From a virus: a stretch of DNA of 42,824 nt. Shown here piece by piece: positions 1 to 42,824 of this stretch. Location of the stretch: positions 1 through 42,824 of IMG/VR virus record IMGVR_UViG_3300042896_000308; one strand, written 5' to 3'. The notes below the pieces were generated by a model, which saw only the letters and a program-made list of their open reading frames with translations, had not been told where the DNA came from and searched no databases. How positions within the stretch are numbered: position 1 is the first letter of the stretch; each line of letters starts with the position of its first letter. The translations under genes were made by a program, and so were the position numbers.

Positions 1-127
1 CCAAGTTCGAGGGCTACAACGGCGCGGCCTGGGGCGCGGTAGGCGGCGGCGCAACGGGCGGCGGCTCTGACGATATTTTTGTCGAGAACGGCCAAACAGT
101 AACAACCAACTACTCCATCACAAGCGG
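1..127. repeat. Left copy of 127-bp terminal direct repeat
   Basis: Bases 1-127 are identical to 42698-42824. A tail-fibre reading frame continues without a break from the right end into this copy, so the two ends are the same place on a circular or circularly permuted molecule. An exact length of 127 equals a common maximum assembly k-mer, so this is most likely an assembly overlap and not a biological terminal repeat. The unique length would be 42,697 bp. Confidence 0.95.
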
Positions 128-215
128 CAAAAACGCCATGAGCGCGGGACCGGTAACGGTCGGCAGCGGCATCATTGTCACCGTGCCGGTGGGGTCATCC
201 TGGGTGATCGTATGA
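1..215 (+). CDS. Tail fibre protein, 3' part (continues from 41887)
   Basis: This is the C-terminal piece of the fibre gene that starts at 41887. Joined through the 127-bp overlap, the first whole codon in this copy is at base 3 and the stop is the TGA at 213-215, giving about 341 residues in all. The visible end is glycine-rich (a run G-G-G-A-T-G-G-G-S), followed by a short beta-type tail ending in G-S-S-W-V-I-V, as seen at the tips of many phage fibres. The stop overlaps the ATG of the next tail gene (ATGA), so translation is probably coupled. It appears truncated only because of where the circle was opened. Confidence 0.85.
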   Translation, partial: KFEGYNGAAWGAVGGGATGGGSDDIFVENGQTVTTNYSITSGKNAMSAGPVTVGSGIIVTVPVGSSWVIV

Positions 216-565
216 GCGAAATTCGAGTTAACGCAGTCAAGAACACCAGCGGCATTGAGCGTTACCTGGCGCAGGCCTGGGTGAACTTTAATGGCACCGG
301 TACCGTGGCAATCCGCGCAAGTGGCAACGTGTCAAGCATTACCGATAACGGTGTTGGCGACTACACGGTGAACTTTACGACGGCAATGGCCGATGCAAAT
401 ATGTCAGCGGTGGGGAGCGCGGGAGAGGCAACCAACGCAAGCGACGTAAACCGGATTTGTGGTGTAAACATTTACGCCGCTAACCAAGCAAGGGTGACGA
501 CATCTGTCGGGACTACTTCTGCAAAGTCTGATTTTTCTTTGGTAACCGTCGCCGTCTTCCGCTGA
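212..565 (+). CDS. Small tail protein, copy 1 of 3
   Basis: This 117-residue protein is the first of three tandem relatives. A conserved core at about residues 22-62 (A-W-V-N-F-N-G-T-G-T, then S-S-I-T-D-N-G and G-D-Y-T-V-N-F) recurs in the two genes downstream, while the C-terminal half differs completely. This core is widespread in small phage tail-fibre or tail-tip proteins. The constant N-terminal part probably folds or docks on the fibre and the variable end may touch the receptor; that role is inferred. The start overlaps the fibre stop, implying co-translation. It follows gpJ and the fibre, where lambdoid phages keep their host-range genes. Confidence 0.75.
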   Translation: MSEIRVNAVKNTSGIERYLAQAWVNFNGTGTVAIRASGNVSSITDNGVGDYTVNFTTAMADANMSAVGSAGEATNASDVNRICGVNIYAANQARVTTSVGTTSAKSDFSLVTVAVFR

Positions 566-574
566 AAGAACCCC

Positions 575-943
575 ATGAGCACACTTAGAACAGACACCCT
601 AACGAACGCAGCTGGCACCAAGTCCGTGCCGGTTGCCACCGTAGTGGACGGCAGCGCCAAGGCCTGGGTGAATTTCAATGGCACTGGGACTGTGGCGATA
701 CGGGCTGGGTTTAATGTGTCAAGCATTACGGACAACGGGGTGGGCGACTACACGGCAAACTTTACGGCGGCTTTTGCTGATGCAAATTATGGATTTGCAG
801 GCGCATCATCCTCGTCTTCTACGGTCTTTTCCAGCTTAGCCACAGCATCTCGCACTGCCTCCGCTCATCGCATAAACACCAAAAACACAAATAACGGTGT
901 CAACCAAGATGAGACTGACGTTTCTCTCTCATATTTCCGCTGA
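575..943 (+). CDS. Small tail protein, copy 2 of 3
   Basis: This 122-residue protein shares with its neighbours an N-terminal M-S-T-L-R start and the core A-W-V-N-F-N-G-T-G-T-V-A-I-R-A, F-N-V-S-S-I-T-D-N-G, G-D-Y-T-A-N-F (about residues 29-64). Its last 50 residues are serine/threonine/asparagine-rich, unlike either sister protein, and are encoded by visibly more AT-rich DNA than the core. It sits 9 bp after copy 1 with a GAAAG-type ribosome site before the ATG. Gene duplication followed by exchange or rapid divergence of the C-terminal half is the simplest reading. A role as host-contact protein is inferred from position and this pattern. Confidence 0.75.
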   Translation: MSTLRTDTLTNAAGTKSVPVATVVDGSAKAWVNFNGTGTVAIRAGFNVSSITDNGVGDYTANFTAAFADANYGFAGASSSSSTVFSSLATASRTASAHRINTKNTNNGVNQDETDVSLSYFR

Positions 944-978
944 AAAACTTTAATGAACACGAAAGGCTGGGCCGGTGA

Positions 979-1350
979 TTGAGCACACTAAGAGTAAACG
1001 CAATTCAAGACGTGCCCGGAACTGGCGCACCGGCGATAACCGTGCCTGGCACGGCTAAAGCGTGGGTCAACTTTAACGGGACGGGAACGGTTGCTATTCG
1101 GGCGTCATTTAACGTGAGCAGCATTACCGATAATGGAACCGGAAACTACACGGCAAATTTTGCAGCGGCGGTTACTGACGCAAACTTTGCGGTAACTTGC
1201 ACGTCTAGTGATGACGGCACGTATCCATGGACAACGACGTTATGGGGACCAACAGCCCAAACCAGTACATCTGTTCGGACGCAAACATGGCTTTCATATA
1301 ATGGCGCGCCCATAGACCCCACTCGAGCTTGTATCATTGTCCATAGATAG
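979..1350 (+). CDS. Small tail protein, copy 3 of 3 (TTG start)
   Basis: This 123-residue protein is the third paralogue. The TTG at 979 was chosen because it gives the same M-S-T-L-R opening as copy 2 and has an AAAGG ribosome site 11-12 bases upstream; no in-frame ATG lies nearby. The core (about residues 28-63) keeps A-W-V-N-F-N-G-T-G-T and S-S-I-T-D-N-G-T-G. The end is again unique, rich in T, W and S, and finishes R-A-C-I-I-V-H-R. Using the weak TTG may lower its dose relative to copies 1 and 2. Function as a tail or receptor-contact protein is inferred. Confidence 0.72.
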   Translation: MSTLRVNAIQDVPGTGAPAITVPGTAKAWVNFNGTGTVAIRASFNVSSITDNGTGNYTANFAAAVTDANFAVTCTSSDDGTYPWTTTLWGPTAQTSTSVRTQTWLSYNGAPIDPTRACIIVHR

Positions 1351-1358
1351 GAAAACCC

Positions 1359-1550
1359 ATGAATAAACGCATCATCTACCCAACCGACGACGGCGGCGTG
1401 GCCGTCATCGTACCCGCCCCCGACTGTGGCATGGCCATCGAGGAGATCGCCCGCAAGGACGTTCCCTTTGGCAAGCCATTTAAGATCATCAACACCACGG
1501 ACGTGCCAGACGATCGCACGTTCCGCAACGCCTGGGAGTACACGGCATGA
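1359..1550 (+). CDS. Small tail-fibre-associated protein, unknown function
   Basis: This 63-residue protein opens M-N-K-R-I-I-Y-P-T-D-D-G-G and carries a P-A-P-D-C-G motif. Small proteins of this kind, often beginning with an N-K-R-I-I-Y-P stretch, commonly follow tail-fibre genes in proteobacterial phages. Their role is not established; fibre assembly or a tail accessory function is usually assumed. A good ribosome site (AGGA, 1350-1353) precedes the ATG. The stop overlaps the next start by four bases (ATGA), linking it to the two genes after it. Confidence 0.7.
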   Translation: MNKRIIYPTDDGGVAVIVPAPDCGMAIEEIARKDVPFGKPFKIINTTDVPDDRTFRNAWEYTA

Positions 1551-1768
1551 TCACAATCAACATCGACAAGGCAAAAGCCATCGCGCACGACGTGCGCCGC
1601 CAAGCCCGCGCGGCCGAGTTTGCGCCGCTGGACGTGAAGGCCACGATTCCTGCCGAGGCCGTGGCCGCCGAGGAGGCCCGCCAGGCTGTGCGCGAGAAGT
1701 ATGCCGCCATGCAGGGCGCAATCGAAGCGGCAGCCACCCCCAATGAACTGAAAGAAATCATCGCGTGA
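1547..1768 (+). CDS. Small helical protein of the fibre-accessory group
   Basis: This 73-residue, alanine-rich, almost entirely helical protein carries many charged residues. It has the pattern K-A-K-A-I-A-H-D-x-R-R-x-A-R-A-A-E-F-A-P-L-D near the N terminus and a closing A-A-T-P-N-E-L-K-E-I-I-A. This resembles the C-terminal part of larger tail-fibre assembly-type proteins in other phages, here as a free small protein. A chaperone or assembly role is a guess. It overlaps both neighbours by four bases, so the three genes at 1359-1938 look like one translational unit. Confidence 0.7.
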   Translation: MITINIDKAKAIAHDVRRQARAAEFAPLDVKATIPAEAVAAEEARQAVREKYAAMQGAIEAAATPNELKEIIA

Positions 1769-1938
1769 AAACCCACACCATTGAGCTGGACGAGAACGAC
1801 CTGGCGGTGATCGCCGCTGGCCTGGGCGAGCTGCCCTTCAAGCATTCCAAGGCCACGTTCGACAAGATCAGCGCCCAGGTGGCAATGCAGAATGCGGCGC
1901 AGGCCGAGCCTGGTGCTGGCGTGCCAGCCGCCAACTGA
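1765..1938 (+). CDS. Small hypothetical protein (57 aa, GTG start)
   Basis: The GTG at 1765 overlaps the preceding TGA (GTGA), the arrangement used repeatedly in this genome. It opens a 57-residue frame reading V-K-T-H-T-I-E-L-D-E-N-D-L-A-V-I-A-A-G-L-G-E-L-P. The I-x-L-x-E-x-D-L-x-V-I-x-x-G-L-x-x-L-P-F pattern is seen in tiny proteins of many phages and is compatible with a single compact fold; no function is known to me. Codon use matches its neighbours. It is the last gene before the lysis promoter. Confidence 0.65.
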   Translation: MKTHTIELDENDLAVIAAGLGELPFKHSKATFDKISAQVAMQNAAQAEPGAGVPAAN

Positions 1939-1979
1939 TACGCCCCGCGCAACGGATGGCAATGCACTGTGAAACCGCT

Positions 1980-1985
1980 TAGAAT
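1980..1985 (+). promoter_or_regulatory. -10 box of lysis-gene promoter
   Basis: TAGAAT lies eight bases before the ATG at 1994, in the only sizeable gap (55 bp) between the tail accessory genes and the lysis genes. Transcription would begin at or just before the start codon. No convincing -35 hexamer is visible. The same geometry recurs before 3246, 12681, 20085, 23028 and 26805. Confidence 0.45.
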
Positions 1986-1993
1986 CCACTCCC

Positions 1994-2320
1994 ATGGCCA
2001 CCGATACAAGCTCAATTGATTTATCCTTTGGTAACCTGATTGCGGGCGTGTGCGGGGCTTTTGTCTCGCTGCGCTTTGTTCAGGGCACTTTGCCGGAACG
2101 GTTCAGCATGGCCATGGGTGGCGCTGCCCTTAGCTACTATGCGACGACGCCCACAGCGCACTGGCTTGGGATGGCTACTGCCGAGGGCCTGGTGGGTTTC
2201 CTGATCGGCCTTTTCGGCATGGCCATCGCGGCCAAGGTCTACGAGGCAATTCAGGTGCTGCCCGCTGCACAGATGGCGGGCGACGTATGGGAGTCGATTA
2301 AAAAACGCCTTGGGGGCTAG
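1994..2320 (+). CDS. Putative holin-like membrane protein
   Basis: This 108-residue protein has three hydrophobic segments (about residues 14-30, 38-55 and 64-82) and a basic C terminus (K-K-R-L-G-G). That matches a class I holin, which forms the inner-membrane lesion that releases endolysin. It is followed by a second membrane protein, the GH19 endolysin and Rz/Rz1, the classic lysis order, and the endolysin has no signal peptide, so a holin is needed somewhere nearby. It could instead be an unrelated small membrane protein, with 2327-2611 the real holin. A promoter-like TAGAAT stands just before the start. Confidence 0.65.
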   Translation: MATDTSSIDLSFGNLIAGVCGAFVSLRFVQGTLPERFSMAMGGAALSYYATTPTAHWLGMATAEGLVGFLIGLFGMAIAAKVYEAIQVLPAAQMAGDVWESIKKRLGG

Positions 2321-2326
2321 AGCACC

Positions 2327-2611
2327 ATGCAAACGGTCTACTGTCTTTCACTGGCGGCTATTGCGGTTATCTGCGCGCTTGCCGTCCTGCACCCACGCTA
2401 CCACGACAACCTGGGCCAACGCATCGGCATGGCCATTACCTGCATCGCTTCCGTCGCTGAAATATGGGCTACTGCGCAAAGCCCGGAACGCATGAACGCC
2501 TCCGCTTTGTTTGCCGCTGGCGTCGCCTTATTTGGCACCGCAACCTTGTGGAAAAAAATCAAAGACGACCGGCGCCGGGCCCGGTCTATCAACGCTTCGC
2601 GGACTGCATAG
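2327..2611 (+). CDS. Second lysis-cassette membrane protein (holin or antiholin)
   Basis: This 94-residue protein has three probable membrane spans (about 3-22, 32-50 and 57-75) and a strongly basic tail (K-K-I-K-D-D-R-R-R-A-R), a holin-like plan. Two adjacent small membrane proteins ahead of an endolysin often form a holin/antiholin pair; which is which cannot be told here. The gene starts six bases after the preceding stop and runs tail-to-tail into the minus-strand gene at 2589-3191, overlapping it by 23 bp, so little room remains for a terminator between the convergent transcripts. Confidence 0.65.
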   Translation: MQTVYCLSLAAIAVICALAVLHPRYHDNLGQRIGMAITCIASVAEIWATAQSPERMNASALFAAGVALFGTATLWKKIKDDRRRARSINASRTA

Positions 2612-3191
2612 CAAGCTCGAGCGCCTGCTCCAGATTCTGGCTGAACTTGGCCCTGATCACTTTGTCGCCGTCCTCGCGCAACTTTAATCGCTCGCTTATT
2701 TTCGCCCTTGGAATCAGCAGGTAGAGAAAGCGCAGCCGCTGGCCGTTCGCTGCCTTGCGGGGCTTTTTCAGGGCGAGGAATTTTTGCCCGTTGTATTCGA
2801 CCACGCTCACCTTATCGCCCAGGGCGTTGGGCCTGTCGGCTTTCTTGATCATGTCCTTGGCCGTGCGCTTCACCATCGAGGTGGGTACCGCAATAAAATG
2901 GCCCCTAGGGTCTTTCGGGCCGCCAAATTCCTGCAGGCCCATGAACGCATCGCGGCTGAATACCGTGGCTTCCAAGTTTTGCTTGTTCGCTGGTTTGATC
3001 ATGATGCCGCCAATGACCCACGGGCGCCTGATCGTGAACCGCTCGGGCATGTTGCTTTTCACTTCGGCCTGCACGTCTTTGGCCGTGGTGGTCAATGCCT
3101 TGGCAATGGCGAATGGCAACTGGCGCGCGCTGAACGCCGCCGTCAGCTTTGCAATTGCTTTGTCGATGTCGCTTTGTACTGAGATTTCCAT
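2589..3191 (-). CDS. gpZ / HK97-gp10-like minor tail or tail-completion protein
   Basis: This 200-residue protein opens with a helical N terminus with the pattern F-A-I-A-K-A-L-T-T-T-A-K-D-V-Q. A basic middle follows (P-E-R-F-T-I-R-R-P-W-V), then L-Q-E-F-G-G near residue 87 and a basic C terminus. This arrangement is typical of the gp10-like / minor tail protein Z group that acts at the head-tail or tail-completion step. The main structural operon has no gene between the FII-position and U-position genes, where lambda keeps Z, so this may be the displaced copy. It is on the strand opposite to all other virion genes and sits between membrane genes and endolysin. Family assignment is by pattern only. 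Confidence 0.6.
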   Translation of the reverse strand: MEISVQSDIDKAIAKLTAAFSARQLPFAIAKALTTTAKDVQAEVKSNMPERFTIRRPWVIGGIMIKPANKQNLEATVFSRDAFMGLQEFGGPKDPRGHFIAVPTSMVKRTAKDMIKKADRPNALGDKVSVVEYNGQKFLALKKPRKAANGQRLRFLYLLIPRAKISERLKLREDGDKVIRAKFSQNLEQALELAMQSAKR

Positions 3192-3200
3192 AGTGTGAAT

Positions 3201-3238
3201 AGTTTACTGCTTCCGCAAAATTGCGCGGTGCCTACAAT
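3201..3238. promoter_or_regulatory. Divergent -10 elements between minus-strand gene and endolysin
   Basis: The 54-bp gap between the divergent starts at 3191 (minus) and 3246 (plus) holds TACAAT at 3233-3238, seven bases before the endolysin ATG. On the other strand TAAACT reads from 3206 to 3201, nine bases before the minus-strand ATG. Both would give leaderless or very short leaders. Neither has a clear -35 box. Confidence 0.4.
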
Positions 3239-3245
3239 ACACGGC

Positions 3246-3875
3246 ATGAAACAAACTACCAGAACCCCGGACGAGTGGCGCGGCATCCTTGCTAAGCTGG
3301 GCGTCGCACGCGCCACCGCATCCGTGTGGGCTCCTATTTTTGCCGAGGTGATCGGCCCCGGCACTTTCAGCAAGGGCGACGACGAGCTGGACGATTTCCT
3401 GGGCCAGGTGCTGCACGAATCGGTCATGCTCGAAAAGCTGGAGGAGGGCCTGTACTACAAAACGCCGGGCCGCCTTATGGCCGTCTGGCCGTCGCGCTTC
3501 CGTTCGCTGGGTGACGAGCGCCCCTTCCTGCGCAACCCCGAGGCGTTGGCAAACCGCGTCTACGGTGGGCGCATGGGGAACGCGGCACCTGGCGACGGCT
3601 GGCGTAACCGAGGCAGCGGGCTGATACAGATCACGGGCGCCGATAACCTGCGCGCGGTGCAGGCCGCCACCGGCGTGCCGGTCTATGACCGCCCCGAGTT
3701 GCTGCGCAAGCCTACCGCCGAGGCCCTGCGCGTGTGCATCGCCTGGTGGGAGGGCAATGTGCCGGACGCCATCATGGGCAACGTCGTTAAGGTGTCCAAG
3801 CGCGTCAACGGTGGCACGGTGGGCCTGGCCGAACGGCGTGCGCTGACCGACGAAGCGGGCGAGGCGCTGGCGTGA
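3246..3875 (+). CDS. Endolysin, glycoside hydrolase family 19 (chitinase-like lysozyme)
   Basis: This 209-residue muralytic enzyme should cut the glycan backbone of peptidoglycan. GH19 signatures are clear: F-L-G-Q-V-L-H-E-S-V-M-L-E-K-L-E-E-G-L-Y at residues 51-70, with E58 and E66 or E67 as likely catalytic acids. There is also a Y-G-G-R-M-G-N stretch, then G-D-G-W-R-N-R-G-S-G-L-I-Q-I-T-G. There is no signal peptide, so export depends on a holin. An in-frame GTG at 3195 would add 17 residues, but these do not belong to the fold and the stretch contains a promoter-like TACAAT, so the ATG at 3246 is preferred. The stop overlaps the Rz start. Confidence 0.9.
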   Translation: MKQTTRTPDEWRGILAKLGVARATASVWAPIFAEVIGPGTFSKGDDELDDFLGQVLHESVMLEKLEEGLYYKTPGRLMAVWPSRFRSLGDERPFLRNPEALANRVYGGRMGNAAPGDGWRNRGSGLIQITGADNLRAVQAATGVPVYDRPELLRKPTAEALRVCIAWWEGNVPDAIMGNVVKVSKRVNGGTVGLAERRALTDEAGEALA

Positions 3876-4219
3876 TTTACACACACGCCATCGCTGCCCT
3901 GGTCGCCCTAGTGATCGGCACCACTGGCGCCTGGAAGGTGCAGTCCTGGCGCTTTGCGGCGACTGAGGCCGCCCGCCTTGAGCATGAGGCCGAGGTGCGC
4001 CGCTTTCAGGCCCGCCAGGCCGACACGGCGGCAGGCGGCCACGAGGCTGACCGGGTGCAAATCCAGACGGAATTTAAGACGATTTTTTCGGAGGTTGAGC
4101 GTGTTGTTGAAAAACCTATTTACCGTGATGTGTGTTTTGATTCTGACGGGCTGCGCCTCCTCGAAAGCGCAACCCGAGGCGGTGCCGCCACCGGCAAACC
4201 TGCGCCAGCCGTGCCCTGA
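3872..4219 (+). CDS. Rz: Inner-membrane spanin subunit (Rz-like)
   Basis: This 115-residue protein has one N-terminal membrane span (about residues 5-23) followed by a long charged helical region, the i-spanin plan. With Rz1 it should fuse inner and outer membranes in the last step of lysis. Identification rests on topology, on position directly after the endolysin (GTG start overlapping its TGA), and on an out-of-frame lipoprotein gene embedded in its 3' half, the hallmark of Rz/Rz1 pairs. Sequence similarity within spanins is always low, so the symbol denotes the functional class. Confidence 0.85.
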   Translation: MIYTHAIAALVALVIGTTGAWKVQSWRFAATEAARLEHEAEVRRFQARQADTAAGGHEADRVQIQTEFKTIFSEVERVVEKPIYRDVCFDSDGLRLLESATRGGAATGKPAPAVP

Positions 4220-4340
4220 CCTGGCGGCCCCGGCCAACGGTAGCGGCTCCGCTGTTCTGCGCTGGTCGCTGCACACCGTCGAGGCCTACCGGGAATGTCA
4301 AAGCCGCCACCGCCGCCTGGTTGAGGCCTGGCCGAAGTAA
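4101..4340 (+). CDS. Rz1: Outer-membrane spanin lipoprotein (Rz1-like)
   Basis: This 79-residue lipoprotein is encoded in another frame inside the end of Rz and extends 121 bp beyond it. The GTG at 4101 has GGAGG just upstream (4090-4094). The N terminus is a short signal peptide ending in the lipobox L-T-G-C, with C18 the acylated residue of the mature protein, followed by S-S-K and a proline cluster (V-P-P-P). No cleavage-resistant anchor or other domain is seen. It is the outer-membrane partner of Rz. The stop lies three bases from the convergent integrase stop, so terminators for either gene must lie within coding sequence. Confidence 0.88.
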   Translation: MLLKNLFTVMCVLILTGCASSKAQPEAVPPPANLRQPCPDLAAPANGSGSAVLRWSLHTVEAYRECQSRHRRLVEAWPK

Positions 4341-4343
4341 CCC

Positions 4344-5408
4344 CTACGCCTGGGGCCGGTGCGCCCAGCCCGCGTACTTGTCGCCCCGCTGGCGCAGGTG
4401 TGTGTAGCGCTTGAGGCTTTGCCAGCTCCGGTGCCCGCTGACCGCTGCGACGTGCGGGATTGTCCAACCCAGTTCAAATAGGCGGCTGACGCCTTCGTGC
4501 CGCAGGTCGTGAAAGTGCAGGTCGTCGATGCCGAGGAACTGGCAGGCGCGCGTGAAGGCCGCGCTCACCGCGTCCGTGCTGCAGGTGAAAATGCGCTCGC
4601 TGTCCTTGGGCTGGCGCGCAATCACGGCCATGGCTTCCGGGGGCAAGTCCACCCACTGGTCGTTTCCGATTTTCTGGCCGGGGTGCTTCATGTCCCGCAC
4701 CAGGACGCGGCTGTGCTCGGTGTCGAGGTCGGCCCAGGCCAGCCGGGTGATTTCTTCCTGGCGCCTGGTGCTGAACAGCGCGAACAGCGTCACGTCGGCC
4801 ATGGGGTTGCTGTCCACCCGTTTGGCGCGGATGCTGGCGAAGTGGGCGAGTACTTTGTCCAGCTCGGCCAGCGTGGGGCGCCGGTCGCGCTCGCTGCTCT
4901 TGGCGGTGATGCCGATGCGCTTGCAGACGGTGAAGGCGTCGGCCACGGCCTGGCGGTCTAGCGGGTAACCCCAAGCGGGCTTGGCGATGGCGAACACGGC
5001 CCCCAGGTGGGAAAGGTAGTTCTGCACGGTCTGAGGCTTGCGCCCGCCGTCCAGCAGCTTGCGGGCGAAGGCAACCACGTCGACGCTGCGAATTTCGCCG
5101 CACCGCATGCGGGCCAGGCTGTCCAGTTTTATGGCGTTCAAAACCTGTACCTTCGTGCGGCCCAAGTCCCGGACGCTTTCCTTGATGTACCGGTCAATCG
5201 CGGCGTCCAACGTGGGGTCAATGGCGCCGTCCTGCGAGCCCATGCGCGCCAGCTCATCCTCCCGGCGGGCAACCCACCCGGCGGCCTCGCGCTTGGCGGG
5301 GAAGGTCTTGTTTTCCCGGTGGACGATGGTGCCCCCGCGCTTTACGACGATCTGCGCCATGTAGGCGGTCGTTCCGTCTTTGCGCTTGCGCGCTGTAATG
5401 CTACCCAT
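4344..5408 (-). CDS. int: Tyrosine recombinase / phage integrase
   Basis: This 354-residue site-specific recombinase would integrate the circular phage DNA at attB. It has an N-terminal arm-binding domain (about 1-60, with R-K-R-K-D-G-T-T-A-Y), a core-binding domain (about 65-165) and a catalytic domain. The expected residues are present: R216 (in R-Q-E-E-I), H300 and R303 (H-D-L-R-H), H326 (S-G-H-R-S-W) and the nucleophile Y335. The ATG at 5408 is chosen because it has a GGAGCAGG ribosome site; the frame stays open far upstream, through attP. Adjacent attP carries dusA sequence, so this should be one of the dusA-targeting integrases. Confidence 0.93.
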   Translation of the reverse strand: MGSITARKRKDGTTAYMAQIVVKRGGTIVHRENKTFPAKREAAGWVARREDELARMGSQDGAIDPTLDAAIDRYIKESVRDLGRTKVQVLNAIKLDSLARMRCGEIRSVDVVAFARKLLDGGRKPQTVQNYLSHLGAVFAIAKPAWGYPLDRQAVADAFTVCKRIGITAKSSERDRRPTLAELDKVLAHFASIRAKRVDSNPMADVTLFALFSTRRQEEITRLAWADLDTEHSRVLVRDMKHPGQKIGNDQWVDLPPEAMAVIARQPKDSERIFTCSTDAVSAAFTRACQFLGIDDLHFHDLRHEGVSRLFELGWTIPHVAAVSGHRSWQSLKRYTHLRQRGDKYAGWAHRPQA

Positions 5409-5420
5409 TGCCTGCTCCCG

Positions 5421-5678
5421 GTACAACATGGACCAATTCGGTCTAACAATGTTGTACTTAATGCCGGAAAACGGTTCAACAGTACAGCATAAACGGTGCC
5501 GCCTGGCGGGAAGTAGGAGGTAAAAGGCTATGCAAAAGCAAACGTTTAGCAGCCCAAACGGTAAACGGCTATTCTGCGTGGCGCCTATGATGGACTGGAC
5601 GGACAGGGCATAAAAAAGGGGTCGCATCCTAGCATTCATGCCGGTTTGCGCCCCTATGTTGTACTGGGTGTTGTACTG
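5421..5678. other. attP: attP region with arm-type repeats and dusA core
   Basis: The octamer TGTTGTAC occurs four times: inverted at 5421-5428, direct at 5450-5457, and twice at 5657-5664 and 5669-5676. The last two form a 12-bp spaced tandem. The first two form a 9-bp inverted repeat (GTACAACAT / ATGTTGTAC, 5421-5429 and 5449-5457) with a nested GACC/GGTC pair. Between the pairs, about 5569-5607, lies sequence that encodes the conserved start of host DusA. Arm sites on both sides of a core that mimics a host gene is the expected attP layout. Exact core and crossover limits cannot be set without an attB sequence. Confidence 0.75.
5530..5613 (+). CDS. Phage-borne 5' end of dusA (in attP)
   Basis: This 27-codon frame is preceded by a perfect AGGAGGT (5515-5521) eight bases from the ATG. 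It reads M-Q-K-Q-T-F-S-S-P-N-G-K-R-L-F followed by C-V-A-P-M-M-D-W-T-D-R, then A and stop. The V-A-P-M-x-D-W-T-D-R string is the invariant N-terminal motif of tRNA-dihydrouridine synthase A. On integration the phage would supply a new ribosome site, start codon and 15 or so replacement codons to the rest of host dusA, keeping the enzyme expressed. In the free phage the frame stops at once (TAA 5611-5613), so no functional peptide is expected. Confidence 0.82.
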   Translation: MQKQTFSSPNGKRLFCVAPMMDWTDRA

Positions 5679-5686
5679 AAGCCTAT

Positions 5687-5950
5687 TTAACCCATGAATT
5701 GCGCCCAATGGACGCCCGCAAGCATCGGCACAATCGGGTTATAACGGATGCGGTCTGGCAGGTTGTCATTGGCCGGTGACAGGCGCCGCAACTCAATCAT
5801 CCAACGCATGGCGTTCTGGGCAAGCTGGGGGCACTTGCAGCCGCGCCGCCAGTTTCTGAATGTTTGCCGGGTAACCCCGAGGGCTGCGGCCATCCGGTTA
5901 TCGGAAAGACCAAGGTTGTTCTGGAGAGCCGTAATATTTTCTGGCGTCAA
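5687..5950 (-). CDS. Small helix-turn-helix regulator near attP
   Basis: This 87-residue protein contains a clear helix-turn-helix: M-A-A-A-L-G-V-T-R-Q-T-F-R-N-W-R-R-G at about residues 19-36. The TTG at 5950 is the likely start, with AGGA ten bases upstream; the ATG at 5975 is out of frame. It may be the lysogeny repressor, a Cro-like factor or an excisionase-type protein. Position on the opposite side of attP from int, and transcription toward int, would suit any of these. It has no peptidase domain, so it is not a self-cleaving CI. A TGCAC/GTGCA dyad lies just upstream and may be its operator. Confidence 0.72.
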   Translation of the reverse strand: MTPENITALQNNLGLSDNRMAAALGVTRQTFRNWRRGCKCPQLAQNAMRWMIELRRLSPANDNLPDRIRYNPIVPMLAGVHWAQFMG

Positions 5951-5975
5951 GTTCTGTTCCTACCTTTATATTCAT

Positions 5976-5992
5976 TGCACAACTAAGGTGCA
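5976..5992. promoter_or_regulatory. Dyad operator candidate upstream of HTH gene
   Basis: TGCAC (5976-5980) and GTGCA (5988-5992) form a 17-bp dyad with a 7-base spacer, 26 bases before the TTG start of the minus-strand regulator. The size fits a dimeric HTH protein site, so autoregulation is possible. The 115-bp gap 5951-6065 contains nothing else recognised. Confidence 0.4.
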
Positions 5993-6065
5993 GTAGAAGA
6001 CACAACAAGCCGTAAAGGGTTTTACGTTGCTGTGGGCGCGCGCCACTGCGCCCACTTAACCTGTG

Positions 6066-6503
6066 TCAAAACGGGATGTCGTCGTCCATGTCATTGAAGC
6101 CGGTTTTAGGCGCTGCCCCAGGTGATGCCGCTGGCGCCTGGCGCTGTGGCTGCTGTGCCGCCGGTGCCTGGCGTGCCGCGCTGTCCTGGCGTGAACCGGC
6201 CAGCTCGATGCTACTGATGCGCCCGGCCAGTTTGTGGCCTGGCCCGTTGCGGCCTTCGTAGGTTTCGATGTGCGGGTCGTCGATGGTGACCACGACCTGC
6301 TGGCCCTTCACTAAGTAGTCGATCAACGATTCTGCCAACTTACCCCAGAGGCTGGCGTCCACCCATTGCGTGGGCCGGTTTCCGTCCTGCCCTTTGCGCC
6401 CATAATTAAACGCGAGGGAGAGGCTGGCCACCTTGTCGGTGCCGCCCTGAATCGTGCGCATTTCCGCGTCTTTGCCCAGTCGGGCGAGTCCTGTCAGCTG
6501 CAT
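6066..6503 (-). CDS. ssb: Single-stranded DNA-binding protein
   Basis: This 145-residue SSB has an N-terminal OB-fold (about 1-105) opening M-Q-L-T-G-L-A-R-L-G-K-D-A-E-M-R and containing W-V-D-A-S-L-W-G-K-L-A-E-S-L. A glutamine/alanine/proline linker follows, then the acidic tip M-D-D-D-I-P-F that recruits replication and repair proteins. It should coat single strands during phage replication and recombination. It is transcribed leftward, away from the RecE-like/Sak4 recombination operon, from the shared 150-bp control region 6504-6653, so the two sides can be controlled together. Confidence 0.93.
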   Translation of the reverse strand: MQLTGLARLGKDAEMRTIQGGTDKVASLSLAFNYGRKGQDGNRPTQWVDASLWGKLAESLIDYLVKGQQVVVTIDDPHIETYEGRNGPGHKLAGRISSIELAGSRQDSAARQAPAAQQPQRQAPAASPGAAPKTGFNDMDDDIPF

Positions 6504-6653
6504 AATTTTGCTTTCGTAGAGTGCTAAATATTTGCGGGCTTATGCCTGCCGCGCAATCATACTATATTTACTGCGTGAACACAGTAGCTCTAAAAACCTG
6601 TGTTACTATTTACCCCGTGCTAATACTTGGCACGTAATAACCGAGGATTTTTT
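6504..6653. promoter_or_regulatory. Divergent early control region (ssb / recombination operon)
   Basis: This AT-rich gap separates two divergent units. It contains AACACAG (6578-6584) and CTGTGTT (6598-6604), a perfect 7-bp inverted repeat with a 13-base spacer. TATTTAC occurs at 6565-6571 and 6607-6613; the same 7-mer appears inverted (GTAAATA) twice before the operon at 11807. On the minus strand 6607-6628 resembles the AAGTATTTGCGCCGTAA module at 11741. TAATAC (6621-6626) could be a rightward -10 for 6654. These look like overlapping promoters and operators for the lysis-lysogeny or early switch. Confidence 0.55.
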
Positions 6654-7679
6654 ATGACGACAAACGGATTGCTGGGGACGTTCCCCGACATGCCGAACGA
6701 GGACTATCACCGCGACCTTGCGGTGGGTTCCAGCGGCCTAAAACGCTTTTCAGTTTCGCCCCTGCATTACTGGGCCGCGTGCATCGACCCCGCACGCCAG
6801 AGCACCGACAAAAAGCATTTTCGCATTGGGCGTGCCTGGCATTGCGCGGTGTTTGAGGGCAAGGAGTTTGACGCGCGTTTCGCCACAAATCACGATCTGA
6901 ACCCGGCCACCAACCTGGCCAAGCTGCTAGCCGAGTGCCTGGCTAACGATAATGTGTTCAGCTCGCTGCGCGGCGTGCCGGACGACATCAAGCTGAGCAC
7001 CAAAGAGGGCAAGGCGCTGGCGGCCACGTTTGAGGCTCAAGGCCTAACCGCCGTGCCGCAGTCCGACCTGGCGTTCATCACCGAGTGGCGCCCCAAGCTG
7101 CAAGGCCGGGACATCCTGAGCGCGGACAGCATCGGGGCCGTGCACAAGATGGCGGCCATTGCGCGCGACCTGCCGGTCAGCCGCGTGGTGTTTGACCAGC
7201 TCGGGCACATGGGCGCCGCTGAGCAATCCATGTTCGCTGTTGACCCGGCCACCGGGGTGCGCCTGAAAATCCGCCCGGACTATTGCCTGGTGCCTTCCAA
7301 GATGTTCCCGAACGGGCTGATCATCGACGGCAAGACGACCACGGACGCGAGCCCCGCCGGGTTCGGGCGCCAGGTGTGGAACCTGGACTACGGGCTGCAG
7401 GCCGCGTTTTATCCCCGCGTCTATCAGCAACTGCTGGGCACCAAGGGCCGCCCCGCGTTCTTGTGGCTGGCGCAGGAAAAGGACAGCCCGCACGCTGCCG
7501 CCTACTACAGCGCCGGTGCTGACCTGACCGCCTACTGGGACAAGCGCATAGACGCGATGCTGCCCCAGATCGCTGCGTGCCAAGAGCGCATTGAGTGGCC
7601 AGGCTACACCGGCCTGGTGACCGAGTTGGCGCTGCCTACCTGGGCGGAAAAGCAAGTTCACGAAGGCGGTGCAGCATGA
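6654..7679 (+). CDS. RecE/exonuclease VIII-like PD-(D/E)XK nuclease
   Basis: This 341-residue protein belongs to the exodeoxyribonuclease VIII-like group, which resects double-stranded ends for phage recombination. The nuclease core shows R-P-D-Y (D209) and I-I-D-G-K-T-T (D225, K227), the expected D...D-x-K arrangement. An N-terminal substrate-binding region has S-S-G-L-K-R-F-S-V-S-P-L-H-Y-W and G-R-A-W-H. The ATG at 6654 has GAGGA six bases upstream; a TTG at 6627 in the same frame lacks such a site. It heads a tightly packed rightward operon whose next recombination gene is a Sak4-like ATPase, a usual partner. Confidence 0.85.
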   Translation: MTTNGLLGTFPDMPNEDYHRDLAVGSSGLKRFSVSPLHYWAACIDPARQSTDKKHFRIGRAWHCAVFEGKEFDARFATNHDLNPATNLAKLLAECLANDNVFSSLRGVPDDIKLSTKEGKALAATFEAQGLTAVPQSDLAFITEWRPKLQGRDILSADSIGAVHKMAAIARDLPVSRVVFDQLGHMGAAEQSMFAVDPATGVRLKIRPDYCLVPSKMFPNGLIIDGKTTTDASPAGFGRQVWNLDYGLQAAFYPRVYQQLLGTKGRPAFLWLAQEKDSPHAAAYYSAGADLTAYWDKRIDAMLPQIAACQERIEWPGYTGLVTELALPTWAEKQVHEGGAA

Positions 7680-8122
7680 CCAACTACCAACGCACCGCCG
7701 AATGGCTGGCCGCCTGCGGCAAGACGCCGAGCCCCGAGAACCTGAGCGTGCAAGTGGGCTGCCACATCGAGGAGTTCTGCGAATTTCTCAAGACCCTGCG
7801 CACCGACAGCGAGGGCTATGCAAAACTGATCGAGCGCACGCGCATCGACCTGGAGTGGTTCGGCAGCAAGCTGAAACGGTCTGAGCAGCAGGTCTACATC
7901 CCGGTTTATCTACGGACCGACGCGCTCGATGCGCTGTGCGACACCGAGGTTACCGGCAATGGCGTGGCCTATCTGGCGGGCTTCGACAAGCCGGGCGCCG
8001 ACGCCGCTGTGATGGACAGCAACGACGCCAAGCTGATCGACGGGAAGCCCGTGATTATTGAGGGCGGCAAGATCGGCAAGCCCGACGGCTGGACGGCTCC
8101 GAACCTGCGCCCATTTATTTAA
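7676..8122 (+). CDS. MazG/HisE-like nucleotide pyrophosphohydrolase
   Basis: This 148-residue protein resembles the phosphoribosyl-ATP pyrophosphohydrolase-like (MazG-type) group in phages. A helix contains C-H-I-E-E-F-C-E-F-L (E-E-x-x-E metal-site pattern near residue 30). A second element reads D-A-L-D-A-L-C-D-T-E-V-T-G-N-G-V-A-Y-L-A-G near residues 80-100, and the end reads D-G-K-P-V-I-I-E-G-G-K-I-G-K-P. Such enzymes hydrolyse NTPs or dNTPs to monophosphates, cleansing pools or lowering alarmones; substrate here is unknown. The ATG at 7676 overlaps the preceding stop (ATGA), which decides the start against an upstream in-frame TTG/GTG. Confidence 0.75.
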   Translation: MTNYQRTAEWLAACGKTPSPENLSVQVGCHIEEFCEFLKTLRTDSEGYAKLIERTRIDLEWFGSKLKRSEQQVYIPVYLRTDALDALCDTEVTGNGVAYLAGFDKPGADAAVMDSNDAKLIDGKPVIIEGGKIGKPDGWTAPNLRPFI

Positions 8123-8141
8123 CCCACCACGAAAGAAAACT

Positions 8142-9149
8142 ATGTCATTTCAAGTACGCAAAGCAGAGCGCCAAGGCGCCCGCCTCCTGATTCAACTGTC
8201 CGGCGTGTCCGGCTCGGGTAAGACCTTCACCGCGCTGCAGATCGCCTACGGCCTGGCCGGTGGTGACGCCAGCAAGGTGCTACTGATCGACACCGAGAAC
8301 CGCCGGGGCTCGCTTTACGCCAACGCGCTGCCCGAGGCGTTCAACATCATTGATTTCTACGCGCCGTTCAGCCCGGCCCGCTACATCGAGGCCATCGACG
8401 TGGCCTGCAAGTCTGGCGCCGAGGTGATCGTGATCGACAGCGTGACGCACGAGTGGGAAGGCCCGGGCGGTTGCCAGGAAATCGCGGGCATGACCAAGTT
8501 TCCAGACTGGAAGCGGGCCAAGGCCGAGCACAAGCGGTTTATGACCCACATGCTGCAAAGCCAGGCGCACATCATTGCCTGCACCCGCGCGCGCGAGAAG
8601 ACGGATTTCACCGACACCAAGAACCCGGTGAAGCTGGGCATCCAGCCGATTCAGGAGGGAAATTTCAGCTACGAGGCGACCGTCTCGCTGATGATGCACG
8701 ACCAAGGTTACCGCCAGGACGTGCTGAAGTGCCCCGCCGAGCTGCAGGGCATCATGGGCCGCGCCCATGGCTACGTGAGCGCCGACGACGGCAAGGCCCT
8801 GCGCGCCTGGGTGGACGGCGCCGTGCGGGTGGACCCGGCCATCGAGCAGGCACGCGGCAAGCTGCTGAACATTTGTGAGCAGGGGCTGGAGCGTTTCAAG
8901 GCCGCTTGGAATGCCCTCACCCCCGCAATCCGCAAGGCGCTGGGCACGGCGTTCCGCGACCAGTGCGCGGCCAGCGCTACTGCCTACGACAAGGCGCGCG
9001 AGGAGACCGAGTACGCCAGCGAGCCAGACCCGGCAGTAGACGCGCTGAACGCGGCGGCCTCCGCGAGCGCTGTAAACCCGGCCACCGTTGACCCCGCGAC
9101 CGGCGAGATCGACGCGCCAGCCGGTGGCACTGACGACGACGTGTTTTAA
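8142..9149 (+). CDS. Sak4-like RecA-fold ATPase
   Basis: This 335-residue ATPase has a Walker A G-V-S-G-S-G-K-T at residues 21-28, L-L-I-D-T-E-N just after it and a Walker B V-I-V-I-D-S-V-T. That is the plan of the Sak4 group, phage recombinases that act with SSB in strand annealing or exchange. Its neighbours, a RecE-like nuclease upstream and SSB divergent, support the role. The C terminus is a flexible T/A/P-rich stretch ending G-T-D-D-D-V-F, an acidic-hydrophobic tip much like that of this phage's SSB. The ATG at 8142 follows GAAAG. Confidence 0.83.
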   Translation: MSFQVRKAERQGARLLIQLSGVSGSGKTFTALQIAYGLAGGDASKVLLIDTENRRGSLYANALPEAFNIIDFYAPFSPARYIEAIDVACKSGAEVIVIDSVTHEWEGPGGCQEIAGMTKFPDWKRAKAEHKRFMTHMLQSQAHIIACTRAREKTDFTDTKNPVKLGIQPIQEGNFSYEATVSLMMHDQGYRQDVLKCPAELQGIMGRAHGYVSADDGKALRAWVDGAVRVDPAIEQARGKLLNICEQGLERFKAAWNALTPAIRKALGTAFRDQCAASATAYDKAREETEYASEPDPAVDALNAAASASAVNPATVDPATGEIDAPAGGTDDDVF

Positions 9150-9151
9150 AC

Positions 9152-9430
9152 ATGAAGGCCGACGAACTTTTAAGCCAGGCGGCCCGGCACATGAATGACC
9201 GGGCCGCTACATACGACAAGCCAGAGGGCGAGCGCAGCATGGGCCGCGCTGTGCAGGCGTTCAACGCCATCACGGGCCGCGACCTGGCCGAGCCCGAGGG
9301 CTGGCTACTGCTCCAAGTGCTCAAGGATGTGCGCTTGTTTCAGCAGCCGGGCTACCACGCGGACAGCGCGGAGGACTGCATTGCATACGCAGCGCTGAAG
9401 GCTGAAGCAAAACTAAAGGGCACCTTATGA
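9152..9430 (+). CDS. DUF6378-like small phage protein
   Basis: This 92-residue protein has the pattern R-A-A-T-Y-D-K-P-E-G-E-R-S-M near residues 18-31 and D-C-I-A-Y-A-A-L-K-A-E close to the end. This matches a widespread small phage protein family (DUF6378, assigned from memory of its motif) of unknown function, usually found among recombination and replication genes as here. It starts two bases after the Sak4-like stop and overlaps the next gene by four bases, so it is translated as part of the operon. It is probably soluble and helical. Confidence 0.7.
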   Translation: MKADELLSQAARHMNDRAATYDKPEGERSMGRAVQAFNAITGRDLAEPEGWLLLQVLKDVRLFQQPGYHADSAEDCIAYAALKAEAKLKGTL

Positions 9431-9621
9431 AGCTGATCGACTACCGCAAACTTATGGGGCTGAGCCGAGCCAAGGCGGCGGCCCAACTCAGCACCACCGG
9501 CGTTACGGTCTACCGTTACGAGACGGGGCGCATCGCACCGAGCGCCAAGGCCATCACCCGAATATTCGCCTGGAGCAAGGGCGCCGTGACGGCCAACGAT
9601 CTGGTAGGGGGTGCTCAATGA
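9427..9621 (+). CDS. Small XRE/Cro-like DNA-binding protein
   Basis: This 64-residue protein is essentially one helix-turn-helix domain: the stretch S-R-A-K-A-A-A-Q-L-S-T-T-G-V-T-V-Y-R-Y-E then G-R-I-A-P-S, the usual XRE signature. It could be a Cro-like repressor that turns early promoters down, perhaps binding the GTAARTA motifs at 6565, 6607, 11725 and 11754. That link is only inferred. It is deep inside the operon, overlapping both neighbours by four bases, instead of next to the divergent control region where Cro usually lies. Confidence 0.75.
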   Translation: MKLIDYRKLMGLSRAKAAAQLSTTGVTVYRYETGRIAPSAKAITRIFAWSKGAVTANDLVGGAQ

Positions 9622-9914
9622 TTTACCGTTTCTATCTGTCCGGGCCGATGACCGGCATGCCTGACGCAAACCGGGCCGCCTTCACGGAGGCTGCCGCCTC
9701 ACTGCGCAGGCGTGGTGCCTCGGTCATCAACCCCGCTGAAAACGGGCTACCGGAAGACGCGGGCTGGGCCGAGCACCTGCGCACGGACATTCGGGACATG
9801 ATGGATTGCAACGCCATTCACATGCTGCCCGGCTGGTCCAGCTCCAAGGGCGCGCGGCTGGAGCACCACATTGCGCAGCAGCTCGGGTTCGCTATCACTG
9901 GGGCGCAGGCATGA
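9618..9914 (+). CDS. DUF4406 / nucleoside deoxyribosyltransferase-like protein
   Basis: This 98-residue protein opens F-Y-L-S-G-P-M-T-G-M-P-D-A-N, has V-I-N-P-A-E-N, then a D-I-R-D-M-M-D-C-N-A-I-H-M-L-P-G-W stretch and S-K-G-A-R-L-E-H. These are the landmarks of the DUF4406 family, a short form of the nucleoside 2-deoxyribosyltransferase fold common in phages. A role in nucleotide salvage or modification is suggested by fold; enzyme activity is not shown, and the catalytic glutamate is probably the E of R-L-E-H. It overlaps its neighbours by four bases on each side. Confidence 0.82.
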   Translation: MIYRFYLSGPMTGMPDANRAAFTEAAASLRRRGASVINPAENGLPEDAGWAEHLRTDIRDMMDCNAIHMLPGWSSSKGARLEHHIAQQLGFAITGAQA

Positions 9915-10117
9915 GGCCGGTCTGCGCTATCTGTGGGCGCAGGACTACACCGGCGGCCTACATCGGCAAGGAGCCTGTCGGGCCTACCTGCGCAAAGCGT
10001 GCGGGGTTTCTTGGTACCAAGGCAATAAAGGGCAGCCGAATCCGGCTGGTGGCCTACAAGCCGACGCGCGAGGTGGTGGCCCAGACGGTGGATATGTTTG
10101 CGGGGGTGAAGCCGTGA
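9911..10117 (+). CDS. Small zinc-finger-like protein
   Basis: This 68-residue basic protein has C-A-I-C at residues 5-8 and G-P-T-C at about 24-27. That is a probable three-cysteine metal site, possibly completed by another residue, followed by a basic stretch K-A-I-K-G-S-R-I-R-L. Function is unknown; DNA or RNA binding is plausible from charge. The ATG at 9911 overlaps the preceding stop, and its own stop overlaps the GTG of the helicase, so the helicase is probably translated by coupling to this gene. Confidence 0.65.
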   Translation: MRPVCAICGRRTTPAAYIGKEPVGPTCAKRAGFLGTKAIKGSRIRLVAYKPTREVVAQTVDMFAGVKP

Positions 10118-11712
10118 GCATAGCCCTGCGACCCTACCAAACCGACGCCGTGCAGGGCGTGCGCCTGGCATACGCTGCTGGCAAGCGCGCGCCGCTGCTG
10201 GTTTTACCCACTGGCGGCGGCAAAACTACTATTTTCAGCTACGTGACGAGCAGCGCCAATGCCAAGGGGCGCGTCGTTTACCTGCTGTGCCACCGGGCTG
10301 AGCTGGTGAAGCAGATCGCGGGCACGCTGGCGCGCTTCGGCTGCCATCACCAAGTCGTCGCGCCTGGCCCCATCATCCGCCAGTGCCAGGTGGAGCAGTT
10401 CAAGGCGCACGGGCGCAGCTACGTGAAGCCGGGCTCCACGGTGATCGTGGCCAGTGTGCAGACCCTAGTGAAGCGCCTGGGCACGGGGCTGCCGGTACCG
10501 GACATCATCGTGGTGGACGAGGCGCACCACCTGACCGTCGACAGCACCTGGGGGCGTATCGTTGCGGCCTACCCGGACGCGCGGCTGCTACCCGTTACGG
10601 CCACGCCGTGCCGCATGGACGGCAAGGGCCTGGGCCTGGGCGCTGGTGGCTTTGCTGACGACATCGTGATGGGGCCGACCATGCGCGAGCTGATCGACGC
10701 CGGTTACCTGTCGCCGTACCGGATTTTTGCGCCGCCCAACGCGCTGGACTTAACCGGCGTGCGGACCCGTGCCGGTGACTACGCCAAAGACCAGTTGGCC
10801 ACGGCGATGGACAAGCCGAGCATTACGGGCGACGCGGTGGCGCATTACGTGCGGCTGGCGCCTGGCAAGCGGGCGGTCGCGTTCTGTGTGTCGGTGGCGC
10901 ACGCGCAGCACGTGGCGGGTGAGTTCCACGACGCGGGCATTGCGGCCGAGTTTTTGGACGGCACCATGGACGCCAGCGAGCGCGACCTGGTGATTAAGCG
11001 GTTCGAGGCTGGCCAGACGCTGGTGCTCACGTCCTGCGACATCGTGAGCGAGGGGTTCGACCTGCCCGCCATCGAGGTGGCCATTCTGTTGCGCCCCACG
11101 CAGTCGCTGTCGCTTTACATCCAGCAGGTGGGCCGCGCGTTGCGGGTGTTCCCCGGCAAGGCTGAGGCCATCATCCTAGACCACGTAGGCGCCGTGATGA
11201 CGCACGGCCTGCCGGACGAGGAGCGGGACTGGAGCCTGGACGGCGTGAAGAAGGGCAAGCGGGCGGCGAACGACAACGAGCCGGAAGTGAAGATCACGAC
11301 CTGCGGCAAGTGCTTTGCTATTCACCTGCCCGCGCCGGTCTGCCCGTCCTGCGGCCACGAGTACCCGGTGCAAGAGCGGGTGATCAAGCAGTCTGATGGC
11401 GAGCTGGTGGAGCTGACGAGCGCACATCTCGCAACGATGCGGCGCCAGAAGCGGGTGATGCAGGGCCAGGCGCAGTCGGTCGAGCAGCTAGTGGCGCAGG
11501 GCATCGGGCGCTTCCGGGCCATGAAGATTGTCGAGGCGCGCCAGGCGAAGCAGGAATTATTCGACGGCATCCTGGCCGGGCTGGAGCGGGTACGCGATGC
11601 GCAAGGCTTGGGGCCATATGCGGCGTGCGGCCACACGCTGGGGGAAATTCGCAGCATGAAGCCCAAAGACCTGCGGGCGCTGAATGAACGAGTGTCGGCA
11701 ATGGCGGCATAG
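10114..11712 (+). CDS. Superfamily 2 DEAD/DEAH-box helicase
   Basis: This 532-residue helicase opens with the Q-like R-P-Y-Q-T-D-A, then Walker A L-P-T-G-G-G-K-T-T near residues 32-40 and the DEAH box V-V-D-E-A-H-H. It has the T-A-T-P motif III, and motif VI Q-Q-V-G-R-A-L-R. A C-C...C-C zinc ribbon (C-G-K-C and C-P-S-C-G-H) follows the helicase core. This is the type III restriction/UvrB-like helicase group often found in phage replication or recombination operons, where it may remodel forks or D-loops. The GTG at 10114 overlaps the preceding TGA; the longer upstream frame has no family motif. Confidence 0.88.
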   Translation: MSIALRPYQTDAVQGVRLAYAAGKRAPLLVLPTGGGKTTIFSYVTSSANAKGRVVYLLCHRAELVKQIAGTLARFGCHHQVVAPGPIIRQCQVEQFKAHGRSYVKPGSTVIVASVQTLVKRLGTGLPVPDIIVVDEAHHLTVDSTWGRIVAAYPDARLLPVTATPCRMDGKGLGLGAGGFADDIVMGPTMRELIDAGYLSPYRIFAPPNALDLTGVRTRAGDYAKDQLATAMDKPSITGDAVAHYVRLAPGKRAVAFCVSVAHAQHVAGEFHDAGIAAEFLDGTMDASERDLVIKRFEAGQTLVLTSCDIVSEGFDLPAIEVAILLRPTQSLSLYIQQVGRALRVFPGKAEAIILDHVGAVMTHGLPDEERDWSLDGVKKGKRAANDNEPEVKITTCGKCFAIHLPAPVCPSCGHEYPVQERVIKQSDGELVELTSAHLATMRRQKRVMQGQAQSVEQLVAQGIGRFRAMKIVEARQAKQELFDGILAGLERVRDAQGLGPYAACGHTLGEIRSMKPKDLRALNERVSAMAA

Positions 11713-11806
11713 GGTAAACCCCTAGTAAATAAATCCTATAAAGTATTTGCGCCGTAAATAGCGGCGCTATACTTGGGGCATCAACAACGCAACCAGAGTA
11801 AACACC
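11712..11806 (+). promoter_or_regulatory. Promoter/operator module A
   Basis: Contains GGGTAAACCCCTA (11712-11724), GTAAATA twice (11725-11731 and 11754-11760) and AAGTATTTGCGCCGTAA (11741-11757). A likely promoter is ATTTGC (11745-11750), a 17-base spacer and TATACT (11768-11773), giving a leader of about 26 bases for 11807. The first and third elements recur before 13567, and the third before 15882, so three operons share a control design. Confidence 0.6.
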
Positions 11807-11929
11807 ATGTACCGTCAAAACTACACCCCAACCCGAGACTTTTCTCCTACTACCGAGCGCATGCTGGACATCGCGCTGGCCGCGTTCATTGGCGTCAGCC
11901 TGGCTGTCCTGCTGGTGTGCTGGTTATGA
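11807..11929 (+). CDS. Tiny single-pass membrane protein (40 aa)
   Basis: The first gene of the operon behind module A encodes 40 residues. Residues 1-17 are polar, and a hydrophobic span M-L-D-I-A-L-A-A-F-I-G-V followed by S-L-A-V-L-L-V runs to the C terminus. One membrane span with the N terminus probably cytoplasmic is the simplest model. Function is unknown; small membrane proteins in early phage operons sometimes act in exclusion or membrane-located regulation, but nothing here shows that. The TGA overlaps the next ATG. Confidence 0.6.
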   Translation: MYRQNYTPTRDFSPTTERMLDIALAAFIGVSLAVLLVCWL

Positions 11930-12153
11930 ATTGCTGCGACTACAACTGCAACCAGGGCCGCGACTGCCCGGCGCGCATGGCATCCGTACCTACTACCCGC
12001 CGCTACCCGCGCACCATGCGCCAGGCGTTTGGCCCCGATACCGACAACAGGCTGGAGCCGATGCCTGAGCCGAGCTCAAGCTGGGGCGGGCTGGCCTTCG
12101 CCCTGTTCTGCCTGTGCTTCGCGGTGCTATTTATTGAGGTCGTAAACAAATGA
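11926..12153 (+). CDS. Cysteine-rich small membrane protein (75 aa)
   Basis: This 75-residue protein has four cysteines within the first 14 residues (M-N-C-C-D-Y-N-C-N-Q-G-R-D-C), a possible metal-binding knot. A polar linker leads to a C-terminal hydrophobic span at about residues 54-71. N-terminal motifs of the C-N-Q-G-R-x-C-P type are common in small phage and plasmid proteins without known function. The ATG at 11926 overlaps the previous stop, and the stop overlaps the next start, so three small membrane proteins are made together. Confidence 0.65.
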   Translation: MNCCDYNCNQGRDCPARMASVPTTRRYPRTMRQAFGPDTDNRLEPMPEPSSSWGGLAFALFCLCFAVLFIEVVNK

Positions 12154-12269
12154 ACCTGATTTTTAGAATCCTGAATGTCTCGCTCATCTGGCTGGCGATT
12201 CCGCTATTCATGGGCGCCTACCTGCGCGCGTGGTGGTGGATGTTTATGTTTGGCTGGGGGTGGGTATGA
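12150..12269 (+). CDS. Tiny tryptophan-rich membrane protein (39 aa)
   Basis: This 39-residue protein is almost wholly hydrophobic, with an unusual cluster R-A-W-W-W-M-F-M-F-G-W-G-W-V at the end. It probably spans the membrane once, with the tryptophans at the interface. It has ATGA overlaps with both the gene before and the gene after. The clean overlaps argue that it is a real cistron and not chance, although its role is unknown. Confidence 0.6.
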   Translation: MNLIFRILNVSLIWLAIPLFMGAYLRAWWWMFMFGWGWV

Positions 12270-12670
12270 GCCGCAGCGGATACGAAGAGGACTGCGACGG
12301 GTGGGCATTAATCCGCTGGCGTGGGGCGGTAACATCGGCAATCCGTGGCAAGCGGGGCCAGGCCCTGCTGGTTGAGCTGCGCGACGCAATGGACGCCATG
12401 CCAGTCAAGGAGCTGATTGCTCACGAGCTGGTTGCTGATGGCAGCTTCTGCACTCTGGGGGTAGTGGGGCAAGCCCGTGGCATCCCAATGGCAGAAATTG
12501 ACCCAGACGACAGCGCCACAGTGGCCAGCCAGTTCAACATTGCGGAGCCGCTGGCAAGGGAGATTGTTTTTATGAACGATGAAGCCTGGTACGACGAGAC
12601 CCCGAACAAGCGTTGGGCTCGAATGCGTGCATGGGTCGAGGACAACATAAAAGCGCAGCCACCCGTCTAG
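12266..12670 (+). CDS. Hypothetical protein (134 aa)
   Basis: This soluble acidic protein of 134 residues has a central stretch L-V-E-L-R-D-A-M-D-A-M-P-V-K-E-L-I. This resembles small phage proteins with an R-G-x-R-G-Q-x-L-L-x-E-L-x-x-A-L-D-A-M-P pattern; here it reads R-G-K-R-G-Q-A-L-L-V-E-L-R. No function is known for that group. The ATG at 12266 overlaps the preceding stop and is preferred over any upstream start in the same frame. It closes the small operon that starts at 11807. Confidence 0.68.
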   Translation: MSRSGYEEDCDGWALIRWRGAVTSAIRGKRGQALLVELRDAMDAMPVKELIAHELVADGSFCTLGVVGQARGIPMAEIDPDDSATVASQFNIAEPLAREIVFMNDEAWYDETPNKRWARMRAWVEDNIKAQPPV

Positions 12671-12673
12671 AAT
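12668..12673 (+). promoter_or_regulatory. -10 box before VRR-NUC gene
   Basis: TAGAAT overlaps the preceding stop (TAG) and ends seven bases before the ATG at 12681. There is no purine-rich ribosome site between them, so a leaderless mRNA is likely if this promoter is used. Confidence 0.42.
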
Positions 12674-12680
12674 CGGGCCT

Positions 12681-13058
12681 ATGGCCCAAAACCGTGAAAC
12701 AAAAACCGTTTCCCACCCCGCACTGCTGGAGGTGGGCGCACGGCCTGACGTGATGATCTGGAAGCAGCCCGTGGGCCTGTTCCGCGCGCTGGAAGACCCG
12801 ACCCGCCGGGTGATGGTGGGCACGCCAGGACAGGCGGATTCCATCGCTGTGGTGGCCGTGGTGATTACTGCCGACATGGTGGGCAAGACCATCGGCGTGG
12901 CTGTGGCGCCGGAGTTTAAGACGGCCAAGGGCACGCAATCCGAGAAACAAAAAAACTGGCAGGCCGCATTCCAACGCCGGGGCGGAATTTACCGCCTGGT
13001 GCGGAGTGCTGCTGAAATGCTGGCGCTAGTCGATGACGTTCAAGCCGGGCGCTGGTGA
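12681..13058 (+). CDS. VRR-NUC domain nuclease
   Basis: This 125-residue protein is about the size of a minimal VRR-NUC domain, a PD-(D/E)XK nuclease type. The likely active-site parts are D24 in R-P-D-V-M-I-W and E-F-K (about residues 78-80) followed by T-A-K-G-T-Q-S-E-K-Q. The end is R-R-G-G-I-Y-R-L-V-R-S, typical of the family. Phage members may resolve branched DNA before packaging. The E-F-K triad replaces the more usual E-V/I-K. It probably has its own TAGAAT promoter. The next gene starts inside its last 26 bases. Confidence 0.75.
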   Translation: MAQNRETKTVSHPALLEVGARPDVMIWKQPVGLFRALEDPTRRVMVGTPGQADSIAVVAVVITADMVGKTIGVAVAPEFKTAKGTQSEKQKNWQAAFQRRGGIYRLVRSAAEMLALVDDVQAGRW

Positions 13059-13275
13059 GGCGGTCTACGCGGTGCGCGCTGAGGCGGTGCCCGTGTTGAT
13101 CACCGCCTACCGCCTGGGCCGGGGTGACTACCGCATCATGATGGGCCGGGGCATCGGCTGGGCACCCAAGCGTTACGCCAGCGAGCGGGACGTGCTGGCC
13201 GCGCTGCTCCCGATGGCGTCTTACACCCAGGCCGAGGCGCGCATGGCAAAAGAGGTCTGCAGCAAAGAACCGTGA
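13033..13275 (+). CDS. Hypothetical protein (80 aa)
   Basis: This 80-residue protein begins inside the end of the VRR-NUC gene in another frame. It contains Y-R-L-G-R-G-D-Y-R-I-M-M-G-R-G-I-G-W-A-P-K-R-Y-A, a mixed basic/aromatic stretch, and no membrane span. I recognise no family. The GC-rich coding pattern agrees with neighbours, and it ends just before a pair of hairpins that probably terminate this transcript. Confidence 0.55.
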   Translation: MTFKPGAGEAVYAVRAEAVPVLITAYRLGRGDYRIMMGRGIGWAPKRYASERDVLAALLPMASYTQAEARMAKEVCSKEP

Positions 13276-13276
13276 C

Positions 13277-13316
13277 AGGCAGCCGGGTGCCTTTCTTCGG
13301 GGCGATTGCGTCGCCC
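13277..13316 (+). terminator. Two consecutive hairpins, candidate terminator
   Basis: AGGCA (13277-13281) pairs with TGCCT (13288-13292) and is followed by TTCTT. GGGCGA (13300-13305) pairs perfectly with TCGCCC (13311-13316) around a 5-base loop. They stand right after the last stop of the operon and before promoter module B. The T tracts are weak, so termination may be partial. Confidence 0.4.
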
Positions 13317-13471
13317 TTACCCGGCAAACGCAATAGCGCCGCCACCAGCCGCAAGGCAGCCGTATGGTGGCAATGCATCCGGGCTGGCCTGCAAGCTGGC
13401 CCGGACTGCTGGCGCACAAACTAGACCGCGAAATATTCCGGCTTCTATTTCCCGGTAAACGAAACCGGCGA

Positions 13472-13539
13472 GGGTAAACCCCTATAAATAATTTTCGAAG
13501 TATTCGCAAAGTAAGTAAAAAGTCGCTAGAATTACTTAC
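13472..13539 (+). promoter_or_regulatory. Promoter/operator module B
   Basis: GGGTAAACCCCTA (13472-13484) and AAGTATTCGC (13498-13507) repeat the design of module A. GTAAGTAA (13511-13518) and TTACTTAC (13532-13539) form a perfect 8-bp dyad that encloses the -10 box TAGAAT (13527-13532); TTCGCA (13503-13508) is a fair -35 with an 18-base spacer. A protein bound to this dyad would block the promoter. The rest of the 291-bp gap (13276-13566) shows only the hairpins already listed. Confidence 0.6.
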
Positions 13540-13566
13540 ATCGCAAACACTTAATAGGAAAACAAA

Positions 13567-13887
13567 ATGACAAACATAGAAATTGCAAACATCATCCTGG
13601 AGCAAATTGGCGGGCCGAAGATGGCAAAAATGACGGGTGCAAAGAACTTTACCGCCATCAATAATGGTCTTCAATTCAAGCTGCCGAGCAACTTCGCCAG
13701 GGATGGCATCAACTGCGTGCGCGTGGTGCTGGAGCCGTCGGACACTTACACGGTGAGTTTTTTGAAGGTGCGCGGCACCAGCTACAAGGAAGTGTCGAGC
13801 TTCGATGAAACTTACTGCGACCAGCTGCGCGGACTGTTTGAGGAAGTGACGGGCCTACGCACCAGCTTGACGGCCGTTTACGCATAA
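13567..13887 (+). CDS. Conserved small phage protein, unknown function
   Basis: This 106-residue protein has the pattern T-G-A-K-N-F near residue 22, L-Q-F-K-L-P and Y-T-V-S-F-L-K-V-R-G-T. Proteins with these landmarks (I-L-x-Q-x-G-G, M-T-G-A-K-N-F, F-K-V-R-G) are very common in phages and plasmids of proteobacteria, often near replication genes, but without a known function. A clear AGGA ribosome site (13556-13559) precedes the ATG. It is the first gene behind the tightly controlled module B, so it is likely made early and strongly. Confidence 0.72.
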   Translation: MTNIEIANIILEQIGGPKMAKMTGAKNFTAINNGLQFKLPSNFARDGINCVRVVLEPSDTYTVSFLKVRGTSYKEVSSFDETYCDQLRGLFEEVTGLRTSLTAVYA

Positions 13888-13897
13888 CCAACCCGCC

Positions 13898-13916
13898 GCC
13901 CTGGCGGCCCCAGGGC
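13898..13916 (+). terminator. GC-rich hairpin after 13567-13887
   Basis: GCCCTGG (13898-13904) pairs with CCAGGGC (13910-13916) around a 5-base loop. An overlapping alternative pairs GCCGC (13895-13899) with GCGGC (13904-13908). No T tract follows, so this may be an attenuator or mRNA stabiliser rather than a terminator. Confidence 0.3.
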
Positions 13917-13936
13917 AACACTAAACAAACAAAACC

Positions 13937-14134
13937 ATGACAACAAAAAAACAACCGATTCGGGCCAAGAACTGCGCCATATGCCGTGGCATATGCCCAA
14001 CGCCCCAGGCCTGCGAAGTTCCGGAGGAAAACCGCTTCGATCACGCCTTTGGTTTTATCCGCGACGTGCTGGCCGGTGTCGGGCTCTTGGCGGTGCTGAT
14101 TTTCGTTTTCTTTAACCTGGGGCGTGCGGCGTGA
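13937..14134 (+). CDS. Small CxxxC membrane protein (65 aa)
   Basis: This 65-residue protein has a basic N terminus, cysteines in N-C-A-I-C-R-G-I-C-P-T-P-Q-A-C (residues 12-26) that could bind metal, and one hydrophobic span at about residues 43-60 before R-A-A. This is the same plan as the 75-residue protein at 11926: cysteine knot first, membrane span last. The two may belong to one functional class of early membrane proteins, though their sequences differ. The TGA overlaps the next GTG. Confidence 0.6.
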   Translation: MTTKKQPIRAKNCAICRGICPTPQACEVPEENRFDHAFGFIRDVLAGVGLLAVLIFVFFNLGRAA

Positions 14135-14658
14135 AGGCGCGCAAGCAAAAGCCGCAGGTGATTTACACCTACACGGTATGGGACGTGCTCTTGGCCAACC
14201 CCACGGAGCCGATGCCCGATGCCTGGCGGCGGCACCAGCTCACGCGCATGTGGGAGGGCTTGCATAGCATCGAGCTGGAGCCAACACCGACGACCGACGA
14301 CTGGTGCGTGTGTTCGGACGCGGTGAACCTGATGGAGACCTTGGTGGTTATGGGCCACATTGAGGACACGTCGGGGCTATTGGAAGATGCCGTTGCCGCA
14401 CTGGCCAAGGCTGGCATGCGGTCCAGGGCTGGCCAGGCGTTGCGGCTTGACGCGCCCGGCATCCAAGCCATTCGCGGCGTGCTGGAGGATTACTCCATGG
14501 TGCTGGAGGCTTTGCCTGAGCGGGTGATGAAGCAGGCGCACCGGCAGACTGAGCGGCGCATTTACGAGATTATTGGCGGCAAGGTGATGCCCCACGACGT
14601 GCGGGTGCGCAGCGTGCAGCACGTACCGGCGGACGATACCGAAGGCGGTGCACTGTGA
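14131..14658 (+). CDS. Hypothetical protein (175 aa)
   Basis: This soluble, mostly helical protein of 175 residues begins basic (M-K-A-R-K-Q-K-P) and contains W-R-R-H-Q-L-T-R-M-W-E-G-L and a C-V-C pair near residue 60. The latter part has R-V-M-K-Q-A-H-R-Q-T-E-R-R-I. No membrane span or enzyme motif is visible and I do not recognise the family. GTG start overlaps the preceding stop; its own stop overlaps the next GTG. Genes of this kind in early operons often act on host processes, but nothing here identifies a target. Confidence 0.65.
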   Translation: MKARKQKPQVIYTYTVWDVLLANPTEPMPDAWRRHQLTRMWEGLHSIELEPTPTTDDWCVCSDAVNLMETLVVMGHIEDTSGLLEDAVAALAKAGMRSRAGQALRLDAPGIQAIRGVLEDYSMVLEALPERVMKQAHRQTERRIYEIIGGKVMPHDVRVRSVQHVPADDTEGGAL

Positions 14659-14891
14659 GGTCTACGGTGGCGGGCATTCCCTGCACAATCGAGGTCGTGA
14701 GCGTTTCGCCGGGCTATGCGGCCCGCACCCACGGTGAACCTGACGACTGTTACCCGGGCGAGGGGCCGGAAATATTATTCCGGGTTTGCGACACAAAGGG
14801 GCGCTCTGCACCCTGGCTGGCGCGCAAACTTACACCGGCTGACATGGCCAGGATTGAAATTGAAATATTGAAAGGACGGGACGAAGATTGA
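14655..14891 (+). CDS. Hypothetical protein (78 aa, GTG start)
   Basis: This 78-residue acidic protein has the N-terminal pattern G-I-P-C-T-I-E-V-V-S-V-S-P-G (likely a short beta-sheet) and, later, G-E-G-P-E-I-L-F-R-V-C-D-T-K-G-R. The end is rich in charge. Small phage proteins starting I-x-C-x-I-x-V-x-x-x-x-P are common and uncharacterised. It is coupled by four-base overlaps to both neighbours. No function can be assigned. Confidence 0.6.
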   Translation: MRSTVAGIPCTIEVVSVSPGYAARTHGEPDDCYPGEGPEILFRVCDTKGRSAPWLARKLTPADMARIEIEILKGRDED

Positions 14892-15148
14892 ACAATAATT
14901 TGAAGGCCAACGCCACGCGGGTGAACCCCCATGCAATTTCTGTGCAGTCGTTTGTAAGGACGACCGGCGAAAAGGAACAATCCAAGTATCGGACGGGTTT
15001 TGTTCCGTCTTCTAAGGACCAAAACGCCGCGCTTCCAAATACGATGTCATGGAAGAATGCGGACACCTACGTGCCGCCAAATAACGACCCGGTGCGCAGT
15101 GGTGCCAATGATTTTCTAGCGGTGAAAAGTAAGGGGTATCGGACGTGA
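14888..15148 (+). CDS. Hypothetical protein (86 aa, TTG start)
   Basis: The TTG at 14888 overlaps the preceding TGA, and a GAAAGGA stretch lies about ten bases upstream, so this start is favoured; there is no nearby in-frame ATG. The 86-residue product is basic, asparagine-rich and low in hydrophobic residues, so it may be disordered. Its DNA is less GC-rich than its neighbours and uses AAT, AAG and CCA codons more freely, suggesting separate acquisition. I recognise no family. Confidence 0.5.
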   Translation: MNNNLKANATRVNPHAISVQSFVRTTGEKEQSKYRTGFVPSSKDQNAALPNTMSWKNADTYVPPNNDPVRSGANDFLAVKSKGYRT

Positions 15149-15567
15149 GCGCGCGGGACGTAGCATTGAAGCGGGCGCTTGAGGCGCTAGAAGCACACGC
15201 AGACATCGGCATCAAGTCCGACAAAGCCATCACTGCAATCAAAGCAGCCCTGGCGCAACCAGATCATATTCCTGGCGCTAGGAAGACGATCGCTAAAGAG
15301 GTTGCGTTACGAGATCAGGAGCCGTTCGGGTATTTCAAAGCTGAACCGTTTGGCTGGACTGACTGTGCGGAGACGGACGAAGGCGCTACGGCGCTTTACG
15401 AGCGGCCTGCACCACAAGAGCGCCAGCCGCTGACCACTGAGCAGATTTTGCACAAGAAAGATAGGTATGTTGCAGAGCCAAATATTAAGTATCCATTGAG
15501 TGACACCGATTGGCTCAACTTTGCCCGAGCCATCGAAGCCGCCCACGGCATCAAGGGGGCAGCGTGA
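15145..15567 (+). CDS. Hypothetical protein with A-I-T-A-I-K-x-A-L repeat motif (140 aa)
   Basis: This 140-residue protein opens with A-L-K-R-A-L-E-A-L-E-A-H and D-K-A-I-T-A-I-K-A-A-L-A-Q-P, a helical pair shared with the next gene and with many small phage proteins. It then has a middle part with E-P-F-G-Y-F-K-A-E-P-F-G-W and an end reading P-L-S-D-T-D-W-L-N-F-A-R-A-I-E-A-A-H-G-I. The P-L-x-x-x-x-I-x-x-x-Y/W...F-A-R-A-I-E-x-x-H-G-I ending is a recognisable phage module without known role. GTG overlaps the preceding stop. Confidence 0.62.
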   Translation: MSARDVALKRALEALEAHADIGIKSDKAITAIKAALAQPDHIPGARKTIAKEVALRDQEPFGYFKAEPFGWTDCAETDEGATALYERPAPQERQPLTTEQILHKKDRYVAEPNIKYPLSDTDWLNFARAIEAAHGIKGAA

Positions 15568-15797
15568 CCGAAAACCAAGCACTGAGGCTGGCGCTTGAGG
15601 CGTTGACGTATTCAGGCTTAAAACCGGAGGGAACTTGCGATGTAGATAAAGCAGCCATAACCGCCATCAAAGAAGCCTTGGCACAGCCACCCCGCCAGCC
15701 CTTAACCCCCGGCACCATCCGCAACATGTACGCCCGGCACTGCGACCCGGTGGAGTTGGTGCGGGCCGTTGAGAAGCTGCACGGCGTGGGCGCGTAA
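15564..15797 (+). CDS. Short paralogue of 15145 product (77 aa)
   Basis: This 77-residue protein repeats the design of the gene before it: an opening A-L-R-L-A-L-E-A-L, then D-K-A-A-I-T-A-I-K-E-A-L-A-Q-P, and an ending P-L-T-P-G-T-I-R-N-M-Y then V-R-A-V-E-K-L-H-G-V. It lacks the middle part found in the longer sister. The pair are therefore tandem duplicates, one with an insertion or the other with a deletion. The GTG at 15564 overlaps the previous stop. Function is unknown. Confidence 0.62.
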   Translation: MTENQALRLALEALTYSGLKPEGTCDVDKAAITAIKEALAQPPRQPLTPGTIRNMYARHCDPVELVRAVEKLHGVGA

Positions 15798-15799
15798 CG

Positions 15800-15841
15800 G
15801 CAAACCGTTTGCATCAAGACGGCCCGAGTATTTGCGCCGTA
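15800..15841 (+). promoter_or_regulatory. Promoter/operator module C with palindrome
   Basis: GCAAAC (15800-15805) and GTTTGC (15807-15812) form a perfect 13-bp palindrome around one base. AGTATTTGCGCCGTA (15827-15841) is the same element as in module A. TACAAT (15840-15845) may be the -10, leaving a leader of about 30 bases before 15882. The GGGTAAACCCCTA part is absent here. Confidence 0.5.
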
Positions 15842-15881
15842 CAATGTGCGCTACCGATTCACCTGAAAGAAAACCATTTAC

Positions 15882-16085
15882 ATGACACCACAAGAAAGAC
15901 AGGCCGAGTTCAATCGGCTGTTCGACGCGCTGCCGGGCAAGAACATCGAGAAGATCCGCGCGGTGTGCGCCATCCTGCACCTGCAGGAGAACACCGTGCG
16001 GCTGTACCGCATGCGGACGCCGAGCCGGTACATCCCGGAGCGCAGCCTGCACATCCTGCGCGACGCTACCCGCCAGGTCGCATAA
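15882..16085 (+). CDS. Small helix-turn-helix protein (67 aa)
   Basis: This 67-residue protein is wholly helical, with I-R-A-V-C-A-I-L-H-L-Q-E-N-T-V-R-L-Y-R at about residues 25-43, which fits a helix-turn-helix (helix, turn at H-L-Q-E, recognition helix N-T-V-R-L-Y-R-M-R). The basic end R-Y-I-P-E-R-S-L-H-I-L-R follows. It may regulate the replication genes directly downstream or its own module C promoter. GAAAGAAAA precedes the ATG at a slightly long distance. Confidence 0.65.
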   Translation: MTPQERQAEFNRLFDALPGKNIEKIRAVCAILHLQENTVRLYRMRTPSRYIPERSLHILRDATRQVA

Positions 16086-16184
16086 TCCCCCGTTTCGCAA
16101 CGGACTAGGGTCTGCAGCCCGAAAAGCACTGCTGGGTGCCTGTCCCGCGCGTTCTTACTCCAGCCGCCAACTCAGCAAGGCATT

Positions 16185-18473
16185 ATGAATTCACACCCCC
16201 TGTCGCACGGGTCGATCATCGACCATTTCCGCGACGCCATGGCCAACGCTGGCCTACCTTATGCCGGGGAGATCGTCCCCGACGCGGGCAAAATCACGCG
16301 CTTTACTGTTTCGGGCGACCGCCCCAAGTCGATGACCGGCTGGTTCGTGCTGTACACGGACGGCATCCCAGCGGGCGAGTTCGGCTGCTGGAAGCGGGGC
16401 ATGCAGTCGACGTGGTGCGCGAAGGAGCCGAACGAAATCAGCCAGGCCGAGCGTGAGGCTATCGACCGGCGCCGCGTTGAGGCCCAAGCGGCCCGCGATG
16501 CGATGGCGGCCCAGGTGCAGGGCGAGGCTGCCGAGCTGGCCGCGATTATGTGGGAGGCGAGTGCTGAGGTGCCCAACGGCGCCGCCCACCCGTACCTGGC
16601 CCGCAAGGGCGTGGCGTCCTACGGCCTACGGCTGGCTACCTGGCGCCGGGACTTTGGCGACCGCGAGGTGGCCGTGGAGGACGCGCTACTGGTGCCGGTG
16701 CGCGATGGCAAGAAGGTGGTGAGCCTGCAGGCCATATTCCCGTCTAAGGACAACCCGCTGGGGCGCGACAAGGATTTTCTGCCCGGCGGCAAGAAGCGCG
16801 GGTGTTTCTACGCCATCGGCAAGCCCGGTAACGATGAGCAGGCGCCGACGATTTATATTTGCGAGGGTTACGCCACGGGGGCCAGCGTGCACCAGGCGAC
16901 GGGCTGTCCGGTGATCGTGGCGTTTGATGCGGGCAACCTGCGCCCGGTGGCTGAGCGGATTCGGGCGCGGTACCCACGGGGCAACCTGGTGGTGGCGGCT
17001 GACAATGACCGCTGGACGGCCCAGCCGTTTGAGAACCCCGGCGTGCATTACGGTACCCAGGCGGCGCGTGAGGTGGGCGCCCGCTTGGTGGTGCCTGAGT
17101 TTGCCGACCTGGCCAGCAGGCCGACGGATTTCAACGACCTGCACGTGGCCGAGGGCATCGCGGCGGTGTTGGCGCAACTGGTGCCCCAGGCCGCACCGGT
17201 GGCGGCCCCGGTATCTGCTCCAGCCAATGACAACACCCCAGGCGCCATTGCTGTGGTGGAGCATGACCATGCTACTGTGGACTGGTTCAGCCCGTTCCCG
17301 GACTTCAACGGCAAAGGGCGGCCCATCGCTACCATCGAGAACGTGGCCGAGGCGTGCCGCCGCCTGGGTGTGGTGGTGCGGTACAACGTCATTCGCAAGG
17401 ACATCGAGCTAATCATTCCCGGCGCGCGGTTCAGCGTGGATAACCGGGCCAATGCGTCGCTGGCCTGGCTGGCGTCGGCTTGCACGCGGTTTGGCGTGCC
17501 TAACGGGCCGCTGGGCGACTTCCTGTGCTACATGGCGGACCAGAACCTTTACAACCCGGTGGCCACGTGGATTCAGTCCAAGCCTTGGGACGGCGTGACG
17601 CGCCTCAATGCACTGTACAACACGATCACGGCCGAGGGTGAGGGCGAGGATTCCCGTATCTGGGACATCAAGGCGGCCATGATGCGCCGGTGGATGATCA
17701 GCGCATGCGCGGCGGCCTTCAACCCCAACGGCGTGAGCGCGCACGGCGTGCTGGTGCTGCAGGGCAATCAGTACCTAGGCAAGACCAAGTGGTTCAAGGG
17801 CCTGGTGCCCGCGCACCTGGGTGTTATCCAGGACGGGCTGATGCTACGTCCTGATGACCGGGACAGCGTGAAGCAGGTGGTTTCTTACTGGCTGGTCGAG
17901 CTGGGCGAGCTGGACGCCACGTTCCGCAAGTCGGATATTGCGCAGCTTAAATCGTTCCTGACCCGCGACCGCGACGTGTTGCGCCGGGCTTATGCCAAGA
18001 TGGAGAGCGAGTACGCCAGGCGGACGGTGTTCTTTGCCAGCGTTAACCCGCGCCAGTTCCTGCACGACCCGACGGGCAACCGGCGCTACTGGACGATCAG
18101 TTGTGAGGCAATCAACCACGACCACGATCTGGATATGCAACAGGTGTGGGCCGAGGTTTACGAGACGCTGTATGCCAAGGGCGAGACTTGGTATCTGACG
18201 CCCGACGAAATGCAGGCGCTGAACGACCAGAACAAAGACCATGAGGTGCTGGACCCAATACGCGAGCGCATCCTGACCCGCCTAAACTGGGAAGACCCAC
18301 AAAGCTCCTGGCGCTGGATGACGGCCACGGACGTTATGACCGAGGTAGGCTTCGACAGGCCAACGCGGGCGGACGTTACCCAGACCGGGCAGATACTGCA
18401 CGAGCTGAACGGGGGGCAACGGCGCAAGAGCAACGGCAAGCACTTGTCGCTGGTGCCCATGAGGCGCAACTGA
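16185..18473 (+). CDS. TOPRIM primase / VapE-type helicase
   Basis: This 762-residue replication protein should unwind and prime at the phage origin. It has an N-terminal domain (about 1-100) and a primase region with TOPRIM signatures I-C-E-G-Y-A-T-G (about 225-232) and V-V-A-A-D-N-D (about 267-273). A linker rich in A/P ends near 350. A VapE-family helicase domain (about 430-660) follows, with L-Q-G-N-Q-Y-L-G-K-T-K as Walker A and Y-W-L-V-E-L-G-E-L-D as the acidic motif. A winged-helix-like end (710-762) resembles the separate protein at 18556. A strong terminator follows. Zinc-finger residues of classical DnaG are not evident. Confidence 0.9.
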   Translation: MNSHPLSHGSIIDHFRDAMANAGLPYAGEIVPDAGKITRFTVSGDRPKSMTGWFVLYTDGIPAGEFGCWKRGMQSTWCAKEPNEISQAEREAIDRRRVEAQAARDAMAAQVQGEAAELAAIMWEASAEVPNGAAHPYLARKGVASYGLRLATWRRDFGDREVAVEDALLVPVRDGKKVVSLQAIFPSKDNPLGRDKDFLPGGKKRGCFYAIGKPGNDEQAPTIYICEGYATGASVHQATGCPVIVAFDAGNLRPVAERIRARYPRGNLVVAADNDRWTAQPFENPGVHYGTQAAREVGARLVVPEFADLASRPTDFNDLHVAEGIAAVLAQLVPQAAPVAAPVSAPANDNTPGAIAVVEHDHATVDWFSPFPDFNGKGRPIATIENVAEACRRLGVVVRYNVIRKDIELIIPGARFSVDNRANASLAWLASACTRFGVPNGPLGDFLCYMADQNLYNPVATWIQSKPWDGVTRLNALYNTITAEGEGEDSRIWDIKAAMMRRWMISACAAAFNPNGVSAHGVLVLQGNQYLGKTKWFKGLVPAHLGVIQDGLMLRPDDRDSVKQVVSYWLVELGELDATFRKSDIAQLKSFLTRDRDVLRRAYAKMESEYARRTVFFASVNPRQFLHDPTGNRRYWTISCEAINHDHDLDMQQVWAEVYETLYAKGETWYLTPDEMQALNDQNKDHEVLDPIRERILTRLNWEDPQSSWRWMTATDVMTEVGFDRPTRADVTQTGQILHELNGGQRRKSNGKHLSLVPMRRN

Positions 18474-18494
18474 CCAACACCAACCATCCACCAG

Positions 18495-18517
18495 GCCCGC
18501 AGTTCGCGGGCTTTTTT
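18495..18517 (+). terminator. Rho-independent terminator after primase-helicase
   Basis: GCCCGC (18495-18500) and GCGGGC (18506-18511) form a perfect 6-bp stem with a 5-base loop, followed by six T residues (18512-18517). It stands 22 bases after the primase-helicase stop and separates it from the gene at 18556. Confidence 0.88.
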
Positions 18518-18555
18518 GTGCTAGGATTAGGGTGACCAACAACTAAAGGTAACTT

Positions 18556-18915
18556 ATGAAATATACTGATTCACTAAAAGCGGCATGCCTGGCTGTGGGC
18601 ATCGACGCGGCAACCACGGCCAATGTCTTGCTAGCATTCACCCGAATAGAGGGCGGGAAGAAGAAAGCCGGGAATGGGCATACCCATCAAGGCACGGAGA
18701 TGGAGGACGCATTGCGGGCAACCTTTAACTTCCGCAATCCTCCAGGGCTGCGCATGACAGCAACGCAAGCGTGCCAGGCTGTCGGCATCGCCAGTCCCAA
18801 TCGTGGCGAGCAGACACAAATGGGGAAGGCGTTAGCGCATGTGACTGGGCGGAGGGCTATGAAAAGCAACGGGCGAAACCTGTATCTGTTGCCAACGAAG
18901 GATGCGTTACCCTGA
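18556..18915 (+). CDS. Stand-alone relative of the primase-helicase C-terminal domain
   Basis: This 119-residue protein has two parts: residues 1-60 (helical, unknown) and 65-115, which align without gaps to residues 710-757 of the primase-helicase upstream. Shared points are M-T-A-T, then a V-G spaced by five residues, R at the same place, Q-x-G, and the closing K-S-N-G-[RK]-x-L-x-L-[LV]-P. In VapE helicases this end is thought to bind DNA. A free copy could bind the origin, compete with the helicase or load it. It lies directly between a strong terminator and the dyad-rich non-coding tract, beside its likely binding sites. Confidence 0.68.
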   Translation: MKYTDSLKAACLAVGIDAATTANVLLAFTRIEGGKKKAGNGHTHQGTEMEDALRATFNFRNPPGLRMTATQACQAVGIASPNRGEQTQMGKALAHVTGRRAMKSNGRNLYLLPTKDALP

Positions 18916-19406
18916 TGGCACTGGGGGATACCCTTGGACATTTACCTTATAAATCAACTACTTAACCCTTTAGGGTATCCTATAGATATCTTATGTATTA
19001 AATGAATGAAATGGTGGGATGGTGGAACCTATAAAGGGATAGGTTATAGCGTCGCCCCATTGCGAAGGTATATAGGGAAATGGACGCACTGGGATGCCCT
19101 TATCCCTGAGCCCATGGCGGCGGCGTTATCGCGACGATGTGCCTATGCCCTACCTACCCCATCCCCAAGGCCGCGCGACGCAGGGACGGGGCCGCCCTGC
19201 CTGCCCCCTACCCCCCGTGCTTAGGTACCTCCAGCCCCAGAGTGCTCGGGGGTGACGCAAAACGCCGGTTTTCATCTAGTGCCAGTCTGACCAGTGGGTT
19301 AGCCAACCAGCTGCCATAATGACCATGCGCGGCTAGGCTGATCCCCGAAGCGCAGGTCGTCTACCTGCTCGCCGCGCACATTTTTAGACGCCATCGACGA
19401 GACATC
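18916..19406. other. Dyad-rich non-coding tract, candidate ori and/or cos
   Basis: This is the longest gene-free stretch (491 bp). Its first half is AT-rich with perfect inverted repeats: GGATACCC/GGGTATCC (18926-18933, 18973-18980), ACCCT/AGGGT (18965-18969, 18972-18976), AACCTAT/ATAGGTT (19026-19032, 19039-19045) and GGGAT/ATCCC (19091-19095, 19102-19106). All are built on an AGGGATA-like unit. The second half (about 19140-19260) is C-rich on the plus strand, and GCAGGT/ACCTGC (19352-19357, 19363-19368) lies just before the HNH gene. In lambda-type phages cos lies just before terS; here HNH-TerS-TerL follow, and a primase-helicase precedes. No convincing gene is present. Confidence 0.55.
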
Positions 19407-20027
19407 ATGGAAAAATTTACCTGCCGAAAATGCGACAACAATTTTCCGACGTGGTTTGAATCCGCCGGGAAGACTATTTGCAACTGCTGCGAAGCAATAA
19501 GGCGGTACCCAAACGGAAATCGCCCGCCGATTGAAGAATTCCGCGCCAGACTGTTGCTTGTGGCTGAATCCAAACACTTTAGACGCACCGCTGGCGTCAA
19601 CAAGTGCCAATCTTGTGGAAGCATCCACTCGTTTAACAAAACAAGGAGCACGCGTTGGCAGCATTTATGCGAGACCTGTGAGCGACTGCACATCCGCATT
19701 TATCGACAGACGCACAAGGCCAAGAAGCGCGACGCGATTGGGCAGTCTATGCGAAAGGCGCTAAAGGCTGGCGGTAAATCGCCAACGGTGAAAGATGCTC
19801 TGGGTTACACCATTGCTGCATTGCGCACGCACCTGGAGCGTCAATTCCTCCCAGGGATGGCGTGGCACAACATGGCAGACTGGCACATCGACCACATCAC
19901 GCCGCAGGCCGCATTCAATTTGGCAGACGCAGATCAATGGCGAGTCTGCTGGGGACTTGGAAACCTTCGGCCAATGTGGGGACACGAGAACATCGCAAAA
20001 GGCGCGAAGCAGTTGTTTCTGCTGTAA
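19407..20027 (+). CDS. HNH endonuclease with zinc-binding cysteines
   Basis: This 206-residue protein has three cysteine pairs: C-R-K-C (residues 6-9), C-N-C-C (about 25-28) and C-Q-S-C with C-E-T-C in the middle. The C-terminal HNH nuclease domain reads W-H-I-D-H-I-T-P, then Q-W-R-V-C-W-G-L-G-N-L-R-P-M-W and E-N-I-A-K. In HK97-type phages an HNH protein beside terminase is needed for cos cleavage and packaging, and the same may hold here. A homing endonuclease is the alternative, given its lower GC than its neighbours and its position beside a non-coding tract. Confidence 0.82.
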   Translation: MEKFTCRKCDNNFPTWFESAGKTICNCCEAIRRYPNGNRPPIEEFRARLLLVAESKHFRRTAGVNKCQSCGSIHSFNKTRSTRWQHLCETCERLHIRIYRQTHKAKKRDAIGQSMRKALKAGGKSPTVKDALGYTIAALRTHLERQFLPGMAWHNMADWHIDHITPQAAFNLADADQWRVCWGLGNLRPMWGHENIAKGAKQLFLL

Positions 20028-20045
20028 CCCTGTAAATGCTTTCCT

Positions 20046-20078
20046 GGTTCGCGAACCAAGTTCGCAAACCTATACAAT
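20046..20078 (+). promoter_or_regulatory. terS promoter with overlapping palindrome
   Basis: GGTTCGCGAACC (20046-20057) is a perfect 12-bp palindrome, and GTTCGCAAAC follows at 20060-20069 as a near repeat. TATACA/TACAAT (20071-20078) gives a -10 box; TTCGCG (20048-20053) inside the palindrome is a possible -35 with 17-base spacing to TATACA. The ATG of terS is only six bases beyond. A factor bound here could hold back packaging genes. Confidence 0.5.
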
Positions 20079-20084
20079 GCAAAC

Positions 20085-20723
20085 ATGAGCGAACTAATTG
20101 GAATCCGCGAGGCTGGTAGACGCATTGGAGTGTCTGATACGGCAGTTCGCAAGGCCATCGCCGCAGGCCGTGTGAAGGTGGCGGGCCACACAGAGAAAAG
20201 CAACCGCCCATTGCTGGCTTGGCCTGACTGCGAGACAGACTGGAATGCCAACAGCGACGCCAGCAAGCGCACGCACATCGGCAGCCAAGGCAGTCCGAGG
20301 CGTGCGAAGTATGGGAAGCCGCCAGAGGACGACGTGAAAATTCACTTTGAACCCCAGGCGCACGGAGGCGCGCTCAAACGCAACGAGGCTGTGCCGGCGA
20401 ACATGGAGTTTGACGGCGAAGGCAATGTGGCAATTCATGACGCAATGACGCTGAATGAGGCCAAGACAGCAAAAGCGATCTACGACGCCAGGCTGGCACG
20501 GATAGATTATGAGGAGCAGCAGCGCATCCTGGTGAAAGCCGAGGAAGTGCGTTCGCAGGCATTCAAGCTGGCGCGCGGTGCACGCGACGAGCTGATGACA
20601 ATCGAAGATCGGCTGAGCCCGATACTTGCCAGCGAAACCGACCTGACCGCTGTGCGCTCGATCATCCGTGAAGAAATCCGACGCGTATGCGAGCGCATTT
20701 CTATGGGCGCCGACAAAGCATGA
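20085..20723 (+). CDS. terS: Terminase small subunit (Nu1-like)
   Basis: This 212-residue DNA-recognition subunit of the packaging motor opens with a winged-helix/HTH end, G-I-R-E-A-G-R-R-I-G-V-S-D-T-A-V-R-K-A-I-A-A-G-R-V (broken here, about residues 6-30), as in lambda Nu1. A charged linker and a helical oligomerisation/TerL-binding region (about 125-205) follow. It should bind cos-type sites, probably in the tract before the HNH gene. The stop overlaps the TerL ATG by four bases. The ATG sits six bases after a -10 box, so the transcript may be almost leaderless. Confidence 0.85.
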   Translation: MSELIGIREAGRRIGVSDTAVRKAIAAGRVKVAGHTEKSNRPLLAWPDCETDWNANSDASKRTHIGSQGSPRRAKYGKPPEDDVKIHFEPQAHGGALKRNEAVPANMEFDGEGNVAIHDAMTLNEAKTAKAIYDARLARIDYEEQQRILVKAEEVRSQAFKLARGARDELMTIEDRLSPILASETDLTAVRSIIREEIRRVCERISMGADKA

Positions 20724-22681
20724 CCAACCCTGCACCGTACACGGAGGGCTGGGCCTCTGGCTTCATGCCTGACCCGCTGCTGTTGGTCAGCGAATGGGCA
20801 GATAAGCATCGCAGGCTCGGAAGCAAGTCGGCGGCGGAGCCTGGAAACTGGCGCACCGACCGCGCGCCGTATGCGCGGGAGCCGATGGATAGCCTGTCGG
20901 TGACCGACCCGACCGAAATTGTTGTTTTGATGTGGGGAGCTCAGACGAGCAAGACCGAGACTGGAAACAACTGGATTGGCTACGTGGCGCACCATGCGCC
21001 GGGGCCGATGATGGCGGTGCAGCCGACGGTAGACATGGCGAAGCGGTTGAGCAAGCAGCGGCTGTCGGACATGATCGAACAAACGCCTGCGCTGCGGGAG
21101 CGGTTTGCGGAAAGTCGCAGCCGGGACAGTGGAAACACGCTGCTGAGCAAAGAGTTTCCGGGCGGCGTCCTGGTGCTGGCGGGAGCGAACAGCGCCAGCG
21201 GACTGCGCTCGATGCCTGCGCGGTATCTATTTCTAGACGAGGTGGACGCATACCCCCTGGACGTGGACGACGAGGGCGACCCGGTTTCGCTGGCGATTAA
21301 ACGAACGACGACATTCGGTCGCAGGCGCAAAGTGCTGATCACCAGCACGCCGACGATCAAAGACGTGTCGCGCATCGAGAAAGAATACGAGCGCAGCGAC
21401 AAGCGGCGGTATTTCGTGGCGTGCCCGCATTGCGGTCATCGACAGTGGCTGCGCTGGCGCGGGTATTCGGACGACCCAAACGACCCGCGCGCAAAAGAGT
21501 ATCGGCTGATCTGGCTGGACGAGGGAAAAACAGCAGCGGGTTACAAGTGCGGCGGGGATGGCTGCGGCGCCATCATGGAGGAGCACCACAAGACAAAGCT
21601 GCTGATGGGCGGACAGTGGCAGCCGACGGCGGTGGGCGACGCAAAGACGCGGGGTTATCAGTTGTCGTCGCTGTATTCGCCGTTGGGCTGGAAGTCGTGG
21701 GTGGACATTCTGGCGGAGTTTGAGGCGTGCGCGGGCGACCCGGCGCAGTTGAAGGTGTTTGTAAACACGATCTTGGCCGAGACCTGGGAAGATCAGAACA
21801 CGGTGCGCCTGGATGCTGCCGGACTGTCGAGCAGAGCTGGCGGGTATTCCATCGGAGAGGTGCCGAAAGGCGGCGTCGTGCTGTCGGCGGGAATTGACTT
21901 GCAGCGGCGCGGCGGAGGTTATGCGCAGATCGTGATTCGAGCCTGGGGCGAAGGCGACGAAAGCTGGCTGGTAGACCGCAAGATCATTTATGGCGACCAG
22001 TCGCAGCCAGATCTGTGGCGGGAGGTATTGGAGGCAGTCAATCAGGAATACCAGACGGCGAGTGGCGCGATGCTGAGGCCGTATGCTGCGGCGGTGGACT
22101 CGGGCGACGGCGAGACGACGCATTACGTGTATGCGTTCGCGCGGAATAACCGAGCGCGGCACGTCTTGGCGACAAAGGGGCAGAGCATCGCGGGCAAGGC
22201 GCTGCTGGGCAAGCCAACAAAGCAGGACATCAACATTCGGAAGCAGACGATCAAGCGCGGCGTCGATCTGTGGCCGGTGGGGAGTGATACGGGAAAAGCG
22301 ATGGTCTACGCGCGGCTGCGCCTGGGCGGCGATAGTGGGCCTGGCGTGATGCACTGGCCGCTGGGACTGGATGAGGAATACTGGAAGCAGCTCACGAGCG
22401 AACGGCAAGTCGTGAAGCTGGTAAACGGATTCCCCAAGCGAGTGTGGGTCAAAAAGGACAGCGACTACAACGAAGATTTGGACTGTGAAGTGCTGGCATT
22501 GGCAGCGCTGGAGTACGTCAAGACGCGCCACAACCGGTCAACGTTTTACGAGCAAATGACTGCCAGACTGGTGGCGCAGCCTGCTCATACCGTAGAATCT
22601 GCGGGAGACACCGGAAATCAGGAGCAGCCGTCGTCGGTTGTTGCTGGGCGTGTCAACCTCATGGGGTGGAAGCGGTCATGA
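20720..22681 (+). CDS. terL: Terminase large subunit (lambda GpA family)
   Basis: This 653-residue packaging ATPase and nuclease has an N-terminal ATPase with the Walker A-like G-A-Q-T-S-K-T-E (residues 73-80) and Walker B L-F-L-D-E-V-D (170-176). A cysteine cluster (C-P-H-C-G-H and C-G-G-D-G-C-G) lies near 235-285, as in GpA proteins. C-terminal nuclease residues lie in A-G-I-D-L-Q, V-D-S-G-D-G and N-E-D-L-D-C-E. The family usually works on cos ends, so virion DNA is probably linear with cohesive ends. ATGA overlap with terS fixes the start; the in-frame ATG at 20687 would lie inside terS. Confidence 0.93.
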   Translation: MTNPAPYTEGWASGFMPDPLLLVSEWADKHRRLGSKSAAEPGNWRTDRAPYAREPMDSLSVTDPTEIVVLMWGAQTSKTETGNNWIGYVAHHAPGPMMAVQPTVDMAKRLSKQRLSDMIEQTPALRERFAESRSRDSGNTLLSKEFPGGVLVLAGANSASGLRSMPARYLFLDEVDAYPLDVDDEGDPVSLAIKRTTTFGRRRKVLITSTPTIKDVSRIEKEYERSDKRRYFVACPHCGHRQWLRWRGYSDDPNDPRAKEYRLIWLDEGKTAAGYKCGGDGCGAIMEEHHKTKLLMGGQWQPTAVGDAKTRGYQLSSLYSPLGWKSWVDILAEFEACAGDPAQLKVFVNTILAETWEDQNTVRLDAAGLSSRAGGYSIGEVPKGGVVLSAGIDLQRRGGGYAQIVIRAWGEGDESWLVDRKIIYGDQSQPDLWREVLEAVNQEYQTASGAMLRPYAAAVDSGDGETTHYVYAFARNNRARHVLATKGQSIAGKALLGKPTKQDINIRKQTIKRGVDLWPVGSDTGKAMVYARLRLGGDSGPGVMHWPLGLDEEYWKQLTSERQVVKLVNGFPKRVWVKKDSDYNEDLDCEVLALAALEYVKTRHNRSTFYEQMTARLVAQPAHTVESAGDTGNQEQPSSVVAGRVNLMGWKRS

Positions 22682-22722
22682 TCAAGACAGACGCAGTGCA
22701 TCACATTTTGGGGCTCACATGA
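22678..22722 (+). CDS. 14-codon mini-cistron linking TerL and HTH gene
   Basis: ATG at 22678 overlaps the TerL stop (ATGA) and its TGA (22720-22722) overlaps the next ATG in the same way. It reads M-I-K-T-D-A-V-H-H-I-L-G-L-T. Ribosomes finishing TerL could restart here and be carried across a 37-base gap to the next gene. The peptide itself probably has no role. Confidence 0.35.
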   Translation: MIKTDAVHHILGLT

Positions 22723-23015
22723 ACCGCCCCGACTACGCCGCCGACATCGCGCAAATGGCCGCCGATATGCTGGTGCTCAACCCCGGCGTGGCGGCACGCT
22801 TTGAGGCCGAGTTACGCCAGCGCTACGGCGGCGAGGTGTTGCGCATTGCGCCGGTGGCGCCGGTGACCAGCGCCAGCGTGGACGCGGCCCTGCGCGCGCG
22901 CAAGCCGGTGGCTACGATTGCCGCCGATAATGGGGTGCACCGAAGCACCATCTACCGCCTACTCAGGCGCAAAAAGTCGCGCGACGCAGAACACTGCGAC
23001 AGCGACGCCCGCTAG
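22719..23015 (+). CDS. Helix-turn-helix protein between terL and gpW
   Basis: This 98-residue protein has a helical N terminus (D-I-A-Q-M-A-A-D-M-L) followed by a recombinase/Hin-type helix-turn-helix near the end. That element reads R-K-P-V-A-T-I-A-A-D-N-G-V-H-R-S-T-I-Y-R followed by L-L-R-R-K-K (residues about 64-89). It is unusual for a DNA-binding protein to sit inside the head operon at this position. It may regulate late genes or assist packaging. The ATG at 22719 is preferred; an upstream start would overlap TerL. Confidence 0.65.
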   Translation: MNRPDYAADIAQMAADMLVLNPGVAARFEAELRQRYGGEVLRIAPVAPVTSASVDAALRARKPVATIAADNGVHRSTIYRLLRRKKSRDAEHCDSDAR

Positions 23016-23018
23016 AAT
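23013..23018 (+). promoter_or_regulatory. -10 box before gpW-like gene
   Basis: TAGAAT overlaps the HTH gene stop (TAG) and ends nine bases before the ATG at 23028. GAGGA (23020-23024) is also present, so both leaderless and normal initiation are possible. Confidence 0.4.
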
Positions 23019-23027
23019 CGAGGAACT

Positions 23028-23255
23028 ATGGCCGGAATCACACTCGCACAGGCGCAAGCCCAACTAGACGCCTACCTGGCGGCGGAGACTGCTGTCCTAA
23101 TGGGGCAGAGCTACGAAATCGCAGGCCGCTCGCTCAAGCGCGCCGACCTGGCAAGCATTCAAAGCGGCATCACGCTGTGGAACGAGCGGGTGAAACAACT
23201 CAACGCCCGCGCCACTGGCGTGCGCCGTGCAATCTCACCCCGTGTGAACTTCTAA
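23028..23255 (+). CDS. gpW-like head-tail joining protein (DUF6148-like)
   Basis: This 75-residue protein has the pattern I-T-L-A-Q-A-Q-A-Q-L-D-A-Y-L-A-A-E, then S-Y-E-I-A-G-R-S-L-K-R-A-D-L, the usual landmarks of gpW/DUF6148 connector proteins. In lambda gpW plugs the filled head and readies it for the tail. Position directly before the portal gene, as in lambda, supports this. Length agrees with the family (about 65-80). It may be separately transcribed from the TAGAAT just upstream. Confidence 0.85.
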   Translation: MAGITLAQAQAQLDAYLAAETAVLMGQSYEIAGRSLKRADLASIQSGITLWNERVKQLNARATGVRRAISPRVNF

Positions 23256-23258
23256 ACC

Positions 23259-24941
23259 ATGAAAAAAGCCCCAACCCAAAACGCGATTGACCGCGCTATT
23301 GCCGCGCTTGCCCCACAGTGGGCACTCAAGCGGCACCAGGCGCGCACGGTGATGGCCATGACCGGCGGATACACCGGGGCGGGCTACAAAGAGAACCTGG
23401 CCTACTGGCAGCCCGGCGTGGGCGATAGCGACACGGACGCCATACGCGACCTGCGCGAACTACGCGCCCGCAGCCGTGACCTGGTGCGCAACAGCCCCAT
23501 CGCGGGCGGCGCCATTGAAACGCAGGTGACGCACGTGGTGGGCACCGGCCTGTCGCTGCAGTCCCGCATCGACACCGCCACCCTGGGCCTGGACGACGAA
23601 GACGCCAGCGAATGGCAGGCCAAGACGCAGCGCCTGTTCGGCATGTGGGCGGGCAACGAATTTGCCGACGCCCAAGGGCAGCTCAATTTTTATGAACTGC
23701 AGGACTTAGCGTTCCGCAGCCGCTTGGAATCCGGCGACAGCTTCGTGGTCCTCGCGGGCGTCAAGCGCGACGCCTGGCCCTTCCGGCTGGCGCTGCAAGT
23801 CATCGAGGCTGACCGCATTTGTAACCCGCGCTTTGTTGCCGATACTGACACGCTGACGGCGGGCATCGAAAAGAACGAGGGCGGCGCGCCCATCGCGGTG
23901 CATATCGCCAACCGCCACCCAGGCCGTGGCCTGGCTAGTAAAGACCTCGCCTGGACGCGCGTCGATGTGCGGGGCAAGTCCGGGCGCCGCAACGTCATAC
24001 ACCTGATGCGCAAGCTACGCCCAGGCCAGACCCGTGGCATCCCCGAGCTGGCGCCCATCATCGAGACGTTGAAGCAGCTCACGCGCTACAGCGGCGCCGA
24101 GGTGGATGCCGCTGTCAACAGCGCGTCCATGGCTTTGTTCGCAAAAATGGACCCCGAGGCGTTTACCGACCTGTTCGACGACGAAGGCCAAAAGGCATAC
24201 CTGGACAACGCCAAGCGCTGGGACGGTACCGTGCGAAGTGGCACGGTCGTTAACCTGCTGCCCGGCGAGGAAATTGAAAGCCCGGTGCAGAACCGCCCGA
24301 ACCCGAACTTTGACCCGTTCGTGTCCGCCGTCATGCGCCAGATCGGCATCGGCCTGAACATCCCCTACGAGGTACTGACCAAGCACTTCCAAAGCAGCTA
24401 CAGCGCCGCGCGCGCCGCCCTGCTGGACGCCTGGCGCACCTTCCGCATCCGCCGTGAGTGGCTGTCGTCCAAGCTGTGCCAGCCCGTCTACGAGGAATGG
24501 CTGGCCGACGCCGTGGCCAATGGCCTGGTGGATGCCCCCGGATTCTTTGCCGACCCCATGGTGCGCAACGCCTGGTGCGGTGCCAAGTGGAACGGCGACG
24601 GCCCCGGCAGCATCGACCCGGAAAAGGAAGCCAAGGCAGCGCGCGAGCGCATGGACATCGGCCTGACTACCCTGGCTGAGGAAGTCGTGGCCTACGACGG
24701 CGGCGACTGGGAAACCAAGCACCGCCAGCAAGTCGAGGAGCGCGAGGCGCGCGAGGAGGGCGGCCTGGTCGCCCCCGTCAACATGCAGCCCGGCAGCCCC
24801 GGTGGCTTCGGTGCGGCCCCCGCCGGTCGCCCCGGCACGCCGCCCGACAACAACGAAAACGAAAGCGAAGATGCCGAAACTGATAGCCAAGAAGCTGCAG
24901 TAAGTGGCCTGCGCAACGCCCGGAAAACGGGCAACGATTGA
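23259..24941 (+). CDS. Portal protein (lambda gpB family)
   Basis: This 560-residue portal forms the dodecameric ring at one capsid vertex through which DNA enters and leaves. Family signs include G-Y-T-G-A-G-Y-K near residue 31, R-A-R-S-R-D-L-V-R-N-S-P-I-A-G-G-A-I near 69-86, and I-E-A-D-R-I-C-N-P. Later it has G-Q-T-R-G-I-P-E-L-A-P and I-G-L-N-I-P-Y-E-V-L-T-K-H-F. The C terminus (about 500-560) is acidic and disordered, rich in G/P and then N-E-N-E-S-E-D-A-E-T-D. Length and position match lambda gpB. Three unrelated genes separate it from the protease, against the lambda order. Confidence 0.93.
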   Translation: MKKAPTQNAIDRAIAALAPQWALKRHQARTVMAMTGGYTGAGYKENLAYWQPGVGDSDTDAIRDLRELRARSRDLVRNSPIAGGAIETQVTHVVGTGLSLQSRIDTATLGLDDEDASEWQAKTQRLFGMWAGNEFADAQGQLNFYELQDLAFRSRLESGDSFVVLAGVKRDAWPFRLALQVIEADRICNPRFVADTDTLTAGIEKNEGGAPIAVHIANRHPGRGLASKDLAWTRVDVRGKSGRRNVIHLMRKLRPGQTRGIPELAPIIETLKQLTRYSGAEVDAAVNSASMALFAKMDPEAFTDLFDDEGQKAYLDNAKRWDGTVRSGTVVNLLPGEEIESPVQNRPNPNFDPFVSAVMRQIGIGLNIPYEVLTKHFQSSYSAARAALLDAWRTFRIRREWLSSKLCQPVYEEWLADAVANGLVDAPGFFADPMVRNAWCGAKWNGDGPGSIDPEKEAKAARERMDIGLTTLAEEVVAYDGGDWETKHRQQVEEREAREEGGLVAPVNMQPGSPGGFGAAPAGRPGTPPDNNENESEDAETDSQEAAVSGLRNARKTGND

Positions 24942-24957
24942 TTTTTAGGAGAAAATT

Positions 24958-25218
24958 ATGGCAACACCTCTGAGTAACGTAGAGAACACAAGCACACCGG
25001 CTGTTTATGCCGGTGCGGTGACCACCAGCGACAGCACGAACTTGTCGAGCATTGCACGCGCGCTATACATCGGTACCGGCGGCGATGTGGTTGCCTTGAT
25101 GCCTGATGATTCGGAAGTGACGTTTAAAAATGCACAGTCCGGGCAAATCCTGCCGGTGCGAGTAAAGCGGGTTAACGCAACAAACACGACAGCATCGAAC
25201 ATCGTTGCGCTGTATTAA
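24958..25218 (+). CDS. Head spike base protein (Rcc01079-like)
   Basis: This 86-residue, all-beta-type protein has the pattern A-V-T-T-S-D-S-T-N-L-S-S-I-A-R-A-L-Y-I-G-T (in part), then Q-I-L-P-V-R-V-K-R-V-N-A-T-N-T-T-A and I-V-A-L-Y. This matches the spike base family named after Rcc01079 of the Rhodobacter gene transfer agent. There it anchors head spikes to the capsid. A strong AGGAG site precedes the ATG. The next gene is a head-spike-fibre-like protein, the same pairing as in the gene transfer agent. Assignment is from remembered motifs. Confidence 0.72.
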   Translation: MATPLSNVENTSTPAVYAGAVTTSDSTNLSSIARALYIGTGGDVVALMPDDSEVTFKNAQSGQILPVRVKRVNATNTTASNIVALY

Positions 25219-25221
25219 GCC

Positions 25222-26463
25222 ATGCAGCTTTCTAGCATTTCTCTTGCGGTAGCGCGGCTTGGAACGGCAAGCCCGTTTTCCAATGCATCCTTAAACCTTG
25301 ATTTCACGCGCCCAGATCAAACCCTCGACCCCCGCATCACTTTCACAAGGGCTTCAAGTGCCACACGCACCAACAGTGCAGGTTTTATTGAATCAGTGGC
25401 GGACAATGGCCCTCGCTTCGACTACGACCTTGTGACAAAGGCTCCGAAGGGACTGCTGATTGAGGAACAGAGGACTAATCTGCTGACGTACTCTGAGCAG
25501 TTTGATGATGCTGCTTGGGCAAAAGTAGCAGCCGGAACGGGGAGTGTCCCAGTAGTTACGCCTAACACAGCGGTTGCGCCCAATGGCACTCTAACCGCAG
25601 ACCGCATTGTTTTTGACAAAGGTGCTGGCACAACCGCGACGGACCAATGCAGCATCAGTAACGGATCACCGACCACGGTAACTGGTCAGCCGACCTCTGC
25701 GTTTATCTGGCTTAAATCAGCTACATCTAATAGTTACCTGATGCAGCTAAATTTTAATGGTCAGATTTCTGAAGGTGCTGCATTCCCAACTTTAATTACC
25801 GTTACCCCAACATGGAATAAGTTTGAAATACGCATAGCCAGCGCAATTGACGCAAATCGTGTGTTGTACTTGCGACTGCGGGGAGCGCAAGGCACATCTG
25901 ACTACGCTGATGTCCATGTATGGGGTTCGCAGCAAGAAAACGCAGCATTCCCCACCAGCTACATCCCCACAGTAGCCAGCCAAGTAACACGTGCTGCTGA
26001 TACGGCATTAATAGCAGGAACTAATTTTAGTAGTTGGTACAACCAGAGTGAGGGGACACTTTTTTCCAAGTACGATTGCCTCGGTGATTCAGCATTTGAT
26101 TACACATTTTCAATGTCAGATGGGACATCAAGCAACCTTATTGCAACCGGGATATCTAGCACCCAAAGAAACAGGGGTATCGTAGTTGCTGGGGGTATTA
26201 ATTCTGCTGTTCTAACCGGCGGCGGCACCGGTATCGCTGGTGTTTTGTACGCGGAAGCACTGGCATACAAATTAAATGACTTCGCACTTGCAGGTGATGG
26301 AGTTCTAAGAGCAAGCGATTCTTTAGGAGATATCCCTGTTGTTAATCAGGCCAGTCTTAGTTCTTCTTATGGTGTCGTAAATCAATTTAACGGCCACATC
26401 CAGAAAATAGCCTACTTCCCCCGCCGCCTCTTCAATTCTGAACTACAAAGCATTACAGCATGA
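25222..26463 (+). CDS. Head spike fibre-like protein (capsule/surface binding)
   Basis: This 413-residue protein has the N-terminal head-spike-fibre landmarks D-F-T-R-P, F-T-R-A-S-S-A-T-R-T-N-S-A-G, L-L-I-E-E-Q-R-T-N-L-L (residues about 76-86) and F-D-D-A-A-W. A carbohydrate-binding-type beta domain follows (about 95-250, closing with S-Y-I-P-T). The rest is unlike known parts. In gene transfer agents such spikes bind the cell capsule and aid adsorption. The DNA is clearly less GC-rich than adjacent head genes, as often seen for receptor-binding proteins acquired by exchange. It starts three bases after the base-protein stop. Confidence 0.75.
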   Translation: MQLSSISLAVARLGTASPFSNASLNLDFTRPDQTLDPRITFTRASSATRTNSAGFIESVADNGPRFDYDLVTKAPKGLLIEEQRTNLLTYSEQFDDAAWAKVAAGTGSVPVVTPNTAVAPNGTLTADRIVFDKGAGTTATDQCSISNGSPTTVTGQPTSAFIWLKSATSNSYLMQLNFNGQISEGAAFPTLITVTPTWNKFEIRIASAIDANRVLYLRLRGAQGTSDYADVHVWGSQQENAAFPTSYIPTVASQVTRAADTALIAGTNFSSWYNQSEGTLFSKYDCLGDSAFDYTFSMSDGTSSNLIATGISSTQRNRGIVVAGGINSAVLTGGGTGIAGVLYAEALAYKLNDFALAGDGVLRASDSLGDIPVVNQASLSSSYGVVNQFNGHIQKIAYFPRRLFNSELQSITA

Positions 26464-26732
26464 CCGAAGAACTCATCACGCCCGAGGCCCCGCAGTGGGG
26501 CGACCTCTGCCTTCGTTTTGCTGATAAGGACGAAGCCACCGCCGTACTGGAGGGCTACGATGGCAACATCGACACCATCGGCATCATCTACAAGCCCACG
26601 GGCAGGCTGCTGGAGGAATCCCCTGAAATGGCCCCACTGACGGGCTGGCACGTAAACGTGCGCGGGGCGCTTCTGGAAAAGTTGCTGCTGTATGCGGTGC
26701 AGGTGGACACGCCGTTTAGGGTTTGGGCCTAG
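26460..26732 (+). CDS. Small protein of the spike cassette, unknown function
   Basis: This 90-residue acidic protein has P-Q-W-G-D-L-C-L-R-F near residue 11, I-D-T-I-G-I-I-Y-K-P-T-G-R-L-L near 35, and G-W-H-V-N-V-R-G-A-L. Small proteins with this W-H-V-N motif often follow fibre or spike genes in phages, which suggests a chaperone or accessory role for the spike. It overlaps the spike stop by four bases. The gene ends before a 72-bp gap with a hairpin and a promoter-like element, so the cassette has a clear boundary. Confidence 0.68.
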   Translation: MTEELITPEAPQWGDLCLRFADKDEATAVLEGYDGNIDTIGIIYKPTGRLLEESPEMAPLTGWHVNVRGALLEKLLLYAVQVDTPFRVWA

Positions 26733-26753
26733 ATTTCTAAGGCCCGCACGAAA

Positions 26754-26797
26754 GTCGCACCTACCCAGGGAAGTGCGACAGCGCGTGCTGATAAACT
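26754..26797 (+). promoter_or_regulatory. Hairpin/operator and -10 box before protease gene
   Basis: GTCGCAC (26754-26760) and GTGCGAC (26773-26779) form a perfect 7-bp inverted repeat with a 12-base loop. TAAACT (26792-26797) ends seven bases before the ATG at 26805, or GATAAA two bases earlier may serve as -10. This gap may restart transcription after the spike cassette. There is no T tract, so it is more likely an operator or mRNA structure than a terminator. Confidence 0.45.
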
Positions 26798-26804
26798 CCA
26801 CCAT

Positions 26805-28229
26805 ATGCAACTGATCGACTTTCTCACATCCCCCTGGGCTATCGTCCCCGACAAGCTCTTGGAGATTCAGGCCATCTACGCCACGCACCTGCGCGGCGAG
26901 AAGATCGACATCGAGGCCATCGAGGCGCGGCTGGGCCGCCCCCTGGCCAACGACCAACAGGCCTACCGCGTTGAGCCTGGCGGCATTGCTGTCCTTTCCG
27001 TCGCCGGTGTAATCAGCAACAAGGCCAACATGCTCACCCGCGTGAGCGGCGGCGCGTCCGCCCAGATGCTCACCCAGCAGGTTTCGTCCATGCGCGCAGA
27101 CCCCCGCGTGCGCGGCATCGTGCTGGACTTCGACACCCCGGGCGGCTCCGTGTTCGGCATCCCCGCGTTCGGGGCTGAAATCCGCGCGCTCGCATCCGAG
27201 AAGCCCACTGTTTCGGTGTCCACCGGCATGATGGCGTCCGCCGGTTACTGGACGGGCAGCGCGGCCAATGCCGTCTACCTGTCCGGCGAGACCGATTACA
27301 TGGGCAGCATCGGCGTCGTCGCCACTCACAGCTACAACCCGCGCAGCACTGGCGCCCAGGTGACGGAAATCACGGCGGGCAAATTCAAACGCATGGCCAG
27401 CGACGCCGCACCGTTGAGCGCCGAGGGCCGCGACTACATCCAGAGCCAGGTAGACGAAATCTACCGCGCCTTCGTTGGCGCCGTGGCCGAGAACCGCCGC
27501 GTGAGCGCTGATCAGGTCATCGAGAAAATGGCCGACGGCAGAATTTTTGTTGGCCAGCAAGCCGTGGATGCTGGCCTGGCCGACGGTATCGCTACCGTTG
27601 AGACCCTGGTGGACCGCATGGCTACCAACCCCGACCAATTCGCCGCCCGTACCCGCGCAGTATTTGCGCTGGGCGGCATCCCCAACGTGTCGGCGGAGGC
27701 GGGCGGTGTCCTTGCCCCCGCTGGCGCTACCACGACAGACGAGCCGGTGTTGCCCGTCGTTTCCCAAACTCCGAAAGGACACGCAATGACCCCTCAAGAA
27801 CTCGCGGCACAATTCGCCGCAGAGAATGCCGAGGCCTGCGCGCTTATCCGGGCCGAAGGTGCAGCCGCTGAACGCAGCCGCATTGCCGAAGTCCGTGAGC
27901 AGGCGATGCCAGGCCATGAATCGCTGATCGAGGCCCTGGCCTTCGACGGCAAAACGTCTGGCCCGCAAGCCGCTGTGCAGGTGCTCGCCGCCGAGCGCAG
28001 CCGCACCGCTGGGCAGGCACAGGCCCGCAACGACGACGCACCCGCGCCTGTCGCGCAGGCCGCCTCTGAAGATCATGTGGACGCCCCGCAGGCGAACATC
28101 GGCGCAGGTGGTGTCCTCACCGCCAGCGTTGACATGGCCGCACTCGATGCAGCCGCAAAAGATCACCAGTCCAAAAACCCCGGCGTGTCCTACGTGGCCG
28201 CCATTAAAGCAGTTCAGAAAGGAGCCTAA
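26805..28229 (+). CDS. Head maturation protease, S49 family, fused to scaffold
   Basis: This 474-residue protein is built like lambda gpC. An S49 (SppA/ClpP-fold) protease domain spans about 50-270, with G-F/S-type strands, G-M-M-A-S-A-G-Y-W carrying the likely nucleophile S145, and K193 or K195 as partner lysine. An acidic linker follows, and then a scaffold domain from M328. The protease should cut scaffold and itself during capsid assembly. A strong internal ribosome site and ATG at 27786 allow the scaffold to be made alone. The start may be leaderless. Confidence 0.9.
   Translation: MQLIDFLTSPWAIVPDKLLEIQAIYATHLRGEKIDIEAIEARLGRPLANDQQAYRVEPGGIAVLSVAGVISNKANMLTRVSGGASAQMLTQQVSSMRADPRVRGIVLDFDTPGGSVFGIPAFGAEIRALASEKPTVSVSTGMMASAGYWTGSAANAVYLSGETDYMGSIGVVATHSYNPRSTGAQVTEITAGKFKRMASDAAPLSAEGRDYIQSQVDEIYRAFVGAVAENRRVSADQVIEKMADGRIFVGQQAVDAGLADGIATVETLVDRMATNPDQFAARTRAVFALGGIPNVSAEAGGVLAPAGATTTDEPVLPVVSQTPKGHAMTPQELAAQFAAENAEACALIRAEGAAAERSRIAEVREQAMPGHESLIEALAFDGKTSGPQAAVQVLAAERSRTAGQAQARNDDAPAPVAQAASEDHVDAPQANIGAGGVLTASVDMAALDAAAKDHQSKNPGVSYVAAIKAVQKGA
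27786..28229 (+). CDS. Nested scaffolding protein (Nu3-like, in-frame internal start)
   Basis: The ATG at 27786 is in frame with the protease gene and has AAAGGA (27775-27780) five bases upstream. It would give a 147-residue protein identical to the protease C terminus: helical, alanine- and charge-rich (A-A-E-R-S-R-I-A-E-V-R-E-Q-A), then a flexible middle and a closing helix A-I-K-A-V-Q-K-G-A. In lambda, gpNu3 is made in the same way from the end of gpC and shapes the procapsid. The ribosome site inside a coding frame is the direct evidence; expression is inferred. Confidence 0.8.
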   Translation: MTPQELAAQFAAENAEACALIRAEGAAAERSRIAEVREQAMPGHESLIEALAFDGKTSGPQAAVQVLAAERSRTAGQAQARNDDAPAPVAQAASEDHVDAPQANIGAGGVLTASVDMAALDAAAKDHQSKNPGVSYVAAIKAVQKGA

Positions 28230-28232
28230 ACC

Positions 28233-28571
28233 ATGGCCTCTACCGCTACCAACTCCGTCATCCTGTCTGTGCTCGCTACCGCTGCATTGACGGCCAATCG
28301 CTGCGTCTCCATCGCTGGCGCCGTTCCCGCAGGTGCGGCCACCTCGCTGGGCGTTTCTATGAGCGACGGCGCTATCGGTGATTTTGTCCCTGTGGTCGTA
28401 CTCGGCACTGCTGTGGCAATCGCTGGCGCCGCCATTGCCAAGGGTGCGGCCGTCGAGGTGGGCACGACCGGCAAGGTCGTTACCAAGTCGGCTGGCATCA
28501 CCATCGGGCGCGCACTCGCCGCTGCGGCTGCTGACGGCGACCAGGTAGAAATCCTGCTCATCGGCAACTAA
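28233..28571 (+). CDS. Capsid decoration protein (gpD position, DUF2190-like)
   Basis: This 112-residue, alanine/glycine/valine-rich beta protein has the pattern A-N-R-C-V-S-I-A-G-A-V-P-A-G, then V-V-V-L-G-T-A-V-A-I-A-G, and ends A-D-G-D-Q-V-E-I-L-L-I-G-N. These are typical of DUF2190-type cement proteins that sit at capsid three-fold positions and stiffen the head. It lies between scaffold and major capsid protein, just where lambda has gpD. GGAG precedes the ATG. There are no membrane spans despite the hydrophobic composition; short strands alternate with turns. Confidence 0.82.
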   Translation: MASTATNSVILSVLATAALTANRCVSIAGAVPAGAATSLGVSMSDGAIGDFVPVVVLGTAVAIAGAAIAKGAAVEVGTTGKVVTKSAGITIGRALAAAAADGDQVEILLIGN

Positions 28572-28598
28572 TCAACATACCATTTTCAGGATTTAACT

Positions 28599-29549
28599 AT
28601 GTCCCAACTCACTCCCGCACAGGCCCGCGTCATCAACCCCGTGTTGACGAGCATCGCTCAGGGCTACGCCAACAACGAGATGGTCGGTGGCGCCCTGTTC
28701 CCCCAGGTTGCTGTCGGCACTCGCGCTGGCAACATCATCACTTTCGGCAAGGAAGCGTTCATGCAGTACGCCGACCTGGCCCGTGCCCCCGGCGGCGCAA
28801 CCAAGCGCGTGCAGCTCGGCTACGCTGGCAGCTCGTTCGGCCTGGTGGACTACTCGCTGGAGGGCTCGCTCCCCATCGAAATCCTGCAGGAAGGCCTGGC
28901 CAACGACAAGGGTTTCAGTATCGACGGTGCCCAGATCGCGCTCAAAGGCGTGCAGGACATCATGGCGCTGCGTTTGGAAATCGCCCAGGCGACCCTGGCG
29001 ACGACCGCTGGTAACTACGGCACCTCCAACAAGGTTACGCTGTCCGGCACTTCGCAGTGGTCTGACTTCACCGGCACCAGCAACCCTGTGGCCGTGGTGC
29101 AGACTGCTAAGGATTCCATCCGCCAGCAAACCGGCAAGCGCCCCAACGTGATGGTGATCGGTGCGCAGGTGTTCAGCGCGCTGGTGCAGCACCCCGTGAT
29201 CATCGACCGCATCAAGTACACGGGCCGCGACGTTCCTACCGTGGAGCTGTTGTCTGCGCTGTTCGGCCTGCGCGTGGTTATCGGTGACGGCATCAAGTCT
29301 ACAGACGCTGGCGTGTTCAGCGACATCTGGGGCAAGAGCGTCGTCCTGGCCTACACCGAGTTGTCGCCCCTGGCTGCAATGGGTACGCCGACCTTCGGCT
29401 ACACCTACAACCTTGGTGGTTACCCGCTGGTCGAGGAGCCCTACTACGAGCGCAACAGCAAGACCTGGTATTTCCCGGTCACGCGCGCTGAGGCGCCGGT
29501 GATTGCCGGTGCTACCGCTGGTTACCTGATCAGCGCAGCTGTCGCGTAA
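28599..29549 (+). CDS. Major capsid protein (lambda gpE family)
   Basis: This 316-residue HK97-fold shell protein opens A-R-V-I-N-P-V-L-T-S-I-A-Q-G-Y and has F-P-Q-V-A-V near residue 35. Later come R-P-N-V-M-V-I-G-A-Q-V-F (about 182-193), L-F-G-L-R-V-V-I-G-D-G, and a C-terminal E-P-Y-Y-E-R-N-S-K-T-W-Y-F-P-V-T-R. It forms the icosahedral head together with portal and decoration protein. AGGA precedes the ATG. GC content and codon use are those of a highly expressed gene. Length is slightly below lambda gpE (341), well within the family. Confidence 0.92.
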   Translation: MSQLTPAQARVINPVLTSIAQGYANNEMVGGALFPQVAVGTRAGNIITFGKEAFMQYADLARAPGGATKRVQLGYAGSSFGLVDYSLEGSLPIEILQEGLANDKGFSIDGAQIALKGVQDIMALRLEIAQATLATTAGNYGTSNKVTLSGTSQWSDFTGTSNPVAVVQTAKDSIRQQTGKRPNVMVIGAQVFSALVQHPVIIDRIKYTGRDVPTVELLSALFGLRVVIGDGIKSTDAGVFSDIWGKSVVLAYTELSPLAAMGTPTFGYTYNLGGYPLVEEPYYERNSKTWYFPVTRAEAPVIAGATAGYLISAAVA

Positions 29550-29565
29550 ACGGCTGGGGGACACA

Positions 29566-29727
29566 GTGAAAATTGTCATTGAATCCCCCGTCGTTCACGA
29601 CGGGAAAGCCCTCGAACTTGGCGCCATGGTTGACCTGCCAAAGGATGCAGCCGAGGCCCTAGTGGCCGCCGGTGTCGCCTCCGCGCCGGTCGCCAAGGCT
29701 GCCAAGGCCGTCAAGGTCGAGGGCTAA
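29566..29727 (+). CDS. Small head-completion-position protein (53 aa, GTG start)
   Basis: A 53-residue frame from GTG 29566 reads K-I-V-I-E-S-P-V-V-H-D-G-K-A-L-E-L-G-A, then V-D-L-P-K-D-A-A-E-A-L-V-A-A-G-V-A, and ends in an alanine/lysine tail. This pattern (H-D-G-K-x-x-x-x-G-x-x-V-x-L-P) belongs to a widespread small family, DUF7210-like by memory, found directly after the major capsid gene. It occupies the FI position of lambda but is not obviously related to FI. GGGGGA upstream can serve as ribosome site. Confidence 0.72.
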   Translation: MKIVIESPVVHDGKALELGAMVDLPKDAAEALVAAGVASAPVAKAAKAVKVEG

Positions 29728-29730
29728 CCC

Positions 29731-30036
29731 GTGGCGTTCGCCGAGGACATAAGCGTGTTCTTTTCCGCAACCGAGTTTGCGGTTCAGGCATCGTTCACGC
29801 CCTCAGCGGGCGGCGCCGCACAGGTCGCAAACGTCATACTGGATTCGCCCACCGACGATATTTTCGGCGGTGATGGCAACTCCACCGAATACAAAATTAC
29901 CTACCCCGTGACCGCGCTTATTGGCATCCGCAAGGGTGACAGCGGCACGGTCAACGGCTTGGCCTTCCGCGTGCGCGGCGAGCCCAGGCTGCTGGACGAT
30001 GGCCGCCTAAAGGCCGCCGTCTTAACGAAAGTCTGA
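29731..30036 (+). CDS. Head-tail joining protein (FII position)
   Basis: This 101-residue beta-rich protein (GTG start three bases after the previous stop) has the pattern A-E-D-I-S-V-F-F and, in the second half, Y-P-V-T-A-L-I-G-I-R-K-G-D-S-G-T-V-N-G-L. It closes R-G-E-P-R-L-L-D-D-G-R-L-K-A-A-V-L. Such F/V-x-V-R-x-x-x-x-x-x-D-G endings are typical of gpFII and related attachment proteins that form the surface to which the tail docks. Position between capsid and tail-terminator genes agrees. Confidence 0.78.
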   Translation: MAFAEDISVFFSATEFAVQASFTPSAGGAAQVANVILDSPTDDIFGGDGNSTEYKITYPVTALIGIRKGDSGTVNGLAFRVRGEPRLLDDGRLKAAVLTKV

Positions 30037-30038
30037 CC

Positions 30039-30470
30039 ATGGCCGATAGCAAGCGCGAGGCCATCATCAAGCGGGTTGCCACCGTCCTGGCGGCAACCGT
30101 TGGCGTTGGTGGCCGGGTCTACCGCAGCGACCCAGAGGCCGTAGACCGCGATAACCACCCCTGCGTCTTGCTGGCGTGGACAAACGACCAAGCAAGCCCG
30201 GAGACGGTAATGCAGGCCGAGCGCACGCTGACGATTGAGGTGTCGGTCCTGGTGCGCGGTAACCAGCCGGACGCCCTGGCCGACCCGATAATCCAGAGCG
30301 TGCACGCGCTGATCATGGCCGACAGCCAGCTAAATGGCCTGGCCATTGATACCGAGTTTGGCGATGCCCGCTTTGAGGTCGCAAGCGCAGACGAAACGGC
30401 TGGGAAGCTGACCCACCAATACCTGGTCAAGTTCCGCCACAATTACGGCAACTTGGCTAACCCGATTTAA
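30039..30470 (+). CDS. Tail terminator protein (gpU position)
   Basis: This 143-residue protein has the pattern K-R-V-A-T-V-L-A-A-T-V-G-V-G-G-R-V-Y-R-S near residues 10-30, P-C-V-L-L-A-W, and T-I-E-V-S-V-L-V-R-G. It ends H-Q-Y-L-V-K-F-R-H-N-Y-G-N-L-A. This fits the tail terminator fold, which caps the growing tail tube and joins the head. In lambda gpZ lies between FII and U; here only two bases separate the FII- and U-position genes, so no Z homologue is present at this place. Confidence 0.78.
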   Translation: MADSKREAIIKRVATVLAATVGVGGRVYRSDPEAVDRDNHPCVLLAWTNDQASPETVMQAERTLTIEVSVLVRGNQPDALADPIIQSVHALIMADSQLNGLAIDTEFGDARFEVASADETAGKLTHQYLVKFRHNYGNLANPI

Positions 30471-30482
30471 CTGGAGCAATAA

Positions 30483-31415
30483 ATGCCTTTACTCAGCCGC
30501 AAGCGCACAATTCTGGCCAAGACCGAGGTCACCTATGGCACTGACCCAACCCCCACCGGCGTGGCGAATGCCATCCTGGTGCGCAACCTAAACATCACGC
30601 CGCTGAGCGCCGAGGTGGTGAGCCGCGACCTTATCCGCCCCTACCTTGGAGCGAGCGAGCAGCTGCTGGCTTCGTCTTACGTCTCGGTCGATTTTGAGGT
30701 TGAAATGGCCGGTGCCGGTACCGCTGGCACGGCCCCCGCATATGGCCCGCTGCTTCAGGCCTGCGGCCTGGCTGAGACGCTGCTGGCGGTTACTTCCGCC
30801 ACCTACGCCCCGGTTTCTACCGCTTTCAAGTCTGCAACGATTTACTACAACGTGGACGGCGTGCTGCATAAGATCACGGGCGCCCGTGGCAATGTGGAGC
30901 TCAACATTGCCGCCGGTCAAATCCCGACGTTCAAGTTTTCGTTCACCGGCCTCTACAACGCGCCGACGGACACTGCGGCGCCGTCCGTCACCTACACGGC
31001 TTTCCAGACCCCGCTGGTCGCCAACAACGACAACACGACCGGGTTTAGCCTGTTCAGCTATTCCGGCATCCTGTCTTCGCTGGCGCTGAACCTGAACAAC
31101 GCTGTGGCCTTCCGCAACCTGATTGGCCTGGAGGATGTGCTGATGACCGACCGCCAGGTGAATGGCACCTGCGTGATCGAGGCGCCGAATATTGCCACCA
31201 AAGACTTTTTCAGCATCGCCCTGGGCAATACCCTGGGCGCGCTGGACATCACCCACGGCATCACGGCTGGCAACAGGGTGCAGGTCACGTCGGCCCGCGT
31301 GGATATTTCCAACCCGACGTATCAGGACATGAACGGCATTCAGATGATGCAAATCCCGCTCACGCTGGTGCCAAGCACGACGGGAAATGACGAAATCAGC
31401 ATTGTCGTAAAATAA
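30483..31415 (+). CDS. Major tail tube protein (gpV position)
   Basis: This 310-residue tail tube subunit opens L-L-S-R-K-R-T-I-L-A-K-T-E-V-T-Y-G-T-D-P-T-P (in part), then S-R-D-L-I-R-P-Y-L-G. Its middle reads V-E-L-N-I-A-A-G-Q-I-P-T-F-K-F-S-F-T-G-L-Y, and a late G-I-Q-M-M-Q-I-P-L-T-L-V-P-S precedes the end. These are the standard landmarks of phage tail tube proteins of this class. It should polymerise into the hexameric tube that the tape measure sizes. GGAG precedes the ATG. A strong terminator follows, as expected for a protein needed in many copies. Confidence 0.85.
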   Translation: MPLLSRKRTILAKTEVTYGTDPTPTGVANAILVRNLNITPLSAEVVSRDLIRPYLGASEQLLASSYVSVDFEVEMAGAGTAGTAPAYGPLLQACGLAETLLAVTSATYAPVSTAFKSATIYYNVDGVLHKITGARGNVELNIAAGQIPTFKFSFTGLYNAPTDTAAPSVTYTAFQTPLVANNDNTTGFSLFSYSGILSSLALNLNNAVAFRNLIGLEDVLMTDRQVNGTCVIEAPNIATKDFFSIALGNTLGALDITHGITAGNRVQVTSARVDISNPTYQDMNGIQMMQIPLTLVPSTTGNDEISIVVK

Positions 31416-31439
31416 CAATTCGCTGCGTCAACAACCCGG

Positions 31440-31463
31440 CCCGCCCCTCATGGGCGGGTTTTT
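31440..31463 (+). terminator. Terminator between tail tube and G/GT genes
   Basis: CCCGCCC (31440-31446) and GGGCGGG (31452-31458) form a perfect 7-bp stem with a 5-base loop, followed by TTTTT (31459-31463). It lies 25 bases after the tail-tube stop and 13 before the gpG start, inside one directional operon, so it probably lowers rather than stops downstream transcription. Confidence 0.85.
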
Positions 31464-31476
31464 ACTGGAGAACCAA

Positions 31477-31818
31477 ATGTTCAAGATCGTTCAAAATGCC
31501 ACCTACACCTGGCCCGTCACGGTGGAGTTGCCAACTGATGGCGGCAAGACGGAAAAGCAAACCTTCGACGCTGAGTTCAAGCGCCTGACCCAGACCCGCG
31601 TGGATGAAATCCGCCAGTCCGTGGAACGCGGTGAAATGCGCGATTCCGAGCTGGCGCGCGAGGCCATGGTGGGCTGGTCCGGTATCGTGGACGGTGACGG
31701 CGGGCAGGTGCAATTCAGCGAGAAATCACGCGACCAATTGCTGGACATCCCGCAGGTGTCTGGTGCCGTGGTGACTGCCTTGCTGAGCAGCATGTCCGGC
31801 GCCAAGCGAAAAAACTAA
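31477..31818 (+). CDS. Tail assembly chaperone, short form (gpG-like)
   Basis: This 113-residue chaperone coats the tape measure during tail assembly and is absent from the virion in lambda. It contains T-F-D-A-E-F-K-R-L-T-Q-T-R-V-D-E-I, as usual for this family (beta sheet, then helix), and ends S-G-A-K-R-K-N-stop. The ATG at 31477 has GGAG upstream; an earlier in-frame ATG at 31450 is inside the terminator hairpin. The last codons form a slippery heptamer, so a fraction of ribosomes continue into the T region. Confidence 0.85.
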   Translation: MFKIVQNATYTWPVTVELPTDGGKTEKQTFDAEFKRLTQTRVDEIRQSVERGEMRDSELAREAMVGWSGIVDGDGGQVQFSEKSRDQLLDIPQVSGAVVTALLSSMSGAKRKN

Positions 31819-32150
31819 CAGACGCCGCCCGCCACTGGGCTGGCGGCGGCGTCAAAGACGACAGCGCGGACGACCTGGCCGCGTTCGGTGCGCCCAAGGA
31901 AATGATCGACCAAGTAACGCTAGACCCGGAGCGGGCGTTTTACGGCGTGTGGGAGGATAATGTAGAGGCGCTGTCGATGTTTTTACGGCTGCAAACCCAG
32001 TGGGTTTTTACGGGCGCTAAGTTTGTTGGCCTAAATTATCAGTCCGCTGAATTTCTCATTAAAATACACGGGGCAGACCCCCTGGTGATGATGGACGACC
32101 TGCAGGCCATGGAGCTGGCGGCGCTGCAGGTAATTAACAAAAAGGATTGA
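31477..32150 (+). CDS. Tail assembly chaperone, frameshifted form (gpGT-like)
   Basis: A -1 shift at A-AAA-AAC (31809-31815) joins the G frame to the frame that runs from 31815 to the stop at 32150, giving a fusion of about 224 residues. The T part reads L-T-D-A-A-R-H-W-A-G-G-G-V-K, F-G-A-P-K-E-M-I, E-D-N-V-E-A-L-S-M-F, T-Q-W-V-F-T-G, and V-G-L-N-Y-Q-S-A-E, typical of the DUF1799-like T domain. Reading from the internal ATG at 31902 alone would cut off the H-W and G-G-G-V-K part. The fusion links chaperone to tail tube in lambda; here it is predicted from the signal and conserved T motifs. Confidence 0.85.
31809..31853 (+). promoter_or_regulatory. Programmed -1 ribosomal frameshift signal
   Basis: Slippery heptamer A-AAA-AAC (31809-31815) is in the correct frame. 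A 5-base spacer containing the G-frame stop (TAA 31816-31818) follows. Then comes a strong stem: GACGCCGCC (31821-31829) with GGCGGCGTC (31845-31853), plus GCCA (31831-31834) with TGGC (31841-31844), with one bulged C and a 6-base loop. All three parts of a classical -1 signal are present at standard spacing. Confidence 0.9.
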
Positions 32151-32153
32151 CCG

Positions 32154-34463
32154 ATGGCTATGAACATGACCGCCGCGCTAAAGATTGCGGCCAGCGTTTC
32201 CGGCCAGCAGGCAATCGACCAGCTTAACAAAGGCCTACAAAACGTTGACGGGGCCGCCAACTCGCTGACCAAGGGGTTTGGGTTCGCCAAAACCGCGCTG
32301 ACGGGCTTCCTAGCCATCGAGGCGGTGCAGTCCCTTGTCGGGTTCGCCAAGAGCACCATTGATGCCGTTGACGCCCTGCAGGATATGTCCAACCGCACCG
32401 GCGTTGCCGTCAGCGCGCTGTCCGAGCTGGACTTCGCGGCCAAGATGAGCGGCAGCAGCATCGAAGCGGTGCAGTCGGCCCTGGGCAAGTTGTCCGTCAA
32501 AGCCGTGGATTCCGTCACCGGCAACAAGACAGCCGCCGCCGCCTTTGATGCGCTGGGCATAAGCGTGCTCAATGCCGACGGCACCATGCGGTCGTCCATC
32601 GACCTGATGGAAGACCTGGGCGACAAATTCCGCGACATCAAAGACCCCGTGGTCAAGTCCGCACTGGCCATCGAAATTTTTGGCAAGTCCGGCGCCCAGA
32701 TGATTCCCGTGATCGAGGGCATGCGCGAGGCACGCGCTGAGGCGCAAGCCCTGGGCGTGGTCGTGTCTGATGAATTTGCGGCCAAGGCTGCAGCGTTTAA
32801 CGACAACCTAGACCGCATGGGCGCCATGTCTTCCGCGCTGGCCAAGTCGCTGCTGAATGAACTTTTGCCCTCATTGAACCGCGTCATGGGCGCCATGGTG
32901 CAGGCGCAGAAGGCGGGCGAGGGCAAGGGCTGGGCAGTCCTACGCCAGGTCACGCGCGAGGCGGTCTACGACTACGAAAACCTGGACAAGAGCATTACCG
33001 ACGTGACCACCAAGATCGCGCGCCTGGAGGAGATGCAGGCCGCGCTGACCAAGGATTCCTATGCCGCAGCGTTCAACCGGTTTTTCAGCCCCGAAGACTT
33101 AGTTACTGTAAATAACCAACTGGCCGAGGCCCGTGCGGTGCTTGCCCAGATGGCCGCGTTGAGGGGCCCAATTGCTGGCGCTGGCCGTGGCGCCGTAAAC
33201 CCAAGCGCACCGGATAATGGCCCGTCGGCGCTCGACCGCATCAACGGCGCGAAGGCTGCTGAGGAGGCTGCAAAGACCGCCAAGAAGCTGGATGGGGAGC
33301 GCCTGGCCGTCCTGAAAGGGCTTAGCGACGAAATCACCAAGCTGGTGAGCGGCGAAGATGAATTGACCCTGGCCAAACTGCGCGGCCTGGGTGCCAGTGC
33401 AGAACAGGTAGCCAAGGCCGCCGAGCTGATACGCAGGCGCAACGAGTTATCCGTGGCCGACAAGGCACGCGAAAAAGCATCAAGTGATGCCAATAGCCGC
33501 GAGAACGAAAGGGCCGGTATCCTCAAGGGCCTGAACGAGGAAATCACCAAGCTGAAATTTGGCGAGGACGGGCTGCTGGCGTTGAGGTTGCGTGGGCTGG
33601 GTGCAAGCGACCAAGAGATTGCCGCAGCCGTTGAGCTGATGCGCCAGCGTGCTGGGCTGAAGGATGTCGAGAAGGAGCGCGAGGAGGCCTTAAAGGCTGC
33701 CAAGAAAGCCACCGACGATGCGACCGCAGCGCAGGAAAAGCTGGCCGAGGCTGGCAAGCGCGTGTTCGACGACACCCGCACGCCGCTGGAAAAGTACAAC
33801 GCCGAAATGGAGCGGCTGAAAGGGCTGCTAGATGCAAACGCAATTTCGATGGACACGTTTGGCCGCGCCTCGAAGCAGGCCGACAACGAACTAAAAGGCC
33901 TAGGCAAGAATGGTGCCACCACGATGGACGAGCTAAAAAATGCCGTCGATGGCTGGGGCAAGGATGCGTCGGCGGCGTTCGTTGAATTTGCGTTCACCGG
34001 CAAGTCGTCGTTTGGCGACATGGTGACGAGCATCCTCAAGGACATGGCCAAGATGATCATCCAGACCCAAATCATGGCCCCGCTGATGGCGGCGCTCAAA
34101 GGCATGATGGGGTTTACGGCCAGCGCGAACGGCAACGTGATGACCGACAGCGGCCCCATGGCGCTCAAGAAATACGCCAACGGCGGCATTGCCCGCACCC
34201 CGCAGCTGTCGCTGTTTGGCGAGGGCAGCATGGCCGAGGCCTACGTGCCACTGCCCGATGGCCGCAGCATCCCCGTTACCGTGAGCGGCGACGGTGGTGG
34301 TGGCGGCGACGTTTACAACATCACGGTGCCGGTGACGGTGGACGGCCAGGGCGGGGCGGCAACAAGCGCGTCCAGTGCTGGCGCCTTGGGCAAGGCCATC
34401 GCCAACGCCGTGCGGTCCGAACTTATCAACCAAAAGCGCCCTGGCGGGCTGCTGGCAGCATAA
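32154..34463 (+). CDS. Tape measure protein
   Basis: This 769-residue tape measure sets tail length and is ejected during infection. It is helical and alanine-rich throughout, with a TMP N-terminal region (Q-Q-A-I-D-Q-L-N-K-G-L) and a hydrophobic/amphipathic stretch near 40-70. Long coiled segments follow, then a C-terminal end with K-Y-A-N-G-G-I-A and G-E-G-S-M-A-E-A-Y-V-P-L-P-D-G-R, the usual lambda gpH-type signature. Residues about 381-433 and 450-504 are internal repeats (I/V-L-K-G-L-x-x-E-I-T-K-L, then R-G-L-G-A-S). At about 1.5 angstrom per residue the tail would be near 115 nm. Confidence 0.92.
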   Translation: MAMNMTAALKIAASVSGQQAIDQLNKGLQNVDGAANSLTKGFGFAKTALTGFLAIEAVQSLVGFAKSTIDAVDALQDMSNRTGVAVSALSELDFAAKMSGSSIEAVQSALGKLSVKAVDSVTGNKTAAAAFDALGISVLNADGTMRSSIDLMEDLGDKFRDIKDPVVKSALAIEIFGKSGAQMIPVIEGMREARAEAQALGVVVSDEFAAKAAAFNDNLDRMGAMSSALAKSLLNELLPSLNRVMGAMVQAQKAGEGKGWAVLRQVTREAVYDYENLDKSITDVTTKIARLEEMQAALTKDSYAAAFNRFFSPEDLVTVNNQLAEARAVLAQMAALRGPIAGAGRGAVNPSAPDNGPSALDRINGAKAAEEAAKTAKKLDGERLAVLKGLSDEITKLVSGEDELTLAKLRGLGASAEQVAKAAELIRRRNELSVADKAREKASSDANSRENERAGILKGLNEEITKLKFGEDGLLALRLRGLGASDQEIAAAVELMRQRAGLKDVEKEREEALKAAKKATDDATAAQEKLAEAGKRVFDDTRTPLEKYNAEMERLKGLLDANAISMDTFGRASKQADNELKGLGKNGATTMDELKNAVDGWGKDASAAFVEFAFTGKSSFGDMVTSILKDMAKMIIQTQIMAPLMAALKGMMGFTASANGNVMTDSGPMALKKYANGGIARTPQLSLFGEGSMAEAYVPLPDGRSIPVTVSGDGGGGGDVYNITVPVTVDGQGGAATSASSAGALGKAIANAVRSELINQKRPGGLLAA

Positions 34464-34465
34464 CC

Positions 34466-34804
34466 ATGGCAACATTCACCTGGACACCAGACTTCGGCGC
34501 AAGTGCCGGATACAAACCCCGCGTGCGCGTTGCCAAGTTTGGCGACGGCTACGAGCAGCGCGTGGCCGACGGCATCAACACGGGCCAAGACGAATGGAGC
34601 CTGCGATTCTCCGTGCGCGACGACCTGGAGACCGGCGCCATCCTGGCGTTTCTAAACACGCGCGCCGGGGCCGAGGCGTTTGACTGGACGCCGCCCGGCG
34701 CCATCGACCCCATCCGTGTGGTCTGCCGCGAGTGGAGCCGCAGCTTCGACCGCAACGACCAGAACACGGTCACCTTGAAATTTAACCGGGTTTACGAACT
34801 CTAA
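34466..34804 (+). CDS. Minor tail protein (gpM-like)
   Basis: This 112-residue protein has Y-K-P-R-V-R-V-A-K-F-G-D-G-Y-E-Q-R near residues 16-32, the hallmark of gpM-type proteins, then W-S-L-R-F-S-V-R. It closes V-T-L-K-F-N-R-V-Y-E-L. It should sit between tail tube and tip. It starts two bases after the tape-measure stop. In lambda gene L follows directly; here a fibre gene is inserted between M and L. Confidence 0.88.
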   Translation: MATFTWTPDFGASAGYKPRVRVAKFGDGYEQRVADGINTGQDEWSLRFSVRDDLETGAILAFLNTRAGAEAFDWTPPGAIDPIRVVCREWSRSFDRNDQNTVTLKFNRVYEL

Positions 34805-34815
34805 GGCATCACACC

Positions 34816-35943
34816 ATGGCAACTATTACGACCCGCGCGGCCAAAGGCCTGGCGCTCACGCACAGCGAAGTTGACAACAACTTTACAGGGCTAAACAGCG
34901 CCAAACTAGAGTTCGGCCAGGCGCAGTCCGTTGGCGTCGCGTTTGGCGTGCCTTACCTAAACGGCTCCAAAGTGCTCACTTCTGGGAGTGCGCTGGTATT
35001 TGATGGAAGCAACCTCGGCTTGGGGGTTACTCCGAGTGCTTGGGGTGCTTACAGAGCCATTCAAGTAGGCGTGGGAGCTTCTATAGCTTCTGCTGCAACG
35101 ACTAGCGTTGTGATGTCTTCCAACTCATATAACTCCAATGGATCAGGTTGGAAGTATGTAGCCACCAGTGCCGCCGCGCAGTACGAGCAATTTAATGGTG
35201 GTCATTATTGGAGTACAGCCCCCTCAGGCACAGCAGGTGCTTCCATCACATTCACACAGGCAATGACGCTGAATGCTAGTGGGAATTTGTTGGTTGGGCA
35301 GACTTCAGGAGCTGCGAGAGTCTCCATTACTCAAGGTGGCGCATCCCAAGATTGTGTCGGCATTAGCATCGGGTCAGGTGGAGCAGGTGTGACGGTTTCT
35401 AGTACCGCCACGGCATCGACCAGTCTGTATATAACAACAAGTTCTGGATATGCGGGGGCAATTACAAGCCTTGGAACAACCACGACTTACGCAACATCAT
35501 CCGACTACCGGCTGAAACGCAATCAAAAGCCGCTGGCCGGTTCGGGCAAGTTTATTGACGCCCTGAAACCAACATCTTGGGAATGGTCCCGGGACGGGCG
35601 CAAGGACGCGGGCTTTATTGCCCACGAATTCCAGGAGGTTTGCCCCAACGCGGTGAACGGCACCAAGGATGAAATGGAAGTGCAGGCCTATGAGGTCAGC
35701 CCCGCCATTGCCGCCGTTACTGAGCAGCGCGAGGCCACGCCAGCCGTTTACGATGGCGAGGTGATTGTCACCCCGGCCACCTTTAAGACCGTCGAAGTAA
35801 CCCCAGCCATACCCGCCGTACTGGGCGAGCGCACGGTGCCAAAGTACCAGTCCATGCAGGCCTCCAACTCCGAGGTGATGGCGAACATCATCGCCGAGCT
35901 GCAATCCTTGCGCAGCCGCGTGGCTGGCCTTGAAGCCGTTTAA
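34816..35943 (+). CDS. Tail fibre with S74 intramolecular chaperone
   Basis: This 375-residue fibre starts L-A-L-T-H-S-E-V-D-N-N-F-T (about 12-24), a common phage-fibre opening that attaches to the tail. A serine/threonine/glycine-rich beta shaft (about 60-225) follows, then a peptidase S74 / endosialidase-chaperone domain: S-S-D-Y-R-L-K (about 230), F-I-D-A-L-K-P-T-S-W-E-W, and D-A-G-F-I-A-H-E-F-Q-E-V. The S-D-Y-R-L-K site is where such chaperones cut themselves off after trimer folding. A proline-rich insert (290-345) precedes the final coiled coil. The shaft DNA (35000-35500) is AT-richer than both ends, suggesting module exchange. Confidence 0.85.
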   Translation: MATITTRAAKGLALTHSEVDNNFTGLNSAKLEFGQAQSVGVAFGVPYLNGSKVLTSGSALVFDGSNLGLGVTPSAWGAYRAIQVGVGASIASAATTSVVMSSNSYNSNGSGWKYVATSAAAQYEQFNGGHYWSTAPSGTAGASITFTQAMTLNASGNLLVGQTSGAARVSITQGGASQDCVGISIGSGGAGVTVSSTATASTSLYITTSSGYAGAITSLGTTTTYATSSDYRLKRNQKPLAGSGKFIDALKPTSWEWSRDGRKDAGFIAHEFQEVCPNAVNGTKDEMEVQAYEVSPAIAAVTEQREATPAVYDGEVIVTPATFKTVEVTPAIPAVLGERTVPKYQSMQASNSEVMANIIAELQSLRSRVAGLEAV

Positions 35944-35955
35944 GGCCCCCCTGCC

Positions 35956-36708
35956 ATGACAACAGAATACGCCGTTTATGGATACTGGCTGCCCGGGTAT
36001 GCTGATGGAGACGTTTACGCCATCAAGTCTGACATTCAGGGGCTTACGCCTGGCGCCATCGTCGAGCTGTTCGAGCTAGACCTGACGGCGTTCGGTGGCG
36101 AGCTGCTGCGCTTTCACGCGGGCACCAATAGCCTACTTTCGCCCGTCGTTTGGAATGGCAACGAGTACACCCCATTCCCGGTGCAGGCGTCGGGCTTCGA
36201 GTTCAACGGCCAGGGCCAAGCGGCTCGCCCCAAGCTGGCCGCCGCCAATGTAGCTGGTTCGATCACTGCCCTGGTGCTGCAGTTTGACGACATCGTGGGC
36301 GCCAAGGTCACCCGCCGTCGCACGCTGAGCAAGTATCTGGACGCGGTGAACTTTGCCGGTGGCGTGAACCCGTCGGCTGACCCGCTGGCTGAGTTCCCGA
36401 CCGATGTGTTTTTTGTTGACCGCAAAAGCCTGGAGACCAGCCAGGTCGTGGAGTTTGAGCTGTCGCCCGCCATGGATGTAACCGGCGTGCAGTTACCCCG
36501 GCGCCAGATTGTGCAGAACGTGTGCCCCTGGGCTTATCGGGGCTCGGAATGCGGGTGGGCTGGCACAACTTACTACGACGCCGACGACGTGGCCACAACG
36601 CTGGCAAGTGATGTCTGCGGCAAGCGCCTGTCGAGCTGCAAGGTTCGGTTCGGTCAGTTTGCCGAGCTGCCCTACGGTGGATTTCCTGCGGCGGGATTAC
36701 TTCGATGA
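35956..36708 (+). CDS. Minor tail protein with iron-sulfur cysteines (gpL-like)
   Basis: This 250-residue tail-tip protein has Y-T-P-F-P-V near residue 71, and the C-terminal four cysteines C190, C199, C221 and C228 in N-V-C-P-W-A-Y-R-G-S-E-C-G and V-C-G-K-R-L-S-S-C. Their spacing matches the C-terminal domain of lambda gpL, where they hold an iron-sulfur cluster. Q-L-P-R-R lies just before them. It links tail tube to gpJ. No clear purine-rich ribosome site precedes the ATG. The stop overlaps the ATG at 36705. Confidence 0.88.
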   Translation: MTTEYAVYGYWLPGYADGDVYAIKSDIQGLTPGAIVELFELDLTAFGGELLRFHAGTNSLLSPVVWNGNEYTPFPVQASGFEFNGQGQAARPKLAAANVAGSITALVLQFDDIVGAKVTRRRTLSKYLDAVNFAGGVNPSADPLAEFPTDVFFVDRKSLETSQVVEFELSPAMDVTGVQLPRRQIVQNVCPWAYRGSECGWAGTTYYDADDVATTLASDVCGKRLSSCKVRFGQFAELPYGGFPAAGLLR

Positions 36709-37424
36709 GCTGGGGGGTTACTCCGATGAGCTGGCGCGATGACGCCCTGGCGCACGCCATGGCCGACATGCCGCGCGAGGCTTGCGGCCTAGTCATCGTC
36801 CGCAAGGGCCGCGAGGTTTACCGGCCCTGCAGGAACCTGGGCGTGGGCAACGACAATTTTGTGCTGTGCCCAGACGACTACGAGGCCGCCGAGGCTGAGG
36901 GCGAGGTGGTGGGCGTGGTGCACAGCCACCCCTATATCGCTCCACAGCCCAGCCAGGCCGACCTGGTGGCGTGCGAGGCGACGGGGCTACCCTGGCACAT
37001 TGTCAACGTGCCCACGGGCGCCTGGCACAGCTTTGCGCCGTCGGGCTACGTTGCGCCGCTGGTGGGCCGGGTGTTCAGCCATGGCGTGCTGGACTGTTAC
37101 GCCATCATCCGGGATTGGTACCGGCAAGAACGCGGCATCGAGCTGCTGGAATTTTCCCGGCATGACCAATGGTGGGCCCACGGTGGCAACCTCTACACGG
37201 ACAATTTTGCAAAGGCTGGTTTTGAGCGCACGGACGAACTTCACGAGGGCGCGGTCTTGCTGATGCAGATCGGCTCGCCGGTGCCAAACCACGCGGCCAT
37301 TTACCTGGGCGATGATATGATTCTGCACCATGTGCAAGGGCGCCTAAGCAGCCGGGACGTGTTCGGCGGGTACTGGCGCAAGAACAACACCCACATCCTA
37401 AAATATACCGGGCGCACAGCATGA
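36705..37424 (+). CDS. Tail tip peptidase gpK-like (JAMM + NlpC/P60)
   Basis: This protein of 239 residues has two domains. Residues 1-115 hold a JAMM/MPN metalloprotease site: E25 in R-E-A-C-G, then V-H-S-H-P with later S-Q-A-D. From about 125 an NlpC/P60 cysteine-peptidase domain has D-C-Y-A-I-I-R-D-W-Y with the catalytic cysteine, and N-H-A-A-I-Y-L-G with the histidine. In lambda gpK is needed for tail assembly and probably cell-wall digestion. Both ATG 36705 and ATG 36726 are possible; each is followed by AGCTGG, a local repeat. The first overlaps the gpL stop and is kept. Confidence 0.9.
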   Translation: MSWGVTPMSWRDDALAHAMADMPREACGLVIVRKGREVYRPCRNLGVGNDNFVLCPDDYEAAEAEGEVVGVVHSHPYIAPQPSQADLVACEATGLPWHIVNVPTGAWHSFAPSGYVAPLVGRVFSHGVLDCYAIIRDWYRQERGIELLEFSRHDQWWAHGGNLYTDNFAKAGFERTDELHEGAVLLMQIGSPVPNHAAIYLGDDMILHHVQGRLSSRDVFGGYWRKNNTHILKYTGRTA

Positions 37425-38011
37425 AAACGGTCATCCTTAACGGGCAACTCGGCAAGCTGTACGGCAAGCGCCACCGCCTGAGCGTTGCCACTGCCGCCGA
37501 GGCCATCCGCGCCCTGGTGGCTAACTTCCCGAGCATTGAAAAATACCTGGTCGAGACCAAGGGCGTGGGTTACCGCGTCAAGCTACATGATGCGCCGCTG
37601 CGGGACGTTGCCGAGCTGCACCACCCGGCGGGGCGGACGATCACTATTACCCCGGTGATCACTGGCGCCGGTGGCGGCCTGGGCTCAATACTGATCGGCG
37701 CCGCGCTAATTGCGGCGGCGTTTTTTGTCCCGGTCTTGGGCGCCACCATCCTGTTCGGCACCACTACGCTGGCCAGCGTTGCTTTCGGTGTCGGCGTGTC
37801 CCTGGCCTTGGGCGGCATTGCGCAGATGATTTCACCGATGCCAAAAATGGGCGACCCGGTGGAGCGCCCCGAGAACCAGCCCAGCTACGCATTCGGCGGC
37901 GCGGTAAACACCACCGCCCAAGGCCAGCCGGTGCCTATCGGCTACGGGCGCCTGATCGTCGGCGGCGCCGTCATAAGTGCGGGCATTACCACCGAGGAAA
38001 TTGCAATATGA
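37421..38011 (+). CDS. Tail assembly protein gpI-like
   Basis: This 196-residue protein opens with a ubiquitin-like beta fold, L-Y-G-K-R-H-R-L-S-V-A-T-A-A-E-A-I-R-A-L (in part), followed by T-P-V-I-T-G-A-G-G-G. Two hydrophobic glycine/alanine segments (about 83-103 and 105-130) come next, and then P-V-P-I-G-Y-G-R-L-I-V-G. This is the standard gpI plan; gpI works on the tip before J and is not usually in the virion. It overlaps gpK by four bases and gpJ by four bases, so K-I-J are translationally coupled. Confidence 0.88.
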   Translation: MKTVILNGQLGKLYGKRHRLSVATAAEAIRALVANFPSIEKYLVETKGVGYRVKLHDAPLRDVAELHHPAGRTITITPVITGAGGGLGSILIGAALIAAAFFVPVLGATILFGTTTLASVAFGVGVSLALGGIAQMISPMPKMGDPVERPENQPSYAFGGAVNTTAQGQPVPIGYGRLIVGGAVISAGITTEEIAI

Positions 38012-41000
38012 ACAAAGCCATTATTGGCGCTGGCGGTGGCGGCAAAGGCGGCGGTAATTCTGCGCGCGTCCCCGTCGAGGCAAAGGACAGCCTGCGCTCC
38101 AAGGCGTTCGCCAATGTGCTCGATGCCGTCGGCGAGGGCGAAATCGGCGGGCTGGTTGACGGCCTGAAATCCGTCTACCTGGACGGCACCCCAATTCAGA
38201 ACAGCGACGGCAGCTACAACTTCACCGGCGTTGAACTGCAGTCACGCAATGGCACCCAGGCGCAGGGGTACGTCCCCGGCTTTACGTCGGTTGAGAGCAC
38301 GACCATCGTAGCCATCGAGGCGACCACCGTGTCAAGCGTGACGCGCCAGGTGACCAACGCCAACATAAATGCGATGCGGGTAACGGTCGGCATTCCCCAA
38401 CTCACCAAACAGGACACCAAGACTGGTGATATGAACGGCACCAGCGTCGATATTGCCATTGACCTGCAATCTAACGGCGGCGGTTTTGCGCAGGTACTTG
38501 CGGACACAATAACGGGCAAGAGCACCACGCGGTACCAGCGCAGCTACCGGGTGGAACTGACCGGCGCAGGCCCCTGGGACGTGCGCGTGCGCAGGTTGAC
38601 GGCGGACAGCTCATCGGTCGCCCTGTCAAATCAAACCTGGTGGGACAGCTACACGGAAATAATTGACGCCAAACTGCGCTACCCGAACACGGCGGTCGTC
38701 GGCATCAAGGTGGACAGCAGCCAATTCAAGAGCGTCCCGACACGCGGCTACGACGTAAAGATGCTGAAGGTACGGCTACCCAGCAACTACAACCCAACGA
38801 CCCGGGCCTACAGTGGAAGCTGGGACGGCACGTTTCAAGTGGCTTGGAGCGATAACCCGGCCTGGTGTTTTTATGACCTGGTGACGAACAAGCGCTACGG
38901 CCTGGGCGCGCTGGTCGACGAGGCCCAGGTGGACAAGTGGGCGCTATACCAGATCGGGCGCTACTGCGACGAGCTGGTGCCCGACGGGTTCGGTAGCACT
39001 GAGCCACGGTTTACCTGCAACATCTATTTCCAGACGCGCGCCGAATCCTACAAGGTGCTGCAGGACTTTGCCTCAATTTTCCGGGGCATGGCTTACTGGG
39101 CCACGGGCGCCGTCACCGCTGTGCAGGACGCACCCAGCGACCCGGTGGCGCTGTTCACCGCAGCGAACGTTATCGGCGGCCAGTTTGCCTACTCGGGCAG
39201 CAGCCTCAAGGCACGCCACACAGTAGCGCTGGTGACGTGGAACGACCCCGCCGACCTGTACCGCCAGAAGGTGGAATACGTCGAGGACGAGGTGGGCATT
39301 GCGCGCTACGGCGTGCAGCAGGCCAACGTGTTGGCCATCGGTTGCACAAGCCGGGGGCAGGCCAACCGTGTGGGCCGGTGGCTGCTGTACTCGGAGCGTA
39401 CCGAGACCGAGATGGTTTCTTTTTCCGTGGGCCTAGACGGCGCCGTGGTGCGCCCCGGCAATGTCATCCTGGTGTCCGATAGCAACCGCGCGGCGGCCCG
39501 CCTGGGTGGCCGTGTCGCTTCGGCAACGGTCAACGCCATCACGGTGGACAAGGCGCCGACGCTGACCATTGCGGGCTGGACGATTTACGCCATGCTGGTG
39601 AACGGCGAAGTGGAGACGCGCACGATTACCGCGCTGAACGGTAACGTAGTTTCTGTGGCCCCGGCGTTTACGTCGCCGCCTACCACGCAGGGCGTCTGGG
39701 TTATTTCAAGCCCCACCGTTGAAGCCCAATATTTCCGCGTCGTGCAGGTAACTGAAGACCAAGACACCGGAAACTATGAAATCACGGCACTGCGCCACGA
39801 GCCGTTGAAGTACGACGCCATTGAGCAGGGCCTGGTGTTGCAAGCCCGCGATTACACGCTGCTAAATAACATCCCCAGCGCGCCGACCGGCCTGCAGGTG
39901 ACGGAGGCGCTTTACACCTACCAGGCCAGCGTATTCGCCAAGATCAATCTGGGCTGGACTGCTGTCGAGGGCGCGTTTCGCTACGTGGTCGAGTGGCTGC
40001 GAGAAGATGGAAACTGGACAAGCGCCGAAACGCAGGCCCCAGAATTTGAGCTGCTGGACGCAACGCCGGGCAGCTATTCATTCAAGGTCTACGCGCGCAA
40101 CCCCGCCGGGCTTATCAGCCAGCCGACGCTGGGCAGCCTGGTGGCGTTGGGTAAGACTGCGCCGCCTGCGGACATTACCGGGTTTACCAACGTGGTGGAC
40201 CCCTCCATCGGCGTCACCCTGGCTTGGGCGCGAGTCGTGGACTTGGACTTGGACACTTACGAAATCCGCCAGGGCGTGAGCTGGGCCGCAGGCACCTTGG
40301 TTGCCCAGACCTATGCAACCACGCTCAAGATCGGGCTGATGCCGGTGGGCTCGACGACGTACTGGGCCAAGGCGCTGGACACGTCCGGCAACTACAGCGC
40401 GGCGGCGGTTTCGACGACGGTCACCATCACAGCGGCGGCGGCCCCAACGGTAACCGCCAGCTTTGTCGGTGAAAACGTCGTTCTGAGCTGGGGCGATATC
40501 TACGGCAGCCTATCGACGCAGGCCTACGAGGTGCGCTACGGGGCCAGCTTCGCCGCTGGTGTGTCGCTGGGCACGATCAAGGCGACCCGGTTCACCGCCA
40601 AGGCCCAATGGTCTGGCGCGCGTAGTTTCTGGGTGGCCGCGATTGACCTGTCCGGCAATATGGGTGCGGCTGGCCTGGCCACCGCCTCCGTCGCTGTGCC
40701 GACTTCCGTGGTGGTCACGCAAGAGGTGATCGACAATAACGTGCTGTTGAAGTGGGGCGACGCCACCGCGACGCTGCCTGTGGATTTTTACGAGCTGCGC
40801 CGTGGGGCGACCTGGGCCGGGGCAACTGTCATCGGGCGCGTGTCGGCCCGGTTCAGCGCGATTTTTGAGAGCACGGCGGGCACCTTCACCTACTGGGTGA
40901 CGGGCTACGATGTGGCCGGTAACCAGGGCGCAAACTCCAGCGTCAACGCGCTGGTAAGCCAGCCGCCGGACTACACGCTGCAATACAACCTGGACAGCGC

Positions 41001-41886
41001 TTTCGGTGGCACGCGCGCAAACATTGCCACGGACACGGACGGCTCGCTGCTGGCGCCGATGTCCGTTACCGAAACATGGCAAGACCACTTCACCACGAGG
41101 GGCTGGACGACGCTGCAAAGCCAGGTCAGCGCCGGGTTTCCAATCTACGCGCAACCAAGCCAGGGCACCGGCAGCTATGAGGAAACCATTGATTACGGCA
41201 CCGTACTATCGGCCACAAAAATCACGGCTACGCTGAGTTATATGGTCATATCTGGTGCGCCTGTAGTTACCCCCCAGATTAGCGTGCGCAAGCTGATCAC
41301 CGACGCCTGGACGGATTACGCGGGCCTGTCTTCTGTGTTCGTGACCGACTTCCGATATGTGAAAGTTCGCTACGACTTCGGCAGCACCGGCGGCGACGAC
41401 CTGGTGGACATTACCGGCCTAAATGTCCGCTTCGACGTGAAGCTGAAAAACGACGCTGGCACGATGGCCGTGTTCCCGTCGCAGGCGGCAACTTATACCC
41501 AGGCGGCCACCACCATCACGGTGACGCTCACAGCCCACGGGCGCGCCGCTGGCAGCCTGGTGGACATGGACTTTACAACGGGCACCGCTACAGATGGCCA
41601 GTACGTCATCACTGCGGTGACGGCCAACACGTTCACGGTCACAAGCGCCGTGAGCGCGACGACCAGCGGTAACGTTACGCTCGATGGCGCGGGCACCCCG
41701 GTGTTGTTCAATGTGCCGTTCGTTGACGTGCAAAGCATTACCCTATCGCCATCCGGCACCACGGCAAGCATTGCCGTTTATAATTTCGTTGACGTTCCCA
41801 ACCCGACAGGGTTCAAGATTCTGCAGTTCAATACTTCCGGGACGAGGATTGCGGGAATAGTCGGCTGGAACGTGAAAGGCGTCTAA
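38008..41886 (+). CDS. Central tail tip / host specificity protein gpJ-like
   Basis: This 1292-residue protein forms the tail tip. It opens with a glycine-rich stretch (G-A-G-G-G-G-K-G-G-G) and S-L-R-S-K-A-F-A-N-V-L-D-A-V-G-E-G-E-I (in part), typical of gpJ. The tip-attachment phage-tail domain runs to about 600 (with W-C-F-Y-D-L-V-T-N-K-R-Y-G-L-G). From about 622 to 990 come four fibronectin type III-like repeats (each with L-x-W, Y-x-V/I and an A-x-D-x-S/A-G-N ending). The C-terminal 300 residues form beta-rich receptor-contact parts. Lambda gpJ binds LamB through its C terminus; the receptor here is unknown. It is followed directly by the fibre gene. Confidence 0.93.
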   Translation: MNKAIIGAGGGGKGGGNSARVPVEAKDSLRSKAFANVLDAVGEGEIGGLVDGLKSVYLDGTPIQNSDGSYNFTGVELQSRNGTQAQGYVPGFTSVESTTIVAIEATTVSSVTRQVTNANINAMRVTVGIPQLTKQDTKTGDMNGTSVDIAIDLQSNGGGFAQVLADTITGKSTTRYQRSYRVELTGAGPWDVRVRRLTADSSSVALSNQTWWDSYTEIIDAKLRYPNTAVVGIKVDSSQFKSVPTRGYDVKMLKVRLPSNYNPTTRAYSGSWDGTFQVAWSDNPAWCFYDLVTNKRYGLGALVDEAQVDKWALYQIGRYCDELVPDGFGSTEPRFTCNIYFQTRAESYKVLQDFASIFRGMAYWATGAVTAVQDAPSDPVALFTAANVIGGQFAYSGSSLKARHTVALVTWNDPADLYRQKVEYVEDEVGIARYGVQQANVLAIGCTSRGQANRVGRWLLYSERTETEMVSFSVGLDGAVVRPGNVILVSDSNRAAARLGGRVASATVNAITVDKAPTLTIAGWTIYAMLVNGEVETRTITALNGNVVSVAPAFTSPPTTQGVWVISSPTVEAQYFRVVQVTEDQDTGNYEITALRHEPLKYDAIEQGLVLQARDYTLLNNIPSAPTGLQVTEALYTYQASVFAKINLGWTAVEGAFRYVVEWLREDGNWTSAETQAPEFELLDATPGSYSFKVYARNPAGLISQPTLGSLVALGKTAPPADITGFTNVVDPSIGVTLAWARVVDLDLDTYEIRQGVSWAAGTLVAQTYATTLKIGLMPVGSTTYWAKALDTSGNYSAAAVSTTVTITAAAAPTVTASFVGENVVLSWGDIYGSLSTQAYEVRYGASFAAGVSLGTIKATRFTAKAQWSGARSFWVAAIDLSGNMGAAGLATASVAVPTSVVVTQEVIDNNVLLKWGDATATLPVDFYELRRGATWAGATVIGRVSARFSAIFESTAGTFTYWVTGYDVAGNQGANSSVNALVSQPPDYTLQYNLDSAFGGTRANIATDTDGSLLAPMSVTETWQDHFTTRGWTTLQSQVSAGFPIYAQPSQGTGSYEETIDYGTVLSATKITATLSYMVISGAPVVTPQISVRKLITDAWTDYAGLSSVFVTDFRYVKVRYDFGSTGGDDLVDITGLNVRFDVKLKNDAGTMAVFPSQAATYTQAATTITVTLTAHGRAAGSLVDMDFTTGTATDGQYVITAVTANTFTVTSAVSATTSGNVTLDGAGTPVLFNVPFVDVQSITLSPSGTTASIAVYNFVDVPNPTGFKILQFNTSGTRIAGIVGWNVKGV

Positions 41887-42824
41887 ATGTCCGCAAACTT
41901 TGCTAACCCAACGCTCACGAGCACATACGCTAACTTCGTCACCGAGGTGAAGGAGCGGGACACCGACCTGGCGCTGGGGTTTGACCCCGCCTTTGTTACG
42001 CCGACCAACCTGCCCACGAACGCCATCCGCTGGAGTAGCGCAGTCAATAAATGGCAGAAGTGGAACGGCACGGCCTGGGGCGACCTAACGGCCACCTTTG
42101 CCATCGCAATCAGCGGCAACGCTGGCACCGCCACCACGCTGACCACCGCGCGTACGATCAACGGCGTGAGCTTTAACGGCTCTGCAAATATCAGCGTCAA
42201 CAATGTAGCGGCGGTCACGTTTAATAACGCTGGCATCGGGGCGGCAAGCGGCACCACATTTGACGGCGGCACAGCGCAGACAATTAGCTTCAACTCAATC
42301 GGCGCGCTGGGGCTACCCGGCGGCACCATGACGGGCAAGATCAACACCGTGGCGTCTGCCGTCGGCACGGCGGGATTCGGGCTGCCCCATGGCGCGGCGC
42401 CGACAACGCCCGTGAACGGCGACCTATGGACAACGACGGCCGGTTTGTTTGCGCGCGTGAACGCTGTGACCAAAACGCTGGCGTTCACGGATAGCACCAT
42501 CACCGGCAACGCAGCCAACATCACCGGCATTGCGGCGGTGGCCAACGGCGGGCACGGCGCCAGCACAGCAGCGCAGGGCCTGATCAACCTGGGAGCACGC
42601 ACCAGCGCCACAGGGTCGAACGCTACGCCGTCGGGCACAACTGCCCAGCGCGACGGCACCCCGGCTGTCGGGTTCTTCCGTTTCAATACCACGCTGACCA
42701 AGTTCGAGGGCTACAACGGCGCGGCCTGGGGCGCGGTAGGCGGCGGCGCAACGGGCGGCGGCTCTGACGATATTTTTGTCGAGAACGGCCAAACAGTAAC
42801 AACCAACTACTCCATCACAAGCGG
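41887..42824 (+). CDS. Tail fibre protein, 5' part (continues at base 1)
   Basis: The ATG at 41887 follows the gpJ stop directly (TAA then ATG). The frame is open to the end of the window and continues at base 1, ending at 215, for about 341 residues. The N terminus (R-D-T-D-L-A-L-G-F-D-P) attaches to the tail. The shaft has the fibre repeat G-N-A-G-T-A-T-T-L-T-T-A-R-T-I-N-G and F-N-G-S-A-N-I, and a second N-G-G-H-G-A-S-T-A-A-Q-G-L-I-N-L-G-A motif. A W-N-G-T-A-W-G near residue 58 is echoed by Y-N-G-A-A-W-G near 275. It is the main fibre by position. Confidence 0.85.
   Translation, partial: MSANFANPTLTSTYANFVTEVKERDTDLALGFDPAFVTPTNLPTNAIRWSSAVNKWQKWNGTAWGDLTATFAIAISGNAGTATTLTTARTINGVSFNGSANISVNNVAAVTFNNAGIGAASGTTFDGGTAQTISFNSIGALGLPGGTMTGKINTVASAVGTAGFGLPHGAAPTTPVNGDLWTTTAGLFARVNAVTKTLAFTDSTITGNAANITGIAAVANGGHGASTAAQGLINLGARTSATGSNATPSGTTAQRDGTPAVGFFRFNTTLTKFEGYNGAAWGAVGGGATGGGSDDIFVENGQTVTTNYSITS
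42698..42824. repeat. Right copy of 127-bp terminal direct repeat
   Basis: Identical to 1-127. It lies inside the fibre gene and preserves its reading frame when the ends are joined, so it marks closure of a circular or permuted genome and not a repeated gene segment. Confidence 0.95.

Follow-up and report, generated by a model that had tools for sequence, protein, structure and literature searches.

The window, by which we mean the whole stretch of viral DNA analysed (42,824 nucleotides), contains what is almost certainly the attachment site (attP) of a phage whose tyrosine integrase is specific for dusA, and integration at this site would leave an in-frame hybrid dusA. The product of dusA is a tRNA-modifying enzyme. 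In the proposed pathway, the 8-bp sequence ATGATGGA would be where the integrase (Int) recombines attP with the 5′ region of host dusA. The hybrid dusA beside int would draw its ribosome site, its start codon and its first 19 to 22 codons from the phage, and the remainder from the host. The head of host dusA would be left behind at the far end of the prophage, reading into a stop codon five codons past the crossover. Upon insertion the front of dusA would be swapped and the gene not destroyed. Because the phage piece is kept in frame and the β1 residues preceding the crossover are intact, lysogens probably retain DusA and bear a smaller cost from the prophage.

The features of the site are collected in Table 1. 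The first-pass annotation had described a perfect AGGAGGT, an ATG and a reading frame leading into the DusA motif, and these are exact to the base in both coordinates and sequence. The ORF splits as MQKQTFSSPNGKRLF plus CVAPMMDWTDRA, the latter running to the stop codon; the phage codons to the left of the crossover would take the place of host dusA's own. This dusA start is divergent from the tyrosine integrase gene, with 121 bp separating the two starts. The arrangement AGGAGGT-N8-ATG is found once in the window, where shuffled sequences predict 0.03, and the back-translated VAPMMDWTDR motif also has a single occurrence, with none in the shuffles; neither is therefore expected by chance. The calculated anti-SD pairing energy of the site is −11.5 kcal/mol, a value matched by 0.07% of random positions. 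Among 99 homologous sites it is the strongest, level with those of two viral relatives (L005 and L020), while many relatives possess weak ones; the remark on its perfection was thus correct, and the site is somewhat unusual in the family. An unusually strong ribosome site is the sole distinctive feature of the window phage within the dusA-integrating kind. As for promoters, the top sigma-70 site in the dusA direction does not outscore shuffled sequence (P 0.48), and a separate scan of that direction found none. We consider it unlikely that the phage-borne dusA head acts as a tuned lysogenic switch, with a promoter among the Int arm sites and a strong ribosome site. Were this the case, DusA in lysogens would lie above or below the native level, and tRNA dihydrouridylation would be phage-controlled, to the benefit of the phage.

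Table 1. Features at and around the putative attP site of the window phage
Feature	Position	Strand	Remarks
Tyrosine integrase, 354 aa	4344-5408	-	Phage_integrase PF00589, E 5e-17; PHROG_1, E 2e-44
Candidate arm-type Int site ATGTTGTAC, P arm	5421-5429	-	RTGTTGTAC repeat
Candidate arm-type Int site ATGTTGTAC, P arm	5449-5457	+	RTGTTGTAC repeat
Shine-Dalgarno AGGAGGT of phage-borne dusA start	5515-5521	+	8 nt ahead of ATG
Phage-borne dusA 5′ end, MQKQTFSSPNGKRLFCVAPMMDWTDRA followed by stop	5530-5613	+	ATG 5530-5532, 27 codons, stop 5611-5613
Inferred crossover block ATGATGGA	5587-5594	+	8 bp common to nine attL/attR pairs
Hairpin then TTTTTT, candidate terminator	5612-5656	-	z -2.4; immediately beside attP core
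Candidate arm-type Int site ATGTTGTAC, P′ arm	5656-5664	+	RTGTTGTAC repeat
Candidate arm-type Int site GTGTTGTAC, P′ arm	5668-5676	+	RTGTTGTAC repeat
Xre-like HTH protein, about 85-89 aa	5687-5956	-	Across attP from int

The integrase aligns at residues R215, H300, R303, H326 and Y335 with the catalytic R...H-x-x-R...H...Y set, and these five are invariant across an alignment of 15 integrase sequences. The sequence RTGTTGTAC is present in six copies in the whole window, against an expectation of 0.23, and four of these surround the core, the two on the integrase side being inverted and the two on the other side direct. This layout is what one would expect of an attP with arm-type sites, to which Int would bind. 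The four exact repeats and the adjoining divergent integrase back the label attP, which had been given to this region at the outset.

On the other side of the core, the minus-strand hairpin probably ends transcription coming from the HTH/SSB side before it reaches the core, and in doing so would shield the host, or dusA, from transcription originating in the phage. Two related ideas were rejected. A plus-strand hairpin after the core does not qualify as a terminator for the host dusA head, since the T-run is absent from that strand and lies on the minus strand. Nor does the early stop past the core appear to be a selected insulator of the displaced head, with 12 of 26 such stops within eight codons against 8.2 expected (P 0.09). 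The HTH protein, homologues of which (64-69% identical) lie near attP in four free viral relatives (L002-L005), is possibly a repressor or a candidate directionality factor. A factor of the PrtN/RdfN type was discarded, since a search of the window for PF11112 gave no match at E≤1, although a highly divergent RdfN could escape such a search.

The record itself (42,824 bases) is that of a free virus with λ-like structural genes, including a GpA terminase, Phage_portal_2, a tape measure and gpJ. Three successive ORFs of ~117-123 aa (212-1350, plus strand), all matching the tail-fibre family PHROG 11355, are tail-fibre-related paralogues in tandem. The 762-aa product encoded at 16185-18473 (plus strand), with Toprim and VapE-like domains, is probably a phage primase-helicase. 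A 92-aa protein (9152-9430, plus strand) matches PHROG 474, whose label, phosphofructokinase, seems questionable for a phage protein of this small size.

Relatives of the integrase were sampled among viral contigs, the 80 best genomic loci, 399 Burkholderiales genomes and named phages. The scan of viral contigs yielded 22, the top one 72% identical. Of the closest viral relatives having sequence upstream of int, every contig shows a DusA start at that position: in the free viral forms (L002-L006, L010 and L020) the short start stands alone, and in six integrated contigs (L007, L008, L009, L015, L016 and L019) it continues into a complete host DusA. The integrases of the 80 best genomic loci, nearly all from Alphaproteobacteria, are 56-63% identical to that of the window. 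At 76 of these loci the element lies at dusA and its start runs in frame into the host gene, the hybrid being full-length in 75 and cut by the contig end in one. L102 sits in dusA. In three bacterial contigs (L031, L044 and L072) int is located beside an attP-like dusA start to which no host dusA is joined, and these are possibly tandem, unintegrated/episomal or cryptic copies. At L059, no junction with dusA is seen in the 174 bp upstream of int. Six of the 399 Burkholderiales genomes gave a match, all six at dusA, the start from the element being in frame, and including integrases at 37-42% identity; one of them is the Cupriavidus genome of L040, counted already among the 80. The dusA start is found beside int in all seven of the free phages RHph_Y3_1, AH2, F1Pa, BcepIL02, AS1, Haddon and mEp460, and an Acinetobacter phage integrase matches that of the window at 35%.

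In one bacterial genome (G008, contig C67, the source of L033) copies of the core are found at 38.7, 100.7, 104.2 and 121.0 kb, all on one strand, which suggests tandem elements stacked at dusA.

No relative was encountered at a site other than dusA, all those compared being at most 72% identical and none near-identical, and the core does match bacterial dusA. Since the collections searched yielded no near-identical integrase, and no lysogen of either the window phage or a near-identical phage (the best relative being 72% identical), we infer the integration of this phage at dusA from a consistent family. It would integrate as its relatives do, and the hybrid would be translated from the phage's own ribosome site.

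In nine genomes the two ends of the element were recovered, at a distance of 38-176 kb from each other. At the int end the start carried by the element is fused to the body of host dusA, and at the far end a different, host-derived DusA head passes the core and stops inside the element. The exchange of the host dusA 5′ end for phage sequence, as the first-pass annotation had proposed it, is therefore supported in the relatives, from which it would extend to the window phage. The only block identical across the nine attL/attR pairs is ATGATSGA, the adjoining base on each side varying in some, which places the crossover in or next to those eight bases. In relatives the block encodes Met-Met/Ile-Asp; in the window it covers codons 20-22 (Met-Met-Asp), so that the phage would supply codons 1-19 at least. 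The phage-supplied part includes the residues that match the N-terminal end of a solved DusA structure (3b0p) in alignment, and these have been assigned to strand β1 of the DusA barrel (PMC4482086). To the right of the core, the sequence is not conserved among relatives.

We compared the 19 codons to the left of the crossover between related elements, taken as 30 disjoint pairs. Differences at codon positions 1, 2 and 3 number 72, 61 and 150, and 170 of the changes are nonsynonymous against 212±7 expected under random placement of those changes; 0 of 2000 permutations gave so low a number. Over the five codons nearest the crossover the nonsynonymous count is 16 against 43.7 expected, and purifying selection outside these five is weak (P 0.07). 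The upstream region has no codon-position periodicity of this kind. The codons borne by the elements thus show purifying selection as protein, and this selection is strongest in the five codons next to the crossover. Because DNA binding by Int alone is not expected to yield a codon-position pattern, the elements appear to keep the stretch as coding sequence.

These data bear on a simpler possibility, that the dusA-like stretch serves Int as DNA homology alone, with the frame, start and ribosome site incidental and lysogeny costing the host its DusA. Recombination does demand that the core match host DNA, the ribosome sites of many relatives are weak, and the N-terminal tail is weakly constrained. 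We nevertheless regard this as very improbable, as the frame is open in all 76 of the dusA-integrated genomic relatives (the one cut by a contig end included), third-position bias and a nonsynonymous deficit are seen left of the crossover, and expression of dusA after integration has been measured (PMC8409611). There is next to no likelihood that the ORF encodes a free-standing 27-aa phage peptide, or is the remnant of a former phage dusA gene, unrelated to integration: with its own strong ribosome site and stop codon it could be translated by the free phage, but it lies beside int between arm-type repeats, the fragment occupies the same place in every relative while full-length dusA occurs only in integrated forms, and conservation does not extend to the right of the core.

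An attP at which the phage supplies a new front to dusA also agrees with known systems; dusA is a published site for one family of tyrosine integrases, as had been stated at first reading (PMC4482086; PMC8409611). Farrugia et al. (2015) described 5′-end replacement of dusA by dusA-associated integrases (DAI), the reference being that of A. baumannii D1279779 (AGH34419), and the prophages or genomic islands carrying them provide a new dusA 5′ end that includes the β1 strand and a putative promoter (PMC4482086). The window integrase, like the DAI, is an RHRH/Y tyrosine recombinase. As with DAI, its 5′ end adjoins a dusA 5′ end divergently (across the 121 bp in the window, and with host dusA itself in relatives), and attachment falls inside the conserved 5′ region of dusA with imperfect direct repeats, as seen in the nine pairs of junctions, which the window core matches. 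The window differs in being a divergent metagenomic phage member, with integration deduced from relatives and without a clear promoter. In Vibrio cholerae, IMEVchUSA3 likewise replaces the dusA 5′ end and supplies a new in-frame N-terminus, and Durand et al. (2021) found with lacZ fusions (dusA′-lacZ) that it restores the dusA frame and also expression, at a lower level (PMC8409611). IMEVchUSA3 differs from the window phage in being a mobilizable island whose directionality factor is RdfN (PrtN-like), whereas in the window the position across attP is taken by the HTH protein, which lacks a PF11112 match. Burkholderia phages AH2 and BcepIL02, Pseudomonas phage vB_PaeP-F1Pa and mEp460 have integrases 35-54% identical and the same dusA start at attP, but belong to other phage genera and hosts and have weaker predicted ribosome sites. 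With 5′-end replacement published in 2015 and retained expression demonstrated in 2021, the mechanism proposed for the window is already known.

The window phage would thus be a clear example of a temperate phage that takes the front of a conserved housekeeping gene for its insertion site and does not destroy that gene. For the family as a whole, selection at the codon level argues that the piece carried by these elements is maintained as protein, beyond DNA homology.
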